From contig CAJWLK010000006.1 in assembly GCA_913043255.1 (NCBI GenBank), positions 62,001 through 126,000 on the forward strand: a stretch of DNA of 64,000 nucleotides, written 5' to 3'. How positions within the stretch are numbered: position 1 is the first letter of the stretch; each line of letters opens with the position of its first letter. The stretch comes from an uncultured Gemmatimonadota bacterium (lineage in GTDB: Bacteria; Gemmatimonadota; Gemmatimonadetes; Palauibacterales; Palauibacteraceae). The notes under the pieces were generated by a model that saw nothing but the letters and a program-made list of their open reading frames with translations, made no database searches and was not told the DNA's origin. Of the stretch, positions 1 to 64,000 are shown in pieces. The position numbers and the translations under genes were made by a program.

Positions 1-1485
1 GAGTTTGCCGTGGTTCGCCTGCAACAGGATTTTCGAGATGGTGGAAGCAAAATGGGGTTCATTGCAACGGGACTTAAACGGGAACTCCCGGAAGACGGAT
101 CGTTCGACTTTCTAACCTCTAATGCCTACAGCTTCGGGATCGATTTTGAGCACCAGTGGGGCGGTGCTCGTGCACGCGATTTTCGGTTATGGGGGTTCTA
201 CTCAGGCAGCCTTGTTCAAGGATCCAACGCGGCGCTAATGCGACTCCAACAAAATTCCAACCATTACTTCCAACGCCCTGACGCAGCCTATTTAAGTGTC
301 GACTCTACAGCCACATCAATGTTCGGAAGTGATTGGCGTCTCCAGCTTGAGAAACAAGGTCAATACTGGACCTGGTCGACATGGCTCGGACAGCAGTCAC
401 CGGGATTTGAGATTAACGATGCTGGTTTTTTCACAACTGGCGAGCGCCTCGACATCGGTGCGAGCGTTGGGTATCGGCAGATTCGCCCAGGAAAGATCTT
501 CCGAAACTATAATCTTAACCTCTATACCTACCATAATCTGCGTCACTCACTACTCGATGATGTGACCTCTAGCGCAAATTGGACCCGAGCTTACGAAACA
601 GGATCAATCTGGCTTAGTACCCGATTCACGTTTCTTAACAACTGGGGCATGAATCTGCGAGGCTCATATTCACCGGAGAGCCAGTCTGATTCGGAAACGA
701 GGGGCGGCCCCCTCATGACCGACCCTGACAATTGGAATGTCAGTCTCAGCTTCAATACAGATCGAAACGACCCGCTGAGCATCTCGCCAAATGTTTCATA
801 TAGACAGGGAGGACTGAACAGCGGACACGAGTTTCGAACTGGAATGCGATTCTCGTTTCGACCTCTATCCAACTGGGAAATCGAGTTGGAACCCAACTAC
901 TCGGTAACGCGTGATGGAGCACAGTATGTGACTTACTCAAACGCACTCGAGTACACTCCGACATATGGATCGAACTATGTGTTCGGGGATATCAAACGAA
1001 GATCTCTCTCCATGGAGACACGGCTCAACGTGGCCTTTACACCCGACGTGAGCTTTCAGCTGTATGTGCAACCTTTGCTCTCATCTGGAGATTACCTCAA
1101 GTACCGACAGCTTGCAGCTTCTGAAACATTCGATTTCATCGACTTCGAGGGAGGCACACCCATCGAGCTTGACGGAATTGTAACCGGCTGCGCAAACGGA
1201 CAGACCTGCACTCTTGATGACCTGCGATATTTCGATTTCAATAACGACGGCACCCTTGATCACACAACAAGTGATCGGGATTTCAACATCCAATCTTTAC
1301 GTGGAAATGCTGTTTTCCGATGGGAGTACCGACCGGGTTCTCAGCTCTTCCTGGTCTGGCAACACAACCGTCGAGAATCTTTGGACGTCGGGAATTTTGA
1401 CTTTGGACGGGATGTGAACGGGTTATTCTCCGCGCCTGCTGACAACGTATTTATCGTTAAGTTTAGCCAGTATATCGGCTTGTAG
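1..1485 (+). CDS. DUF5916 family outer-membrane protein, C-terminal part
   Basis: The frame is open from base 1, so the true start lies before the window and only the last 494 codons are present. What is visible is a long run of alternating hydrophobic and aromatic beta-strands (repeated W, Y and F in strand-like spacing) ending near a hydrophobic C-terminus, as in an outer-membrane barrel. The short motif SPGFEINDAGFF near 400-435 matches the conserved SPGFEvNDlGF element of DUF5916 proteins, which usually carry an N-terminal carbohydrate-binding (CBM9-like) domain and a C-terminal barrel. The N-terminal part is outside the window. An Asp-rich insertion near 1225-1275 (DFNNDGTLD) resembles a calcium-binding loop. 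The ligand is unknown; a role in peptide or glycan uptake is only inference. Confidence 0.75.
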   Translation, partial: EFAVVRLQQDFRDGGSKMGFIATGLKRELPEDGSFDFLTSNAYSFGIDFEHQWGGARARDFRLWGFYSGSLVQGSNAALMRLQQNSNHYFQRPDAAYLSVDSTATSMFGSDWRLQLEKQGQYWTWSTWLGQQSPGFEINDAGFFTTGERLDIGASVGYRQIRPGKIFRNYNLNLYTYHNLRHSLLDDVTSSANWTRAYETGSIWLSTRFTFLNNWGMNLRGSYSPESQSDSETRGGPLMTDPDNWNVSLSFNTDRNDPLSISPNVSYRQGGLNSGHEFRTGMRFSFRPLSNWEIELEPNYSVTRDGAQYVTYSNALEYTPTYGSNYVFGDIKRRSLSMETRLNVAFTPDVSFQLYVQPLLSSGDYLKYRQLAASETFDFIDFEGGTPIELDGIVTGCANGQTCTLDDLRYFDFNNDGTLDHTTSDRDFNIQSLRGNAVFRWEYRPGSQLFLVWQHNRRESLDVGNFDFGRDVNGLFSAPADNVFIVKFSQYIGL

Positions 1486-1606
1486 ACAGCTTTACATATA
1501 TAGACCATCCCGTGAGACACAGTCGCGCCTCAAGGACATGACGTGCAGGTTGTGTTTGATCAATTAACGGAAGTCCACATCCAGAAAAACACAGGAACCT
1601 TTTTCG

Positions 1607-2776
1607 TTGATAACGATGAACACAAATGATCATGAGAAGAAGTTTCGCATAGTACGGGTAAACCTCCGCCAGATTGAACTCCCACTTGTCGAACGCTTCG
1701 CCATCTCATCTGGTTGGATAGAGAGCAGAGCCATCCTTCTCCTAGAGTTGGAAGATGAAACCGGAGCCCATGTCTGGTCTGAATGCGTGGCTGGGGACCT
1801 GCCTAACTATTCTCCAGAAACGATTGATACCGCATGGCTTGCTCTTCGAGAATGGTTGCTACCTCGGATTCTCGGGACCGAAATTGAGACGCCGCACCTG
1901 GTTACTGATTTGCTCGACAAGGGAGTGACGGGTCACCACATGGCCAAGGCAGCAATCGAGATGGGGTGCTGGGGTCTGGCGGCCGAAATCGCAAAAGTGT
2001 CATTAAGCCAACTCCTCGGAGGGACACGTAAACACGTTGCGACTGGGATCTCGATAGGACTCCAGGACTCCCCGAACATTCTAGTCGAAAAAGCTGAAGC
2101 CGCAGTCGCTGCAGGATATCGCAAAATCAAGCTCAAGATCAGCCCTGGGTCCGATATTGATTATGTGGCTGCCGTCCGCGAGGCACTAGGCTCCAATCAG
2201 CCCCTATCTGTCGATGCGAATGCCGCCTATACACTCGACGATAGAGATCACTTGGCCGAACTTGATGCCTTCGATCTAATCATGATCGAGCAACCACTTG
2301 CTGCTGGTGACCTTTGGCGCCACGCCGAACTACAAAAACAACTGACAACCCCCATATGTATTGACGAGTCCGTGGTCGACCCAGCTAGTGCCGAGGATAT
2401 GCTGGCTATGGGGGCGGGCACGATAATAAACATTAAGCCGGGGAGAGTAGGCGGCTTCCACAACGCTCGCAGAATCCATGATATCGCCAAACAGGCCGGC
2501 CACCCTGTATGGTGCGGTGGCATGCTAGAAAGCGGTATCGGTCGAGCATATAACGTAGCCCTTGCTTCCCTTCCCAATTTCGATATCCCCGGGGACTTAT
2601 CCCCCAGCAAACGTTACTGGGAACAAGACGTCGTCACACCAGAATGGACAATGAATTCCGATGGGTTCGTGAGTGTCCCCCTGGAGAGAGTTGGCATTGG
2701 AGTTGACCCGGATCGCGACCGGATCGAAGATCTTACCACCCGTTCCGACTCGATGACTACTGCGACAAACGCGTGA
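1607..2776 (+). CDS. o-Succinylbenzoate synthase / N-succinylamino acid racemase (enolase superfamily)
   Basis: This 389-aa protein is a complete muconate-lactonising-type enolase-superfamily enzyme. The catalytic set is intact: KxK lysines K175 and K177, metal ligands D203, E228 and D253, and the opposing lysine K277 in NIKPGRVGG. The C-terminal GGMLESGIGRA and PGDLSPSKRYW segments are typical of the OSBS/NSAR subgroup. Such enzymes make o-succinylbenzoate for menaquinone or racemise N-succinylamino acids. No other men gene is nearby and a GNAT gene follows after one base, which favours the racemase role, as in Geobacillus and Deinococcus clusters. The given start is TTG with AGGA 10 bases upstream; ATG at 1616 is an alternative giving a protein three residues shorter. 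Cytoplasmic. Confidence 0.88.
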   Translation: MITMNTNDHEKKFRIVRVNLRQIELPLVERFAISSGWIESRAILLLELEDETGAHVWSECVAGDLPNYSPETIDTAWLALREWLLPRILGTEIETPHLVTDLLDKGVTGHHMAKAAIEMGCWGLAAEIAKVSLSQLLGGTRKHVATGISIGLQDSPNILVEKAEAAVAAGYRKIKLKISPGSDIDYVAAVREALGSNQPLSVDANAAYTLDDRDHLAELDAFDLIMIEQPLAAGDLWRHAELQKQLTTPICIDESVVDPASAEDMLAMGAGTIINIKPGRVGGFHNARRIHDIAKQAGHPVWCGGMLESGIGRAYNVALASLPNFDIPGDLSPSKRYWEQDVVTPEWTMNSDGFVSVPLERVGIGVDPDRDRIEDLTTRSDSMTTATNA

Positions 2777-2777
2777 T

Positions 2778-3572
2778 ATGATCGAACTTCGGGCACTCAA
2801 AGATTTAGCCGAATTACGTTCCTGCGTAGAACTTCAGAATGCAACCTGGGGGGAAGGCTACTCAGAAGTTGCCCCCACTTCAGTTCTCCAAGTATCGCAA
2901 AAGACGGGGGGCTTCTTGGGTGGAGCATTCGTCGGTGACACGCTAGTAGGTTTCATCTATTCACTATTCGCAAATTTCGAAGACACAATCTGCCACTGGT
3001 CCCATATGTTGGCAGTGCATTCATCCGCACGCGGTGAAGGATTAGGTCGCCGCCTCAAATTATTCCAGCGCGAAGAACTCCTAACCCGTGGAATTAACAC
3101 AGTGTTCTGGACGTTCGACCCAATGGTTGCCCAAAATGCGCACCTTAACTTGAACCGACTCGGAGCTAATATTCTGACTTACGTTCCGAATATGTACGGT
3201 GCTGATACGGGAAGCCTACTTCACGTCGGGGGCGAAACGGACAGATTCATTGTACGCTGGGACCTCGAAAGTCAGCGGACTCATAGGGCGGTTGAGGGGG
3301 GTCTTCGGTTCAATAGCAAGCAAGCGCCGAAAAAAGACTGTCTTATCGCACGGCCAGGTCCGGGGTCAGTATCAAAGGAAATGCCTTCCGGGGATGAGGT
3401 CTTCATTGAAATCCCCGGCGAACTCACCGATTCTACAGAAGAAGATGTCGATCTGGTACAATGGCGAGCGACAGTACGAAACGCGTTCATGAAGTATCTT
3501 AGGAGGGGGTATGCTGTACAAAATCTCTACCGTGGAACCAACACCTGCTACTACTTCCTTACCCGATCATAA
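2778..3572 (+). CDS. GNAT acyltransferase of the COG3375 type, likely amino-acid N-succinyltransferase
   Basis: The 264-aa protein begins one base after the racemase stop and is very probably translationally coupled to it. The N-terminal half is a GNAT fold: an aromatic-rich substrate region, a beta-4 strand (CHWSHMLAV) and the acyl-CoA loop ARGEGLGRRLK near residue 95, matching R/Q-x-x-G-x-G/A. The C-terminal half (GSLLHVGGETDRFIVRW and a final strand ending in YYFLTRS) is characteristic of the COG3375 group. In Geobacillus a GNAT protein next to the racemase succinylates D-amino acids, the racemase epimerises them and a desuccinylase releases the L-form. That substrate is inferred here from context; no desuccinylase gene is adjacent. 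Confidence 0.8.
   Translation: MIELRALKDLAELRSCVELQNATWGEGYSEVAPTSVLQVSQKTGGFLGGAFVGDTLVGFIYSLFANFEDTICHWSHMLAVHSSARGEGLGRRLKLFQREELLTRGINTVFWTFDPMVAQNAHLNLNRLGANILTYVPNMYGADTGSLLHVGGETDRFIVRWDLESQRTHRAVEGGLRFNSKQAPKKDCLIARPGPGSVSKEMPSGDEVFIEIPGELTDSTEEDVDLVQWRATVRNAFMKYLRRGYAVQNLYRGTNTCYYFLTRS
3501..3509 (+). promoter_or_regulatory. Very strong ribosome-binding site inside the GNAT gene
   Basis: The sequence AGGAGGGGG sits within the last codons of the GNAT gene, four bases before ATG 3511, which is in the S9 peptidase frame. It may be a real re-initiation site giving an extended peptidase, or purine-rich coding sequence (LRRG) by chance. It is the main reason the downstream start is ambiguous. 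Confidence 0.4.
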
Positions 3573-3606
3573 CCGATCCGTACCCCAAAGAGGGTACCTG
3601 AACACT

Positions 3607-5754
3607 ATGCTGAGTCACGCTAAGCTCTACAGCCAACGATTTCAAAAAATGACACTGGACGTTCGCAATGGATTGTTAGTTGCTATTGCCGTAGGCAGCT
3701 TCGGGGCCGGCACAGAAGCACAAACACCCTATTCAATCCAGGATATACTTTCTGCTCCCTTTGCCACCGATCTCGTCGCTGCCCCCAGCGGCGCTGCGTT
3801 CGCCTGGATTCGATATGAACAAGGCGCACGCAACATTTGGGTTGCAGAAGGACCAGACTTTGTCGGCCGGAAGCTCACTGACTGGTCCGATGATGATGGT
3901 CAAGATCTGCTATCACTCCACTTCACTCCAGACGCACGCCGTATCATTTTCGTGCGCGGTGGAGGGCCTAACCGTTCCGGCGAGATCCCAAACCCGAGAT
4001 CCGAACCAGAGCCGGCCACACAGACATTGTGGGTTACCTCTCTCGATGGGAGAACCCAAGCCATAGCCGATGGCGCCTCGCCAGCGATAAAACCTGATGG
4101 AAGGACACTCGCGTTCATTCGTCGAGGACAGGTTTTCGCAACTCCACTCACAGGGAGAGCCGATCCAACACCTCTGTTCACTATAAGAGGGAGCGCTGGA
4201 TCCTTAACCTGGTCCCCGACGGGTGATAAACTCGCATTTGTAAGCAACCGTGGGGACCACTCGTTCGTTGGGGTATTTGATCTACAACACCGAACAGTTC
4301 GCTATCTAGACCCCAGTTTGGATCGCGATGGGTCACCAACGTGGTCACCTGACGGAAGCGAAATCGCGTTTCTTCGGATCCCCAATCGAGGTGGACAATT
4401 ACCCTTCTCGCCGGTTCGTTCCGCACTCCCTTGGTCCATCCGCATTGCTAACGCAAGTTCAGGGACCGGACGAGAAATTTGGAAGGCAACGCCGGGAGAA
4501 GGGAGTGCCTTTCATGGGGTAACGGGGCCACAGTTGGTCTGGCTTTCATCGGATCACCTCGTCTTCCCATGGGAGAGACAGGGCTGGACCCAATTATACT
4601 CAGTTCCACTTACGGGGGGTGGAGCCACCCTACTCACACCAGGGGATTTCGAGGTCGAACACGTTCTCCCTTCTACAGATGGACGCCAGGTATACTTTTC
4701 ATCGAACGAAGCTGACATTGATCGCCGACATTTATGGCGAGTGACAACGGACGAAGCACCGGAAGCTGTGACTTTCGGCGATGGCATAGAATGGGGACCA
4801 GCTGTAACTGCTGATGGGCAAACATTAGCATTCCTTGCTTCAGACGCTACAACGCCCGCACATGCCGAGGTGCTACCTGCCGGAGGGACTAGGCGACCGC
4901 TCGTACATGACTTCATGCCCAACCAATTCCCTCATCAAGAGATGGTTACGCCCAAACAGGTTGTCTTTGAGTCTGAAGATCTATTACCGATCCACGGTCA
5001 ACTATTCCTTCCTCCAGAGATCAATCCAGAAGAGCGTAACCCGGCCATTATTTTCTTCCATGGTGGCTCACGGCGGCAAATGCTTCTAGGGTGGCATTAT
5101 CTTCGATATTACCATAACGCATATGCCTTGAATCAGTATTTTGCGAGCCGCGGCTACGTTGTCTTATCGGTCAACTACCGTAGTGGGACTGGATACGGAA
5201 TGGAGTTCCGTGAGGCGCTAGACTATGGAGCTCGTGGCGCTAGCGAATACCGAGACGTTGTTGCTGCAGGGTTATTTCTTGGTTCTCGAAGTGATGTAGA
5301 TCCTAATCGGATCGCTTTATGGGGAGGGTCGTACGGTGGATACCTGACAGCCCTTGGTCTCGCTCGCAACTCGGACCTGTTCGCAGCGGGCGTCGACATT
5401 CATGGGTGCCACGATTGGAACGTGTGCGTCCAAAACTTTGTTCCCTCTTACCAACCTGAACAACACGAAGAGTTCGCACGTCTTGCTTATGAATCTTCCC
5501 CAATGGGGTGGATCGATGGATGGCGCTCACCAGTTCTACTCATTCATGGTGATGATGATCGAAACGTACCGTTTTCAGAATCTGTGGATCTACTAGAAAT
5601 GCTTAGGCAACGTGGCGTAGAGGTTGAGCAATTAGTCTTCCCTGACGAAGTACATGGATTTTTGCTTCACCGAAACTGGTTAGCTGCCTTCAAGGCCACA
5701 GCTGATTTTATGAAGGATCGACTAAACGTTATAAGAACCTCAGACAATAACTAA
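3607..5754 (+). CDS. Exported S9 family prolyl oligopeptidase / dipeptidyl peptidase
   Basis: About 715 aa from this start. An N-terminal hydrophobic stretch ending near TEAQTP looks like a Sec signal peptide, followed by a TolB/DPPIV-like beta-propeller (repeated LAFVS, IAFLR, TWSPDG strands) and a C-terminal alpha/beta-hydrolase domain. The triad is visible: S575 in GGSYGGY, D651 in HGDDDRNV, H683 in DEVHGF. It should cleave short peptides in the periplasm or outside the cell. The start is uncertain: the frame opens at ATG 3511 with a very strong AGGAGG four bases away, but that overlaps the upstream gene by 62 bases and adds 32 residues before any signal peptide. ATG 3607 has AAAGAGGG 12 bases upstream, and ATG 3649 is a third choice directly before the hydrophobic core. 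Confidence 0.88.
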   Translation: MLSHAKLYSQRFQKMTLDVRNGLLVAIAVGSFGAGTEAQTPYSIQDILSAPFATDLVAAPSGAAFAWIRYEQGARNIWVAEGPDFVGRKLTDWSDDDGQDLLSLHFTPDARRIIFVRGGGPNRSGEIPNPRSEPEPATQTLWVTSLDGRTQAIADGASPAIKPDGRTLAFIRRGQVFATPLTGRADPTPLFTIRGSAGSLTWSPTGDKLAFVSNRGDHSFVGVFDLQHRTVRYLDPSLDRDGSPTWSPDGSEIAFLRIPNRGGQLPFSPVRSALPWSIRIANASSGTGREIWKATPGEGSAFHGVTGPQLVWLSSDHLVFPWERQGWTQLYSVPLTGGGATLLTPGDFEVEHVLPSTDGRQVYFSSNEADIDRRHLWRVTTDEAPEAVTFGDGIEWGPAVTADGQTLAFLASDATTPAHAEVLPAGGTRRPLVHDFMPNQFPHQEMVTPKQVVFESEDLLPIHGQLFLPPEINPEERNPAIIFFHGGSRRQMLLGWHYLRYYHNAYALNQYFASRGYVVLSVNYRSGTGYGMEFREALDYGARGASEYRDVVAAGLFLGSRSDVDPNRIALWGGSYGGYLTALGLARNSDLFAAGVDIHGCHDWNVCVQNFVPSYQPEQHEEFARLAYESSPMGWIDGWRSPVLLIHGDDDRNVPFSESVDLLEMLRQRGVEVEQLVFPDEVHGFLLHRNWLAAFKATADFMKDRLNVIRTSDNN

Positions 5755-5769
5755 CAAGGAAATAGTGCA

Positions 5770-6546
5770 GTGAGTAGAATCAAAGGGAAGCTCGCGCTCA
5801 TTACCGGTGCAAGCGCCGGTATTGGAGAGGCCTGCGCAAAACAACTGGCGCGTGATGGTGCGAATTTGATCTTGTGGGCCCGCCGAAAGAAACGTCTCGC
5901 CGACCTTGCATCCGAGATCACTGACGAAAGTGGTGTGACTGTTGATATTGCAAGCATCGATATCCGAGATCATGAACTCGTCTTTAAAGAAGCCAATCAA
6001 TTGCGGGTAAACGGACTGAGCCCCGATATCGTGATCAACAATGCCGGTATGGGGGCTGGGATGTCTCTTATGCAAGAGGGGAAAGTTGAAGACTGGAACC
6101 GCATGATCGACACTAACGTCAAGGGGCTTCTCTTTGTCACACGAGCGTTCTTGCCGGATATGGTGGAGCGAGACCACGGACACCTAGTCAATATTGGGAG
6201 TATCGCAGGTCGCCAGGTCTACCCCCGGGGCAATGTATACAACGCTACTAAGTATGCAGTTCAAGCTCTTACTGAAGGAACCAACCTCGATGTCCTCGGC
6301 ACAAAAGTTCGCGTCTCAAGCGTGAACCCTGGGTTAGTGGAGACAGAGTTTTCCCTCGTGCGTTTTGACGGAGATGAAGCTCGGGCGGAGGCTGTTTATG
6401 AGGGGCTTGATGCATTGAGGGGGCAAGATGTTGCCGAAGTAGTTTCGTTCGTGGTTAACGCTCCACCCCACATGAACGTAGCGGACGTGCTGGTTTTTTC
6501 TACAGACCAGCGGAGCATCCACCACGTTCACCGAAACGGTTCTTAA
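5770..6546 (+). CDS. Short-chain dehydrogenase/reductase, YdfG-like
   Basis: The 258-aa classical SDR starts with GTG behind an AAGGAAATA ribosome-binding site, 15 bases after the S9 peptidase. The NAD(P) motif is TGASAGIGEA near residues 13-22, followed by WARRKKRL, in which the basic residues suggest NADP preference. NNAG is present, as are the active-site Ser in NIGSIAG and the YNATK form of the YxxxK motif. Proteins of this type oxidise L-serine, L-allo-threonine and 3-hydroxy acids, and such a role would fit a peptide-degrading operon; the substrate cannot be read from sequence. It is the last gene of the 1607-6546 run and is followed by a palindrome and hairpin. Cytoplasmic. Confidence 0.85.
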   Translation: MSRIKGKLALITGASAGIGEACAKQLARDGANLILWARRKKRLADLASEITDESGVTVDIASIDIRDHELVFKEANQLRVNGLSPDIVINNAGMGAGMSLMQEGKVEDWNRMIDTNVKGLLFVTRAFLPDMVERDHGHLVNIGSIAGRQVYPRGNVYNATKYAVQALTEGTNLDVLGTKVRVSSVNPGLVETEFSLVRFDGDEARAEAVYEGLDALRGQDVAEVVSFVVNAPPHMNVADVLVFSTDQRSIHHVHRNGS

Positions 6547-6548
6547 CT

Positions 6549-6602
6549 CTCCCATGGGAGTATGGAGGAGGGTAGCGACGCTCTGCATGACTGCTACCCT
6601 CC
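6549..6602. terminator. Palindrome and hairpin between convergent genes
   Basis: Just after the SDR stop there is a 12-base perfect palindrome (CTCCCATGGGAG, 6549-6560). It is followed by a perfect 10-bp inverted repeat: GGAGGGTAGC (6567-6576) and GCTACCCTCC (6593-6602), with a 16-base loop. The pair lies between two genes that converge, so it could stop transcription from both sides. There is no clear T-run, so a canonical intrinsic terminator is not proven. Confidence 0.5.
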
Positions 6603-6628
6603 ATCCCTTCCTCTAGTCTACAACACGA

Positions 6629-8350
6629 TTAACCAGCACGACGTGCGTCACCCGCCCTCACCCATGGGGTGCGTTTGAAATAACTGTCCGTCATCCCCTT
6701 GAGACGACGGGACAAGAATACTAGGGCGATCAAATTGGGAACGATCACTATCGCGAGAAACACGTCCCCAAGAGACCATACAACAGCTAGAGGTAGTACC
6801 GCACCAACGAAATGCATCCCAACAAACATGAGCTTATAGGGGATGACCGCCTTCGCTCCAAACAGGTAATTAGCACACCGGTCCCCGTAGTAGCTCCAGG
6901 AGATGGCCGTGGACAGGGCAAAAAGAAGTACTGAAAATATTACGATGTAATGACCCCAATCACCTAAGGGGGCAAGTCCTCGCCGGAATCCAAGTTGGGT
7001 AAGCGGTGCCCCGCTCTCCACAGCGTTCCCATACAAGGTCGACAACTCGCGCCCGTCGTCCGTTAGCGCAACCTGTTGAACAGGATCAACTGAACCAGTG
7101 AACGGCTGAGTTTGTTCCTCGTCTTCAAAAATTTCCTTGACGGAAACCTCATGCCACGCAAGGTGCGGCTCCGTGGTATTTGCTGGTCGGCCAGCTATAT
7201 AACGGACCGTCCTAGTGGGTTCCAATGGAGCAGAGCCCCCAGAGTCATCGATCACAACATAGGAAACATCGCCCCCGTCAAGCGTGATCTGTGTTGGGAC
7301 ACGCGAGTCCCAAGCTCCCGTCATAATCACGACTAGTGCCGTCATGGTGACAATGACGATCGTATCAATAAATGGCTCGAGCAGAGCAACGACACCCTCT
7401 GAAACAGGCTCATCTGTCTTCGCCGCGGCGTGTGCAATTGGCGCCGAACCCTGCCCTGCTTCATTCGAGAATAAACCACGGCGTACCCCCCACATCATCG
7501 TAACCAGAAATGCACCTGCTCCTGTCCCCGCGACACCAGCCGTCGGGTTAAAGGCTTCCCGGAAAATCAATGCGAAGGTTCCTGGAACTTGCCCGAAGTT
7601 TAGGATGATTATGATGAGAGCCCCTGTTACGTAGATCGCAGCCATAAAGGGGGCTAGAATACTCGTCACACGGCCAATTCGAGTGATCCCTCCCAGAATC
7701 ACGAGGCCGACAATAGCCGAGGTAACAAGTCCGGTGAGCACCTTACTGATGTTGAACTGGGTGAACATGGAATCTGCCACCGTATTTGCCTGGATCGCAT
7801 TCCCTGTCATGAATGCCGTAAGGCCCAACATGATTGCGAAAAAGGCAGCGACCGGCTTCCACCGTGGTCCCAATCCACGCTCAATATAATACATAGGTCC
7901 ACCCGAAACCGTACCACTATACTTAGCGGAAGTCTCTTCAACGTCTCTGAACTTTTGGGCGAGTGTCACTTCGCTAAACTTTGTCGCCATCCCAAGAAAT
8001 GCAGTCATCCACATCCAGAAGAGGGCTCCGGGCCCACCCCAGTGGATAGCAGTAGCAGCACCTGCAATGTTTCCAATGCCGACCGTAGCACTCAGAGCAG
8101 TGGTGAGCGCTTGAAAATGAGATACATCGCCAGGATCATCAGGGTCATCATATCTGCCGGTCGCCACTGCAAAACCGTGGACGAAGCGTCTGATCTGAAT
8201 GAACCCCAGGTTCAGTGTGAGGTAGAGCCCAATCCCAAGTAGAAGAACCACTTGAAGCGTGAGCTTCTCTTCGCCAATCGTAAATCCGAACTCAGCGACG
8301 TTGTGGTTGAGCCAAGCGACGATATTGGCGAAACCGTCGGCGAAATCCAT
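6629..8350 (-). CDS. Sodium:alanine/glycine symporter (AGCS family) with a large insertion
   Basis: This 573-aa inner-membrane protein has the AGCS hallmarks: ALSATVGIGNIAG (about 84-97), the glycine-rich FSNEAGQGSAPIAHAAA segment near 294-310, and about ten hydrophobic helices. It should co-transport small neutral amino acids with Na+. Family members are usually about 450-500 aa. Here roughly 100 hydrophilic, acidic residues (about 349-452) separate the helix ending VVIMTGAW from the helix following GLAPLGDWGH. This block would sit in one loop and carries no motif I know. The start is ATG with a G-rich upstream stretch. It lies downstream of the M1 aminopeptidase on the same strand with a 93-base gap, which fits uptake of released amino acids. 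Confidence 0.87.
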   Translation of the reverse strand: MDFADGFANIVAWLNHNVAEFGFTIGEEKLTLQVVLLLGIGLYLTLNLGFIQIRRFVHGFAVATGRYDDPDDPGDVSHFQALTTALSATVGIGNIAGAATAIHWGGPGALFWMWMTAFLGMATKFSEVTLAQKFRDVEETSAKYSGTVSGGPMYYIERGLGPRWKPVAAFFAIMLGLTAFMTGNAIQANTVADSMFTQFNISKVLTGLVTSAIVGLVILGGITRIGRVTSILAPFMAAIYVTGALIIIILNFGQVPGTFALIFREAFNPTAGVAGTGAGAFLVTMMWGVRRGLFSNEAGQGSAPIAHAAAKTDEPVSEGVVALLEPFIDTIVIVTMTALVVIMTGAWDSRVPTQITLDGGDVSYVVIDDSGGSAPLEPTRTVRYIAGRPANTTEPHLAWHEVSVKEIFEDEEQTQPFTGSVDPVQQVALTDDGRELSTLYGNAVESGAPLTQLGFRRGLAPLGDWGHYIVIFSVLLFALSTAISWSYYGDRCANYLFGAKAVIPYKLMFVGMHFVGAVLPLAVVWSLGDVFLAIVIVPNLIALVFLSRRLKGMTDSYFKRTPWVRAGDARRAG

Positions 8351-8443
8351 GGGTTACCCCCGTCTGAAAGTTTCGGTGAGTTTGGGACGGTGACCAAGGC
8401 CCGGCAAGTTCGGAGCCTCCGTCTCACCGCAATAATGTTTTCG

Positions 8444-10501
8444 TTATTTAGGCGGACTCCGCCCGATAAGCCCACGACCCCACACGTTGTTTGACCGATT
8501 TATATCAGGCAGGGCCCCGTCGGGATCGAGCTGTACTTGCCTTACCGCACCGCCCACCACTTGCAATACATATGTGCCATCTACCTTCCAGGCATCTACA
8601 GGAGCGCTATGGCGTTCTTCGCCTCCATCGCGATAAAGGAGACGCACCTCGAGTGGCATAGGGATGCCTCCTCGGTTCTCAACTGTTACTACCGTTGTGT
8701 CCGCGGTCCGTTGAACGGATACAATTGCTTGGTCGAGAACTGCATCATCATAAATCCATGCGCGAAAAAACCAATCGAGATCCTGCCCTGAAACAGCCTC
8801 CATTGTCCTTATGAAGTCAGCTGGCTGTGGATGTTTATACGCCCAACTTTCGATGTAATCCTTAAACGCCTCATCAAAGACTTCTGGTCCGAGAATCTTC
8901 TCTCGTAACATAACGAGGGCAGCAGCAGGTTTATTGTAGGCTAATCTTCCAATATCCTCCTCCGGAATACTGTCGGGCGGCGTAAACACAGGCATGCTTG
9001 GGATTCGACTATCATCAGCGATCTGAGCAGGAGCCATGAACCCACCGAGGATCGGTTCCCCCCCAGAAAATTCGATACCTGAGTAGTAGTTGATGAAAGT
9101 GTCGAATCCTTCGTCCATCCATGCATATCTTCGTTCATCTGACCCAACAATCATGGGGAACCACGTGTGTCCTATTTCGTGATCGGTCACAGAAAAAAGG
9201 AAGGACCCTCGTGACTGATAAGAGCAGAATATGATCATGGGGTATTCCATCCCGAGCGCGAGACCCGCGATATTGATTGCGACCGGGTAAGGGTACCGAT
9301 ACCACTTTTCAGAGTAATGCTTAACTGAATGCCTGAGGTACTCAGTCGATTGTTCCCAACCGGATACGCCTCGCGTCCCGATGCTTTCCTCTGGATAGGC
9401 TGACATAATGAGTACGTCTTCCCAACCCGCAGCATCCCAAACAAACCGATCCGAGGCCGCCCAAGCGAAATCGCGGACATTGTCCGCTCGGAAACGCCAC
9501 ATCAGCGGGGCCGCCCCAACTGGACGAGTCGACTCATCTCCCACTTCATCTGGTCCGATGACAAAGATTGTCTCCTCCGAGACTCTCGCCTGAGCCAGTC
9601 GGTCCAACTGGGTGGAGGTCAAAACCTCTTCGGGATTTTGAAGTTCACCTGTGGCCAGAACGATAAAATCTCGTGGAACGGTAAGTTCTACATCGAAATC
9701 GCCATACTCAAGGTACCACTCGCCCTGACCCAAAAACGGTGATTGATTCCACCCCGCCACATCGTCGTACGTAAACATCCGCGGGTACCACTGTGCTAAT
9801 TGGTATACCGTACCGCGCCGGACACCCAAACGCCCCATTCGGTCTCCCCCTCGCTCAGGAATCTCAAATGAGAAATCAACCGTCAATTCAAGCTTGTGTC
9901 CGGAGGGCCCAAGGGGTTCATCGAGGAGCACCTCCATCATCGTATCCTCGATTCGGTATTCAGGGATAGAGATTTTTTTGCCTCGGTCCAGCGTTACACC
10001 CCCAATATCGAAACCTCCGTTATCAAAGAAACCCCCGTGCCGAGCTCCTTCTTCTGCGCGTTGCGCACCATAGCTGTCTTCACGAAACAGATTTTGGTCG
10101 AGCTGAACCCACAGACTGGTCAGTGAATCAGGGCTGTTGTTCGTGTAAGTAATTGTCTCAGTACCCGAGATCACATTTCCCTCAAGGGTAGCTTTAATGG
10201 AGTAGTCTGCTCGTTGCTGCCAATACGCTTCCCCCGGCCGCCCCTCCGCTGAACGAAATGCATCAGGTAGAGGAAGAGTAAGTGGCGCAAAAGCCTCCAC
10301 TGGGTCAAAAATCCGGCGAAGTGAATCAAGCCTCGCCAACTCAACCGAGTCGGGCTCGGCCGTTTCCTGCCCCATTGTCCTACCCGGAAGTGCCAACTCA
10401 ACCGTGAACAGAGACAGGTACAGCAGAAGAGTGCTGACCCACCAAGCTCTATGTGATCGCATCAGTTGCCTTTCACATTCATCTTGTTGCTCGTTATTCA
10501 C
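8444..10501 (-). CDS. Exported M1 family zinc aminopeptidase
   Basis: The 685-aa protein has a signal-anchor-like N-terminus (hydrophobic LLLYLSLFTVELAL near residues 20-35) and an N-terminal beta-sandwich typical of M1 enzymes. The zinc site is complete: H441-E442-x-x-H445 in HEIGH and, 18 residues on, E464 in WMDEGF. The usual GAMEN motif appears as LGMEYPM, so the substrate-binding Met-Glu pair is kept in altered form. It should remove N-terminal residues from peptides outside the cytoplasm. The gene runs in the same direction as the AGCS symporter 93 bases downstream. A GGCGGAcTCCGCC palindrome (8451-8463) lies in the last codons. Members of this subgroup are common in peptide-degrading soil and marine bacteria. 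Confidence 0.9.
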   Translation of the reverse strand: MNNEQQDECERQLMRSHRAWWVSTLLLYLSLFTVELALPGRTMGQETAEPDSVELARLDSLRRIFDPVEAFAPLTLPLPDAFRSAEGRPGEAYWQQRADYSIKATLEGNVISGTETITYTNNSPDSLTSLWVQLDQNLFREDSYGAQRAEEGARHGGFFDNGGFDIGGVTLDRGKKISIPEYRIEDTMMEVLLDEPLGPSGHKLELTVDFSFEIPERGGDRMGRLGVRRGTVYQLAQWYPRMFTYDDVAGWNQSPFLGQGEWYLEYGDFDVELTVPRDFIVLATGELQNPEEVLTSTQLDRLAQARVSEETIFVIGPDEVGDESTRPVGAAPLMWRFRADNVRDFAWAASDRFVWDAAGWEDVLIMSAYPEESIGTRGVSGWEQSTEYLRHSVKHYSEKWYRYPYPVAINIAGLALGMEYPMIIFCSYQSRGSFLFSVTDHEIGHTWFPMIVGSDERRYAWMDEGFDTFINYYSGIEFSGGEPILGGFMAPAQIADDSRIPSMPVFTPPDSIPEEDIGRLAYNKPAAALVMLREKILGPEVFDEAFKDYIESWAYKHPQPADFIRTMEAVSGQDLDWFFRAWIYDDAVLDQAIVSVQRTADTTVVTVENRGGIPMPLEVRLLYRDGGEERHSAPVDAWKVDGTYVLQVVGGAVRQVQLDPDGALPDINRSNNVWGRGLIGRSPPK

Positions 10502-10662
10502 AGGTTCGACATTAAGTAAGCCCTCACTTTGGCACTCTGGTCAACCACGAGGATGACCTCTGATGTACTTCTATTACGAACCAAGGTCTTGAACAGAAGG
10601 TGTAGCGCAAGGCATCATTCCAACCTTGATTTCTGTACACCAACTTAACAATAAGGTACACC

Positions 10663-12786
10663 ATGGCCTCTTTATCGTTCGAACGACGCGCCCATATCAC
10701 TTCTCTCTTGGCACTCGCGCTAATCTTGATCGCCCCCGGGATCTCCGGCCAAGAGAAAGCTTTGAGCTGGACACCCGACCTCAGTATGCAGTTTCATCAA
10801 GTTGGAAATACAGCGATCTCACCTGATGGTTCTCGCATTGCTTATGCGGTACGAAAGCCTCTCATGGAAGGACCCAAGTCGGAGTATCTAAGTCATATTT
10901 GGATGGTAGACTCGGAGGGAAGACGCGCGGCACAATGGACACGGGGGGGAGACTCTGCCGGTGATCCACAGTTTTCACCCGACGGGAATTGGCTCACCTT
11001 CACAACCTCCCGCTCTAGCGAGGGTTCCACCCCCATGAACCAGGTGTGGGTCCTCCCGCTCTCCGGCGGTGAAGGTCGTCAAATCACTTCCACTGAAGCC
11101 TCAGTTGGGACATATCGCTGGTCACCTGATGGTTCCCGTATCGCGTTCCTGATGCGCGACCCGGAGACCTCTGCAGAAAAAACCGCCAAAGAAGAAAAAC
11201 GAGACGTAATTCTAGTCGACCGAAACTACAAGTTTTCACACCTGTACGTGGTTGTGTTACCTGAAGCTCGAACGGAACCCGTGAGATCCCTCAGGTTGAC
11301 TGCAGGAGACTTCCACGTGACGGGGTTTAGTTGGGCTCCGGATGGAACTAAAATCGTGTTTTCACACCAACAAGATCCCCGAATTAACACTGCCCGACTA
11401 AGCGGTGATATCGCGACTGTGACGGTACCCACAGCATCTGAAATCACCGAGATGCTGGCTGATCACGAAGAAAGCCCACCCGAAACCGGCGATGAAATCC
11501 CTGAACCACTGGTTGTCGGTGAGGTGACCGACTTGGTTACAGGGCCTGGCATTGAAAGCCGCCCTGTCTGGTCGCATGACGGGCAATGGATCGCCTATGT
11601 GTCGACCGGGGACCAGCCTGAACCCATAGGACTTGGTGACCTCTATGTGATACCTGCGACTGGCGGTGAAAGTCGGGCGATCGACACCCCTAATAGAAGC
11701 GCATCTATCATCGGCTGGTCCGGCGATTCTCAAAACCTTCTCCTGATTGAATCTCTGGGAACTCGTCGGCACGTGATTTCCGTCCCCATCGATGGGAGCG
11801 AACTACACTACATTTCGTATGGCGACGGGATTGTCGGGTCCGTCTCATTAAGCACTGATAGTGAGCATATGGCGTTTACTTACCAGACCCCCGACGAACC
11901 ATGGGACGTATTTGTTTCACCCACGCGTACTTACAGCCCAAACCAAGTCACAAATATCCACAAAGATGTTCCTCGGCCTTTGATGGGTCGGACTGAACTC
12001 ACCTCGTGGACTTCGACCGAGGGGTTCGAAATTGAGGGGCTTCTTACCTACCCGGTCGATTACCAGGAGGGGCAGAGTGTACCCCTAATCCTAAATGTGC
12101 ACGGAGGGCCCGGAGGCGTGTTTAGCCAAGGATTCACAGGAGCACCTTCGATATACATGCTGCAGTATTTTGCGCAGAAAGGCTTCGCTATTCTTCGACC
12201 AAATCCTCGTGGGTCAACGGGTTATGGGAAAGATTTTCGATACGCAAATTTCCAGGACTGGGGTTTTGGTGACTTTCGGGACCTCATGGCCGGGGTCGAT
12301 CACGTCATAGCGATGGGAGTCGCTGACGCCGACCAACTTCTCCTGATGGGATGGAGTTATGGCGGCTATATGACCTCATGGGCCGTCACTCAAACAGATC
12401 GGTTCAAAGCGGCAAGTATGGGAGCTGGGCTTCCAAATCTCGTTTCAATGACAACCACCACGGACATTCAAGACTATCTGGTCGGTCACATGGGAGTTGA
12501 ATTTTGGGAAGACTATGAAAGATACGAGCGGCACTCTGCCATGTATCACATCGCTAAGGTCGTGACCCCGACGCAAGTAATTCACGGTGCAGAGGATTTG
12601 AGGGTCCCGTTCACGCAAGGGCAGGAGTTTTATCGAGCACTCGACCGACGAGATGTCCCGACGGAAATGATCGTGTATCCGCGAACGCCTCACGGTCCGC
12701 GAGAACCGAAATTTTTAATGGATGTTTCTGAGCGCATCCTAACATGGTTTATAAGTCACATGAGACCAATCGACACTACTATATGA
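10663..12786 (+). CDS. Exported S9 family acylaminoacyl-peptidase-like serine peptidase
   Basis: The 707-aa protein starts with ATG behind AAGG and carries a Sec signal peptide (hydrophobic LLALALILIAPGISGQ). A TolB/WD40-like propeller follows (several ISPDGSRIAY, FSPDGNW, WSPDGSRIAF repeats) and then an alpha/beta-hydrolase domain. Triad residues are S565 in GWSYGGY, D645 in GAEDLRVP and H677 in PHGPRE. The HGGPGG oxyanion segment lies about 110 residues before the serine. It would hydrolyse oligopeptides in the periplasm. It is divergent from the M1 aminopeptidase across a 161-base spacer that presumably holds both promoters. An acidic insert near 11455-11515 (EESPPETGDEIPEP) interrupts the propeller. 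Confidence 0.9.
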   Translation: MASLSFERRAHITSLLALALILIAPGISGQEKALSWTPDLSMQFHQVGNTAISPDGSRIAYAVRKPLMEGPKSEYLSHIWMVDSEGRRAAQWTRGGDSAGDPQFSPDGNWLTFTTSRSSEGSTPMNQVWVLPLSGGEGRQITSTEASVGTYRWSPDGSRIAFLMRDPETSAEKTAKEEKRDVILVDRNYKFSHLYVVVLPEARTEPVRSLRLTAGDFHVTGFSWAPDGTKIVFSHQQDPRINTARLSGDIATVTVPTASEITEMLADHEESPPETGDEIPEPLVVGEVTDLVTGPGIESRPVWSHDGQWIAYVSTGDQPEPIGLGDLYVIPATGGESRAIDTPNRSASIIGWSGDSQNLLLIESLGTRRHVISVPIDGSELHYISYGDGIVGSVSLSTDSEHMAFTYQTPDEPWDVFVSPTRTYSPNQVTNIHKDVPRPLMGRTELTSWTSTEGFEIEGLLTYPVDYQEGQSVPLILNVHGGPGGVFSQGFTGAPSIYMLQYFAQKGFAILRPNPRGSTGYGKDFRYANFQDWGFGDFRDLMAGVDHVIAMGVADADQLLLMGWSYGGYMTSWAVTQTDRFKAASMGAGLPNLVSMTTTTDIQDYLVGHMGVEFWEDYERYERHSAMYHIAKVVTPTQVIHGAEDLRVPFTQGQEFYRALDRRDVPTEMIVYPRTPHGPREPKFLMDVSERILTWFISHMRPIDTTI

Positions 12787-12879
12787 AATAAAATGACTTA
12801 CAGTACCATACATAAAATATCATTGGGCTTTAACAAAAGAAACCCGACCTTAAACTGAACAGCTTCAAAGGACAATTAA

Positions 12880-14061
12880 ATGAAAGACGCTGTCATTGTT
12901 TCAACTGCACGGACCCCGATTGGGAAAGCTTATCGAGGCGCCTTCAATAATACCGAAGGCCCAACTCTAGCGGCACACGCGATCACACACGCGATGAAGC
13001 GAGCTAATGTCGAACCCGCGGAGGTTGAAGATGTAATTCTTGGGTGTGCCCTGCCCCAAGGATCGACCGGCTACAATGTCGGTCGTATGTCTTCGCTGGC
13101 TGCCGGCATGCCGGTCCAGGTTCCCGGGATGACGATCGATCGTCAGTGCTCATCTGGAATGATGGCCATCGGTGCTGCTGCCCATCAGGTTACAAATGAG
13201 GGCATGGACATAGTGGTCGCCGGCGGACTGGAGTCCATCAGCTTGGTCCAAAATGAGCACCAAAATAATTATCGGGTACAAGATCCCAATGTGCTTCACC
13301 ATGCCGAACATGCATATATGACAATGATCGAAACCGCTGAAATAGTGGCGGCACGTTACGGAGTCGACCGCGAAGCACAGGACCGGTATGGGGTAGAGAG
13401 CCAATCGCGTACAGCTGCTGCCCAAGACGCCGGAAGATTTTCCGATGAGATCGTTCCAATGGCGGCAACCAAGGGGGTTATGGATAAAACCACAGGTAAC
13501 GTGTCTTTCAAAGAGGTCACACTCGAACTGGATGAAGGAAACCGACCGGGCACAACCTATGAAGCCCTGGAACAATTAAGTTCGGTCGTCGAAGGGGGCT
13601 GCATCGCACCGGGGAACGCAAGTCAGTTATCGGACGGAGCTTCCGCCTGCGTTGTTATGAGCTCAACCCTGGCTGAAAAACGAGGAGTCGAACCACTAGG
13701 AGTCTATCGCGGTATAGCAGTAGCCGGGTGCGAACCAGATGAAATGGGCATTGGACCAGTATTCGCCGTACCAAAACTTTTGGAGAAAACGGGACTTTCG
13801 ATCGACGATGTCGACCTTTGGGAATTAAACGAGGCGTTCGCCGTCCAAGTGCTTTACTGCCGTGACCGACTTGGAATTCCCAACGAAAAACTCAACGTAA
13901 ATGGAGGGGCCATCTCCATCGGACACCCGTACGGAATGAGTGGGGCTCGAATGGTGGGAACAGGACTCCTTGAAGGAAAACGACGAGGAGCCAAGTATGT
14001 TGTTAGTACCATGTGTATTGGTGGCGGACAGGGTGCTGCGGGCCTATTTGAAGTGCTCTGA
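12880..14061 (+). CDS. Acetyl-CoA C-acyltransferase (thiolase)
   Basis: The 393-aa protein is a full-length thiolase. The nucleophilic cysteine is C90 in DRQCSSG, and the C-terminal catalytic pair is H349 in SIGHPYG and C379 in CIGGGQGAA. It either cleaves 3-ketoacyl-CoA in beta-oxidation or condenses acetyl-CoA; the reaction direction cannot be decided from sequence. No partner such as a hydroxyacyl-CoA dehydrogenase is adjacent; the nearest CoA-related gene is the class III CoA-transferase at 24279. ATG is preceded by AAAGGA. The spacer to the upstream peptidase (93 bases) is AT-rich and could hold a separate promoter. Cytoplasmic. Confidence 0.92.
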
Positions 14062-14192
14062 TCCACGAACCGAGGGCTGGCCTACCGACATTCCAGCCAA
14101 CTACCCTACTCTAATCGAAGAACCATTTTGAGACGTTGGATTCAAGTGGAATCCATGGCATACAAAACTGGCAGCACTCTATCATAAACTTA

Positions 14193-14198
14193 GGGAGG
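14193..14198 (+). promoter_or_regulatory. Ribosome-binding site fixing the YVTN gene start
   Basis: GGGAGG lies six bases before the ATG at 14205. It selects this start over an in-frame ATG at 14136, which would add 23 residues before the signal peptide. Confidence 0.65.
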
Positions 14199-14204
14199 AC
14201 CAGG

Positions 14205-15257
14205 ATGATGAGTTCACCTAAGCGATTCTTGTCGCTTGCGATCGCAGTCCCGATGATCGCCGTGCCAGCTTACGCACAGCAAGGCACCGTGCGAATCATT
14301 CAAACAAATGCTGCGGGAGACAACGTTCACATCATCGACCCTGAGACCAACGAGGTCGTAGAGATCATCCATGGCATTCCGAAAGCACATGGAGTGACCT
14401 CGGCACCAGACGGAAGCACCCTATACTTCAGCAATGAAATTGACCGAACGCTCGATATTGTTCCGTGGGAACTCATGTCGGTCACTGGGAAGATTCCACT
14501 ATCGGGCCGACCGAACAATGTAGCCATCACTCCTGATGGGTCGAAGATTTACGTAGCGATCAGACACGATGGCGCTTACGTCGATGTGGTCGATATCAAA
14601 GCGGAAAAAGTTGTCAAGTCGATTCCCACATTGGGAGGCGTGCACAACGTCTTCATCACGCCTGATGGCAAACACATCGCTGCTGGAATGATCGATGCAC
14701 GGACACTGACCATCATCGATACAGCGACCGACGAACCAGTATGGTCCTTGCACTTTGGCAGCCAATCGACTGGCGGCTATCCCGATGGCGGGGTACGTCC
14801 AATGGCCTTCGAAGTCAATCGAGACGGTTCCACGAAACGCATCTTCGTTCAGATCTCAAACTATCACGGCGTCTATGTCATCGACTTCGACAAAAGAGTG
14901 GTCGTCAACAAGCTCCTCATGCCAGAACTACCAATCTCACAGATCACTAACGACGCCTTGCAGGGCTCCCCAGGGCACGGACTAGCCGTGTCGCCCAATG
15001 GTTCACAGTTGTGGTCGACGAGCAAACCCAATGGCCACGTCTACGCGTGGTCACTTCCCAGCCTGACGTATCTTGGAGGGATCAAAGTAGGACACACCCC
15101 AGATTGGCTTACCATGACCCCCGACAGTCGATACTTGTACTCAGCCAATGCAGGGTCCCAGGATGTCTCGGTCATTGATACCCAACTCATGAAGGAGATC
15201 GCTCGCATTAAAGTTGGCCAAACTCCGAAGCGTAACCACACGGTGGTAGTCCCATGA
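14205..15257 (+). CDS. Exported YVTN-repeat beta-propeller protein
   Basis: About 350 aa. The start at ATG 14205 (or 14208) is fixed by GGGAGG at 14193-14198 and by a clear signal peptide ending PAYAQQG. The mature protein is a chain of YVTN-type blades: PDGSTLYFSN, PDGSKIYVA, PDGKHIAAG, PNGSQLWST, PDSRYLYSAN, with spacing typical of a seven-bladed propeller related to the cytochrome d1 haem domain. There is no CxxCH in this protein. Its stop overlaps the start of a di-haem protein (ATGA), so the two are almost certainly made together, and the propeller may scaffold or cap the cytochrome. No catalytic function can be assigned. Confidence 0.82.
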   Translation: MMSSPKRFLSLAIAVPMIAVPAYAQQGTVRIIQTNAAGDNVHIIDPETNEVVEIIHGIPKAHGVTSAPDGSTLYFSNEIDRTLDIVPWELMSVTGKIPLSGRPNNVAITPDGSKIYVAIRHDGAYVDVVDIKAEKVVKSIPTLGGVHNVFITPDGKHIAAGMIDARTLTIIDTATDEPVWSLHFGSQSTGGYPDGGVRPMAFEVNRDGSTKRIFVQISNYHGVYVIDFDKRVVVNKLLMPELPISQITNDALQGSPGHGLAVSPNGSQLWSTSKPNGHVYAWSLPSLTYLGGIKVGHTPDWLTMTPDSRYLYSANAGSQDVSVIDTQLMKEIARIKVGQTPKRNHTVVVP

Positions 15258-16093
15258 TCAGGAATGTCAACAAGCTCTTCTGCGGCACTCTGGTTTTATT
15301 TGTGTGCAGCACAGTCGACAATGGAACGGCCCAAGAACCACTAAGCTTTGAACGGTACCGAGAGGTGGTCGAGCCAATCTTCCTCGCACCACGTGGCGGT
15401 TATGGGCCTGGACGGGCTCCATGTGTTACCTGCCATGCAGAACAAGGCACCCCTCTTAGGCTCCAAGCACTTAACGAGAACCCTGATGGAACAGTGTTTT
15501 GGTCCGAAGAGCAATCGCGCCAAAACTTTCAGATCGTCTCAAGACTCGTGACCCCCGGCAACCCAGCACGAAGTAGGCTTCTCCGAAAGGCACTGGCCGT
15601 ATCTGCCGGAGGGGCTCCTTTCCATATAGGCGGCAAGTTTTTCGAGTCTCAAACTGACCCGGAATGGCGGACGATGGCTGAATGGGTTCAGGCAGCGGAC
15701 CCAGTCGATCCCAACCCCAATGATATCCCGCCGCGGTTAGATTTTCAGTTCTTTCAGGAGTGTGTACAAAGGATTTTCCTAGATAAGCGACCGGGTGACG
15801 TTGAGTGTGTTCACTGCCACGACAGTGGGTCGCGGAACTTCGCACGTAGGATACCCGAAGATCGAGACTTCTGGAATCAAGAGGAGTCTCGAGGGAACTT
15901 TGCAATTGCTAGACGATATATCGAACCCGGCCATCCAATGCTCAGCCGATTCCTTACCCACCCTCTTTCCTCTGAAGATGGTGGCGATGGTTTTCACGGC
16001 GGGCCTCGTCGCTGGGCTTCAAGGGATGATCCGGAGTGGCAGATGCTTGCCGCGTGGGTTCGAGGCGAAGAACCAGAGTGTCTTAGCTACTGA
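15254..16093 (+). CDS. Exported di-haem c-type protein with internal duplication
   Basis: The 279-aa protein has a signal peptide (hydrophobic GTLVLFVCSTV, ending near TAQEP) and two CxxCH sites: C57-C60-H61 and C185-C188-H189. The two halves are clearly a tandem duplication. Each has an aromatic-rich lead (EPIFLAP / QRIFLDK), the haem site, an FW-E-E-S/Q-x-x-NF-I element, an EPG or TPGNP segment ending in SRLL/SRFL, a G-rich F-H-I/G-G element, and DPEW-x-M/L-A-x-WV. Each half looks like a small mono-haem domain of planctomycete-type cytochrome style. It should transfer electrons in the periplasm. It overlaps the propeller gene by four bases. Its stop abuts the stop of the converging gene with no spacer. 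Confidence 0.8.
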   Translation: MIRNVNKLFCGTLVLFVCSTVDNGTAQEPLSFERYREVVEPIFLAPRGGYGPGRAPCVTCHAEQGTPLRLQALNENPDGTVFWSEEQSRQNFQIVSRLVTPGNPARSRLLRKALAVSAGGAPFHIGGKFFESQTDPEWRTMAEWVQAADPVDPNPNDIPPRLDFQFFQECVQRIFLDKRPGDVECVHCHDSGSRNFARRIPEDRDFWNQEESRGNFAIARRYIEPGHPMLSRFLTHPLSSEDGGDGFHGGPRRWASRDDPEWQMLAAWVRGEEPECLSY

Positions 16094-16852
16094 TTATCCG
16101 CGCAACGCAGTCCGGGAATCCATGCTCAACGGACACTTGTCAGTTATCGGCTGGTGACCCTCGGGCACAAAATATTGTTTCCATTCGAGGTTGTCCGGAC
16201 GCCCATAATGATTCAAGGCCGGGAAAATTGGCATTTGATCGTACGAGGAAAGCTTCTTACGAATCACGTGCCTTGCTGCACGGCCCTGAACTGTGTCTCC
16301 TGCAATAAGATCAAAACCTTCTCTTGCCTGGACCAACCAAGTGTACGCATGCAGCGAACGACGACTTCGCCGACGTTCGTGATACGGCGTCTTGAAATTG
16401 ATAAAAAACGGCACCCCACCAAAACAAAACGACCAATCTGGCAATTCAGGATCAGAGGGAATCCGGTCCGGCCAAGGGTCAGGATCCCGATGCATAACCT
16501 CTGCGACCAGACGCCAACTGTGATGATAATAATCTTCGATCGTCAGCCACTCCGGCGGTGGCAGGAGGAGAATCGCGAGCGGACGCATCGAGGCCTCGAC
16601 TAGAGGCAACGGTCGAATAAACTCTGCGAATTCGGTAAGCACCTCCACTAACCGATCCGTTACCACACGTGGATCAGTTGATTCGATGAAAGCCAAAAAG
16701 ATCTGTTTTTTCTTGGCCGCGAGTGTACCGAATGTACATGGAAATGACTCATCTCCCACTTTACTCAACAGCTCCCTATAAGCCTGCACAGGCCAACCTT
16801 TCAGTTGACCCCTTTCAACCTGAACATCGACTTCGGACTGCGGTTTAATCAC
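16094..16852 (-). CDS. YqcI/YcgG (DUF1817) family protein, GntA-like haem N-hydroxylase candidate
   Basis: The 252-aa protein matches the YqcI/YcgG family. Visible features are the FPCTFG motif near residue 38, the central LPPPEWL and YYHHSWRLVAEV segments, DPDPWPDRIPSDPELPDWSF near 122-141, and NFKTPYHERRRSRRS near 151-165. The family includes GntA, a haem-dependent N-hydroxylase acting on a guanidino group in guanitoxin biosynthesis; arginine N-hydroxylases such as DcsA are, to my knowledge, relatives. Candidate haem ligands are the conserved histidines in YHH and PYHERR, but I cannot assign one. The GTG start overlaps the stop of the upstream ureohydrolase (GTGA), so the two are translationally coupled. 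Guanidine N-hydroxylation is inferred from family and neighbour. Confidence 0.78.
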   Translation of the reverse strand: MIKPQSEVDVQVERGQLKGWPVQAYRELLSKVGDESFPCTFGTLAAKKKQIFLAFIESTDPRVVTDRLVEVLTEFAEFIRPLPLVEASMRPLAILLLPPPEWLTIEDYYHHSWRLVAEVMHRDPDPWPDRIPSDPELPDWSFCFGGVPFFINFKTPYHERRRSRRSLHAYTWLVQAREGFDLIAGDTVQGRAARHVIRKKLSSYDQMPIFPALNHYGRPDNLEWKQYFVPEGHQPITDKCPLSMDSRTALRG

Positions 16853-17796
16853 GAAGACGCTGCGGCCGCCAGAAGACAGAGCAGTTCGTAAGTGATCGTC
16901 GCCCCAACAAGTGCCGTATTCCCTGTCGGATCAAACGGAGGGGCCACCTCAACCATGTCTGCACCGACCAACTGAAGTCCTTTGAGGCTCCGAATGAGTG
17001 TGAGAGCCTCGCGCGAAGTGAACCCGCCCACCTCGGGAGTACCTGTACCAGGCGCGAAAGCCGGATCCAGACTATCGATATCGAAAGAGATGTAGGTTGG
17101 ATGACTCCCTACTAGACTTCTGGCCTCCTCTGCTACCGATTCAATACCCAAACTGATGACCTCATCCATATAGACGACACGTAAGCCATTCGATTCCGAG
17201 TACGCCCAACCTTCACTGGAAGTCTGTGCGCCCCGAATGCCGATCTGAATCGTCCGCAACGGATCAATCAGCCCCTCCTCTATAGCTCGACGAAAGGGGG
17301 TTCCATGGTTGTAGCGAGAACCCATCCATTCGTCCCACGTATCTGTGTGTGCATCGATATGGATCAATGCGATTGGCTCCTTTGCCTCAATGGTACGCAA
17401 GATTGGAAGCGTGATAGAGTGGTCACCACCAATCGCGAGCGGAACCACTCCGGCGTCGGCGAGGCAACCGAAAAACTGACCAATGTCCCCGTGCGCAGCC
17501 TCAGGTTCGTAAACACGTGTGAACGGAACGTCGCCAGCATCACCAATCCGGCATGCGTCAAATGGATTCACGCGAGTCGTTGGGTGGATTGTGCGCATCA
17601 TGCTTGACGCATTCCGGACTTCGCGTGGACCATGTCGCGCCCCTGGCCGGTTAGTGACTGCGCCATCATAGGGGACTCCAACCATGGCAATGTCGAAATC
17701 TTTCGGATCTTCGATAATGGGCGCACGCATGAACGTGGGGATGTTCATATAACGCGGCGCGAGCATTGCTTGATTCGCTGTGCGGGACTCTGTCAC
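16849..17796 (-). CDS. Ureohydrolase of the agmatinase / guanidinobutyrase type
   Basis: The 315-aa cytoplasmic enzyme has all six manganese ligands of the ureohydrolase fold: H126 in GGDHSI, D148, H150 and D152 in IDAHTDT, D239 and D241 in SFDIDSLDP. Length and the segment RYNHGTPFRRA fit the agmatinase, guanidinobutyrase and guanidinopropionase group better than arginase. It should hydrolyse a guanidino compound to urea (or a urea derivative) and an amine; the exact substrate is not readable. The start is GTG with AAGGATAGG upstream. It is the first gene of a two-gene unit with the YqcI/YcgG protein (four-base overlap). That pairing makes an N-hydroxyguanidino substrate possible. The gene is divergent from the dimethylformamidase-like gene. 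Confidence 0.88.
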   Translation of the reverse strand: MTESRTANQAMLAPRYMNIPTFMRAPIIEDPKDFDIAMVGVPYDGAVTNRPGARHGPREVRNASSMMRTIHPTTRVNPFDACRIGDAGDVPFTRVYEPEAAHGDIGQFFGCLADAGVVPLAIGGDHSITLPILRTIEAKEPIALIHIDAHTDTWDEWMGSRYNHGTPFRRAIEEGLIDPLRTIQIGIRGAQTSSEGWAYSESNGLRVVYMDEVISLGIESVAEEARSLVGSHPTYISFDIDSLDPAFAPGTGTPEVGGFTSREALTLIRSLKGLQLVGADMVEVAPPFDPTGNTALVGATITYELLCLLAAAASS

Positions 17797-17971
17797 ACCA
17801 ACCTATCCTTGTTCATGGACAATCGAGCTTCCTGTTGAAGTATATTTCCGCGGTCTGGTTTCGGGCGAACCACCTACCCATCAGGATTCGAGTCTTGCGG
17901 GGCTCGCCTCGGGTTCTGGATACTGAGTCAATGTGGACCAACCTTCCTTCGTCCAACAGGATGTTTTTCAG

Positions 17972-20077
17972 ATGACTACAAAGCCTACTATCTCCGCCAT
18001 TGTGCTGACACCACTCTTTTTTGCCTGTGCCACCACAGTATCAGAAGCAAACGACTGCTTGGCACCAGCCAATGAAATTGTCGCGGAAAACTGCCTACCT
18101 GGGGCACCATCGACGGAATGGGACATCAATGGGTATGGTGACCCAAGCATCCAAGGCTTTGGTCATGAGATCGGTATCGCTCAAGGAGAGACCATCCATT
18201 TTAAGATTGATACTGATTCCGATGATTATCGAATCGACATCTACCGTATGGGTTACTATGGAGGCATGGGGGCTCGGCGAATTGACACAATTGAGCCCTC
18301 TGCGACACTCCCACAGGTTCAGCCCGATTGTTTGAACGCCCCCATTCCCGTGTTGAACGAGGCCGGTGCTGTGGTAACCGCGGAGGCCCCCCTCTTCGAC
18401 TGTGGTAACTGGGCCGTTTCAGCATCTTGGGATACGCCGACTGACGCGACTTCAGGCATCTATTTTGCACGACTGGTTCGCGAGGACCCATTAGAGGGTG
18501 AATGGTGGCCCAATGATGCTTTTGCACCACAAGACCTTCCCTTGGGTGCAGAAGGTGACCCACTCTGGGACCGGTTAAGAGGAAGCTCGGAAAACGCCCT
18601 GGTAGAACCTCGCGCTAGCCATATCTACTTCATCGTCCGAGACGATGAGGGGGCATCTGAAATGCTATTTCAGACTTCGGACATAACATGGCAGGCATAC
18701 AACCGGTTCGGCGGACACAGCGTGTACGGCCAGTACAATCCGGTGCGAGACCGGTTACACGGTGGTGAGCCGCGCGCCTACAAGGTCAGCTACAACCGAC
18801 CGTTTGAGACACGCCACTATCGGGCCGTAAATGCAGTATTCAACTCAGAATACCCCATGGTACGATGGCTCGAACGAAATGGGTACGATGTAAGTTATAT
18901 AACTGGTGTGGATGTAGAACGTCTTGGTGACGAACTCCTCGAGCATAAAGTTTTCATGGCTGTCGGACACGATGAGTATTGGACGGGAAAACAACGCCGA
19001 AATGTTGAAGCAGCACGAGATGCCGGCATCCACCTAGCATTCTTTAGCTCAAATGCGGTCTTCTGGAAAGTGCGATGGGAAGAAAGCATTGACGGATCAG
19101 GCCAACCGTACCGGACCCTCGTCACCTATAAGGAACCGGACGGCGCAACGAAGATGGACCCGGAGCCTGGCATCTGGACGGGAACATTCCGTGATCATCG
19201 ATCCATGAATCCAGAGGGCCCGTGGCCAGAAAATGCGCTAATCGGCACACTCTTCACCGTAAACGCCTGGCGGAATGATCCGTTAATCGCCGACGAACAA
19301 TTCTCAAAACTCCGTTTTTGGCGAAATACCGAGGTAGCCAATCTTGGCCCTGGGGAACGCTTTGTTTCTATCAAGGGCATTCTTGGCCATGAATGGGATT
19401 CGGACATAGACAACAACTTCCGTCCGCCAGGACTGTTTCAAGTCTCATCTACGACTGTGACAAACACTAACTGGTGCGGTTATCCGGCTATGGACGCGTG
19501 CCAAGCGGCAACGGCGACCCACAACGCTGTCTTGTACCGCCATGAGAGTGGAGCACTAGTATTTGGATCTGGCACGCTGCAATGGGCGTGGGGGTTAGAT
19601 GCTAATCACGATACAGAAACAGGAGTTCCTCCAGAACGACAAAACGGGTTTTCCACTCGAGTCGGTGAGGATCCCAACGGTCCAGACCGAAACATTCAAC
19701 AGGCAACGTTGAACCTGTTCGCCGACATGGGGGTTCAGCCCACCACTATACAGTCTGATCTAATTCCGGCTACGGCGTCGACGGACGCGACTACGCCAAG
19801 ATCTTCGATTGAATTTCCGTCAGAAGGTTCCCCTGTAAACGGAAGCATCACGATTCGCGGAAGCGCATCGGATAGCGGCGGCGGCATCGTTGCTGGCGTC
19901 GAGATATCGACCGATGGCGGCGCCACTTGGCATCCCGCTCATGGTCGAGAAAAATGGAGCTTTGAATGGTCACCTGTTCCAGACGGTAAATCCAGCACCC
20001 TACTAAGCCGTGCAGTGGATGACACCGGAAACCTGGAAACCCCAAGCCTTGGGGTCACAGTCACCCTAAACAGCTAA
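17972..20077 (+). CDS. Exported N,N-dimethylformamidase large-subunit-like protein with Ig-like C-terminus
   Basis: About 701 aa from ATG 17972, which places the Sec signal (IVLTPLFFACATTVSEA) at the N-terminus; a GTG at 17933 would add 13 residues. The central region resembles the C-terminal domain of the dimethylformamidase beta (large) subunit. The expected mononuclear-iron ligands seem present: Y243 in WQAYNRFGG, H333 and E335 in VGHDEYW. The last 100 residues (TIRGSASDSGGG, STDGGATW) form an Ig-like sandwich as in molybdopterin oxidoreductase dimerisation or bacterial Ig domains. Dimethylformamidase hydrolyses DMF to dimethylamine and formate and needs a small alpha subunit; none is encoded next to it. 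The substrate of this exported form is therefore unknown. The next gene starts six bases after its stop. Confidence 0.75.
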   Translation: MTTKPTISAIVLTPLFFACATTVSEANDCLAPANEIVAENCLPGAPSTEWDINGYGDPSIQGFGHEIGIAQGETIHFKIDTDSDDYRIDIYRMGYYGGMGARRIDTIEPSATLPQVQPDCLNAPIPVLNEAGAVVTAEAPLFDCGNWAVSASWDTPTDATSGIYFARLVREDPLEGEWWPNDAFAPQDLPLGAEGDPLWDRLRGSSENALVEPRASHIYFIVRDDEGASEMLFQTSDITWQAYNRFGGHSVYGQYNPVRDRLHGGEPRAYKVSYNRPFETRHYRAVNAVFNSEYPMVRWLERNGYDVSYITGVDVERLGDELLEHKVFMAVGHDEYWTGKQRRNVEAARDAGIHLAFFSSNAVFWKVRWEESIDGSGQPYRTLVTYKEPDGATKMDPEPGIWTGTFRDHRSMNPEGPWPENALIGTLFTVNAWRNDPLIADEQFSKLRFWRNTEVANLGPGERFVSIKGILGHEWDSDIDNNFRPPGLFQVSSTTVTNTNWCGYPAMDACQAATATHNAVLYRHESGALVFGSGTLQWAWGLDANHDTETGVPPERQNGFSTRVGEDPNGPDRNIQQATLNLFADMGVQPTTIQSDLIPATASTDATTPRSSIEFPSEGSPVNGSITIRGSASDSGGGIVAGVEISTDGGATWHPAHGREKWSFEWSPVPDGKSSTLLSRAVDDTGNLETPSLGVTVTLNS

Positions 20078-20083
20078 GAATCG

Positions 20084-20995
20084 ATGACAACCAACGAACG
20101 CGTCGCCTATTTTAATGGACAGATCATCCCGGAAAGTCAGGCTTGTATCTCGATTCGGGACACAGGGTTCACCTACGGAAACGGGGTATTTGACGCAGCT
20201 CGGACGTTCAACGGCCAGATCTTTAAATTGACCGAACATGTAAACCGACTCTTCCACTCACTCAAGTACGTGGACCTGGACATCGGCCTTTCGCCCGATG
20301 AAGTCATTCAGCTGACACTAGAAGTAACCGAACAAAATCTCCCTCTACTCGGTCCTAACGAGGACTATTGGGTCTTCCACCGTGTTTCCGGAGGTCCGAA
20401 TGATCCTTTAGCTGCAATGACGTCACCGACAGTAGTTATCGAGTGCACTCCCCTACCCTTGAAAGCACGTGCACCTCTTTATCGAGATGGGATGGACGTA
20501 GCGTTCCCGTCAGTTCGACGCATCCCGCCGGAATGCCTGAGCCCAAACGTAAAGAGCAGCAACTACCTAAATCTGACGATTGCACACAACGAAGTTCAGG
20601 AACACAGTCCGGGGGCCTGGGCCGTCCTACTCGACACTCGCGGTTTTATCTGCGAGGGCTTAGGCAGCAATCCGTTCTTAGTCCGAAACGGAAAAATTTA
20701 TACGCCGAAGGGTCAATACGTATTAGAGGGGATTAGTCGCCAAACGGTGATCGAACTAGCAAACAAGCTCAAGATTCCAGTCGTGGAAGACGATATCACA
20801 CCATTCGATGCGTACAGAGCCGATGAGGCTTTCATCACTTCGACAAGCTTGTGTGTTTGCCCCGTGAGATCATTCAGCAAGAAACCGCTTCAGGATGAAG
20901 CGATTCCCGGACCTATAACACAGAAATTGACGGAAGCGTTCTCGCAGCTGGTCGACTGCGACTTTGTTGGTCAATACCTAGCCCAATTGGGTTAG
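20084..20995 (+). CDS. Class IV PLP aminotransferase (branched-chain / D-amino acid type)
   Basis: The 303-aa protein has the class IV fold. The N-terminal segment YFNGQIIPESQA is followed by RDTGFTYGNGVFD, the Schiff-base lysine is K157 in NVKSSNYLN, and E191 in FICEGLGSNPF lies where the PLP pyridine-nitrogen glutamate is expected. It could be a branched-chain aminotransferase, D-amino acid aminotransferase or 4-amino-4-deoxychorismate lyase; the residues visible do not separate these. Length matches BCAT (about 300 aa). It sits six bases after the dimethylformamidase-like gene and 10 bases before the sortilin-like gene, but both neighbours are exported while this enzyme has no signal peptide. 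Confidence 0.87.
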   Translation: MTTNERVAYFNGQIIPESQACISIRDTGFTYGNGVFDAARTFNGQIFKLTEHVNRLFHSLKYVDLDIGLSPDEVIQLTLEVTEQNLPLLGPNEDYWVFHRVSGGPNDPLAAMTSPTVVIECTPLPLKARAPLYRDGMDVAFPSVRRIPPECLSPNVKSSNYLNLTIAHNEVQEHSPGAWAVLLDTRGFICEGLGSNPFLVRNGKIYTPKGQYVLEGISRQTVIELANKLKIPVVEDDITPFDAYRADEAFITSTSLCVCPVRSFSKKPLQDEAIPGPITQKLTEAFSQLVDCDFVGQYLAQLG

Positions 20996-21005
20996 AGCGC
21001 CCCAC

Positions 21006-24000
21006 ATGAACTACCGGAAACTAACCATGAGACTCGTTACTAAATTCGCTATAGTGTCCTTGGCTACCAGCCTTAGCACAATCTCCACACTCGCCGCGCA
21101 ACAAACGTCGGATAACAGCATAGTTCTTAACCCCACCTTTATGGAGTCTTACCAATGGCGCAACATTGGGCCAGATCGCGGGGGGCGTTCAATTGCGATA
21201 ACAGGGGTCCGTGGACGACCTGATGAAGGCTACTTCGGTGCTACCGGAGGAGGGCTTTGGAAAACAACCGATGGAGGGCAGAACTGGTCCTCGATCACCG
21301 ATTTCAAAATCACAGCCGCATCTGTTGGTGCGGTAGCGGTAAGTGAAACGAATCCTGACCTCGTGTTCATCGGTACGGGTGAAACGTGCATCAGAGGCAA
21401 CATCATGCCCGGTGATGGCGTTTACCGAAGCCGTGACGCAGGGGAAACGTGGCAGCATTTAGGATTCAGCGATTCGCATGGGATTTCCAAAATTCGTATC
21501 CACCCGACTGATCCCAGCGTAGTTTTTGTCGCCTCTTTTGGTCAATACGGAGGACCAAGCTCAGAACGCGGAGTCTTCAAGAGCAGCGATGGTGGAGACA
21601 CTTGGCGTCGAGTTCTCTACCGGAACGACCTGACTGGTGCGATTGATATCTCCATCGACCGAAACAACCCAGATGTCATCTACGCTTCGCTCTGGGAGGC
21701 CTATCGTAAAGAATACCAGATGTCGAGCGGAGGGCCCGGGAGCGGTCTATTCAAAAGTGTCGATGGAGGTGAGACATGGGATGAGATCACCCGAAATTCG
21801 GGGCTGCCCACCGACGGACTTGTTGGCCGAATAGGCGTATCCGTTTCCCGCGCCAACTCGGGCCGCGTCTACGCTTTAATCGAAAATGACAATGGCGGAT
21901 TATTCTCAAGTGATGACGCGGGCAATACGTGGACCTTGGTTAACTCAGAGCGTTCGATTCGACAGCGAGCGTTCTACTACTCACATGTTTTCGCTGATCC
22001 ACACAATCAAGATGTCGTATACCTACAGAACACCCGGCTTTTCCGCTCGGAAGATGGGGGCAAAACCACTGAGGTCATCGACAACGGAACTCACGGAGAC
22101 TTTCACGACTTTTGGATTGATCCTGATGAACCTACCCACCTCCTTGTAGCTAATGATGGTGGAGGTGCGGTGTCCAAAAACACAGGCGGCAGCTGGACGG
22201 ATCAGGAGTTCTCCACCGGACAGTTTTACCACGTCATTACGACAAACCACATTCCCTTCCATGTGTGTGGATCACAACAGGACTACGGTGTTACGCTATG
22301 CACACCTTCTGACTGGAATTACGCAGAATTCGCGGATGCAGGAAACGACGACGTTGAGCAACACCGAGATATCACCGCTGGATCAACCGCATTATCCTAT
22401 GGCGCTGGCGGTGGAGAGCCTGGATACATAGCTCCAGACCCCCTGGACCCAGACATCTTTTATTCAGGCACCAACAACGGCCGTTACGTCGACAAATACA
22501 ACCGACGAACCGGGACTTCACGCGAAGTAAATCCATATCCATGGTTCTATTCCGGAGAACCATCTCAGGATATCCGGGAGCGGTGGCAGTGGACGTTTCC
22601 CATCATTTTCTCTCCCGTAGACCCGACACACCTATACGTTTCTTCGCAGCGACTATGGAGGACAACAGATGGTGGGGCTAACTGGACCGCACTCAGTGGT
22701 GATCTGACTCGAGCTGACCCGATCACGCAAGGGCGTTCCGGCGGTCCAATTACAGGTGATATGAATGGGCCGGAGGTCTACGGAACGATCTTTTCTGTGG
22801 GGCCAAGCAAAATCGACATTAACGTCATCTGGGTCGGTTCTGATGACGGGCTTGTTCATGTAACGAAAAATGGTGGGGCCACATGGACAAACATCACGCC
22901 AGCAGCCATGCCAGACTTCGGGCGGGTGAGCCAAATCGATGCTTCCTCATTTGATTCAGGTGCCGCGTACATCTCGGTCCGACGTCCTCTTCTCAACGAC
23001 CTGGCGCCGTATATTTTCAAAACCAACGACTTTGGCGAGACCTGGACAAAGATCGTTACTGGTATCCGCAAGGACGCCTACGTCCACACTATTCGAGAAG
23101 ATCCGACCCGACCGGGACTACTGTACGCTGGGACGCAGCATGGCGTCTATGTTTCTTTTGATGACGGTGCTCAGTGGCGGGGACTGAATAACGGCCTCCC
23201 GGACGTACCTATTTCTGATCTTATTGTCGAAGACAATGAATTAGTCATCGCTACGCATGGACGTTCTTTCTGGATACTCGATAACATTACACCCCTGAGA
23301 CAGTTGACCCCTGACCTTTCCGAGGTGGCTGTAAGATTGTTCGCCCCACCACCCGGCATCCGATCCGGACGTGGGGTCACCTTGAGTTGGTTCTTCAAGG
23401 AAAAGCCGACGTTCGCACGTGTGGAAATCGTCGATGCTCATGGCGAAGTGGTGCGTACCTTTGCAGCCGATACGACCACGACGGATTCGACAGCCACCCC
23501 AGGGCCAGAGGCGCGCTACCAGAGAGGTCCTACGGTGCCACTCAAAGCAGGGATACACCAGCTCACGTGGGATCTTCGGGGGGATGGATTCAAGGTGTTT
23601 CCAGGGATGATCTTATGGGGAGTCCGGAACGTTGCGCCGGCGTTACCTCCGGGAAACTACACCGCCCGCCTAACCGCCGATGACCAAATTGAAACAGCAC
23701 CCATTAGAATCGATCGCAACCCCTGGATCACAGACGTAACTGACGATGATCTCCAGGCACAATATGAGTTCTCAAGCACAATTTTGGCTAAGGTGAATGA
23801 GGCCAATGAAGCAGTAATCACTATCCGCAGGGTGAAGGCAGAACTTGAGGCGCGCTTGCAGGAATCGGACGATGCACAACTTCTTTCCGCTGCGGCGAGG
23901 TTAGAGGATAACGCCTCCATAGTGGAGGCAGACATCTACCAGGTACGAAACCGTAGCGGACAGGACCCACTTAATTTCCCGATCAAGGTCAACAACCGAC

Positions 24001-24221
24001 TCGCCAACCTGATGTCCATGGCCGAACAAGGGGATGGACGCCCAGGAAATCAGATGTCCGAGATACTTGAGATCCTAGTTGCGGAGTTAGGCACCTACAC
24101 AGACCAGCTCCAAGAAGTCTGGGCAACAGATCTGGCAGCGGTGAATCATGAGCTAAACCGACTTGGTCTTGAACTGATAGACTTATTATGCGCACCTGAT
24201 GAAATCTGTCCCGTTGTATGA
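21006..24221 (+). CDS. Exported sortilin/VPS10-like Asp-box (BNR) propeller protein
   Basis: The 1071-aa protein has a signal peptide (hydrophobic FAIVSLATSLSTISTLAAQQ). A second ATG at 21027 begins just before it and may be the true start. About ten Asp-box motifs of the S-x-D-x-G-x-T-W type are visible: TTDGGQNW, SRDAGETW, SSDGGDTW, SVDGGETW, SDDAGNTW, TTDGGANW, TKNGGATW, TNDFGETW, SFDDGAQW. They mark one large or two tandem beta-propellers as in sortilin and BNR glycosidase-like proteins. A conserved block near residues 420-480 (VCGSQQDYG) lacks them. The C-terminal 250 residues hold an Ig-like part and a helical, charged tail that may form a coiled coil (near 930-990). No catalytic residue set can be assigned. 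Such proteins are abundant in Gemmatimonadota and Acidobacteriota; their function is unknown. Confidence 0.85.
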   Translation: MNYRKLTMRLVTKFAIVSLATSLSTISTLAAQQTSDNSIVLNPTFMESYQWRNIGPDRGGRSIAITGVRGRPDEGYFGATGGGLWKTTDGGQNWSSITDFKITAASVGAVAVSETNPDLVFIGTGETCIRGNIMPGDGVYRSRDAGETWQHLGFSDSHGISKIRIHPTDPSVVFVASFGQYGGPSSERGVFKSSDGGDTWRRVLYRNDLTGAIDISIDRNNPDVIYASLWEAYRKEYQMSSGGPGSGLFKSVDGGETWDEITRNSGLPTDGLVGRIGVSVSRANSGRVYALIENDNGGLFSSDDAGNTWTLVNSERSIRQRAFYYSHVFADPHNQDVVYLQNTRLFRSEDGGKTTEVIDNGTHGDFHDFWIDPDEPTHLLVANDGGGAVSKNTGGSWTDQEFSTGQFYHVITTNHIPFHVCGSQQDYGVTLCTPSDWNYAEFADAGNDDVEQHRDITAGSTALSYGAGGGEPGYIAPDPLDPDIFYSGTNNGRYVDKYNRRTGTSREVNPYPWFYSGEPSQDIRERWQWTFPIIFSPVDPTHLYVSSQRLWRTTDGGANWTALSGDLTRADPITQGRSGGPITGDMNGPEVYGTIFSVGPSKIDINVIWVGSDDGLVHVTKNGGATWTNITPAAMPDFGRVSQIDASSFDSGAAYISVRRPLLNDLAPYIFKTNDFGETWTKIVTGIRKDAYVHTIREDPTRPGLLYAGTQHGVYVSFDDGAQWRGLNNGLPDVPISDLIVEDNELVIATHGRSFWILDNITPLRQLTPDLSEVAVRLFAPPPGIRSGRGVTLSWFFKEKPTFARVEIVDAHGEVVRTFAADTTTTDSTATPGPEARYQRGPTVPLKAGIHQLTWDLRGDGFKVFPGMILWGVRNVAPALPPGNYTARLTADDQIETAPIRIDRNPWITDVTDDDLQAQYEFSSTILAKVNEANEAVITIRRVKAELEARLQESDDAQLLSAAARLEDNASIVEADIYQVRNRSGQDPLNFPIKVNNRLANLMSMAEQGDGRPGNQMSEILEILVAELGTYTDQLQEVWATDLAAVNHELNRLGLELIDLLCAPDEICPVV

Positions 24222-24224
24222 AAT

Positions 24225-24279
24225 GGCGAGTAAAAAAGTTTTCCAAATTCCCTCCACCGATCAAAGGGGGAGACTCGCC
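24225..24279. terminator. Possible bidirectional terminator hairpin
   Basis: GGCGAGT (24225-24231) and ACTCGCC (24273-24279) form a 7-bp inverted repeat between the sortilin-like gene and the converging CoA-transferase. An inner C-rich/G-rich pair (near 24250-24255 and 24266-24270) could extend the stem. An A/T run (TAAAAAAGTTTT) lies within the left half. The loop is long, so the call is weak. Confidence 0.35.
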
Positions 24280-25502
24280 TACTTAATGATCTGATTTTCG
24301 GAGAGCCGAGTTATGTCATCTTCCGAATAGCCCAAAACTTCCATTAAGACTTCTTGAGTATGCTCTCCCAGTTCAGGAGCCGGTCGATTCGGTATTTCTG
24401 GCGACTCAGACATTTGGAGCGGTGTGCGAGCAAACTGAAATTCTCCCAAGCCGGGATACTCAACTGACATGAGAGATCCACGCGCTTCGAGCTGAGGGCA
24501 CATAAACAAATCCTCCGCAGTTTGGACTGGCCCCGCAGGAACTCCAACTTTGTTCAGGCGGGAAACCGCATCTTTTCGCGTGATCTCTTTAAAAAAGGTT
24601 TCGACGATCGGATCAAGGAAATCCCGATTTTCAATCCGAGCAGGGCCACTGCATGTACGAGGGTCATCGACCAAGTCAGGCCGGCTCATCACTTTGCAGA
24701 CCCTTCGCCACATCTCTTCATTAGGAACCGTGAAAGCGATAAACCCATCGATGGTCGCGAACGCCCCGCGCGGATATAAACCTCTGGGCCGACCGCGTTC
24801 AGGTGCCTTCCCTGTTATCGAATGCAACGAGACCATGCGTTCGTTAAGAGAGATCATGTTGTCGTACATTGATGAGTCGACAAATTGCCCGCGCCCAGTC
24901 GTTGCCCGACTCACAAGCGCCATCGTTATACCATAAGAAGCAGCGAGCCCAGAAAAAATATCGGGCATACCGTATACCGTAGGAGATGGCGGTTTGTCCG
25001 CAAACCCAACCCCATGCATAACCCCTCCCATCGCTTCTGCAACAATGTCAAACGATGGGAGGTGACTATATGGGCCCTCACGACCCGGCATTCGGCCAAA
25101 CCCAGAGATTACGGCATATATCAGGCCCGGATTAGACGGAGACAAATCATCGTACCCGATTTTGATCCGATCCACAGATCCGGGACGGAGGTTCTCAACA
25201 ACGACGTCAGCGGTGGCCACGAGATCACGGTATACGGCCCGTCCAGATGGATTTTTAAGATCGAGAGCAACACTCTTCTTATTTCGGTTATAGGCCATAA
25301 ACCCAGCCCCCATCTTCTTCCCGTTATTTTCAGCAAATGGAGGAATCGCACGACGGGGATCACCCTGTTGAGGGCGCTCGATTTTAATCACTTCTGCCCC
25401 AGCGTCAGCGAGAAGTAGGGTGCAGTATGGTGCCGACACGTATTGCTCCAATGCAATTACGCGAATACCCGATAACGGTTGACGCTGTAGCCCAGTGGTC
25501 AC
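24279..25502 (-). CDS. Class III CoA-transferase (CaiB/BaiF family)
   Basis: The 407-aa protein has the family layout. N-terminal LSGIRVIALEQYVSAPYC is followed by LADAGAEVIKIE, the DLKNPSGR block and VVENLRPGS. The catalytic aspartate is probably D181 in YGMPDIFSG, which forms the glutamyl/aspartyl-CoA intermediate in formyl-CoA transferase. The C-terminal GVPAGPVQT segment is also typical. It moves CoA between carboxylic acids; the acids are unknown. The GTG start lies 28 bases after the S9 peptidase stop on the same strand, so the two may share a transcript, although their roles are not obviously linked. Cytoplasmic, full length. Confidence 0.9.
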   Translation of the reverse strand: MTTGLQRQPLSGIRVIALEQYVSAPYCTLLLADAGAEVIKIERPQQGDPRRAIPPFAENNGKKMGAGFMAYNRNKKSVALDLKNPSGRAVYRDLVATADVVVENLRPGSVDRIKIGYDDLSPSNPGLIYAVISGFGRMPGREGPYSHLPSFDIVAEAMGGVMHGVGFADKPPSPTVYGMPDIFSGLAASYGITMALVSRATTGRGQFVDSSMYDNMISLNERMVSLHSITGKAPERGRPRGLYPRGAFATIDGFIAFTVPNEEMWRRVCKVMSRPDLVDDPRTCSGPARIENRDFLDPIVETFFKEITRKDAVSRLNKVGVPAGPVQTAEDLFMCPQLEARGSLMSVEYPGLGEFQFARTPLQMSESPEIPNRPAPELGEHTQEVLMEVLGYSEDDITRLSENQIIK

Positions 25503-25530
25503 GCAAACACCTCGCTCGGAGCTCGAAGAT

Positions 25531-27546
25531 TCAACTTGTCACCTTCTGCCCACGGTACCGGTCAAACCAAGCCACAATGTTAGCAACTTTCGCAATAAGC
25601 TGACTCGGTCGACGACTCATATCGTGAGAGGCTCCCGGCAAACGCACTACTGCCGTATCGATCTTCCTGAGCTTCAGTGCATGAAAGAGTTGATACGACT
25701 CGGACAGAGGGGTACGAAGATCTTCTTCTCCTGTAATTATAAGCGTGGGTGTCGTGACATTACCTACCAACGAAATGGGTGAGAACTTGAGGTAGTTTTC
25801 AGGGTCCTCCCAAGGAAGCCCTTCATATCGAGAGTTGAAATACCCATACCAGTTGTCCGCAGTCAGCACTTTACTGTACCAATTCACCACCGGTTTTTGA
25901 GCTGCCGCAGCCCGAAATCGATCGGTTTTGCCAATGATCCAAGCTGACATGATTCCACCAGCACTCCCGCCCGTTACGAACAGATTATCCTCATCGATAT
26001 AGCCGAGATCTATGACCGCATCTACTCCAGACATCAAGTCATCATAGTCATTCCCGGGATAGTTATGGTACAACAGATCTCCAAATTCTTCCCCGTAGCT
26101 CGTGCTACCTCTGGGGTTGGAGTAGAGAACAACGTACCCTGACGACGCCAACAATTGCATTTCAGCAGAGAAACGATCGCCGTAGTTCGATACGGGTCCT
26201 CCGTGAATCTCAAGAATGAGCGGATAGCGCTGATCGGGATTAAAGTCGGGAGGCTTTACTATCCAACCTTGGATAGGACGTTGGTCAAAAGATGACTCCC
26301 ACCAAATCTCCTCAACTTGACCAAGTCGTTTTCCGGCGAGTAGATCGTCATTCAAATTCGTGATGCGTCGAGGCGCCGAGCCACCTCTGAACCCAACTGC
26401 TAACTCACCCGGGTATTCAGGACGTGTTTGGTTGAATGCAAAACGCTCATCGCTAGCCACACTAAACGATCCCCCTCCGTACGGTCGGCCGTAAGAGGTT
26501 CCACCAACATTATGAGCCAAGATTTCGACGTCGCCGTCGAGATCGATGAAAGCGATCTTTGAGTTCCCTTCGCTATCATACTGGAAGTAAATTCCATCCC
26601 CATCAGTTGACCACACAGGACTCGATACGCTCCGGTCGAGATCAGATGTGAGCACTCGCTTGTTGCCTCCATCAAGATCCATCACGTGCAGCCGCGTGAC
26701 CTGATAGGTGCGAATACGATCATCGAAACCCAAGAACGCAATGTGCTGGCCATCGGGCGAAACAACTGGACTGTGATCAGGGCCTGCCCTCTCTGTTAAC
26801 CTGACAACGCTTCGGTCGACGATTGAAACCATGTACAGTTCAGAATTCCGGTAGTCGTGTACGGCGTCTTCGTTGCGATTCGATGAGAAGACAAGGTGCC
26901 TACTGTCAGGTGTCCATGCCGCCCCACCACTGTGTTGGTAATCACCACTAGTTACCTGAACAGCTGTACCACCTTCCACCGATACGACGAACAGGTGATC
27001 ATAACCAAAATCAAGATAGCCTACGCCATCCTGACGGTTCTTAAATCGATCTTCCATGATTGGCGGGTCGGCCCAGGTTGCGTTTGGGGGAGGGCTAGGT
27101 GGATCGATAAGGCTTGGAGCCGGATACGGCACTAACATATTGAAAGCGATGTATTGTCCGTCCGGTGACCATGAAATCGCCCTTGGCGATTTGAGCAACT
27201 GGGTGAGTGTCGCAGTCTCGCCCGTATCCATCCATCGGACGTGTATCTGTCCGTCACTCACGTAAGCCATCTTGTCACCGGCAGGAGACCATGTCGGTGA
27301 ACTGCCAGCAGCGACTCGACGATGGTCTGAACCGTCAGACTCGATAATCCAGATCTCAGATCGTTTCCGGTCTTGCATCACATCGAGTGAAGTCCGGACG
27401 TAGGCTACATAACCTCCATCGGGCGAGATTTGGGGATTAGCCACCCACTCAAGACCAAAGACGTCCATATCCGTAAAGTGATCGCTTTCCTGCGCTTGAA
27501 CCGTGCTGACAAGAACGCTGATCAGGATAACCGCCACTGTCTTCAT
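25531..27546 (-). CDS. Exported S9 family peptidase with TolB-like propeller
   Basis: The 671-aa protein has a short signal peptide (hydrophobic VAVILISVLVSTVQAQ), then TolB-like propeller repeats (ISPDGGYVAY, WSPAGDKMAY, WSPDGQYIAF, WTPDSRHLVF, VSPDGQHIAF), and an alpha/beta-hydrolase domain. The triad is S528 in GGSAGG, D609 in GEEDLRTP and H641 in ASHDMS. The nucleophile motif GGSAGG differs from the GGSYGGY or GWSYGGY of the other two S9 enzymes in this window, which places it in another S9 subgroup, closer to acylaminoacyl-peptidase S9C. It should act on peptides in the periplasm. The CoA-transferase follows 28 bases downstream. Confidence 0.9.
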   Translation of the reverse strand: MKTVAVILISVLVSTVQAQESDHFTDMDVFGLEWVANPQISPDGGYVAYVRTSLDVMQDRKRSEIWIIESDGSDHRRVAAGSSPTWSPAGDKMAYVSDGQIHVRWMDTGETATLTQLLKSPRAISWSPDGQYIAFNMLVPYPAPSLIDPPSPPPNATWADPPIMEDRFKNRQDGVGYLDFGYDHLFVVSVEGGTAVQVTSGDYQHSGGAAWTPDSRHLVFSSNRNEDAVHDYRNSELYMVSIVDRSVVRLTERAGPDHSPVVSPDGQHIAFLGFDDRIRTYQVTRLHVMDLDGGNKRVLTSDLDRSVSSPVWSTDGDGIYFQYDSEGNSKIAFIDLDGDVEILAHNVGGTSYGRPYGGGSFSVASDERFAFNQTRPEYPGELAVGFRGGSAPRRITNLNDDLLAGKRLGQVEEIWWESSFDQRPIQGWIVKPPDFNPDQRYPLILEIHGGPVSNYGDRFSAEMQLLASSGYVVLYSNPRGSTSYGEEFGDLLYHNYPGNDYDDLMSGVDAVIDLGYIDEDNLFVTGGSAGGIMSAWIIGKTDRFRAAAAQKPVVNWYSKVLTADNWYGYFNSRYEGLPWEDPENYLKFSPISLVGNVTTPTLIITGEEDLRTPLSESYQLFHALKLRKIDTAVVRLPGASHDMSRRPSQLIAKVANIVAWFDRYRGQKVTS

Positions 27547-27668
27547 TCGACCTCCTCATGACTTCAGGGCTTCGACCAAAACCAACCAGGGTTATGGGAA
27601 TTTTATCGTCAAAGCTATAGTTATATTTCAGCCGGCCATGCGCCATGCCGTTTACCTAGGAGATCTTA

Positions 27669-29786
27669 ATGCGTTTTCACTATCTAGTCGCAGTCTTTCT
27701 CATTGCAATTTCAGCTTGCGAAATGCAAAGCACACCAGAAGATGTGCGCCTAGAAGGTGCTAGCGCTGTCGATGATGCCGTGCTCGAAAGTGCAACGCCG
27801 GATGGTGACTGGTTGACCTATGGAGGCAACTACGCCGAAGACCGATACAGCACTCTCGAACAAATCACCAAGGGAAACGTCGATCAACTGGGCCTAGTCT
27901 GGAGTTACGACTTTGAACTCCGAGGTGGTGTTGAAGCAACACCACTCGTAGCGGGCGGCGTAATGTACACGAGTGGACCGTGGAGCGTTGTTCACGCAAT
28001 CGATGTCCGTACGGGGGAAAGAATTTGGCGTCATGACCCAGGCGTACCTCGAATCCGTGGCCGGCTCGCATGTTGCGATGTAGTGAACCGCGGTGTGGCC
28101 ATGTACGAGGGGAAAATTTTCGTAGGTACGATTGACGGACGGCTGGTCGCACTTGATGCCGATACGGGAGAACCAGTTTGGGAGGCTCTCACGGTTAACC
28201 AGGATGAGCCTTACTCAATCACCGGTGCACCACGAGTTGTACAAGGGCTGGTTGTGATTGGAAACGGGGGGGCTGAGTACGGAGTGAGAGGGTATGTCTC
28301 AGCGTACGATGCCAGAAGTGGTGAATTAGTTTGGCGAACGTATACCGTCCCAGGAAACCCAGCAGATGGCTTTGAGTCAGAAGCTCTTGAAATGGCCGCC
28401 GAGACTTGGAGTGGCGAGTGGTGGATCGCAGGCGGTGGTGGCACTGCGTGGGATGCTTTCGCTTATGATCCTACACTGGACCTTCTCTACATCGGGACAG
28501 GAAATGGGTCACCATGGTCCCGAAACCTTCGGAGCCCAGGTGGAGGTGACAACCTCTTCCTTGCTTCAATCCTTGCAGTCCGACCCGCAACTGGTGAGTA
28601 CGTGTGGCACTTTCAGACGACCCCTGGAGACCATTGGGACTACACAGCCGTTCAACCAATAACAGTTGGCAGCATCGAGTTCGATGGACAGATGCGTCGT
28701 GTAGTCATGCAGGCGCCCAAGAACGGCTTCTTCTACGTACTTGACGCGGAGACCGGTGAGTTTCTTTCGGGACAACCCTACATCACACTTAACTGGGCAG
28801 AAGGCCTCGATTTAGAGACTGGTCGTCCTGTCGAAGCCGTTGAAGCAGTTCATGGTTTCGACTGGACCATGATTACACCTGCTGCTCTTGGCGGTCATAA
28901 CTGGCAGCCACAATCATTCAATCACAAGACGGGGCTCATGTACATTCCCATTCAGGAAGGGTGGGTCGAGCGTAGTGAAATTGAGGGATGGGAGTATACT
29001 GAACTTAATATTGAGGATCACAGTTACGGACCCGCGGTCAACAACCTCGGGCACATGAGCCGAGCCCGCTCGTACGATGGCCAAGAAGCGCCAGGCTACC
29101 TGGTAGCATGGGATCCGAAAGCTCAAGAGGCGAGATGGTCAGTTCAGCTGGCTGGGTATTGGAACGGTGGCACCATGACGACCTCGACAGGCCTCGTTTT
29201 CCAAGGGGGTGGTGACGGTCGGTTCGTTGCCTACGACGCAGATACAGGCGAACAACTTTGGGAGACAGCAACTAACATTGGAATCCTCGGTGGCCCAATA
29301 ACCTACACCGTCGATGGCCAACAGTATGTCTCGGTGGCTGCTGGTTGGGGAGGTGCCCGCGGCCGAACCAGAGCGCCATATGGAGAGGCAAACAAATACG
29401 AACAGAAGGGGCGTGTATTTACGTTCGCACTTAACGGCACTGCTCCCATGCCTCTGCCTCGCACCAAGCGTCCATTTTTCGCACCTGACTTAGACCTCCC
29501 GACTGATGAGGCGAGCTTAGTTCAGGGAGGAGAACTCTTCAGTGGCTATTGTGCTAATTGTCATGGCGCACAGGGCGCATCGGAAGGTGCTATGCCCAAC
29601 CTCCATCGAGCTACTGCAGTCGTTCACCGAAACTTTGAAAATATCGTCCTTGAAGGGACACGAGAGGTAGAAGGGATGCCTTCATACGAAGGTCTGCTGA
29701 ACTCAGATCAAGTTCGCCTCATCCATGCCTATATCGTTGCAAACGCACGAAACTCCGTGACTTCACCGGAAGGTGAACCTGAGTAG
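27669..29786 (+). CDS. PQQ-dependent alcohol dehydrogenase with fused cytochrome c (type II quinohaemoprotein)
   Basis: The 705-aa protein starts with ATG behind CTAGGAG and has a lipoprotein signal with lipobox ISAC at C17. The PQQ propeller shows the vicinal disulfide pair C135-C136 (RLACCDVV), calcium and PQQ ligands E203 and N279, and the catalytic aspartate D324 in HWDYTA. The residue two after D324 is Thr, not Asp, which points to a calcium rather than a lanthanide enzyme. A C-terminal cytochrome c domain carries C628-C631-H632 (CANCH) and a probable axial methionine M670 (GMPSY). It oxidises alcohols or aldehydes in the periplasm and passes electrons to the respiratory chain. It is tethered to a membrane by lipid, unlike the soluble type II enzymes. 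Confidence 0.92.
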   Translation: MRFHYLVAVFLIAISACEMQSTPEDVRLEGASAVDDAVLESATPDGDWLTYGGNYAEDRYSTLEQITKGNVDQLGLVWSYDFELRGGVEATPLVAGGVMYTSGPWSVVHAIDVRTGERIWRHDPGVPRIRGRLACCDVVNRGVAMYEGKIFVGTIDGRLVALDADTGEPVWEALTVNQDEPYSITGAPRVVQGLVVIGNGGAEYGVRGYVSAYDARSGELVWRTYTVPGNPADGFESEALEMAAETWSGEWWIAGGGGTAWDAFAYDPTLDLLYIGTGNGSPWSRNLRSPGGGDNLFLASILAVRPATGEYVWHFQTTPGDHWDYTAVQPITVGSIEFDGQMRRVVMQAPKNGFFYVLDAETGEFLSGQPYITLNWAEGLDLETGRPVEAVEAVHGFDWTMITPAALGGHNWQPQSFNHKTGLMYIPIQEGWVERSEIEGWEYTELNIEDHSYGPAVNNLGHMSRARSYDGQEAPGYLVAWDPKAQEARWSVQLAGYWNGGTMTTSTGLVFQGGGDGRFVAYDADTGEQLWETATNIGILGGPITYTVDGQQYVSVAAGWGGARGRTRAPYGEANKYEQKGRVFTFALNGTAPMPLPRTKRPFFAPDLDLPTDEASLVQGGELFSGYCANCHGAQGASEGAMPNLHRATAVVHRNFENIVLEGTREVEGMPSYEGLLNSDQVRLIHAYIVANARNSVTSPEGEPE

Positions 29787-29888
29787 CCATGGTGATAAAA
29801 ACCGACGGCCAATCACTATCGGCCTGTAAATAAAGCATCTTGAGACACCTAACCCGACTTACAATCGATCTCTTAGGAGCCATAAACC

Positions 29889-30341
29889 ATGATCCGTAAA
29901 ACATTATCAACTGTGATTCTTATTGGTATGGCGATGGCCATCACAGCACCCCTATCTGCCCAAGCACGCACGCACATCAACCCAAGGAGTGTGAGCGATG
30001 AGGGTGCTCCACCACCCTTCAGCGGTGCTGTATGGGTGGGCGATCTCTTATTCCTGTCAGGCACACTTGGCCTGCAAGATGGTCAAGTCCCAGAAAGTGC
30101 TGAAGAGGAAGCACGACTCGTAATGGAAAGTATGAAGAGCATGCTCGAAGCTGCGGGCCTCACAATGGACGACCTCGTTTCGGTGCAGGTTTTCTGCTCG
30201 GATGTCGATCTGTATGACATCTTCAACAACGTCTATCGCACCTATTTTACGGGTAACTTCCCGGCCCGTGCATTCGTGGGCTCCGGGACTTTGCTATACG
30301 GGGCACGTTGGGAAGTTCAGGGAATCGCGTCGAGGAACTAA
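29889..30341 (+). CDS. RidA/YjgF/UK114 family protein with signal peptide
   Basis: The 150-aa protein starts with ATG behind TTAGGAGC and begins with a clear Sec signal (VILIGMAMAITAPLSAQ). The mature part (about 125 aa) is a full RidA domain: FSGAVWVGDLLFLSGTLG, EEEARLVMESMKSML, and the C-terminal PARAFVGSGTLLYGARWEV, in which the conserved arginine of the RidA active site (R in PAR) is retained. Cytoplasmic RidA hydrolyses reactive enamine/imine intermediates of PLP enzymes; many relatives lack this activity. Export is unusual, and the substrate in the periplasm is unknown. It lies 102 bases after the PQQ enzyme and 35 bases before a sodium:solute symporter. Confidence 0.88.
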   Translation: MIRKTLSTVILIGMAMAITAPLSAQARTHINPRSVSDEGAPPPFSGAVWVGDLLFLSGTLGLQDGQVPESAEEEARLVMESMKSMLEAAGLTMDDLVSVQVFCSDVDLYDIFNNVYRTYFTGNFPARAFVGSGTLLYGARWEVQGIASRN

Positions 30342-30376
30342 GCAGGCCTTCGACTCAGATCTGCACCTAAACGAAA

Positions 30377-31828
30377 ATGGCTTGGCTTCAAGCGCATTGG
30401 ATCGCGCTCACCCTTATTGCGGGCTATGGGGCGCTCATTTTCCGGCATGCGTTGGAGGGACGCCGGGGCACTAAGGGCCGCACTGACTACTACATCGGCG
30501 GACGGTCGATGGGAGGGGCAGTCCTTGGTCTGTCTTTCTTCGCGACCTACTCAAGTACCAATAGCTTCGTAGGCTTTTCGGGCCAGGCATATACCTACGG
30601 TGCACCTTGGCTGCTGTTAGCCCCTATTGTTGTTGTGTTCTCGCTATCGGCATGGCTATGGATCGCCCCACGACTCCGCGCATTCACGGGAGCAGTCGAT
30701 TCCGTCACCCTAGCAGACTATGTGGGGTTCCGATTTGAGAGCAATATAGCCCGCTCATTGGCAGCACTGATCGTGATCTCCGCAAGCTTTTTATACATGA
30801 TTGCGGTCTTTAAAGGAGTTGGGAGTCTCCTGGAGATTTTTCTGGATATCCCATACGTAGCAGCAATCTGGTTTGTCTTTGTCGTCGTCATGCTCTACAC
30901 CGCTGTCGGAGGTTTCATTTCGGTGGTTAAGACGGACGCGGTTCAAGGCGTGGTGATGGTGTTCGCCGCGATACTGCTGTTCTGGGGCACCGTAAATAGC
31001 GCGGGCGGGATCGGAGCAATTGAAAGTATCCGAGACGCGGAACTGACGTCTGAACTGTTCCGATGGGACGCTGCGATGCCTTTTCCAGTCCTCATCGGCA
31101 TCATTGTGGCAGGGACACTCAAGTTCATCGTAGATCCGCGCCAGCTTTCGAGGTTCTACGCGCTAGCAGACAAACGCGCCGTTCGGGTCGGGTTGTTTGC
31201 GTCAACTGCAGCGTTCCTCGTGGTCTATACGATTCTCATGCCAATCGGCCTATACGCCCACGGTGTATTGGGCAGTGGCCTCACCGACTCTGATCTCGTT
31301 GTACCTACACTCCTAGGCAATGCTGATATCCTCCCGGCATTACCGGCAGCTTTTGTGCTTGTTGCAATGTTAGCTGCTGCCATGTCCTCACTTGACAGTG
31401 TTCTACTTGTGATGGCATCGACTTGGGAACGTGATGTCATCTCCGTGATTCGTAACGTCGATGAAAAGCATGTGGTTAAGGAAACTCGTCGCTGGGTTGC
31501 AGTCTTTGCGCTCATTACGGCACTGCTCGCAGTACGCCCGCCAGCTAGTATCGTTACACTCACAGCGTTTTCGGGCAGCTTGTACGCTGCGTGTTTTTTC
31601 CCGGCGGTGGTCTTCGGACTATTCTGGAAACGTGGCACCGGTGCTGGAGCCGTAGCCTCGTTACTCCTCGGAGCATTAGTCCTTTTGGTGTGGGACTTCT
31701 CACCATACGGAGCATCGGTCCACGAAGTATTCCCCGCGATGGCCTTATCATCCCTCGCGTATATTGGGCTTGCTTTGTCTCGCCCTCCCCTGGCTGCTTC
31801 ATCCCGATTAGACAGCAAGCTCAATTAA
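30377..31828 (+). CDS. Sodium:solute symporter (SSS family)
   Basis: The 483-aa membrane protein has about 13 hydrophobic helices and the SSS features: an N-terminal periplasmic helix, GGRSMGGAVLGLSFFATYSS near residues 41-60 with conserved G and S/T residues of the sodium site, and VTLADYVGFRF in the loop after helix 3. It imports an organic solute with Na+; sequence alone does not give the substrate. Members of this size carry proline, pantothenate, urea or sugars. It follows the exported RidA gene by 35 bases and likely shares its transcript. It converges with the next gene across 39 bases. Confidence 0.87.
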   Translation: MAWLQAHWIALTLIAGYGALIFRHALEGRRGTKGRTDYYIGGRSMGGAVLGLSFFATYSSTNSFVGFSGQAYTYGAPWLLLAPIVVVFSLSAWLWIAPRLRAFTGAVDSVTLADYVGFRFESNIARSLAALIVISASFLYMIAVFKGVGSLLEIFLDIPYVAAIWFVFVVVMLYTAVGGFISVVKTDAVQGVVMVFAAILLFWGTVNSAGGIGAIESIRDAELTSELFRWDAAMPFPVLIGIIVAGTLKFIVDPRQLSRFYALADKRAVRVGLFASTAAFLVVYTILMPIGLYAHGVLGSGLTDSDLVVPTLLGNADILPALPAAFVLVAMLAAAMSSLDSVLLVMASTWERDVISVIRNVDEKHVVKETRRWVAVFALITALLAVRPPASIVTLTAFSGSLYAACFFPAVVFGLFWKRGTGAGAVASLLLGALVLLVWDFSPYGASVHEVFPAMALSSLAYIGLALSRPPLAASSRLDSKLN

Positions 31829-31867
31829 GGCAAGCAATCAGAATATTCCCTAAGGTTGACGTTCTTT

Positions 31868-33118
31868 TTACGTAGGGGGGTCAACTAGGTGTGAGACGTC
31901 AATGGTGTAGAGTTGTCGATCTCCCTCGTGCACCGAGTCAATGCAAACCGCTTGCCCGTCCCGCCGCCAGCGTGGATGCAAATCACACCGCGCTTCTTTT
32001 GCCAGGTGCGGATCAGCGAAAAAATCCCCGAGTGGAACGGTCCGTCTTTCGGTCAAATGAAATAAGAACAGTCTACGAAGAGAGTTGCCCGGATCTGGAT
32101 AGGTGTCACTCAGTAGCCATTTTCTGTTTGGGCTAATCGTGAAATGCCCATTTTGTTGTAGAGTGTCACCACCTATTTCCTCAACGTCAGAGGACTGGTC
32201 GGTGTAGAGGTGATATCGACTGCGCTCCCCGCGGGTGGACCACGCTAATATGTGGTTCTCGCCGACCCAGACCGGATGGGATATCTGGTTGGTGTTTTCT
32301 TCGTACGCATACGTCCAATCATTTCCCTTACCGCCGCCCGGCACAGGATGTTCACTGGTTTGAAGAATAGTGATTGAGCTGCCATCCGGATTCGCGGTAA
32401 TCAGGCGGTGGAACCACTGATTTTCGTCCTCCACCCGCTTCGTCCAACGGTGTAAGAAGAGTATCCGAGTCCCAGTGGGGTTTACTGCCGCGTGGGTAAA
32501 CCAATGAATCGCACTATTCATTGACGGCAAAGGTTGTAGCGAAGCCGCATCAGTATAACTAAGAATCAGGCTCTCCTCGCCACTGTTCAAATCGACACAG
32601 AAGAGTCCATCGTCGGACGGTCGTTTATCAAGGTTTCGAGCTATTGGATGAGTGAAATAGCCAATGGTGGGGTGGGTGACAGCCAGTCGCGCAAAATCAT
32701 AGGACAAGATGAAGTCTCCACGAGGAGAGGCAGCAGCAAGCGGTTTATCGACTGTCCTCTCATGTCTGTCCTTGAGATCACAGACGACGGTTTGGTATCC
32801 ACGGTCGGTGGCACGATTGAACAAAACCTTGTCTGTAGGACTCGATTCGAGCCATTGCAGCATTGCCCCTTGCTGCCAATTCCAACTCGTCGTTTCTGCT
32901 AGAGGAGTGAAATGGTTGTCATCTTCAAGGTCATAGTGACCGACGGTGACAACCGAACTATGGCCGGTCGGAGCGCTCGTCCGATCAACGCGATGGGCCA
33001 AGAGATATCGATTAGTCTCATCCCAAGGGCATTTATCATAATAGCCGAAAAAGGAACAGAAGGGGGGGTGAGATATCTTGTTGACCTGCGGAAGGTCTAG
33101 AGTCTCATCTCTGTTCAT
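31868..33118 (-). CDS. Cytosolic beta-propeller protein (TolB / oligogalacturonate-lyase-like), function unknown
   Basis: The 416-aa protein has no signal peptide. It begins with the conserved-looking block HPPFCSFFGYYDKCPW and then shows propeller strands (SPRGDFILSYD, NPTGTRILFLHRW, SPNRKWLLSD, HPRWRRDGQAVC). Position-specific histidines (SHPPF, QISHPVW, HFTISP) recall oligogalacturonate lyase propellers, but I cannot see its metal site with confidence. It is the third gene of a tight operon; its start (ATG behind GTAGGAA) lies three bases after the Nudix stop. Genes of this type are often annotated only as hypothetical. I do not assign a function. Confidence 0.65.
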   Translation of the reverse strand: MNRDETLDLPQVNKISHPPFCSFFGYYDKCPWDETNRYLLAHRVDRTSAPTGHSSVVTVGHYDLEDDNHFTPLAETTSWNWQQGAMLQWLESSPTDKVLFNRATDRGYQTVVCDLKDRHERTVDKPLAAASPRGDFILSYDFARLAVTHPTIGYFTHPIARNLDKRPSDDGLFCVDLNSGEESLILSYTDAASLQPLPSMNSAIHWFTHAAVNPTGTRILFLHRWTKRVEDENQWFHRLITANPDGSSITILQTSEHPVPGGGKGNDWTYAYEENTNQISHPVWVGENHILAWSTRGERSRYHLYTDQSSDVEEIGGDTLQQNGHFTISPNRKWLLSDTYPDPGNSLRRLFLFHLTERRTVPLGDFFADPHLAKEARCDLHPRWRRDGQAVCIDSVHEGDRQLYTIDVSHLVDPPT

Positions 33119-33121
33119 TTC

Positions 33122-33589
33122 CTACGTTCCATCAGTTCCAGAAACCAAATCTAATCCCAGCTCACAGCACAAAGAGCCACAGGAGGCACCATGAGCGAGA
33201 TCTTCTGGAAGCCCCCATGCCCACTCGGTGTATTGAGTTACTCCTGCAATCGCCTGCGGCACCTCAGGCTGTCCGGAAACAATACCTGCGGAGTATAACC
33301 GCATAACGAGTTCGCCCCCTGTCCGGCTATCTGAGCCTTCCGCTAGCAACTCAATAGATGATGATAGCTCGACACCTAGCTTGTCGTGTCCAATCCGCGC
33401 GACAAGCGCTTCCTCCGTTTCGCCTTCAACGTATGAACCAGCGGGCAAACCCCAAATATTTGGGAGATCATGATCATCCGAAGGGCGGCGCACCAGCAAC
33501 CAGCGAACGCCCTCTTCCGTTTGATTTTCTATCACAAGAGCGATCGATCGCTTCACCGTAACAGAAACAGACCGGTCAAAAAACTTCAA
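33122..33589 (-). CDS. Nudix-fold protein with a degenerate Nudix box
   Basis: The 155-aa protein shows the Nudix fold: an early strand SIALVIENQ, RRPSDDHDLPNIWGLPAGSY and the Nudix helix. The canonical box is G-x5-E-x7-R-E-U-x-E-E-x-G-U. Here the first Gly, the Glu at position 7, the Arg at 15 and the final Gly are kept, but the catalytic REUxEE reads RIGHDK, so the metal-binding glutamates are Asp and Lys. It may be a poor hydrolase or a ligand-binding regulator. It starts with TTG overlapping the upstream stop (TTGA), which indicates coupling to the CehA/McbA-type gene. Cytoplasmic. Confidence 0.72.
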   Translation of the reverse strand: MKFFDRSVSVTVKRSIALVIENQTEEGVRWLLVRRPSDDHDLPNIWGLPAGSYVEGETEEALVARIGHDKLGVELSSSIELLAEGSDSRTGGELVMRLYSAGIVSGQPEVPQAIAGVTQYTEWAWGLPEDLAHGASCGSLCCELGLDLVSGTDGT

Positions 33590-36054
33590 GGAACAGCCAA
33601 AGCCTCTAGGCGTGAACGCGCCTCAGCAAAACGGGCGCGAAGGTTTGGAATGTCCGCATCGCGATAGCCCTGGATCAGTCGTCCTTCTCCTAGTGCTAGA
33701 ACTTGCAACAGTTCCTGTGCCGCGGCAGTTCTGGCCCTTTGGTCTGTGCTACCAATTGCTTTGATCCACACCGGCCCAGTATGCGCAAACGGATAGTTAG
33801 CCATGCTCGGCCAACTTGCTTCTCCCCCAAGGGCTCGGATCGCAACCCAGCCCCCTTCCGGAAGTTCGATTTCCCCCTGATATTTTCGGGAACCGGGTGA
33901 TTCAATACCAGATTCAGACCAAACAATTTCACCATTTACGATCAAATCGACTTGATCAACGCCCGAGGCGGTGAGGAGATCCAACTCCCATTCCGCAGGG
34001 CCCGCTGATATGACGTCGCCAGGGGCCCCTCCTCCGATACGAAAATCGATAAACGGGCCATTGGTCACGAAAGAACGACCGTGCCGCAGTGCATCAAGAT
34101 AGGTAGGCCAGTTCAGTGCATTACCCGTTTGCGCGTACACCCTTGCTGTACCCGGAGCCATCGTACGATAGAAATCAGTCATAACATCCGTACCCGCAGA
34201 GGGAGCCACCGGGATACCGAGGTTGAGAAACCGGTGCCAAAGTTGGGCGGTACTCACCTCATCGCTCCAAAGACATACTACCTCAAGCGCATCAAGATCC
34301 CCCAAGACCGCATCCGCGACGATTTCAAGGGGCACATTCGGCATCAGTTCGGCAAATGGAAGTTCTGCCCAAAGGGACGCCTCTTCTGGTCTATTGGGAC
34401 TGACCGGATGTACGTAGTAACCCAACCCTCCCTGCGATCGGGCATGAGCAAGCGCTTCAGCATTCTCTCGATCATCCGAGCCATACACCTCGTATCCAGG
34501 TCCCCAAACCCAAGGCCAAAATAGCTCGTCGATACCAATCAACCCTATGTGCCCTAAAAAATGAGCACGTACCTCTTGGCCAAAGCGGATCAGCGGGGCT
34601 TGATCAGACTTCTGCCAACCCCAAAGATCCTGATCTTCAAATCGATTATGAAGGTTTGCAAGCAACGGGGTCGCCAGATCAAGTGCTTCTCCCTTCATGA
34701 CCGGCACAATGTCAGATGGTGAGAGGTCGTATAGACCACCGTAGTTGAGGTGGAAATGATGCTCACCTGAGGTCCACCCTGCAGCACGCGCATCCCAGAG
34801 AGGAGAAAGAACAATTTCGAGTTCAGTAACTCTTTGCGGCCCGAGTTCAACGCTCTCGGAAACTTCAGGTGTGGCAAGCCCCTGAACTGCTGACACTGTG
34901 ACAACTCTTCCTGGAACGGAAAGTTCTATTATACCGGGGGAGTAGAAGAAGACGCGTCCACTCTGTCCATCGAACCGAGCAGCTGTCTCTGCAGGGATAA
35001 TCGGGTGTCCACGCACGTCTAGAACGTTCAGGCGAGTGGGCACGGGCACACCGCCGGATTCGAACACCGTGCGGATACGAACCGTTGACATTGGTTCTCC
35101 CCATTCCCAACCGAGAATAGGAACATCTTCGATCGGACCACCTGTTCCACGAACCCGCTTCAGTCTCATCCGTTCATGTTCATCCGCTTCAGAAAAGTAG
35201 ATCCATTCCCCATTAGCACTCCAGGCGGGGGTTAGTGGAAGTCCTCCAGAGGCAAGAAGGATCGAGGGTCTTGGGTCATCAATATTCAGTAGCCGGAGGT
35301 CCCACCCATCTTGAGTAGGCCAGTTCAGTGCGATGGTAGATTCATCAGGGCTTAATGCCGGACGCGCCATTGATGCGATTTCACCCTGTATCAGGATCTG
35401 GGGAGTATCAACCCCAGGGAGTCGGAGTAACACTTGATCCGGGATCCCGGATCCTTTTTTAAGGTAGACCAACGAGTTCGCCCCAGGTTGAGGGCGGAGT
35501 TCGATTCCTGCACCTGACGTGACGCGGCGTTTTTCGTGGTTGGCGATATTAATCGCCCAAAGATCTAAGTCACCTTCTTCAGCTGAAGAATAGAAGAGTA
35601 AGGTTCCATCTGCAGAAAATGCCGGATCAAGCTCAAGCGCGGGAGAGTCTACTTGGCCCATCTCGGCACCAGAGTGACTGTCGATGAAGATAATCGAGGT
35701 GTCGTGATCATTATCTCTTACGAACGCTAGCATCTGACCATCAGGTGACCATGCCGGACGAAAATCCATGTCCCGCCCCATAGTCAACCGACGTGCAGAG
35801 CTTGTCTCTATATCCATGACCCAGATCCAACCTCGCGCGGAGAAGGCCAAACGATCGCCGTCCGGGGACGGAGCAGGATCGATGGGACCATTCGTAAGGA
35901 AAGGAAGCTCGTACCCTTCGAGGTATACGTGGTGGTTGTACCCATCAACTTTTGGATAACGGGCCTTCCACTGGCCGTCGACAAATGTTGGTCGCACTGC
36001 CATGGAAAAGAAGGTTACAAGCAAAACGACAAAAAAGATCGGGCTTCGTTTCAT
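33586..36054 (-). CDS. Exported CehA/McbA family metallohydrolase with N-terminal TolB-like propeller
   Basis: The 822-aa protein has a signal peptide (hydrophobic FFVVLLVTFFSMAV). About 300 residues of TolB-like propeller follow (PSPDGDRLAF, WSPDGQMLAF, FSADGTLLFY, WSANGEWIYF), then a beta-sandwich linker and a PHP-type metallohydrolase domain from about residue 420. Metal-binding candidates are H432, H433 and H435 in GEHHFHLNY, H498 and H502 in AHFLGH and H549 in YVHP. CehA and McbA hydrolyse carbaryl, but most family members have unknown substrates, probably esters or phosphoesters. It heads an operon with the Nudix protein (four-base overlap) and the cytosolic propeller protein. Extracytoplasmic enzyme; substrate unknown. 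Confidence 0.82.
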   Translation of the reverse strand: MKRSPIFFVVLLVTFFSMAVRPTFVDGQWKARYPKVDGYNHHVYLEGYELPFLTNGPIDPAPSPDGDRLAFSARGWIWVMDIETSSARRLTMGRDMDFRPAWSPDGQMLAFVRDNDHDTSIIFIDSHSGAEMGQVDSPALELDPAFSADGTLLFYSSAEEGDLDLWAINIANHEKRRVTSGAGIELRPQPGANSLVYLKKGSGIPDQVLLRLPGVDTPQILIQGEIASMARPALSPDESTIALNWPTQDGWDLRLLNIDDPRPSILLASGGLPLTPAWSANGEWIYFSEADEHERMRLKRVRGTGGPIEDVPILGWEWGEPMSTVRIRTVFESGGVPVPTRLNVLDVRGHPIIPAETAARFDGQSGRVFFYSPGIIELSVPGRVVTVSAVQGLATPEVSESVELGPQRVTELEIVLSPLWDARAAGWTSGEHHFHLNYGGLYDLSPSDIVPVMKGEALDLATPLLANLHNRFEDQDLWGWQKSDQAPLIRFGQEVRAHFLGHIGLIGIDELFWPWVWGPGYEVYGSDDRENAEALAHARSQGGLGYYVHPVSPNRPEEASLWAELPFAELMPNVPLEIVADAVLGDLDALEVVCLWSDEVSTAQLWHRFLNLGIPVAPSAGTDVMTDFYRTMAPGTARVYAQTGNALNWPTYLDALRHGRSFVTNGPFIDFRIGGGAPGDVISAGPAEWELDLLTASGVDQVDLIVNGEIVWSESGIESPGSRKYQGEIELPEGGWVAIRALGGEASWPSMANYPFAHTGPVWIKAIGSTDQRARTAAAQELLQVLALGEGRLIQGYRDADIPNLRARFAEARSRLEALAVP

Positions 36055-36276
36055 TCTAGCATTCCACGTTTGAATTTTTTTGACGACATTTACCTACATC
36101 GGGCGACAACTCGTCCGATGCGTCAAGGATCCTGACTACCATTAGTGCCGCAGTAGCCAATAAAAAAACTCGTCTTCCTGATCGATGTAAAGTCGTGGCC
36201 GCTTGCCCACTCACTTTTTGAATCTCTACGTTCGCTGTGAGTTGGCGTTCACTTGAACCTGCCAAAAGGACGGGTA

Positions 36277-36513
36277 ATGCGATTAATTTTCATAGCTCTC
36301 TTATGCCTAGCCTTGGGCCGTGGAGTCTCAGCTCAGAACTCGCTGGAGGTGACTGAAGTCGGGTTTGACCGGGGACGACTCCTCTACCAGTCACACTGCG
36401 GACGTTGCCATGGTATGCTTGGGCTCGGAGGCGAAGGGCCCAACCTCGCCAGACCAACACTACCTCGAGCCCCGGACCACGCATCTGTCGTCTTTGTCTT
36501 CGGACTCCCTTAG
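36277..36513 (+). pseudogene. Truncated exported cytochrome c (remnant or very small)
   Basis: A 78-aa frame starts at ATG 36277 behind AAAAGGACGGG and encodes a good signal peptide (IFIALLCLALGRGVSAQ), then a cytochrome c N-terminal half with C41-C44-H45 (CGRCH), GLGGEGPNLARPTL and a helix start. It stops before the region that should carry the axial methionine. A normal mono-haem domain needs about 30-40 more residues. The stop codon directly abuts the AGGAGGA ribosome-binding site of the next gene, as if a deletion had joined the two. It may be a relic, or a haem peptide ligated by another group. Confidence 0.6.
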
Positions 36514-36518
36514 GAGGA
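36512..36518 (+). promoter_or_regulatory. Ribosome-binding site fixing the serine hydrolase start
   Basis: AGGAGGA lies two bases before ATG 36521 and overlaps the stop codon of the cytochrome remnant. The spacing is short, but the signal peptide begins at this ATG, so it decides against the longer frame that opens at 36365. Confidence 0.6.
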
Positions 36519-36520
36519 AC

Positions 36521-38209
36521 ATGTACCCCTATACAAAGCAACTGTTTCGAAAAATACCCCTGGGGCGCGCATGCCCATCATTCGCTGCTGCCTTGCTGGG
36601 TCTCATAACAGCAACAGCCTCGTTTGCTCAGACAGTCCGCCCCACCATCGATGAGATTGACGCTTGGGTTGAGGCAGGACTAGAGCGTTGGGATGTGCCA
36701 GGGCTCACACTGGCGATCATTGATAATGGCGAGATCTATCTCAGCAAAGGCTATGGAGTGCGCGAACTCGGGAAAAGCTCGAAGGTTGACGAGAACACTC
36801 TCTTCAGTATCGGGTCGTGCTCCAAAGCCTTTGGTGCAGCTTCCCTGGCGGCTTTAGTAGAGGAAGGAGCCCTTACTTGGGACGACCGAGTCATAGACCA
36901 CCTCCCCTGGTTTCGGCTTCATGATCCCTGGACGACAAACGAGATTCGTGTCCGAGATATCATCACTCATCGTGTTGGCACGGGCAGCACCCAACAACTT
37001 CGCCCATTGGTTCACAATCGGCGTGATTACTTGAGCCGTCTCCCATATAACACACCAGACCACCAGTTCCGCGATCGGTATGGGTACACCAACGATATGC
37101 TGATCCTCACAGGTCAACTCGTGGAAACGGTGTCAGGAGTCGACTGGGATTCTTTTGCTCGTGACCGTCTATGGGCACCGCTCGGAATGAACACAACGAC
37201 TGCGCGGATGGCACCCGCAAATACAAGCCCTAACCACGCCGAGCCTCACGCGTTTAGGGAGCGGCGTTACGTCGGCGGATATAATACGCCGGGTCCACCA
37301 CTTGAGCCGGTACCATGGCAGTACGCCGAAAATGTGATGGTACCGTCCGGTGGCGTCATTTCCTCAGCAAGTGAAATGGCGGAGTGGATGAAATTTCACC
37401 TTGGGACCCATCCTTCTCCGCCACTAACCAAGGCTTCTGTTGAGCTTATGCATACGCCGCACACCGTCATCCAACGACCAACATCATGGATGACATTCGA
37501 AGAGCCAGGCGCGTATGCGATGGGGTGGGCAACGGGTCGTTTTGACAACGTAACAACGGTCGGTCATGCAGGAGCGGCACTGGGCTTTAACTGCTCCATC
37601 GCAATGGTGCCTCAAAAACGCTTTGGCATATTTACAACGGCCAATCGCAATTCTGAGTTGCCCTATGTACTCACTAAATGGGCGGTCACTCAGTTCTTCG
37701 GAGGGCCCGAAGCACGTGCACGAGATTGGCACGCCGAACATGAACGGAACGTCCGTGCAACCAATCGGCGAGCTGGTGAGGCAGAGAAGACACGAACGGA
37801 AACTCGGCTATCACAAGGGCCGTCACTTCCGCTGGACGCTTATGTTGGACGCTTCCAAAACAACTTCGCAGGAACACTAGAAATTCAACTTACCCAAGAT
37901 CCAACGGAGTTTCAGTTGCGTCCAGCTGAGGGAAGAGCTGGACGTTGGGATGCGACACCGGGTGTCCATGAACGCGAGGAACCCAACATGGACCGAACCT
38001 CATCTGATGGGCGCGACAAACCTTTCCTCGTCGCTCAACTAGATGGGCGCGAAGGCCCTATCCAACTTCCATTGGACCCCTGGCACCTTGATCAATTCGA
38101 CGCATGGTACGGAGACATTCGTATCGGAGTCTCCTTTACGATTAACGATCTAGCCAAAGTGACCGGCGTCACCCTCGACTATTACGGAGACTTCGAAAGG
38201 ATTCGATAA
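36521..38209 (+). CDS. Exported beta-lactamase-fold serine hydrolase with C-terminal extension
   Basis: About 562 aa. The start is chosen for the strong AGGAGGA and the signal peptide (FAAALLGLITATASFAQ). The class C beta-lactamase / DD-peptidase fold is complete: nucleophile motif S99-C-S-K102, second motif Y189-T-N191 and a third-motif equivalent GHAGA in place of KTG. The last 100 residues (DAYVGRFQNNFAGTLEIQL and following) resemble the lipocalin-like extension (DUF3471) found in such hydrolases. Enzymes of this kind act on D-amino acid peptides or esters in the periplasm. This is one of two such proteins here; the other is at 46598. No beta-lactam link is implied. Confidence 0.88.
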   Translation: MYPYTKQLFRKIPLGRACPSFAAALLGLITATASFAQTVRPTIDEIDAWVEAGLERWDVPGLTLAIIDNGEIYLSKGYGVRELGKSSKVDENTLFSIGSCSKAFGAASLAALVEEGALTWDDRVIDHLPWFRLHDPWTTNEIRVRDIITHRVGTGSTQQLRPLVHNRRDYLSRLPYNTPDHQFRDRYGYTNDMLILTGQLVETVSGVDWDSFARDRLWAPLGMNTTTARMAPANTSPNHAEPHAFRERRYVGGYNTPGPPLEPVPWQYAENVMVPSGGVISSASEMAEWMKFHLGTHPSPPLTKASVELMHTPHTVIQRPTSWMTFEEPGAYAMGWATGRFDNVTTVGHAGAALGFNCSIAMVPQKRFGIFTTANRNSELPYVLTKWAVTQFFGGPEARARDWHAEHERNVRATNRRAGEAEKTRTETRLSQGPSLPLDAYVGRFQNNFAGTLEIQLTQDPTEFQLRPAEGRAGRWDATPGVHEREEPNMDRTSSDGRDKPFLVAQLDGREGPIQLPLDPWHLDQFDAWYGDIRIGVSFTINDLAKVTGVTLDYYGDFERIR

Positions 38210-38275
38210 GCACGCTTACACCGAACACCCAACAAACCAAAAGAATCCCTAACCAAGACAAGGGCGTGACACATA

Positions 38276-39331
38276 ATGCCTAGTATGACTCGTGCCGTAC
38301 TGATTGAACGGCTTGGCCCACCTGAGGCTTTCGTTGAACGTGCCGTGCCATTACCCGATATCGGGCCCGATGATGTTCACCTAAGAATTGAGGCCTGTGG
38401 CGTAAATTTTGCAGACCTCATGATGCGTGTCGGACTCTACGGAACTGTGCCTCCACGACCATTCAGCCCTGGGTTCGAAGTGGCTGGTACCGTCGTCCAA
38501 GTTGGAGGAGAGGTAGAGAACTTCCGTCCGGGAGATCGAGCCGTCGGGCTTCTTCGATATGGAGGATATGCAAACGACACTGTCGTACCGGAAAGCCAGC
38601 TATTCCCCTGCCCTGATTCATTGTCTTCGGTCGAAGCAGCAGCAATACCCGTGATCTTCATGACGGCTTGGGTCTGCCTGTTTGAAGCTGCTCGAGCTCG
38701 TAAAGGCGAAACAGTTCTTGTCCTTGGTGCTAGCGGCGGTGTCGGCACAGCAGCTGTTCAACTGGCCGTCAATGCGGGGCTCCGTGTGATTGGAACAGCA
38801 GGAACCGAGCAAAAGCGAGCATTTGTCACCGATGAACTCGGGGCCGAAGCCTGCTTTGACTCGCGAGGAGAGTGGGCACCTGACATTCTCAATCTGGCAG
38901 GGGAACGTGGGATCGACATCGCACTTGACCCTGTCGGTGGATCAGCCACCAAAGCCTGTCGCAATCTTCTCGGACCACTAGGTCGACTCGTCTTTTATGG
39001 AATGAGCCAAGCGCTTCCGGGTCGTCGTCGTCGATGGTTTAGTGCAACGCGAGCTTGGCTGAAGACCGAACGGTTTCACCCCGCGCATCTGGTAGAACCC
39101 AACATCGGGATTTGGGGAGTTCATCTGCTGCATCTGGGACGCAAAGAACGCGAAGTTCTTATGCCGGTGGCAGCCGAGATTTTTCGACAAGTGCAGGCTG
39201 GAGACATCCGCCCGATCATTGACTCCGTGTTTCCTCTCAACCGGGAAGGTGCCATCGGTGCGCACACACATCTCCACGAGCGCGCGAATATTGGGAAGGT
39301 TGTCCTAGCCTTGGAACCCCACAACACATAG
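38276..39331 (+). CDS. Quinone oxidoreductase-like medium-chain dehydrogenase/reductase
   Basis: The 351-aa protein has the MDR two-domain layout. The N-terminal GroES-like part includes CGVNFADLMMRVG and PGFEVAGTVVQVG, and the Rossmann domain has LVLGASGGVGTAAVQLA near residues 144-160. The zinc ligands of alcohol dehydrogenases are missing, so it belongs to the zinc-free quinone oxidoreductase group, close to VAT1-like proteins. It reduces quinones or enones with NADPH in the cytoplasm. A 66-base spacer separates it from the serine hydrolase. It converges with the phosphoesterase gene. Confidence 0.87.
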   Translation: MPSMTRAVLIERLGPPEAFVERAVPLPDIGPDDVHLRIEACGVNFADLMMRVGLYGTVPPRPFSPGFEVAGTVVQVGGEVENFRPGDRAVGLLRYGGYANDTVVPESQLFPCPDSLSSVEAAAIPVIFMTAWVCLFEAARARKGETVLVLGASGGVGTAAVQLAVNAGLRVIGTAGTEQKRAFVTDELGAEACFDSRGEWAPDILNLAGERGIDIALDPVGGSATKACRNLLGPLGRLVFYGMSQALPGRRRRWFSATRAWLKTERFHPAHLVEPNIGIWGVHLLHLGRKEREVLMPVAAEIFRQVQAGDIRPIIDSVFPLNREGAIGAHTHLHERANIGKVVLALEPHNT

Positions 39332-39386
39332 TCACAACGTGCGATCGTCTCAACGACTCGGCCTCGCGCTATGCCACGAACTTTAT

Positions 39387-39401
39387 CTGCCTGCCAGGCA
39401 G
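39387..39401. terminator. Palindrome between convergent genes, possible terminator
   Basis: CTGCCTGCCAGGCAG is a perfect 15-base palindrome with one central base, lying in the 104-base spacer between the quinone oxidoreductase and the phosphoesterase gene. On the minus strand it is followed by ATAAAGTT. No clear T-run is present, so the role is uncertain. Confidence 0.3.
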
Positions 39402-39435
39402 CCGAGATGATCCAGTAATGTAAACCAACCGATAG

Positions 39436-40482
39436 TTACTGTGGGGCACCACACCTTGAGGCCTGGAAACACAGGTCGTCTCCAGCAACCGGAACATGCC
39501 CGCTCTCATCGAGGATTCCATCCAAACGCAAGTGAGCAACTGACGGTCCATCTTCTGTCATAGTTACGAGTGTGATGTGATCGAATGCCATATCACTCGA
39601 TGGATTTTGACTGCCCCCTGTCGTGGACAGCTGCGTGTAGTCGCGTCCGTTTCGCACTTCGTGTGAAAGGATGTGGTAGTGGCCACCAAATACTGAGTAT
39701 GGACGGTCGGAAAGTGCCGTTTCAATAGCAACGAAATCAGGTTCATCCTCTCGAGCCCAAACCGGTTTGTGCATAAATAGCATGGTCCACCGCACTTCCG
39801 GGTGGGCAGCGATCACCTCCTGGAAGTAGGCCGATTGTTCAGGACCGATGTTCCCAGTCTGCCGCTCGGGCATCTCGTAATAGCTCGACTGTGCGAGTTC
39901 TTCACCTATCAATTCGCTGGCTGCATTACGCGCATCTCGGATCTCGATCCGACGCTCCGGTGTGTAGTCTTCGGTATCGAGAACTAGGAACAGGACGTCA
40001 TTGTAGATGAAATGATAGTAGAGAGCGCCATATCGCTCGATCCACACATCGCGAAGCGCCTGTGCCGTCAGATCATGATTCCCGCCGACACGAAAGAGCG
40101 GCACTGGCGACCGAAGTGCACGCTCATCGAAAAAGTCCCACTCCGCATGAAGCGACCCCGCATCTTCTGAAACCCCATCGATGAGGTCGCCAACACTTAG
40201 AATGAGGTCCGGCCGCAATGCTGTCAGTTGTTCAATAGCAACCTCAAATATGGCTGGCCGCTCGCCACCATTCAGGTCACCAATGATCGCGAAGGAAAAC
40301 TTTCCATCGTTTTTGTCAAAACGATCGTGAGTCCAAGGAACCGCAGTTGAGACGAAGTCGTGCTGAAAGATGGCTTCCCCGTCACTAGACGACTCTGAAC
40401 ATCCCATGATGAATGCGAGGAGGGGGACTCCAAAGGTCCACCGAGCAGTTCGGATCTTCGACTCTTTCATGTGACTCCTCAT
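39436..40482 (-). CDS. Calcineurin-like metallophosphoesterase, lipoprotein
   Basis: The 348-aa protein has a lipoprotein signal with IMGC at C28. The metallophosphoesterase motifs are GDLNGG (first motif, with Asn where His is usual), SVGDLIDG, GNHD and near the end GGHYHI. The expected histidine before it lies in MLFMHKPVW. It should hydrolyse a phosphoester in the periplasm with a two-metal centre; the substrate is unknown. The replacement of the first-motif His by Asn is seen in some subfamilies and need not abolish activity. A 188-base spacer separates it from the M14 gene upstream on the same strand. Confidence 0.85.
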   Translation of the reverse strand: MRSHMKESKIRTARWTFGVPLLAFIMGCSESSSDGEAIFQHDFVSTAVPWTHDRFDKNDGKFSFAIIGDLNGGERPAIFEVAIEQLTALRPDLILSVGDLIDGVSEDAGSLHAEWDFFDERALRSPVPLFRVGGNHDLTAQALRDVWIERYGALYYHFIYNDVLFLVLDTEDYTPERRIEIRDARNAASELIGEELAQSSYYEMPERQTGNIGPEQSAYFQEVIAAHPEVRWTMLFMHKPVWAREDEPDFVAIETALSDRPYSVFGGHYHILSHEVRNGRDYTQLSTTGGSQNPSSDMAFDHITLVTMTEDGPSVAHLRLDGILDESGHVPVAGDDLCFQASRCGAPQ

Positions 40483-40670
40483 CGCTGACTTCTAACGACC
40501 ACTGTTTCTCTTGGCTAATGCGCAGATCACGTTCTAAATGTACCCAGCCGTTCGAAGATGCCCCACACCACAAAACCCAGCCAGCCTGATCCGGTGTTGG
40601 TCCTTGTTACTCCCACACTGAATAGCAGGAGCTGTTACCCTCAAAGTTTAAAACTCACTTCCGTGATTAT

Positions 40671-41714
40671 TCACCTGACACGTAAGAGTTCGAGACCAGC
40701 CCGAACAAATGTCCACTGCAAGTCCATCTGGTCATGTATTGGCATCGATGTGATGCCAGCAGCGGTCGCCTTCTCAGTGAGCATTATGGGGTCACCCTCA
40801 GCGGGAACCTGCGCTTGCCAACGTACTATGCGCTCTTTCCACTGTTCAGCAACAGGATCCGGGGGACCAAGCGTTTCACCTACACCCGGTGTAATGAAGA
40901 GGGGCATTTCTGATACAAGGGTTAGCGTATCATGCCCGAGCCGCCGAATTGTTTCCATCGAACTTGGACGAAAACGACCCGCGGTGACAAAATCTTCAAG
41001 CCCTTCAAAATGCTCTATCATGCTGCCCGAATCAGGGCGTGTCGCAAATCCACGTTCGATCCTCACGAACCCTTTGTCTCCATGTCGTTCGACATCATGT
41101 AAGACGTATCCCAGTTCTTCGACACGATTCTTGCATGCCGACTTAAGCTCGGCACAACGATCTTGCCAAGCAGCATCGATCAAGAACCATGGGCCTGCCG
41201 TAAAACGGGTACCATGTAACGATGCATGCAGGACGAAAGGTTTTTCACAGGTTTGCCACCACTTAAGAACTGAACGATTTTCCGGACGAGCTTCTACATC
41301 TGTATCGTCACGTGGGAACCCGAATTCAATATCATCTCCGGGCAATTCTCTTATGGCACTCTGCAGATAGCGACCAATTTCATAGCTCACTGCGTCTTCA
41401 TCGGCCCATATATCATTCCGATGTTCGCCATCAGGATTGATATGAGGGACGATCCACCACTCATACTCGGTTAATAACGGGTCGTCGGATTGAAGGTTGG
41501 CCAAGTAGCCAACCATGTGACGAAGAAGGCGGGGGCCCACTGGCTCATCAGCGTGGCACCCACCTAGAAGACTCACTGCGCATGGTCCGGTCCCGAAGCA
41601 AAATCCACGGATAGGATCTCCTCTGCGGGAACGACCGATAAGCGGACCAACCTCACGCGGAACTCGAGGGCTAGCGATGACTTCATCAAATCGATCAAGC
41701 AACAAGCTGTCCAT
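40671..41714 (-). CDS. M14 family zinc carboxypeptidase
   Basis: The 347-aa protein lacks a signal peptide. The zinc motif H54-x-x-E57 is in GGCHADEPVG, followed by HINPDGEHRN (PDG typical of M14, near residue 91). The third ligand is H163 or H167 in VLHASLHGT. A late acidic segment, probably including E in SEMPLF, would hold the catalytic glutamate. It removes C-terminal residues from peptides or modified peptides, such as N-acyl amino acids or cell-wall peptides. The cytoplasmic location suggests it acts on imported peptides. It is divergent from the HEAT/APC operon across 208 bases. Confidence 0.85.
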   Translation of the reverse strand: MDSLLLDRFDEVIASPRVPREVGPLIGRSRRGDPIRGFCFGTGPCAVSLLGGCHADEPVGPRLLRHMVGYLANLQSDDPLLTEYEWWIVPHINPDGEHRNDIWADEDAVSYEIGRYLQSAIRELPGDDIEFGFPRDDTDVEARPENRSVLKWWQTCEKPFVLHASLHGTRFTAGPWFLIDAAWQDRCAELKSACKNRVEELGYVLHDVERHGDKGFVRIERGFATRPDSGSMIEHFEGLEDFVTAGRFRPSSMETIRRLGHDTLTLVSEMPLFITPGVGETLGPPDPVAEQWKERIVRWQAQVPAEGDPIMLTEKATAAGITSMPIHDQMDLQWTFVRAGLELLRVR

Positions 41715-41922
41715 GACAGACGATCTCTATTGATCCCTCCGAGATCAAGGTGTACGCAGCGCATAGGTTCTTACATAACACACACGCGACCCGATCAACG
41801 ACTTCTATTTGACACCGAGTGCGCTCAGAGGGATCATCGAATTATAACTCTGGTGCAGGACGGAGCACCCTGCTCACGTCGAACCACTGGGTTGCTCAGA
41901 ACTTTCGTACAGGAAAAACGGA

Positions 41923-42489
41923 TTGGAAACTGCGCACTCCAAAACGATTGCCCGCATGCTCGAAGAGGCGCCACCGTTCCGCCCCGAGTCGACCGCCGAA
42001 GAACTCGTTGCCGAGTTCACTAACAGCGAGAATCGGATGAAAGTATTTCTCGCGCTATATGCTCGAGGCGAAGAGGTACTACCCGCGATCCGCAAAGGCT
42101 TTCAAAACGCTGACTGGCAGGTCCGACGATGGTGCGCTTTGTTCGCGGACAATTTTGCTGACTCTGAGACACTCCATGCACTGGCCTCACTGCTCGATGA
42201 CCCCAAAAGTCAGGTGCGACTATGGGCCGTACACGCACTTTCATGCGAGACTTGTAAGGATGGTCCCACTCCGATCGACGCAGTCCCATTACTGCTTGAC
42301 CGAATCAAGATGGATAAGAGTATCAAGGTCCGACGCCAGGCCGTTGCGGTGCTAGCTCACCACCGTGAGCCCGATAGTCGCGTACTGCCCATCTTTGTGG
42401 ACATCATGGCGAAAGAAGACGACCACAAGCTTCGACTCCACGCTGAACAGGGTCTGAAGCGATACACAAAAGCCGGCCTCCATATATGA
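41923..42489 (+). CDS. HEAT-repeat protein coupled to an amino-acid permease
   Basis: The 188-aa protein is all-alpha and made of HEAT-like repeats: LYARGEEVLPAIRKGFQNADWQVRR style pairs, LASLLDDPKSQVRLWAVHAL, and IKVRRQAVAVLAHH. It has no signal peptide or catalytic motif. HEAT proteins act as scaffolds, and bacterial ones include phycobilin lyases and regulators. The start used is TTG with AGGAAAAACGGA upstream; ATG 41956 would give a shorter protein. The stop overlaps the APC permease start by four bases (ATGA), so the two are translated together. A role in permease assembly or control is inference. Confidence 0.75.
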   Translation: METAHSKTIARMLEEAPPFRPESTAEELVAEFTNSENRMKVFLALYARGEEVLPAIRKGFQNADWQVRRWCALFADNFADSETLHALASLLDDPKSQVRLWAVHALSCETCKDGPTPIDAVPLLLDRIKMDKSIKVRRQAVAVLAHHREPDSRVLPIFVDIMAKEDDHKLRLHAEQGLKRYTKAGLHI

Positions 42490-43844
42490 CCTCCAACAAG
42501 AGTACAGGCTTCAGTAGGGTGATCCGTCTTCCCCATGCAACCGCAATGGTTGTAGGCACCATCATTGGTGCATCAATTTTTGTTCAACCCTCTGAGGTTA
42601 CTGGGCGAATTCCGTCGATAGAAGGTGCACTTCTAGTATGGCTTGTTGCAGGGATACTCACATTCTTCGGGTGCATAGTTACCGCAGAAATGTCATCATT
42701 AAAACCATACAGTGGAGGTGTTTACGTATTCCTTCGTGATGCATTTTCTCCGCTCCTGGGATTTCTCTGGGGCTGGGCAATGTTCTGGACGATGCACTCG
42801 GGGATCATCGCTGCGATCGCAACCGTATTTGCCCGCTACCTTGGGTGGTTCTTTCCACTTGATCCCACCGGACTTCGCATAGTCGCCGTGTCCGCTATCC
42901 TGGCCCTGTCAGCCATCAACTACCTGGGAGTCAAGCACGGAAGCACCCTTCAGACTGTTTTCACCTTCGTTAAGGTTGGAGCGGTCGTTCTTATGGTGGC
43001 AATAGGCATCACATTGGGCGGGGGAGTAAATGCATCGGCACCAGAGGCTGCGAGGAGCGCCAGTCCAACGGACAGTCTGCTGGGGGGTGGCTCAGCGGCA
43101 GACTTCCTCTTCGCGCTTGTAGCTGGGCTCTTTGCATTTGGGGGGTGGCACATGGTCACCTACTCAGCCGAAGAAACAGTGAACGCAAAACGAACGATCC
43201 CACGGGCATTGTTGATCGGTATAGGGATCGTCACCGCGGTGTACGTAATACTCAACGCAGTCTACTTCTATGTCCTTCCGCTTGAGACCGTCATCTCTTC
43301 GGAGCGAATCGCCGCGGACGCTGCGGACGCTGTTCTCGGCCAAGGAGGTGGAGCTGTCATGTCGGGACTCGTCGCATTTTCTACATTTGGTGGTCTCGCA
43401 GGCATCGTGCTAGCTGGTCCGCGCGTTTACCATGCGATGGCCCGGGACGGCCTCCTATTCAGTTGGATCAAACGTCTTCACCCTACGCGAGGAACACCAC
43501 ACCGTGCGATCGTACTGCAAGCGATATGGGCTTCAGTACTTGTATGGACTGAATCCTACCGCACGCTGTTCACTCGAGTCACTTATACGGAATGGATCTT
43601 CTTTGGACTGATGGCCCTCGGGCTCTTCGCCGTACGAAAAGCAATCCACTCTGAGCGTGGTACTGCCCCCCCTCTAGTCCACCGCTGGGCGTATCCATGG
43701 GTCCCGATCGTTTTTGCCGCTTGTTCCTTTGCTATCGTCATCAACCACATAATTGCAGAGCCTCGTGAGAGTGCGATCGGAATGGGATTGGTTCTTATCG
43801 GGGTACCTATCTACTTCGTAGCAAAAACTCGTCGGCGCACATAA
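42486..43844 (+). CDS. APC family amino-acid permease
   Basis: The 452-aa inner-membrane protein has 12 predicted helices and the APC signature GTIIGASIFVQPSEV in helix 1. Further family features are helix 2 with EMSSLKPYSGGVYVFLRDAF, helix 3 with WGWAMFW, and the helix-6 segment FAFGGWHMVTYSAEE. The last is typical of the LAT/cationic amino-acid exchanger subgroup. It takes up or exchanges amino acids. It overlaps the HEAT gene by four bases. The amidohydrolase follows after 45 bases. Confidence 0.88.
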   Translation: MTSNKSTGFSRVIRLPHATAMVVGTIIGASIFVQPSEVTGRIPSIEGALLVWLVAGILTFFGCIVTAEMSSLKPYSGGVYVFLRDAFSPLLGFLWGWAMFWTMHSGIIAAIATVFARYLGWFFPLDPTGLRIVAVSAILALSAINYLGVKHGSTLQTVFTFVKVGAVVLMVAIGITLGGGVNASAPEAARSASPTDSLLGGGSAADFLFALVAGLFAFGGWHMVTYSAEETVNAKRTIPRALLIGIGIVTAVYVILNAVYFYVLPLETVISSERIAADAADAVLGQGGGAVMSGLVAFSTFGGLAGIVLAGPRVYHAMARDGLLFSWIKRLHPTRGTPHRAIVLQAIWASVLVWTESYRTLFTRVTYTEWIFFGLMALGLFAVRKAIHSERGTAPPLVHRWAYPWVPIVFAACSFAIVINHIIAEPRESAIGMGLVLIGVPIYFVAKTRRRT

Positions 43845-43889
43845 CCCCACACTGGATCGACCCCAACGACTTCCACCGAGAGACACCAC

Positions 43890-44870
43890 GTGATCATCGA
43901 CTTTCATAACCACTACTTCCCTCCCGCCTTCGTCGACGCGATTCAAACAGGGGCTAGCAATTTCCGAATCACAGAAGATGCTGCGGGCAACCCAGTTCTT
44001 CATTCACCGGGCGACTTTAATGTGCTCGTACCCGGACACCGTGACTTAGAGTATCGCACGAGAGTTCTTGACGAAGCTTCCATCGACAAGCAGGTCATCA
44101 CATTCACGGCTCCGGGCACTCTAATAGAGAGCCCAACTCGGGGAGCAGAACTGGCATACATAATCAACGATGGATTAGCGGCTGGCGTGGCTCACGGAGA
44201 AGGGCGATACCTCACTTTAGGCCATCTTCCCCTTCACAACCCCGAAGCTTCGGTCGCCGAACTCGAGCGATGTATGACTGAACTCAAAATGCCAGGTGTC
44301 ATGCTTTTCTCAAACGCGAATGGGGTTCCGTTAGCGGATGACCGTTTTCTCCCACTGTGGGAAGCCGGAAATCGTCATGGGGCGATATTTTATATCCACC
44401 CGACGTACCCCGTAGGGGTTGCAGCCATGGAAGAGTACATGTTGATGCCAATGGTTGGGTTCCTGATGGACACGACACTCGCAGCGGCACACCTCGTGTA
44501 CGCAGGGATCCCAGATCGATTTCCAAACACAACATGGGCACTAGGACACTTAGGCGGAGCCGTCCCCTACCTTGCCGAGCGATTCGATCGCGGATACGAG
44601 GCGTTCGGCCACTCTCGTGATCGTTTATCTCGGCCTCCAAGCGAAGTCCTCAAGGAGTTCTATTATGATACGGTGAACTTTGACCCCGCATGCCTCCGCC
44701 TGGCAATCGAGTTTGCCGGTGCCGATCATATTCTAGCAGGGAGTGATTATCCGCATATGGTCGGAAACATCCCGAAAATGCTGACTTCAATTCGCTCTCT
44801 GAATCTTCCCAAAGAAGAAGAGGTGATGATTCTCGGTGGTAACGCTACTCGGTTATTAGAAGAGGGCTAA
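43890..44870 (+). CDS. Amidohydrolase, ACMSD-like TIM-barrel (Amidohydro_2)
   Basis: The 326-aa protein starts with GTG. The N-terminal metal motif H6-x-H8 is in DFHNHYFPP, a further His occurs in FYIHPTYPV and LGHLGGAVPY, and the catalytic aspartate is D286 in AGSDYPH. This pattern fits the aminocarboxymuconate-semialdehyde decarboxylase / gamma-resorcylate decarboxylase group of the amidohydrolase superfamily, which decarboxylates or hydrates aromatic or unsaturated acids. The exact substrate is unknown. No signal peptide is present, unlike the next amidohydrolase. Likely in one transcript with the permease. Confidence 0.85.
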   Translation: MIIDFHNHYFPPAFVDAIQTGASNFRITEDAAGNPVLHSPGDFNVLVPGHRDLEYRTRVLDEASIDKQVITFTAPGTLIESPTRGAELAYIINDGLAAGVAHGEGRYLTLGHLPLHNPEASVAELERCMTELKMPGVMLFSNANGVPLADDRFLPLWEAGNRHGAIFYIHPTYPVGVAAMEEYMLMPMVGFLMDTTLAAAHLVYAGIPDRFPNTTWALGHLGGAVPYLAERFDRGYEAFGHSRDRLSRPPSEVLKEFYYDTVNFDPACLRLAIEFAGADHILAGSDYPHMVGNIPKMLTSIRSLNLPKEEEVMILGGNATRLLEEG

Positions 44871-44893
44871 GCGGCCAATCCAAACACCTTCTT

Positions 44894-44900
44894 AGGAGGG
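44894..44900 (+). promoter_or_regulatory. Strong ribosome-binding site of the Tat amidohydrolase
   Basis: AGGAGGG lies eight bases before ATG 44909. It supports a start 42 residues before the twin-arginine motif, whereas the ATG at 45035, directly before the motif, has no good site. Confidence 0.6.
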
Positions 44901-44908
44901 ACTTACAT

Positions 44909-46429
44909 ATGGCAGACCGTGACGAAACAACTCCGCGAAACACCATCTATCCTGGCCTGCCTACTAGTAAGAGCGGACGAGACACACCTGATTCTTATCT
45001 AACAGGCTACCCGTTATCGACCAAGGGCCTCTCGATGGATCGTAGACGCTTCGTGACGGGGACTGCGATTGTCGCGGCAGCTACCGCTCTCGGATGCCGT
45101 AACGACAGTCAGATCCAAGAAGACAGGATGGATAGTCGAACGACGCTCATCGATGGCGCGAGCGTGTTCGATGTGCGCACTGGTACAATGCAACCAGCAA
45201 CAAGCATCCTGATCAAGGGTGACCGAATCACTGCGGTGGCACCCGCGGCGGAGTTGAATGCTGCCAGCGGTATAGCTCAAGGGGCAACACGGATCAACGG
45301 TAGCGGACTCTTCGTTATCCCAGGATTAATCGACGCCCACGTGCACCTCTCCCACATCCTATATCAATCCCGGATGACGGGAGATGAAGTCCTGCCCTTC
45401 TATCTGGGTCATGGCGTAACCTCCATCCGAAGTACAGGTGATAACGTTCCTGCCCAACGACTCGTCGAACTCTACGCGAACGACCATCCAAACATCTCAC
45501 CCAATGTGTTTCGGTGTAGTTTCTTGATTGATGGTGACCCACCCTGGCACCCCGACGTGGGGTGGGCCCTCACGGATCCAGCCGAAGTTGCAACGTTTGT
45601 CGCTGATATGGCTGCATGGGACGTTACAACTCTCAAAATCTATGTAGGCACGCGCCGCGAGATTGGGCGTCGCGTAATTGAAGAGGGACACAAACACGGC
45701 TTGGTCGTGAGCGGTCACCTGCTTGATTACCATACAGCTGACGCGGTCCGTGATGGGCTCGACTGCATCGAACACATTTATACCGTGTCGAACTTCCTGC
45801 TTGACGATCCCAATGATCGACATTCGATCAACCTTGAATCGGACACGGCACTACGACTCATCGATCTCATCGCAAAGCACGAAACGCGCGTCGATCCGAC
45901 CCTAATGGTGTTCTGGGGGACACTCCTTTTCATGGACTTGCCTGAGGTTTACAACCACCCTGACCATGAAACTATGCCGGCTCGTCTGAAGGCATTTTGG
46001 GACAGTGACCGCGAGCGGAGGGCCCTCGACTGGGGAGCCGCACCTCTGTCAGTACGAGAAACAACGTGGAGAAAATATCAGAAGCTGACGCGCATGCTTC
46101 ACGAGGCAGGAGTGCAACTGCTCGTCGGAACAGATGCACCCGAACCCCAGGTAGCTCCCGGCGCTTCAGTCCATCACGAAATGGAATTCCTGGTTGAGTG
46201 TGGAATACCCGAGAGCCATGTACTGACTGCGGCAACACTCGAAAACGCCCGGATCTTGAAGCAAGAAGACACGCTGGGGTCAGTCGAGCCGAATCGGGTT
46301 GCCGATCTAGTACTTCTTAATGCTGATCCGACGATCGATATTCGCAATTCACGCCAAATCCAGACCGTCGTCCATGGAGGACGCATTCTAGATCCCACCA
46401 TAATCCTTGGAGAGGCGCCCAGCACATAG
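44909..46429 (+). CDS. Tat-exported amidohydrolase lipoprotein with an N-terminal extension
   Basis: The 506-aa protein has a twin-arginine motif (R45-R46-R47-F48), a hydrophobic core (VTGTAIVAAATALG) and a cysteine at C63 in LGC, which looks like a Tat lipoprotein signal. The metal-binding H144-x-H146 (DAHVHL) is followed later by SGHLLDYH, CIEHIY and GTDAPEP, the ligand set of imidazolonepropionase-like amidohydrolases. It should hydrolyse cyclic amides or dipeptide-like compounds on the cell surface or in the periplasm. An unusual feature is the polar 42-residue stretch before the twin arginines. If translation began at ATG 45035 the signal would be of normal length. Confidence 0.8.
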   Translation: MADRDETTPRNTIYPGLPTSKSGRDTPDSYLTGYPLSTKGLSMDRRRFVTGTAIVAAATALGCRNDSQIQEDRMDSRTTLIDGASVFDVRTGTMQPATSILIKGDRITAVAPAAELNAASGIAQGATRINGSGLFVIPGLIDAHVHLSHILYQSRMTGDEVLPFYLGHGVTSIRSTGDNVPAQRLVELYANDHPNISPNVFRCSFLIDGDPPWHPDVGWALTDPAEVATFVADMAAWDVTTLKIYVGTRREIGRRVIEEGHKHGLVVSGHLLDYHTADAVRDGLDCIEHIYTVSNFLLDDPNDRHSINLESDTALRLIDLIAKHETRVDPTLMVFWGTLLFMDLPEVYNHPDHETMPARLKAFWDSDRERRALDWGAAPLSVRETTWRKYQKLTRMLHEAGVQLLVGTDAPEPQVAPGASVHHEMEFLVECGIPESHVLTAATLENARILKQEDTLGSVEPNRVADLVLLNADPTIDIRNSRQIQTVVHGGRILDPTIILGEAPST

Positions 46430-46597
46430 GGGAAAACTCTTTCACAACATTCCATTTCTCACCGAAAGCCTTGTTGCTTCGATCCGGAAAGCCTACCCGG
46501 TCAGGTATGGACGGAGAGGCCCTGACACTCGAAGTTTCAATGATCATCGCAGTCGCATTTTGGGCGCGATCGAGATCCTTTTGATAGGACATGACTT

Positions 46598-48265
46598 ATG
46601 AAGACACGTACTTTGGCACTCCTCATTCCACTCTCGTTTAGCCTCGCCTGCACAAATCCTACGCAAATGGACGATGGCGACAACGCCGTTGACCTGGCTG
46701 TACTTGACGGCCTGTTTGCCGATTTCTCATCGGCGGATGGCCCTGGTTGCGCGGTTGCGGTGTCACGCGATGGGCAACAGGTACTTAGCCGAGGATACGG
46801 GTCGGCGAACCTCGAGTGGGACATCCCGAATACTGGTGAAACCGTGTTCGAACCTGGGTCCGTGTCAAAACAATTTGCGGCGGCGGCTACAATCATGCTG
46901 GTCCTCGATGGGACCATCTCACTTGACGACGACATACGCGACTATATCCCGGAGATGCCGGACTACGGCGAACCCATCACTGTCCGAATGCTTGTGAACC
47001 ACACGAGCGGACTGCGGGACTGGGGGAGCATTGCAGGTATCGAGGGGTGGAACCGGACCACACGAATTCACACTCATAAACACATGCTTGATATCGCGAG
47101 CCGGCAACGCTCACTCAACTATGAACCGGGCCAATACTATTCGTATACAAATACGGGCTACAACCTCCAGGCTGTGCTAGTCGAACGTGTGAGTGGAATG
47201 ACGTTTGAGGAGTTCTCACAGCTTCGCATCTTCGGACCGCTTGGGATGACCAAGACTCAATGGCGTGATGACTTCACGGAAATTGTCAAACACCGGTCGG
47301 TTGCATACACCCACTCGGAAGACGACGGGTGGAGCATGTTGATGCCTTTCGAAAATGTGCATGGAAACGGCGGGCTCCTCACCACCGTAGGCGACCTACT
47401 CAAGTTCACCCATAACCTCGACACGGGTGAAGTCGGCGGCTCTGGTTTTGTTGATCTCATGCACCAACAAGGAGTATTGGATTCAGGCCAAGAGATCCCT
47501 TATGCAGGCGGTCTATTTGTTGGTGAGTATAAAGGCGTGAGAGAGGTGCAACACAGTGGGGGAACAGCAGGTTATCGCGGGTTCCTTACACGCTTCCCCG
47601 ATCACGGCATCGCCGTCTCGCTGATGTGCAATGCGGGTAGCGCGAATCCAGGTCAGTTGGCACATGAGGTAGCTGACCTATACCTAGGGGATTCGATCTC
47701 CGAAGACGCACCAATCAACGAAATCGTAAGTGCCACTGTCGAGGCCAATCAGCTAAACGCGCTTACCGGAGGATACCGTGACACTCGCACAGGTCAACAT
47801 CTGGAAATCACGAGCGATGGCGAGTCATTGGAGATAGGAGGCATGTCACTGACGCCCATCAGTGATACTGAGTTCGCGTCCCTCGCCCGTGGTGCCTACC
47901 TCAAGTTCGACGGGCCTGCGCGTGGAGGGGTGCGCCCCACCGCGATCTTGGACTCGCCCGTGGACGACGGCGTGTTAATCGAGCCGGTCGGAAAGTTCCA
48001 CCCGACATCAGCACAACTCCGTGAGTACACGGGGACTTACTATAGCGACGAGGCTGAGGTGACCTACTGGATCGAAGTTGAGGATGGGAGCCTTCAAATC
48101 AAAGACCGGTATGGTGACACAGAAGAACTCGAACCTGTATACCCAGATGCGTTCAGCCAAGGGGGAACGACCTACATCTTCCGCCGCAACTCAACCGGAC
48201 GGATCACTGAAGCCAGCTTGAGTCAGAGTCGGGTATGGGACCTGAGGTTCACTCGGACCCAGTAG
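46598..48265 (+). CDS. Beta-lactamase-fold serine hydrolase, lipoprotein
   Basis: The 555-aa protein has a lipoprotein signal (LLIPLSFSLAC, lipid cysteine C18). Its catalytic motifs are S88-V-S-K91 (PGSVSKQF), Y183-T-N185 (YSYTNTGY) and HSGGTAG as a third-motif equivalent. The C-terminal third (about residues 370-555) contains two lipocalin-like blocks as in DUF3471 extensions. It is probably a D-aminopeptidase- or esterase-like enzyme anchored in a membrane. A 168-base spacer separates it from the amidohydrolase; ATAGGACATGACTT precedes the ATG. It resembles the hydrolase at 36521 in domain order but not closely in sequence. Confidence 0.88.
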   Translation: MKTRTLALLIPLSFSLACTNPTQMDDGDNAVDLAVLDGLFADFSSADGPGCAVAVSRDGQQVLSRGYGSANLEWDIPNTGETVFEPGSVSKQFAAAATIMLVLDGTISLDDDIRDYIPEMPDYGEPITVRMLVNHTSGLRDWGSIAGIEGWNRTTRIHTHKHMLDIASRQRSLNYEPGQYYSYTNTGYNLQAVLVERVSGMTFEEFSQLRIFGPLGMTKTQWRDDFTEIVKHRSVAYTHSEDDGWSMLMPFENVHGNGGLLTTVGDLLKFTHNLDTGEVGGSGFVDLMHQQGVLDSGQEIPYAGGLFVGEYKGVREVQHSGGTAGYRGFLTRFPDHGIAVSLMCNAGSANPGQLAHEVADLYLGDSISEDAPINEIVSATVEANQLNALTGGYRDTRTGQHLEITSDGESLEIGGMSLTPISDTEFASLARGAYLKFDGPARGGVRPTAILDSPVDDGVLIEPVGKFHPTSAQLREYTGTYYSDEAEVTYWIEVEDGSLQIKDRYGDTEELEPVYPDAFSQGGTTYIFRRNSTGRITEASLSQSRVWDLRFTRTQ

Positions 48266-48332
48266 AAGTCTTTTATGCCTAACCGCACGGTTCCAGCAGA
48301 CCCGCTACAGTTCGATAACAAATTGTGGGTCG

Positions 48333-48351
48333 AGCCTATACGTTCTAGGCT
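48333..48351 (+). terminator. Possible terminator hairpin after the serine hydrolase
   Basis: AGCCTA (48333-48338) and TAGGCT (48346-48351) form a 6-bp stem with a 7-base loop in the 130-base spacer before the folate genes; a G-T pair could extend it. It is followed by TCTGCTCCTATTCC, which is only modestly T-rich. Weak call. Confidence 0.3.
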
Positions 48352-48395
48352 TCTGCTCCTATTCCAACCCTAAAACATCATCAAAGTGGAGGGTC

Positions 48396-49166
48396 GTGAA
48401 CCTCAAAGATGCCGTTGCACTCGTTACGGGAGCTGGCCATCGGCTGGGTCGAGCAATTGCACTGGCGCTCGCCGAGGAAGGGTGTGATGTCCTTGTCCAC
48501 TATCACCGTTCTGCAGAGCCGGCAAAAGAGACCGCACAGACGATCCGTCAAATGGGGCGCCGAGCAGAGACAGTATCTGCCGACCTAACTGACCCGTTAT
48601 TGGTCGACACCCTCTTCGCATCGTTTGACAAACACTTTGATAGGTTGAACATCCTGGTGAACTCTGCCGCATCGTTTGAGCAGCAACCACTCGAACAAAT
48701 CACCTGTGAAGAATGGGATAAGGTGCAGGCCTTAAACGTCCGCGCCCCGTTTCTATGTACTCAACACGCCGCATTGCGAATGCGTGCTACCAGAGCTTCC
48801 CACCCTGATCAAGGGGTCATTATCAATCTTGCCGATCTTTCAGGACTAGGCACGTGGAACGGCTATTCACACCACGGAGTAAGCAGAGCCAGCGTTCTCC
48901 ACCTCACCAAGGTGAGCGCACGTGAACTCGCGCCGGATATACGCGTAAACGCTGTCGTTCCGGGTGTAATATTGCCACCAGCAGGAGAGTCTCTCGAAAG
49001 CGATGCATGGAAAGCGCGAGGCCTCCGCGTCCCACTGGCACGCTCAGGCGATCCTTCACATGTATCTCAAACTGTAGTTTTCCTCGTGAGGAATGACTAC
49101 GTGACTGGTGCGACGATTGTAGTTGATGGCGGCGAGCACCTACTAGCTGGGGGGCGCATCGAATGA
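48396..49166 (+). CDS. Pteridine-reductase-like SDR with altered active site, in folate operon
   Basis: The 256-aa protein starts with GTG behind GGAGGG. The cofactor motif TGAGHRLGRA (residues about 10-19) has the Arg typical of PTR1 and FolM proteins rather than the usual second Gly. Aligned by eye to PTR1, the catalytic Asp is kept in IINLADL. The active-site Tyr-x-x-x-Lys, however, reads His-x-x-x-Arg (GYSHHGVSRAS). The tail VVDGGEHLL is normal. It starts the operon with folB and folK, each overlapping by four bases, so a dihydropteridine or dihydrofolate reductase role is likely. The substituted dyad makes the chemistry uncertain. No dihydrofolate reductase gene is visible in this window. 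Confidence 0.82.
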   Translation: MNLKDAVALVTGAGHRLGRAIALALAEEGCDVLVHYHRSAEPAKETAQTIRQMGRRAETVSADLTDPLLVDTLFASFDKHFDRLNILVNSAASFEQQPLEQITCEEWDKVQALNVRAPFLCTQHAALRMRATRASHPDQGVIINLADLSGLGTWNGYSHHGVSRASVLHLTKVSARELAPDIRVNAVVPGVILPPAGESLESDAWKARGLRVPLARSGDPSHVSQTVVFLVRNDYVTGATIVVDGGEHLLAGGRIE

Positions 49167-49534
49167 CTGTGACCGACACTATTTTTATCCGTGACCTTTT
49201 AGTGCGTGGGATTATCGGACTCAACGATTGGGAACGCGAGAATAAGCAAGACATCATCGTAAACATCGAGATCCCGCTTGATGCACGGCAGGCAGGCGAA
49301 TCAGATAACATGGAAGATTCGATCAACTACCGCACACTTACCAAGGCGGTAATTGCCCATGTTGAAGGATCGGAGCCTTACCTCGTTGAGGCACTAGCAC
49401 ACGAAATTGCCCGAATCGCGATCGTGGGACATGGGTGCAATGCAGTAAAAGTCAGAGTCGAGAAACCTGGCGCACTCCGGTTCGCGCGCTCCGTCGGAGT
49501 GGAAGTAAAACGCACGCCAGTGGATTTTGGATGA
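49163..49534 (+). CDS. folB: Dihydroneopterin aldolase
   Basis: The 123-aa protein has the FolB layout: a first strand TIFIRDLLVRGIIGLNDWERE with the conserved Glu in WERE, the DSINYRTLTKAV segment and the C-terminal VRVEKPGAL with the catalytic lysine. It converts 7,8-dihydroneopterin to 6-hydroxymethyl-dihydropterin and glycolaldehyde in folate synthesis. The length is typical of the family (about 120 aa). Its start overlaps the SDR stop (ATGA) and its stop overlaps the folK start, which ties the three genes into one translational unit. Cytoplasmic, probably an octamer. Confidence 0.93.
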   Translation: MTVTDTIFIRDLLVRGIIGLNDWERENKQDIIVNIEIPLDARQAGESDNMEDSINYRTLTKAVIAHVEGSEPYLVEALAHEIARIAIVGHGCNAVKVRVEKPGALRFARSVGVEVKRTPVDFG

Positions 49535-50088
49535 CGGAACCGTCGAAGACGAAGACAGGCCTAGCAGACGACGTAAAAGCACATACCGTACTTCTGACGC
49601 TCGGATCCAACATTGAGCCTGAAGAAAACATCTTTAAGGCACTCGAGTCGCTAGACCGATCGCTAGCAGTGAAGGCGGTTTCGGGCATCTACGAAGCTGA
49701 ACCCGTTGGTGCTCCAGGCACCCCAAAATTTCTTAATGCCGCCGTTCGGATCGAAACAACACTGTCTCCTAACACTCTCAAATACGAGATATTACGACCA
49801 TTGGAGAATGAGTTAGGTCGCGTTCGCGGGGTCGACCCCAATTCGCCGCGTACGATCGACATTGATATTGCCGCTGTTGAAGACCTCGTGCTGACAGAAG
49901 ACGATATAGGGTTTGAGCTGCCCGACCCAGCGATAACGGAGCACGCACATCTAGCTTTGCCTCTTCGCGATGCGGCGCCAGACTTTTGGCATCCTGTCGC
50001 TAATGCGTCACTAGACGAAATCGGACGGTGCTTCATTAAAGCCCCCGGCATCCATAAACGCAAAGACCTAACGTGGCAGGCCTCCTAG
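49531..50088 (+). CDS. folK: 6-Hydroxymethyl-7,8-dihydropterin pyrophosphokinase
   Basis: The start at ATG 49531 overlaps the folB stop by four bases; a longer frame from 49435 would run inside folB and is rejected. The resulting 185-aa protein has LGSNIEPEENI at its start, the pterin-binding region VSGIYEAEPVG, and the HPPK signature NSPRTIDIDI, which carries the two aspartates that bind magnesium. It transfers pyrophosphate from ATP to the pterin alcohol, the step after FolB. The N-terminal 20 residues (PSKTKTGLADDV) are polar and longer than in many FolK proteins. A BamA-like gene follows after 45 bases. Confidence 0.93.
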   Translation: MTEPSKTKTGLADDVKAHTVLLTLGSNIEPEENIFKALESLDRSLAVKAVSGIYEAEPVGAPGTPKFLNAAVRIETTLSPNTLKYEILRPLENELGRVRGVDPNSPRTIDIDIAAVEDLVLTEDDIGFELPDPAITEHAHLALPLRDAAPDFWHPVANASLDEIGRCFIKAPGIHKRKDLTWQAS

Positions 50089-50133
50089 GACGACCATAGC
50101 TTCGTTGATCATGAGCCCAAAAGGTAATTCCTA

Positions 50134-51816
50134 GTGAAGGTCTCTATATTGACTCCATGGCGAATTGCGAGTGCCAGCCGCATAGCACTTTTTCTCGCCC
50201 TTCTCTTTCCCACGCCTTCGCTATCACAAGAAAAACGTGAAGAACCAGTTGTGGTTACTCTGCAAGAGACGATTATCGATACCGTCATCATTGATCGGCA
50301 GGACTTATTCCCGCGTGAAGAGGCTGCCGCCAATCCATTTTACGGTTTTTTCAATAGTCTTCATACCACGACTCGACCGTTCGTAGTCCGTCGTGAGCTT
50401 CTCCTACGAGAAGGGATGCCTTTCGATTCTTCCTTGGCAGCCGAAAGCGAACGAAACCTTCGACAACGCAGGCTATTTCGGTCTGTCCGCGTAGACAGCG
50501 GACGTGTAGACGGGAAACTAGCCCTATTAGTCCAAACTCGAGATGCATGGAGCTTTGCACCGCGAGTTACGGGAAAGATCTCTGCGGACGGACGGCTAGT
50601 TGGTAACGCCGGCATCACGGAGTCAAATGTGGCCGGGACCGGGACCCGTGTTCGAGCATACTATTTGCGAGAATCAGATCGAGACGGAATCGATTTGGGG
50701 GCACGATCAAGACGCATAGGCAGAGGTAACTTCAGCGCCAGTTTGAGATGGCTTAATCTCTCTGATCGAGACATAACCAGTTGGTCATTTTCAAAACCAT
50801 TTCGTGCGATGTCAGATCGGTTTGCGATCTTCTATGATGGACAGGCCTTTAGCGGACGGACGCTGCAATTCCGGGTCGAATCGCCGACGGCGAAAGACAC
50901 AACCACCTGGAGACGTCAAGCTGCCATCAATCGCGCATTCATTACGTATGCACCAATCGCAAATTCGCGCGAATACCTTCGTGTAGGCATTCATCTTGAA
51001 CACCGACGTGAACAGTTCATCAAGTTAGACAAACCCGAACTGGACCAGGACAGTATCATCGCTGCCGTCCCAGATTCGACATATGGACTGGTCGGGGTTT
51101 TCATGGAATACCGACGTGCTCGCTTTGAACGTGTTCGCCGATTAAACGGATTCCCTGAAGAAGACCAAGACCTAAGCGACTTGATCTTCGTGTCAGTCAA
51201 TCTCGCATCTAAGGGGCTGGGATATTCTTCAACTGGTGTGGGTTCTCGCATCCTTCTCCAATCTGGCGCCAAGGTTGGCCCCTTATTGGTTAAAGGAGTC
51301 ATCGACGGCAATGCCCTCTTTAACAGCGCAGGTCTCGATTCTGGTCGTGTGCAGACTACGGGTACCGCAGCGGTCCAATGGGAGGCACGAAACTCAACGT
51401 TTGTTCAAGCAAGTGGAGGATTGCTCGATTCAGTACGCCCCGGCCAAGAATTCGATCTTGGGTTCCAGGTTATGCCTCGACTCTGGGGCCCCCACGCTTT
51501 CGTTGGCACTCGAACTTGGCGCCTAACTGTTGAACATCGATACTACGCTTTCGACAATATGCTCGGCATTATGGGCATGGGGTTCGGTGCGTTCCTGGAT
51601 TACGGTGGGGCGTGGTATCCGGATGAAGCCGTGCGGCCTTCGGGCATCCAAGACAATTCAAGAATCGGGGGGAACGCCGGGCTATCTTTAATCTTCGGAT
51701 CAGGCTTGGGGTCATTCGCACAAGTAGCACACCTGAGCGCTGGTTATCGGTTCGGAGGAGGAATTGCTGAGACTAAACGATGGGCCGTCAGTCTGGGTAG
51801 CGGTATCATCTTCTAA
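50134..51816 (+). CDS. BamA/D15-like outer-membrane protein with one or two POTRA-like segments
   Basis: The 560-aa protein starts with GTG behind AAAAGG and has a signal peptide (ALFLALLFPTPSLSQ). After it, about 80 residues (LLREGMPFDSSLAAESERNLRQRRLFRSVRVDS style) resemble a single POTRA domain. The rest is a 16-stranded-barrel-like region with alternating strands, ending in GSGIIF with the C-terminal Phe that directs outer-membrane insertion. It looks too short and has too few POTRAs to be BamA itself; TamA- or patatin-linked D15 proteins are alternatives. It follows folK by 45 bases, so it may be cotranscribed with the folate genes though not functionally linked. Confidence 0.78.
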   Translation: MKVSILTPWRIASASRIALFLALLFPTPSLSQEKREEPVVVTLQETIIDTVIIDRQDLFPREEAAANPFYGFFNSLHTTTRPFVVRRELLLREGMPFDSSLAAESERNLRQRRLFRSVRVDSGRVDGKLALLVQTRDAWSFAPRVTGKISADGRLVGNAGITESNVAGTGTRVRAYYLRESDRDGIDLGARSRRIGRGNFSASLRWLNLSDRDITSWSFSKPFRAMSDRFAIFYDGQAFSGRTLQFRVESPTAKDTTTWRRQAAINRAFITYAPIANSREYLRVGIHLEHRREQFIKLDKPELDQDSIIAAVPDSTYGLVGVFMEYRRARFERVRRLNGFPEEDQDLSDLIFVSVNLASKGLGYSSTGVGSRILLQSGAKVGPLLVKGVIDGNALFNSAGLDSGRVQTTGTAAVQWEARNSTFVQASGGLLDSVRPGQEFDLGFQVMPRLWGPHAFVGTRTWRLTVEHRYYAFDNMLGIMGMGFGAFLDYGGAWYPDEAVRPSGIQDNSRIGGNAGLSLIFGSGLGSFAQVAHLSAGYRFGGGIAETKRWAVSLGSGIIF

Positions 51817-51838
51817 AGGTTGAACGGGGCTCGTCCTA

Positions 51839-52387
51839 TCAGTTGACCGGCAACACTAAACCACTGGCAACTATGAACTGAACCGGCCCCTTACAGCACT
51901 GCCCCCGAAACTCTACGAACGGCCGAACTCCTCGCATCGGAAAATTTAGGCCGCCTAAGATATTCAAGCCGAGGTCAGTTTCGGATATCGATTCTCCGAT
52001 CTCTCGACCAGGTGGTAGTGGTTCAGTGAACGTGAGAGAACGCTTCGCAAGATTGAGGCCTGTACCCACATATGGAATCACAGTGGGATTAGCCGGAAGA
52101 ACAATTTCGTACACAATGTTGCCGTTAATCTCATAATAGTCGGCGTTTCCGGGTTCCCCATATAAATCCTCGTCCGGAAAAAACAGGTTGAACGAACCCA
52201 TCAGCCATAGCCCTGACGCAATATCTTTTAGGTCGTGGAAACCAACTACGACCCGGGGACCAACCCCAAAACTGGCGTCATCTGCAAAGCTCAACTGCCC
52301 ACCCAAACGAACCTGGGCATCTGTCGACGAAACGCTGAGCACTAGACCTAACCCAACCATCGACAACACAAACCTCATACGACTCAT
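51839..52387 (-). CDS. Small outer-membrane beta-barrel protein
   Basis: The start at ATG 52387 is chosen because GGGAG lies upstream and a signal peptide (MVGLGLVLSVSSTDAQ) begins there; the frame opens 29 residues earlier. The mature protein of about 160 aa shows alternating strands with glycine-rich turns (VRLGGQLSF, YEINGNIVYEIVLP, VIPYVGTGLNLA) as in small OMP_b-brl family barrels. No substrate or partner is visible. It ends 22 bases from the stop of the converging BamA-like gene. The spacer to the antiporter on the other side is 252 bases and should hold both promoters. Confidence 0.72.
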   Translation of the reverse strand: MSRMRFVLSMVGLGLVLSVSSTDAQVRLGGQLSFADDASFGVGPRVVVGFHDLKDIASGLWLMGSFNLFFPDEDLYGEPGNADYYEINGNIVYEIVLPANPTVIPYVGTGLNLAKRSLTFTEPLPPGREIGESISETDLGLNILGGLNFPMRGVRPFVEFRGQCCKGPVQFIVASGLVLPVN

Positions 52388-52639
52388 TATACTCCCGTTT
52401 GTGGTAATGGCATAAACACGAGACCTTAACCACCTAAATACGTTGACACCGAGATAGACAGATAGCGAATTCAAAATCTTCCGATCATACCAGACGTATT
52501 ACAATGCCCACGCTAATGGAAGACTATAACAGTCCATTGATTACGATGAAGGATTCCTAACTCTGATGCACTCAGTAGTACAGACCAGTCGACTCGAATT
52601 GTTCCTGTTCAATGACGTTGGATTCAGAGATCTATTAAA

Positions 52640-54514
52640 ATGAATCTTCACGACCCGGCACTCACATTCGCACTCGCACTGACGGCTGGAGTACTTGCAC
52701 AAGCAATTGCGCGTCATCTCCGTGTGCCAGGTATCCTTCTTTTGCTTCCCACCGGTGTATTACTTGGACCCGCTTTTGCTAACCTCGTCCGGCCTGACAG
52801 CTTAGGAACCGGGTTACAACCCATCGTTGGGCTTGCGGTGGCAGTTATTCTTTTCGAGGGTGGCCTCCAACTCAATCTCCAAAGATTGCGGCGTGAGGCG
52901 ACAACGATCCGACGACTTATCACTGTCGGAGGGTTCGTCACAGTGATAGGGGCTACAATCACAGCCATGATTGCACTAGGCTGGGATAGCCGGGTCGCGC
53001 TTCTATTTGGGACTCTAGTCGCGGTTACAGGACCCACAGTGATCAACCCCATCACCCGCCGAATTCGACTGCGCACTAATCTTCGAACAATTATAGAGGC
53101 AGAAGGCGTACTCATTGATCCGATCGGGGCCATCCTATCGGTAGTAGCTCTTGAAGTTGCTCTGGCTACGACAGCTGGCGGAGTGGGAGCAGGCGTCTTG
53201 GGGCTTCCCACACGTTTGGGATTAGGAGTATTGATCGGGCTCGGCGGCGGACTGGCAATGGGTGGACTACTGATGTTACGCCGACCAGTGCCTGTTGACC
53301 TGCAAAACATTTTCACCCTCGCCCTTGTGCTAGCGTTGTTCCAAATATCAAACGCAATCCTACCGGAGAGTGGGATCATGACTGTAGCGATTGCTGGTCT
53401 CGTGGTAGGAAACATGCCAACTCGACACGGACGCGAACTGGTTGAGTTCAAGGAGCAACTCACGATGCTCTTGGTCGGCTTATTGTTTGTATTACTTGCG
53501 GCAGCAGTCGACCTCGGTGCAGTAACCGCCCTCGGTATGGGCGGCATCCTTACCGTAGTCATCCTCATCGCGTTGGTCCGACCACTCAACATCGTCATCT
53601 CCACTTGGGGCTCTGAACTCAAGTGGAATGAAAAAGCGTTCTTAGCATGGCTGGCGCCTCGTGGCATCGTGGCTTTCGCTATTTCATCACTCTTCGCGAC
53701 CGAACTTGCGCACCAAGGGATGGAATCTGAGGGGGCCCAGTTGAAGGCCATGGTTTTTCTAGTCATTGCGACCACCGTTGTCGTGCAAGGAGGGACTGGC
53801 GGGTTGGTCGCTCGCCTGCTCCGAGTTAGACGCCCGTCCAACTTTGGATTCGCGATCGTCGGTGCCAACCCAGTGGGTCGAGCAATCGCCCGCACACTTC
53901 GCGAAGCACGAACAGGCAATGCGCCAATTGTTCTAATTGATACGAATCCAAGTGAAGTCCGAGTGGCAGAAGGAGAAGGGTTTCGAGTGGTATTCGGTAA
54001 CGCGAGCGAGGATCGAACCCTCCGAAAAGCAGGTTTCGACTCGCGACAAGCGCTCATCGCTCTTACGCAGAACGAGGGCGTTAATCTGCTATTAGCACAG
54101 CGTGGGCTTGAGGCAAATGGAGATGCACAACAAATCGTGGCCATAGACCCCGCCACCTCCGGGGTCACCCGCGAACAGGTTCTTCAAAGTGGGGCTCACA
54201 TCCTTTTCGGTCATGGACTCGACTATGAACGCTGGGCCCATGAACTGCGTCAGGACCGCGTCGTAATTAGCCCGTGGCGATATGACGGAGTCGAACTCAT
54301 ACGAATAACCGACTTCCCACTTTTAGTTGATACGAAAATGCCGGTCCTAGCACTTGTTCACCGCCGCGGCAAAACGGAAAGTCCGGTTTTTGAGGGTATC
54401 GAAATCCGTTCTGGCGATGAAATCTGGTTTGGCTTCCTCAAGGAACAGATCGATCTAGTAGGTACCTGCTTGCGTGAAAACGGTTGGCACCAAAAAGAGA
54501 CAACCGCGCCATGA
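52640..54514 (+). CDS. CPA-type monovalent cation:proton antiporter with TrkA domains
   Basis: The 624-aa protein has about 12 hydrophobic helices (residues 5-395). The ion-binding helix carries D160 in EGVLIDPIGA, a single Asp rather than the ND or DD pair of other groups. A Rossmann RCK (TrkA-N) domain follows, beginning with AIVGANPVGRAIA near residue 403 and including VLIDTNPSEV and VFGNASED. A TrkA-C-like end (about 545-620) completes it. It exchanges Na+ or K+ for protons, with control by a nucleotide bound to the RCK domain. The start is ATG after an AT-rich stretch with no strong ribosome-binding site. A long antisense frame covering it is a shadow. Confidence 0.9.
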   Translation: MNLHDPALTFALALTAGVLAQAIARHLRVPGILLLLPTGVLLGPAFANLVRPDSLGTGLQPIVGLAVAVILFEGGLQLNLQRLRREATTIRRLITVGGFVTVIGATITAMIALGWDSRVALLFGTLVAVTGPTVINPITRRIRLRTNLRTIIEAEGVLIDPIGAILSVVALEVALATTAGGVGAGVLGLPTRLGLGVLIGLGGGLAMGGLLMLRRPVPVDLQNIFTLALVLALFQISNAILPESGIMTVAIAGLVVGNMPTRHGRELVEFKEQLTMLLVGLLFVLLAAAVDLGAVTALGMGGILTVVILIALVRPLNIVISTWGSELKWNEKAFLAWLAPRGIVAFAISSLFATELAHQGMESEGAQLKAMVFLVIATTVVVQGGTGGLVARLLRVRRPSNFGFAIVGANPVGRAIARTLREARTGNAPIVLIDTNPSEVRVAEGEGFRVVFGNASEDRTLRKAGFDSRQALIALTQNEGVNLLLAQRGLEANGDAQQIVAIDPATSGVTREQVLQSGAHILFGHGLDYERWAHELRQDRVVISPWRYDGVELIRITDFPLLVDTKMPVLALVHRRGKTESPVFEGIEIRSGDEIWFGFLKEQIDLVGTCLRENGWHQKETTAP

Positions 54515-54548
54515 CTAGCTCGAAAAAGGACGGCGACTGAGAGCTAGT
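54514..54548 (+). terminator. Terminator-like hairpin after the antiporter
   Basis: ACTAGCTC (54514-54521) and GAGCTAGT (54541-54548) are a perfect 8-bp inverted repeat with a 19-base loop. The stem begins in the stop codon and is followed by TTTCC. The loop is long and the T-run short, so this is a moderate call. Confidence 0.45.
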
Positions 54549-54634
54549 TTCCACTTCAAATCTGAAATGAGTTCTATTTTTAGAATACAGACCAGATCTC
54601 GCCCCAATCACCGAAAGTAATCAGATTGCTACCT

Positions 54635-55801
54635 ATGAATATGCATACTGCAAAACGGACACACGGCTTCACCGAGTCCGTAATCCGGATGATGACACGT
54701 CTCGCCAATGAGCACGACGCGATCAATTTGTCGCAAGGTTTTCCTAACTTCGAAGCGCCTGACACGCTAAAGATTGGAGCAGGTCGTGCCATCTATGATG
54801 ACATTAATCAATACGCAATCACGTGGGGAACAAAAAGATACCGTGAGGCACTTGCCGAAAAATACGCGGATTGGTACGGGATGGACGTCGACCCGGAACA
54901 GCACCTCACCGTAACGTGCGGCGCTACCGAAGCAATGATGTCAGTCCTGCTTGCGATCGTGGATCCCAAGGAAGAAGTCATTGTGTTTGAACCCTTCTAT
55001 GAGAACTACGGTCCTGACACGGTACTATGCGAAGCAACACCCGTTTTTGTTCCACTGACAAACGATTGGAGCATCGACTTCGACCGACTGCGGGCGGCAT
55101 TCAGCAATCGCACTCGTGCAATCATCGTGAATACACCCAATAACCCAACTGGGCGCGTGTTCACGCGAGAAGAACTCGAACAAATCGCTGCATTGTGCCA
55201 GGAATTCGACGCATACGCTATTACGGACGAAGTGTATGAACACATCATCTATGACGATGTTGAACACATTCCGATGGCAACACTTGATGGAATGTCTGAC
55301 CGAACGATCACGATCAGTGGCGCATCTAAAACATTTGCGGTAACCGGCTGGCGGATTGGGACGACGGTCGCGCATCCCGTTCTGTCTGACGCAATCCGAA
55401 AAGTTCACGATTTCCTGACTGTGGGAGCTGCCGCACCTCTTCAAGAGGGGGTTGCTGATGGTTTGGAGATGCTCCCCGACTCCTATTACGCTGAGCTAGG
55501 AGACCTTTACGGTCGCAAGCGTGATCTCTTTTACCCCGCCCTCATCGAGGCCGGGTTCAAATGTTACAAACCGGAAGGGGCATACTATGTGCTCGCAGAC
55601 TTTTCAGATCTTTCAGACCTGCCCGATGATGAATTTTCCTTCTGGCTAACAAGTGAGATTGGAGTTGCACCAGTCCCCGGATCAAGCTTCTACAGTGACC
55701 CCCAAGATGGACGTCACCTAGCTCGCTTCGCTTTCTGCAAAACAGAAGATCTCCTCGAACAAGCAGCCGAACGCCTCATTACCATTCGAAGCCGTATCTG
55801 A
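54635..55801 (+). CDS. PLP-dependent aminotransferase, class I/II (kynurenine/aspartate type)
   Basis: The 388-aa protein has the fold type I pattern. N-terminal LSQGFPNFEAP binds the substrate carboxylate region, VTCGATEAM covers the PLP phosphate, VNTPNNPTGR supplies the conserved Asn, DEVYEHIIYD the Asp and Tyr, and the Schiff-base lysine is K232 in SGASKTFAVTGWRIG. The closest known types by motif are kynurenine aminotransferase and methionine aminotransferase. The start is ambiguous: TTG 54626, ATG 54635 and ATG 54641 are all near, and none has a strong ribosome-binding site. The DUF4153 gene follows after 22 bases. Cytoplasmic. Confidence 0.9.
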   Translation: MNMHTAKRTHGFTESVIRMMTRLANEHDAINLSQGFPNFEAPDTLKIGAGRAIYDDINQYAITWGTKRYREALAEKYADWYGMDVDPEQHLTVTCGATEAMMSVLLAIVDPKEEVIVFEPFYENYGPDTVLCEATPVFVPLTNDWSIDFDRLRAAFSNRTRAIIVNTPNNPTGRVFTREELEQIAALCQEFDAYAITDEVYEHIIYDDVEHIPMATLDGMSDRTITISGASKTFAVTGWRIGTTVAHPVLSDAIRKVHDFLTVGAAAPLQEGVADGLEMLPDSYYAELGDLYGRKRDLFYPALIEAGFKCYKPEGAYYVLADFSDLSDLPDDEFSFWLTSEIGVAPVPGSSFYSDPQDGRHLARFAFCKTEDLLEQAAERLITIRSRI

Positions 55802-55823
55802 CATTACGTAGAAGACCACTGCC

Positions 55824-57689
55824 ATGAAAATGCCATCGGTCAACCGAGTTATAGTCGCTGGCGTGGCTACGGCTCAACGGTTCCCTGCAACAACCATGTC
55901 AGCCCTAGTGGCAGCATGGGCTGGAATAATGCAGGTAGCGGTATGGGAAACAGGCGGGCCCGAAACCTATTGGCTCCGAGTTATGGCAGTTGCAAGCTTG
56001 GGGTTACCCCTCTTCACGGGTATCACACTCCTCTCCGAGCGACACGAAAAGTCACGTCTCCTTGTTTGGCTTGGACATGTGGTAGGGCTTGGGATTCTAT
56101 TCCTCTTCTCTGCACGTTGGCCGGATTGGTCTGAATCCACTCTTGCTCTCCGTTATTTCCATTTGAGTGCAACAATCCACTTCGGAGTTGCTGTCGTGGC
56201 ATATCTCGGTGTCAGAGAGCACAACGGGTTCTGGCAGTTCAACCGAGAACTTTTTTCCCGATTTCTGTTCGCTGGCGTGCACTCGGCAGTCCTGTTCGCT
56301 GGGTTAGCGATGGCGCTCGCAGGTATCGACAACTTACTTGGCATCGACGTAGGGGATTTAACTTACACACGGGTCTTCTTCTTCCTTGGCTTCGTCTTTC
56401 AAACGTGGTTTTTCTTGGCCGGAGTGCCCAATAATTATCGACGACTTGAGGCCAACAAGGATTATCCTTCTGGTCTCCGCATCTTCGCACAGTACGTACT
56501 CCTACCCCTAGTCTCCATCTATCTGGTGATCTTAACCGCATATCTTGTACGGGTCCTTGTAACCACGACTTGGCCTAGCGGCTGGATCGGCTACCTCGTC
56601 TCAGCATTGGCAGCACTTGGAATTCTGTCCCTACTTCTAATCCATCCCGACCGCGAAAGTGGGCAACATAGATGGATTGACCGTTACGTCCGCATCTTCT
56701 GGATCGCCATCCTACCTTCAATCGTCATGTTGCTGATGGCCGTCTGGCAACGGATCACGCAATACGGTGTTACCGAACCACGCTATCTACTTACGGCGCT
56801 GGCAATATGGCTGGCTGGCATCGCGCTTTACTACGTATTTTCGCGCTCGCGACAAATTAAAGTGATCCCAAGTTCACTTGCTGTTCTTGGTCTTATCACG
56901 TACCTAGGCCCGTGGTCTGCATACTCTGTCGCGGAGCAAAGTCAGGTCGGCCGATTGGAAGGGCTACTCGAAAGCTACGGGGTGTTAGCAGAAGGAAGAC
57001 TGTCGCCAGCCCCTACCGAAATTCCTGAAGAGGATTGGCGTCAAATCAACGACATCTTCTCTTACCTTGTCGAACGCCACGGGACCTCCAAAATCGACAA
57101 CTGGTTTGAGGAAGGCGTGGCACAGATCGATACAATCAGCCCTGGCACCGGACTATTAACACCAGGGGCAGCCTCTCGCCGAGCAGCATTGATTCTGGAA
57201 CACACCGGACTAGTACCTGATGACGGGTTACCGTTTGGACCCGACGGCCAAATTACTATTTCTGCAGACCCTCCATTGGGGGCAACATTCGACTCCGAGT
57301 CGAACCAGGTACTCTCCGTATCCGGGTTCGAACATCTGATATTCAACGCGGACCTTGTCAGCGGAAGTTACGCTCTGGGCCAAGATCAAGTCGACTTCAT
57401 CTTGGGCGAAGATGAAATCATCATCATCCGATTGAACGATAATGAGCTGTTACGAACCTCTCTGGCTGCAATCAAGAGACGTGGGACTCGTGGCGGACAT
57501 ATTCCCTATCCAGGTTTGATAATATTTCCTCAAGATTCGTTACTGATCGACACAACGGGAAGTACGGCCACCACACGTATTTACTTGAGCAGCATAGATT
57601 TAAAACGGGAGGATCAAAAAACAACAGTGACCAAAGCGTCCGGTGACGTACTGCTCAGTTGGAAACTAAGTGATAACCCGCAATTCTAA
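55824..57689 (+). CDS. DUF4153 membrane protein with C-terminal soluble domain
   Basis: The 621-aa protein has about ten to twelve hydrophobic helices in its first 380 residues, including the RVFFFLGFVFQTWFFLAGVP block and the QYVLLPLVSIYLVILTAYL helix that mark DUF4153. The last 240 residues are soluble, beginning with helical EEDWRQINDIFSYLVE and turning into acidic beta-strands (FILGEDEIIIIRLND). The function of the family is unknown. The gene is 22 bases after the aminotransferase and is likely in the same transcript. It converges on the amidohydrolase with 23 bases between stops. Confidence 0.8.
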   Translation: MKMPSVNRVIVAGVATAQRFPATTMSALVAAWAGIMQVAVWETGGPETYWLRVMAVASLGLPLFTGITLLSERHEKSRLLVWLGHVVGLGILFLFSARWPDWSESTLALRYFHLSATIHFGVAVVAYLGVREHNGFWQFNRELFSRFLFAGVHSAVLFAGLAMALAGIDNLLGIDVGDLTYTRVFFFLGFVFQTWFFLAGVPNNYRRLEANKDYPSGLRIFAQYVLLPLVSIYLVILTAYLVRVLVTTTWPSGWIGYLVSALAALGILSLLLIHPDRESGQHRWIDRYVRIFWIAILPSIVMLLMAVWQRITQYGVTEPRYLLTALAIWLAGIALYYVFSRSRQIKVIPSSLAVLGLITYLGPWSAYSVAEQSQVGRLEGLLESYGVLAEGRLSPAPTEIPEEDWRQINDIFSYLVERHGTSKIDNWFEEGVAQIDTISPGTGLLTPGAASRRAALILEHTGLVPDDGLPFGPDGQITISADPPLGATFDSESNQVLSVSGFEHLIFNADLVSGSYALGQDQVDFILGEDEIIIIRLNDNELLRTSLAAIKRRGTRGGHIPYPGLIIFPQDSLLIDTTGSTATTRIYLSSIDLKREDQKTTVTKASGDVLLSWKLSDNPQF

Positions 57690-57712
57690 ACTGGTAGAAA
57701 CGGGACCGCCTG

Positions 57713-59494
57713 TTAAGGCTCCCGGATATAGAGAGTTTGGCCACCAACGATCGTGAAGTCGACTTCGGTCTCGAGAATCTCGTCGACCGGGATCGTCAAG
57801 ATGTCCTGAGAAAGGATTGTTATGTCAGCAAGCTTTCCGACCTCTAGCGTACCTTTAATATCTTCCTCAAACGCTGCATACGCGTTGCTAATAGTGTAGG
57901 AACGCAGAGCCTCTTCACGTGTCATAGCTTGATCCGCGAAAAACGCGGAGCCATTATTTAGCTGGCGAGTGACCGTGCAATGGTAACTCTCGAGCGGATC
58001 GACATCCTCAACAGGTACGTCCGTACCGTTGGTGACCACGGCACCTGCTCGCATTAAATCTTGCCACACATAGGCGCCAGACCGCGCACGTCCCTCACCT
58101 AGCCGTAGCATCACCCAGGGGCCATCCGAACACTGGTGGATACCCTGCATCGATGCGATCACACCTAACTGACCAAATCGTGGTATATCCACTGGATCAA
58201 TGTGTTGTGCGTGCTCAATGCGCCATCGGAGATCTGTACGGCCCCTGTGGTCCACAAAGGTTCGCTCATAGAGATCCAACACCTCGCGATTCCCCCGGTC
58301 ACCTATGGCATGGGTATTGACCTGATATCCGTGTTCGATCGCAAGCCGAGCCACACGTTCAATCTGCTCAGGCGGATTCGTTGCCAAACCTGATGAGGAC
58401 GGCATATCGGCGTAGGGTTGAAGCAACCAAGCACCATGTGACCCTAATGCCCCATCGACGACCTGCTTGATTGACCTTACGGTGAGCCGGCTGTCCCCAT
58501 ATCCAATCATTCGATAATCAGCTAGACGACCGGCAAGCTCATCGTACCCTCCGCGAATCATGACGTACAATCGGACTGGCAGCTTCCCTTCCTCTGCCAT
58601 TCGTTTGAGAAGGTCGATCGTGGCAAACCCGGAGCCTGCATCCTGGAAACTGGTGACCCCTTTTCTCAAGAGCTCCGCATTGGCCAGACGAACCTTTTCA
58701 CGCTCAACGGACTCAATCTCTTCAGCCGAACGCCCAGCCTCCGCATGGGCAAACACCTCTCTTACCAAGCGCTGAGCAGTCTCACGAAGCATCCCCGTTG
58801 GCTCCCCAGAGGCGTCACGCACGATCTCTCCACCATCAGGGTTCTTTGTATCACGCGTAATGCCCGCAATTTCAAGCGCCTTAGCATTCACGAATGACGC
58901 GTGACCGCTGGCGTGAGTGAGCACAACAGGATTCTCAGGACTTACAGCACTTAACCCATCATGGATCGGTAGGCCTTCAATCATCGGGTTTGGTAACACG
59001 GTCCACTTTTCTTGGTGCCATCCACGGCCCGTAACCCAGCTACCGGGTTCCGCTTCACGAGCACTCGCGGCAACCATCTCCACAATCTCTTGCCATGTAT
59101 TCGCACCCGTCAGATTCAGAATCATCTTGGAGTTTCCAAGGCTCATGAAGTGACCGTGCCCTTCTATAAATCCGGGAATTGCCAGACGCCCGGCGAGATC
59201 TATCAGATAAGTCTCATCCCCAATCCAAGACGCGACATCCGTATCATTTCCGACAGCGACAATTCGACCAGAACGAGCGGCGAGCGCCGAGGCTTCCGGA
59301 GCATCTTCGGTCAAAGTGGCGATTTTCCCGTTACGGATGACGAGGTCCGCTACACCTTCGGGCGCAAGTGTGGCCACACCGATTGCTGAAACACTTGATT
59401 CGTATTCTGCATCGCTGGAACCGCAAGCGGCACAAAGAACAATTAAGAGGGCCACGATCGGTCGAAGAGTTTGTGAATCAGGAACTAGAAACAT
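57713..59494 (-). CDS. YtcJ-like amidohydrolase lipoprotein
   Basis: The 593-aa protein has a hydrophobic N-terminus ending in CAAC with C24 as the likely lipid cysteine, although the lipobox is not classical. The fold is the YtcJ/exoenzyme-regulatory-type amidohydrolase: H113-x-H115 in EGHGHF, the late RWRIEHAQHI with two His, and NGTDVPVE with the catalytic Asp. It is expected to cleave amides or carbamates of small compounds in the periplasm; the substrate is unknown. This is the third metal-dependent amidohydrolase of the window. It is divergent from the small OMP gene across 156 bases. Confidence 0.87.
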   Translation of the reverse strand: MFLVPDSQTLRPIVALLIVLCAACGSSDAEYESSVSAIGVATLAPEGVADLVIRNGKIATLTEDAPEASALAARSGRIVAVGNDTDVASWIGDETYLIDLAGRLAIPGFIEGHGHFMSLGNSKMILNLTGANTWQEIVEMVAASAREAEPGSWVTGRGWHQEKWTVLPNPMIEGLPIHDGLSAVSPENPVVLTHASGHASFVNAKALEIAGITRDTKNPDGGEIVRDASGEPTGMLRETAQRLVREVFAHAEAGRSAEEIESVEREKVRLANAELLRKGVTSFQDAGSGFATIDLLKRMAEEGKLPVRLYVMIRGGYDELAGRLADYRMIGYGDSRLTVRSIKQVVDGALGSHGAWLLQPYADMPSSSGLATNPPEQIERVARLAIEHGYQVNTHAIGDRGNREVLDLYERTFVDHRGRTDLRWRIEHAQHIDPVDIPRFGQLGVIASMQGIHQCSDGPWVMLRLGEGRARSGAYVWQDLMRAGAVVTNGTDVPVEDVDPLESYHCTVTRQLNNGSAFFADQAMTREEALRSYTISNAYAAFEEDIKGTLEVGKLADITILSQDILTIPVDEILETEVDFTIVGGQTLYIREP

Positions 59495-59650
59495 TCAGAG
59501 CCATCCTTCGGAAAAAGTCCGCGAGATGATAGTAAAAGAAGAGCGGCTAGCCCAGCGATGAACTGACCCATACGTTTTACGAAGCTGTATAGGCTTGCAG
59601 GAAAACGGGGCGCTGACAACGTCAACGCTCATTCGGGAAAGGGGAAGTCG

Positions 59651-60271
59651 GTGGGGGGCACAAAAGTTTCATCCTGCAAAGTAATTTTGTTGGGTCTTGG
59701 ACTAGCTATTACGACACCCCAAGTAATGACTGCCCAGATCGGGGTCGTAGCAGGTTATAATCGAGATCTGATCGAAAAATTCGTCCCCGCGAACGGCTTC
59801 GACCTAACTGATACTACCAACGGTTTCCATGTCGGAGTCTTCTTTAATATTAACCTCGGTCTCATTGGTATCCGACCAGCAGTCATCTATCATCAAGTCC
59901 CCAACCTCGTCGCTACCGCTGGAACCGAGACCACCCCGTTTGACATCGAGCTGGTTGAAGTTCCACTCGACCTTCGGTTGAGGATCCCGGTTCCTGTTCT
60001 CCGACCATACTTCCTAGCCGCACCTGTTTTTACGTTTCCGTCCAGCTCAGTCTCCGGTGTTAACAACCAGTTAGGACCTCGACCGATCCGGGCAGAATTC
60101 GGTGCTGGTTTCGAGCTTGATCTTGGGATCCGTCTCTGGCCTGAGATCCGTTATGGATTCGGCCTCCAAGCGCTGATGGACTCCGGCATCCCTGCTGGCG
60201 ACCAAACCTTAGTCGGCGAGGGCAACCCTCGACTAAACACGTTTACACTTCGGCTTGGGGTCAGCTTCTAA
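59651..60271 (+). CDS. Small outer-membrane beta-barrel protein
   Basis: The 206-aa protein starts with GTG behind AAAGGGGAAG and has a signal peptide (VILLGLGLAITTPQVMTAQ). The rest is made of alternating strands ending in FTLRLGVSF, with the C-terminal Phe used for outer-membrane insertion. Glycine-rich turns and strands such as LIGIRPAVIYHQVP and IRAEFGAGFELDLG fit the OMP_b-brl_2 group. No function can be given. It converges with the SPFH gene with only 12 bases between stops. It is not closely similar to the other small barrel at 51839. Confidence 0.75.
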   Translation: MGGTKVSSCKVILLGLGLAITTPQVMTAQIGVVAGYNRDLIEKFVPANGFDLTDTTNGFHVGVFFNINLGLIGIRPAVIYHQVPNLVATAGTETTPFDIELVEVPLDLRLRIPVPVLRPYFLAAPVFTFPSSSVSGVNNQLGPRPIRAEFGAGFELDLGIRLWPEIRYGFGLQALMDSGIPAGDQTLVGEGNPRLNTFTLRLGVSF

Positions 60272-60283
60272 ACCAAGCGTCTA

Positions 60284-61135
60284 CTAATTTGACGAATTTG
60301 GTGTAAAGAAGAGCGGAATTCCTCCCTCGGTGGGAGCAATAACCATATTGTTGGACCCTTCCCCGATTTTGCCCAGCATCTCTAAATACCGCCAGTACAA
60401 GTAACGTTGACCAGTCACCCCAGCGAGGCTCTCCGCGATGATATCCTGAGCATCTCGGATACCTGCTGCCTCCGCACGCGCTTGGTTTGCGACCTCAATA
60501 ACCACTTCCGTCTGAAACACCTCAGACTCTACCTGTTGTTCACGAGCCAGCTTCGACTCGATGGCTTGTCGGATAGTCTCGGGTGGCAAGATTTCACGGA
60601 CGAAAAAGTCAGTAACTGCGATACCTCGTGGGGAGAGCCTTTCCTCCATCAGCTGTTCGATTCGGCCAGCAATTCCTGCGCGTTCGGTTGATAGGATATT
60701 GGAAGCTTCAATTTCCGCGATGGCATCCCGTATTGCCGATCGATAGGTGTTGTACACAAAGGCACGAACGGCATTGAAGCTACCGACGGTCATATACAGG
60801 TGCACCGCACTGTCAGGTTGCAAGCGATATCGATATGCCGCATCAACTTCGATTTCGAGTTGGTCTGACGTGAGCGCGGAAAGACGCTCACTCCGTCCCT
60901 CATCGGGGTATTGAACTTCCCGTAGAGGAAAGTTCGTCCATGCTCGAAGAATCGAATGATATAAACCCTGACCGAACGGTGTGGCAGCTACAGAGCCCGT
61001 CACCGGATTACGTTTAACCGCTACTTCATACTCATCGACACGGTTGAATCCGAACACGAACAAGATCATGACAACAAAAAACGCAAGGGCTGCGCCAACG
61101 GCGCTGAGTCTTAAAGACTTTACAGAGTTCGCCAT
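60284..61135 (-). CDS. SPFH/prohibitin-domain membrane protein (HflC-like)
   Basis: The 283-aa protein has one N-terminal membrane helix (AVGAALAFFVVMILFVFGF), then an SPFH domain (EYEVAVKRNPVTG, TSDQLEIEVDAAYRYRL), and a helical, charged region (EREQQVESEVFQTEVVIEVANQARAEA style) likely to form a coiled coil. SPFH proteins form ring assemblies that organise membrane patches or control FtsH, as HflK/HflC do. No protease partner is adjacent. AAGGAAAAT precedes the ATG. The upstream 212-base spacer contains several small inverted repeats, noted separately. The short C-terminal tail (MVIAPTEGGIPLFFTPN) is hydrophobic. Confidence 0.85.
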   Translation of the reverse strand: MANSVKSLRLSAVGAALAFFVVMILFVFGFNRVDEYEVAVKRNPVTGSVAATPFGQGLYHSILRAWTNFPLREVQYPDEGRSERLSALTSDQLEIEVDAAYRYRLQPDSAVHLYMTVGSFNAVRAFVYNTYRSAIRDAIAEIEASNILSTERAGIAGRIEQLMEERLSPRGIAVTDFFVREILPPETIRQAIESKLAREQQVESEVFQTEVVIEVANQARAEAAGIRDAQDIIAESLAGVTGQRYLYWRYLEMLGKIGEGSNNMVIAPTEGGIPLFFTPNSSN

Positions 61136-61347
61136 ATTTTCCTTCCAAGTACAAGGTGTCGCGCCACTTATAGCCTGGCGCAGTCATTATTTTTCGTAAA
61201 CCAGTATGCGACCGTGCGGATCTTATCCGCCCTATACCTCGTCGATGGACGAGGCACCTTAGCGATAAGGTTATTACCGTGGTGCGGAACCAAGCTGCGG
61301 CAAGAGACTAACGCACACCGAAACCAACTGGTTGTTACAATCTAACA
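61136..61347. other. Spacer with four inverted repeats upstream of the SPFH gene
   Basis: No gene is seen. Perfect small inverted repeats are GCGCCA...TGGCGC (61163-61168 and 61178-61183), GCGGAT-CTT-ATCCGC (61216-61230), CCTCGTC-GATG-GACGAGG (61237-61254) and CCTTA-GCGA-TAAGG (61257-61270). The last three lie nearly end to end within 55 bases. They sit after the gamma-glutamyltransferase stop and before the SPFH start on the minus strand. They may be a terminator, a processing region or a structured leader; none has a clear T-run. Confidence 0.45.
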
Positions 61348-63102
61348 TCAACCGCCCCGGGCGCCTCCATCAAAAGCACGACTGTCTGCAGCACCCCAAA
61401 CCATCCCAGTTTCTGGATCAATAAAAATCCCCATCGCACTGCCCTGGCCGCTGCGGCTACTGACCTCGTGACCCATCTGTTCAAACAGGCGTTTTGTATC
61501 TGGAGAGAATCCCCACGACTCAAATGAAGTGATGTCAGGAAGCCACTGATGGTGGATACGAGGCGACTCGATCGCCCGCCCAAAGGCAGATTGTGTCATG
61601 CCATGATTGATCACATTAAGAACCACCTGAAGAACGGTATTTATGATGGTGCGACCACCCGGGCTTCCAATAACAAGGAGTGGGCGTCCATCTTTCGCAA
61701 CTATGGTAGGCGTCATACTCGACAACGGCTGTTTTTGTGGAGCTACCAGATTAGGTGCCGTACCAATAGTCCCTCGTGAGTTCGTTCTGCCTGGAATTGC
61801 ATTGAAGTCACCCAGCTCATTGTTGAGTAAAAAGCCAGTTCCGGGGACGACGATACTTGATCCATAACCAAACTCGAGCGTATATGTGACCGAAACCGCA
61901 TTTCCATCAGCATCGACGACCGAGTAATGCGTGGTCTCTTCGCTTTCTTCCGTAAATACTCTGTTGAACGCTGCCGAGTCGCTCTTCGATGCAAGGTCCA
62001 TATCGATGCTCGACCGAAGCTTCTCAGCATAGGACTTTGAGATCAGGCGTTCGATGGGCATGTTCGGGTTAAATTTTGGGTCCCCGATGTAGAACGCTCT
62101 ATCAGCGTACGCCCGACGCATTGCTTCAGTCAGGAGATGAAGGTATTGGGCTGAATTGTGCCCAATATTTGTCAGATCGTACCCTTCTAAGATGTTGAGC
62201 ATCTCTACGAGAGCGATCCCACCAGAACTCGGTGGAGCCATCGCATAAACATCATGTCCACGGTAGGTACCGTGGATCGGTTCAAGTTCATCTGCCTCGT
62301 ATAGAGCGAGATCTTCTTCCGTGATCAATCCACCATTAGCTGCCATAAAATCGGCAATCAGGCGAGCGGTCTCCCCTCGATAAAATCCATCGTGCCCCTC
62401 ATCCCGAATCCGGCGAAGAGTCCCCGCAAGATCAGGCTGTCGGAAAACTTCACCCGGATCGTAGAGCCGGGCGCCATCCTTAAGGAACGCTTCCCGGGTG
62501 GCATCGTAGAGGCTCCCTCTTCGATTCGGCAGAGACTTCAACCAATTCTGCATAGCCCATGTTGAGGGGAACCCATCTGCCGCGAGTCGTACAGCAGGCT
62601 CCACGACATCGGCCCACGGGAGTCGACCCAGCCGCTGGTGTGCTTTCCACATTCCCGCCACAGTCCCTGGGACACCTACAGCGAGTAACCCAATGTGATT
62701 TGAGTTGTCTCGGACCTCGCCGTTTTCATCTAGATACATCCGCTCCGTGGCTGCGAGTGTAGCCTTCTCTCGAAAATTAAAGGTGGTGACTTCACCATCT
62801 TTCCCATGATACACGAGGAATCCACCACCGCCGACATTACCCGCCGAAGGCAGAGTAACCGCAAGCGCAAACGCAGTAGCCACAGCGGCATCAACCGCGT
62901 TTCCACCTTTACTAAGGATTTCATTGCCTGCTGCGGATGCTAGGTAATGACTGCTCACCACCATACCTCCGCGAGAGGGTGCTGCCATACGTCCCGATTG
63001 GGCTTCTAAAGAAGGAAAAGTACTGACAAGCATGCTGCAGACTAAAGCAATCACTCGCAGACCCGACCGAACAGATCGTGGCCCCGACACCCAACGGTTC
63101 AT
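61348..63102 (-). CDS. Exported gamma-glutamyltransferase
   Basis: The start at ATG 63102 gives 584 aa with a signal peptide (VIALVCSMLVSTFPSLEAQ); a GTG at 63144 with a G-rich site would add 14 residues. The autoprocessing threonine is the second Thr of TTHYSVVD (T391 in this numbering), followed by GNAVSVTYTLEFGYGS. Other family features are VDAAVATAFAL, the FNFREKA segment carrying the conserved Arg, PPSSGG and GSPGGRTIINTV. The proprotein cleaves itself into large and small subunits and removes gamma-glutamyl groups from glutathione and related peptides in the periplasm. It fits the peptide-degrading character of the window. Confidence 0.92.
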   Translation of the reverse strand: MNRWVSGPRSVRSGLRVIALVCSMLVSTFPSLEAQSGRMAAPSRGGMVVSSHYLASAAGNEILSKGGNAVDAAVATAFALAVTLPSAGNVGGGGFLVYHGKDGEVTTFNFREKATLAATERMYLDENGEVRDNSNHIGLLAVGVPGTVAGMWKAHQRLGRLPWADVVEPAVRLAADGFPSTWAMQNWLKSLPNRRGSLYDATREAFLKDGARLYDPGEVFRQPDLAGTLRRIRDEGHDGFYRGETARLIADFMAANGGLITEEDLALYEADELEPIHGTYRGHDVYAMAPPSSGGIALVEMLNILEGYDLTNIGHNSAQYLHLLTEAMRRAYADRAFYIGDPKFNPNMPIERLISKSYAEKLRSSIDMDLASKSDSAAFNRVFTEESEETTHYSVVDADGNAVSVTYTLEFGYGSSIVVPGTGFLLNNELGDFNAIPGRTNSRGTIGTAPNLVAPQKQPLSSMTPTIVAKDGRPLLVIGSPGGRTIINTVLQVVLNVINHGMTQSAFGRAIESPRIHHQWLPDITSFESWGFSPDTKRLFEQMGHEVSSRSGQGSAMGIFIDPETGMVWGAADSRAFDGGARGG

Positions 63103-63570
63103 CTCTGTAGCGTTCAATGATCGATGCTGGTTATGCAACGTCACGAGCCCCCCTGGCTACCTGATTTTATGGACGGCAAGAACCCGCCTCACAGAATAAG
63201 CCGGCAAGGCCGGCAACACATAAACAATGTCGGACAGGCCCGAACTCCAGGAAAGGGCTGGATCTTAACCAGGCCCCAATTTTCACACTCCCTGGGGCCA
63301 GTCTTGGGTAGCCACACTCGCGATGATATATACAAAAAAACTATACTATTTAAAATCATGTATTATAATGATTTACAATATTTAATTAATGTTATTTGTA
63401 GAATGGTAACAACCGGATTCATGTGTTTCCAACCTTCCCTTCCAAACTAGTTTCCGTCCAAAGGAGGACTCAACAATGAAACCTGCGTGCTAGCCCGACA
63501 CGAGACCTTTTCACCCTACACGTTAAGAACCCTGCGAACAAAGACAAATTGCCATAGATTTTTGCGACAT
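63103..63570. other. Long spacer: AT-rich patch, hairpins and mini-ORF
   Basis: About 470 bases without a long gene. GCCGGC-AAG-GCCGGC lies near 63200-63214. GGCCCCA (63272-63278) and TGGGGCC (63293-63299) form a 7-bp stem with a 14-base loop. From about 63325 to 63405 the sequence becomes strongly AT-rich, with TATAAT at 63364-63369 as a possible -10 box; no good -35 is seen. AAGGAGGA (63461-63468) then leads to a five-codon frame. The region probably holds divergent promoters for the gamma-glutamyltransferase and the last gene. Confidence 0.45.
63476..63493 (+). other. Five-codon mini-ORF with strong ribosome-binding site
   Basis: AAGGAGGA (63461-63468) is followed seven bases later by ATG and codons for MKPAC and then TAG. 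This is the best ribosome-binding site in the spacer, yet the frame is only five codons. It could be a leader peptide, or the remnant of a start site disconnected from the downstream gene by a frameshift; the downstream frame is open from 63451. Confidence 0.35.
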
Positions 63571-64000
63571 ATGCCCCTCACGCTGGTACGCTCCGACTCG
63601 AATGCGAACCTCTGGAAAGCCTGCGTCGGTCGCTTTCTCGATGAGCTCGGCGACGCTAGAGGTGGCACAGAGCATGGATCACACCTCTGGGTTACACACC
63701 GGACGCAACGAAACCTCCTTCTCGAAGCGGCTGAAGAGAGGAAAATCCCTGGCTGGCTTTCTCCCCCCTTCTCATTTTTTTCCGAACTCCCTCATCGATT
63801 CGGTATCGAGCTACGTCCTCTCGGTCATCTTGCTGGCCGCCTGCTCCTCTCGAGCATTGCAAATAATTTTTGTCGGAAGCACGCATTCTCCGAAATCGAG
63901 GGGCTCCGTCACAGCCACTTGATCGATCGAACACTTTCAGAGCTCCTCCCAGAAGGAGTCGACCCGAATGAACTGAAGATCGCTCTCGACCAATTGAATG
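63571..64000 (+). CDS. N-terminal part of a large protein, possibly AddB-like nuclease/helicase subunit
   Basis: A frame starting at ATG 63571 has no stop up to the window end (143 codons), so the gene continues outside. The protein begins MPLTLVRSDSNANLW and continues with FLDELGDARGG, HLWVTHRTQRNLLLEAAEERK, GWLSPPFSFFSELP and LRPLGHLAGRLLLSSIA. This resembles the inactivated-helicase N-terminus of AddB/RexB-type exonuclease subunits, where a hydrophobic strand plus Thr-His-Arg-x-x-Arg replaces the ATP site. The nuclease domain would lie beyond the window. No good ribosome-binding site precedes this ATG; TTG 63562 is possible. The identification is tentative, but the composition and the uninterrupted frame make a real gene likely. 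Confidence 0.5.
   Translation, partial: MPLTLVRSDSNANLWKACVGRFLDELGDARGGTEHGSHLWVTHRTQRNLLLEAAEERKIPGWLSPPFSFFSELPHRFGIELRPLGHLAGRLLLSSIANNFCRKHAFSEIEGLRHSHLIDRTLSELLPEGVDPNELKIALDQLN

Follow-up and report, generated by a model that had tools for sequence, protein, structure and literature searches.

A ureohydrolase gene overlapping a YqcI/YcgG-family hydroxylase candidate in a single Gemmatimonadota genome

A ureohydrolase gene and a gene for a candidate guanidine N-hydroxylase of the YqcI/YcgG family overlap by four bases in the genome of an uncultured Gemmatimonadota bacterium, within a stretch of 64,000 nucleotides referred to here as the window. The proposal that the two products act together is partly supported: the pair was found in one genome, its joint function is unproven, and it represents a variant on a familiar logic and not an established pathway. 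Our best reading is that the pair may be a locally assembled two-gene module with a logic like that of DcsA and DcsB, built around a different ureohydrolase.

Table 1. Features of the gene pair, in window coordinates.
Feature	Position	Strand	Remarks and source
Ureohydrolase (arginase family, guanidino-acid hydrolase type)	16849..17796	-	315 aa, GTG start; Pfam PF00491, 5.1e-92
YqcI/YcgG haem-thiolate guanidine N-hydroxylase candidate	16094..16852	-	252 aa, GTG start
Four-base overlap GTGA (hydroxylase start over ureohydrolase stop)	16849..16852	-	Sequence
Codon of C39, equivalent of AglA Cys44 (haem thiolate ligand)	16736..16738	-	Alignment; function from PMC12866846
Codon of R194, equivalent of AglA K196	16271..16273	-	Alignment; PMC12866846
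Codon of E223, equivalent of AglA K225	16184..16186	-	Alignment; PMC12866846
Codon of R68, equivalent of GbuA R72	17593..17595	-	Alignment; PMC9772407
Codon of W157, substrate-recognition position (GpuA Y157, GbuA M161)	17326..17328	-	Alignment; PMC10833137

Both ORFs are present on the minus strand with the GTGA overlap at 16849-16852, as an earlier note on this DNA had described, and GTG at 16852 is the earliest ATG, GTG or TTG in the hydroxylase frame. The note's further description of the pair as fused in translation was wrong, the products being two separate polypeptides read from different, overlapping frames. Translational coupling across the overlap is likely from the sequence. Four-base overlaps occur at 5 of the 30 co-directional ORF junctions of the window, this pair counted in, and the GTGA overlap is therefore to be viewed as ordinary operonic coupling. 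The hydroxylase and ureohydrolase genes stand as a separate unit, bounded by the end of a convergent gene at 16093 and the start of a divergent one at 17933. The window holds 48 ORFs of at least 150 aa; a Pfam scan of seven neighbouring ORFs recognized no exporter, phosphonate, D-cycloserine or other biosynthesis gene among them. The five nearest neighbours, all on the opposite strand, encode a thiolase, a beta-propeller protein, a protein without a Pfam match, a dimethylformamidase-like protein, and a class IV aminotransferase. The dimethylformamidase-like gene (17933-20077) has a second copy elsewhere in the genome at 73%, and adjoining double copies are seen in several members of the genus. 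The base composition of the pair (hydroxylase 0.511, ureohydrolase 0.555) is not strongly foreign relative to 41 ORFs with a mean of 0.529, a standard deviation of 0.015, and a range of 0.494-0.558; the pair has therefore probably been kept for some time.

The hydroxylase candidate matches Pfam family PF08892 over profile positions 4-210 of 211, with an E-value of 2.8e-53 and 181.3 bits against a curated cut-off of 27. Its predicted structure has the AglA-type sandwich fold, and the top structural match is an AglA variant with bound arginine. In an alignment to AglA, the predicted haem contacts, C39 as thiolate ligand and R164, R194, and R198 toward the haem carboxylates, fall on C44, R166, K196, and R200; the haem-contact residues are thus retained with one change of Lys to Arg, as are most residues of the guanidine pocket. 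Profile, fold, C39, and guanidine pocket together bear out the proposed YqcI/YcgG membership. The label "GntA-type" fails, since the score against the NCBIfam GntA model NF041366 is 26.5 bits where the cut-off is 145; identity with GntA, the guanitoxin N-hydroxylase, is ruled out, and the E-value of 5.3e-06 places the two in the same superfamily. Haem binding and guanidine N-hydroxylase activity are predicted for the window protein from these residues. Six bacterial YqcI/YcgG members have been characterized, all from natural-product pathways, and the activity of AglA required a PDR/VanB reductase (PMC12866846). The window's genome, which is 93.9% complete, gave no match to the reductase domain PF00175 (NAD_binding_1).

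The window protein is about 27% identical to AglA, and carries R194 and E223 in place of the phosphonate-binding K196 and K225 of AglA. With K196R, K225E, or both changes, AglA can hydroxylate free arginine, the hydroxyl going to the internal nitrogen while E225 holds the amino group (PMC12866846). Glu occupies the K225 position in 69 of 74 relatives, and Arg and Glu occur together in 26 of 76 rows. Thirteen of the 74 relatives come from a short subgroup on which two alignments disagree at the K225 loop; those of its members included in one of the alignments show a gap there. The commonness of the pattern argues that many AglA-like members, the window's included, take a free amino compound. 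A change of AglA T220 to Arg gave terminal hydroxylation (PMC12866846), and the window hydroxylase has Arg at this position, as do two of the 74 relatives. The loop L2 region of the predicted structure has low model confidence, and because of this the regiochemistry cannot be read from that Arg.

All six manganese ligands ascribed to the ureohydrolase are there, H126, D148, H150, and D152 by alignment column, and D239 and D241 by the adjoining columns I240 and S242 and the FDIDSLD motif. The enzyme passes the cut-offs of two NCBIfam models that carry the broad name "agmatinase" (TIGR01230, 206 against 174.3; NF002564, 305.2 against 302), but scores 90.6 against the 227.6 bits of the arginase model TIGR01229. 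An arginase-type partner is rejected; model scores, solved relatives, and alignment agree with the earlier placement in a subgroup other than arginase, and the enzyme is of the guanidino-acid type. The description "close to guanidinobutyrase/agmatinase" needs correcting: among solved structures the 3-guanidinopropionase GpuA (3nip, 5.1e-112, 55% identity) is nearer than the guanidinobutyrase GbuA (4.1e-83, 46% identity). R68 aligns with R72 of GbuA, a residue that forms a cap over the adjacent active site and may contact the acid group of the substrate (PMC9772407); the same source describes a human "agmatinase" homologue as a guanidino-acid hydrolase, whose Arg form cleaved guanidino acids and not arginine or agmatine. 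GpuA Y157 and GbuA M161 are named as substrate-recognizing in PMC10833137. At this position the window ureohydrolase alone has Trp; the 33 other rows with a residue there, some genomes giving two fragment rows, have Phe (19), Ile (8), Tyr (5), or Met (1), and 12 of 12 full-length relatives from the phylum at 64-73% identity (L099-L110) have Phe. The Tyr157 of a 3-guanidinopropionase type is thus replaced by Trp, an observation that comes from a single sequence.

The earlier note had named a lack of conservation of the gene pair in related genomes as a refuting result. We searched with a profile of arginase-family sequences that, as a control, recovered the window ureohydrolase at two loci; of 96 further YqcI/YcgG genes surveyed, none stands beside an arginase-family gene. 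The 96 comprise 74 distinct hydroxylase genes (77 loci) and 22 new genes from 23 loci in the Marinomonas phylum; flanks of about 1.5 kb were surveyed in loci from the genome search and of 4-8 kb in most others, with less than 1 kb on one side in six loci. A tree of the 96, in which, as in our other trees, AglA is the sole characterized enzyme, divides them into an AglA-like group of 61, within which the window falls, and a short subgroup of 35 (support 1.0). The telling figure is therefore 0 of 61 rather than 0 of 96, two of the 61 genes encoding identical proteins. The Marinomonas-phylum sample is weak evidence because, bar one gene already in the set, all 22 fall in the short subgroup, away from the window. 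The survey took in one locus from the Actinomycetota and 20 of 48 plasmid hydroxylase records; with the other 28 records outside it, the known DcsA/DcsB pair lies outside the sample. A search of relatives, the phylum, named genomes, plasmids, and the Marinomonas phylum gave no second case of the pair, and the viral contigs held no relatives.

PF08892 is absent from 16 other genomes of the genus and from the 34 genomes of genus and family searched, in which the best ureohydrolase match has 37% identity. No clean empty site was found in the genus: of 15 other genomes, 10 retain the convergent neighbour, but the flanks differ. Across 395 genomes of the phylum, PF08892 occurs in 17 and a close ureohydrolase (E<=1e-50) in 27, the window's genome included in each count. 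Comparison of the two lists by hand found one genome with both, the window's, against about 1.2 expected (17 x 27 / 395), and co-occurrence is therefore not enriched. The window's genome has one PF08892 match and two matches to the ureohydrolase. Hydroxylase orthologues at 46-50% occur in three phylum genomes (G084, G145, and G387) and group with the window protein (support 1.0); the fetched regions around them contain no arginase-family gene. The nearest ureohydrolases form a group with the window's and three Burkholderiales sequences (support 0.998), with low support inside the group.

The best explanation of the pair, which we put forward tentatively, is a two-gene guanidino-chemistry operon in which hydroxylation would be followed by ureohydrolase cleavage. 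The YqcI/YcgG protein would bind haem through C39, receive electrons from a donor, and place a hydroxyl on one of the guanidine nitrogens of its substrate, a small guanidino acid or amino acid, and the co-translated Mn-dependent ureohydrolase would cleave the hydroxylated guanidine. Hydroxylation at the terminal nitrogen would give hydroxyurea and an amine, and at the internal nitrogen urea and an N-hydroxyamine. The substrate, the order of the steps, the products, and joint action on one substrate are what we infer. A more specific form, which we consider somewhat unlikely, is a minimal two-enzyme pathway outside recognized antibiotic clusters, with a W157 ureohydrolase adapted to an N-hydroxylated guanidino acid and freeing hydroxyurea or an N-hydroxy-amino acid. 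Against joint action we count the uniqueness of the pair in the sample (0 of 96) and the single genome of 395 with both genes where about 1.2 were expected, together with the inactivity on arginine of the Arg-form human homologue (PMC9772407), the lack of a PF00175 match, and the restriction of W157 to one sequence. There is also a tension over the substrate: as judged from pocket residues, E223 of the hydroxylase would fit a free amino group and R68 of the ureohydrolase a guanidino acid. It is not obvious that one substrate would be accepted by both pockets.

The main rival is two independent guanidino enzymes sharing a promoter, a reading that we regard as possible although doubtful. A guanidino acid taken up from outside would be split by the ureohydrolase into urea and an amino acid, the hydroxylase would act elsewhere, for example on arginine, and the adjacency of these unrelated accessory genes would be recent and accidental. 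It is favoured by pocket residues that indicate different substrates, by the window's genome being the only one common to the 27 ureohydrolase and 17 PF08892 genomes, by the unpaired orthologues in G084, G145, and G387 (fetched regions) and at the 96 other loci, and by 34 other genomes of genus and family without PF08892 or a ureohydrolase match above 37% identity. Guanidino groups are, however, the target of both families, and by a rough estimate a four-base overlap would be unlikely to arise by chance in a genome with one PF08892 match and two ureohydrolase matches; a composition that is not strongly foreign, implying a pair probably kept for some time, likewise speaks against recent accident.

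That the hydroxylase makes an exported or toxic N-hydroxyguanidino metabolite, while the ureohydrolase clears surplus precursor or breaks the product down in the cell, seems to us unlikely. Related genes on plasmids suggest a transported product or substrate: YqcI/YcgG genes adjoin LysE-type exporters in Thioclava FTW29, Priestia, Pantoea, and Parageobacillus (in Rhodoferax the exporter is further along), and lie near amino acid permeases, in some cases together with a cupin, in Leisingera, Rhodobacteraceae SC52, Thioclava GXIMD2076, Mesorhizobium, and Rhodoferax. Among the members of the sister group of the window's hydroxylase clade (support 0.964) are the Pantoea and Thioclava genes linked to LysE and the Mesorhizobium gene linked to a permease. 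The seven neighbouring ORFs at the window, however, include no exporter or other biosynthesis gene by Pfam. Least probable of all is a divergent haem or scaffold protein that is not an N-hydroxylase, which would be consistent with the small number of characterized bacterial members (six, all in natural-product pathways; PMC12866846), the low model confidence at loop L2, and the missing NAD_binding_1 match, but accords poorly with the retention of the haem-contact residues (one Lys to Arg) and of most guanidine-pocket residues and with an arginine-bound AglA variant as top structural match.

The operon reading can be set beside several known systems. AglA/AlpD of the argolaphos pathway (PDB 9ub3, 9ub5, 9uba, 9ubb, 9ubs) has in common with the window hydroxylase the Pfam family, the fold, the haem-ligating Cys, and most pocket residues, but no phosphonate gene lies among the seven ORFs scanned here. 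Likewise none of the seven resembles a D-cycloserine gene. The Dcs system, likened by description, pairs a YqcI/YcgG protein with an arginase-superfamily partner as the window does, but that partner is a hydroxyarginase and not a guanidino-acid-type ureohydrolase. In the earlier interpretation as a whole, the YqcI/YcgG membership, the haem Cys and guanidine pocket, the AglA fold, the non-arginase subgroup, and the tight overlap are supported, and conservation of the pair (0 of 96) is not. DcsA binds haem, its activity being unconfirmed in vitro (PMC10849742), and together with DcsB it is described as converting arginine to hydroxyurea (PMC10214352). GpuA of Pseudomonas aeruginosa and GbuA (3nio) share the Mn ligands and capping Arg with the window ureohydrolase, which differs in having W157 for Y157/M161 and a hydroxylase partner. 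Proclavaminate amidinohydrolase (1gq6, 4.8e-74) is a related ureohydrolase recruited to biosynthesis in the clavulanic acid pathway; we know of no YqcI/YcgG partner for it. The literature searched, with most subscription papers outside its scope, contains no description of pairing between a YqcI/YcgG gene and a guanidino-acid hydrolase.

YqcI/YcgG genes occur widely, and co-translation with a ureohydrolase narrows the likely substrate class of this hydroxylase to guanidino compounds, in a two-protein system open to direct testing. Should hydroxyurea be the product, the pair would be another bacterial route to this ribonucleotide reductase inhibitor (PMC4658187), with a ureohydrolase unlike that of D-cycloserine producers.

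The neighbours of the ureohydrolase were compared across 17 phylum regions and two Burkholderiales regions, with a crude ORF filter; in L137, L138, L139, and L144 this filter failed to pick up the ureohydrolase itself. The gene sits in varied places in the phylum, and its shared neighbours, which occur mostly among close relatives and reach five loci at the widest, gave no hint of the substrate in these regions. A large protein related to that at window 21006-24221 is found at three loci, the window among them. In Paraburkholderia/Caballeronia (L144, 1140-7927; L146, 333-6930), a relative of the ureohydrolase (58-60%) is preceded by genes encoding an amino acid ABC transporter, an M20 metallo-hydrolase, a urea-carboxylase-associated protein, and a cupin. 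The arrangement resembles a pathway for taking up and degrading a guanidino or ureido compound, and the transporter, M20 hydrolase, and urea-carboxylase-associated protein context is not present at the window's pair.

Other contexts of YqcI/YcgG genes are varied as well. The short subgroup of PF08892 lacks the LEWKQY-type loop (L003-L006, L008-L015, L017, and 22 loci of L198-L220). On four haloarchaeal plasmids (L153, L154, L155, and L156) the gene is near sulfotransferase and adenylyl-sulfate kinase genes, and on two others (L150 and L157) it adjoins a gene for a urea-carboxylase-associated protein. At Tistrella mobilis L148, a YqcI/YcgG-containing ORF runs from about 5881 to the fetched end at 12636 and is open there, with an MbtH-family NRPS gene upstream; the domain is possibly fused to a long enzyme. 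The Priestia megaterium plasmid region L152 (5010-10711) combines YqcI/YcgG and LysE genes with an opposite-strand MFS transporter gene and ornithine carbamoyltransferase, ATP-grasp, and TPP enzyme genes, a possible cluster for an arginine-derived natural product.
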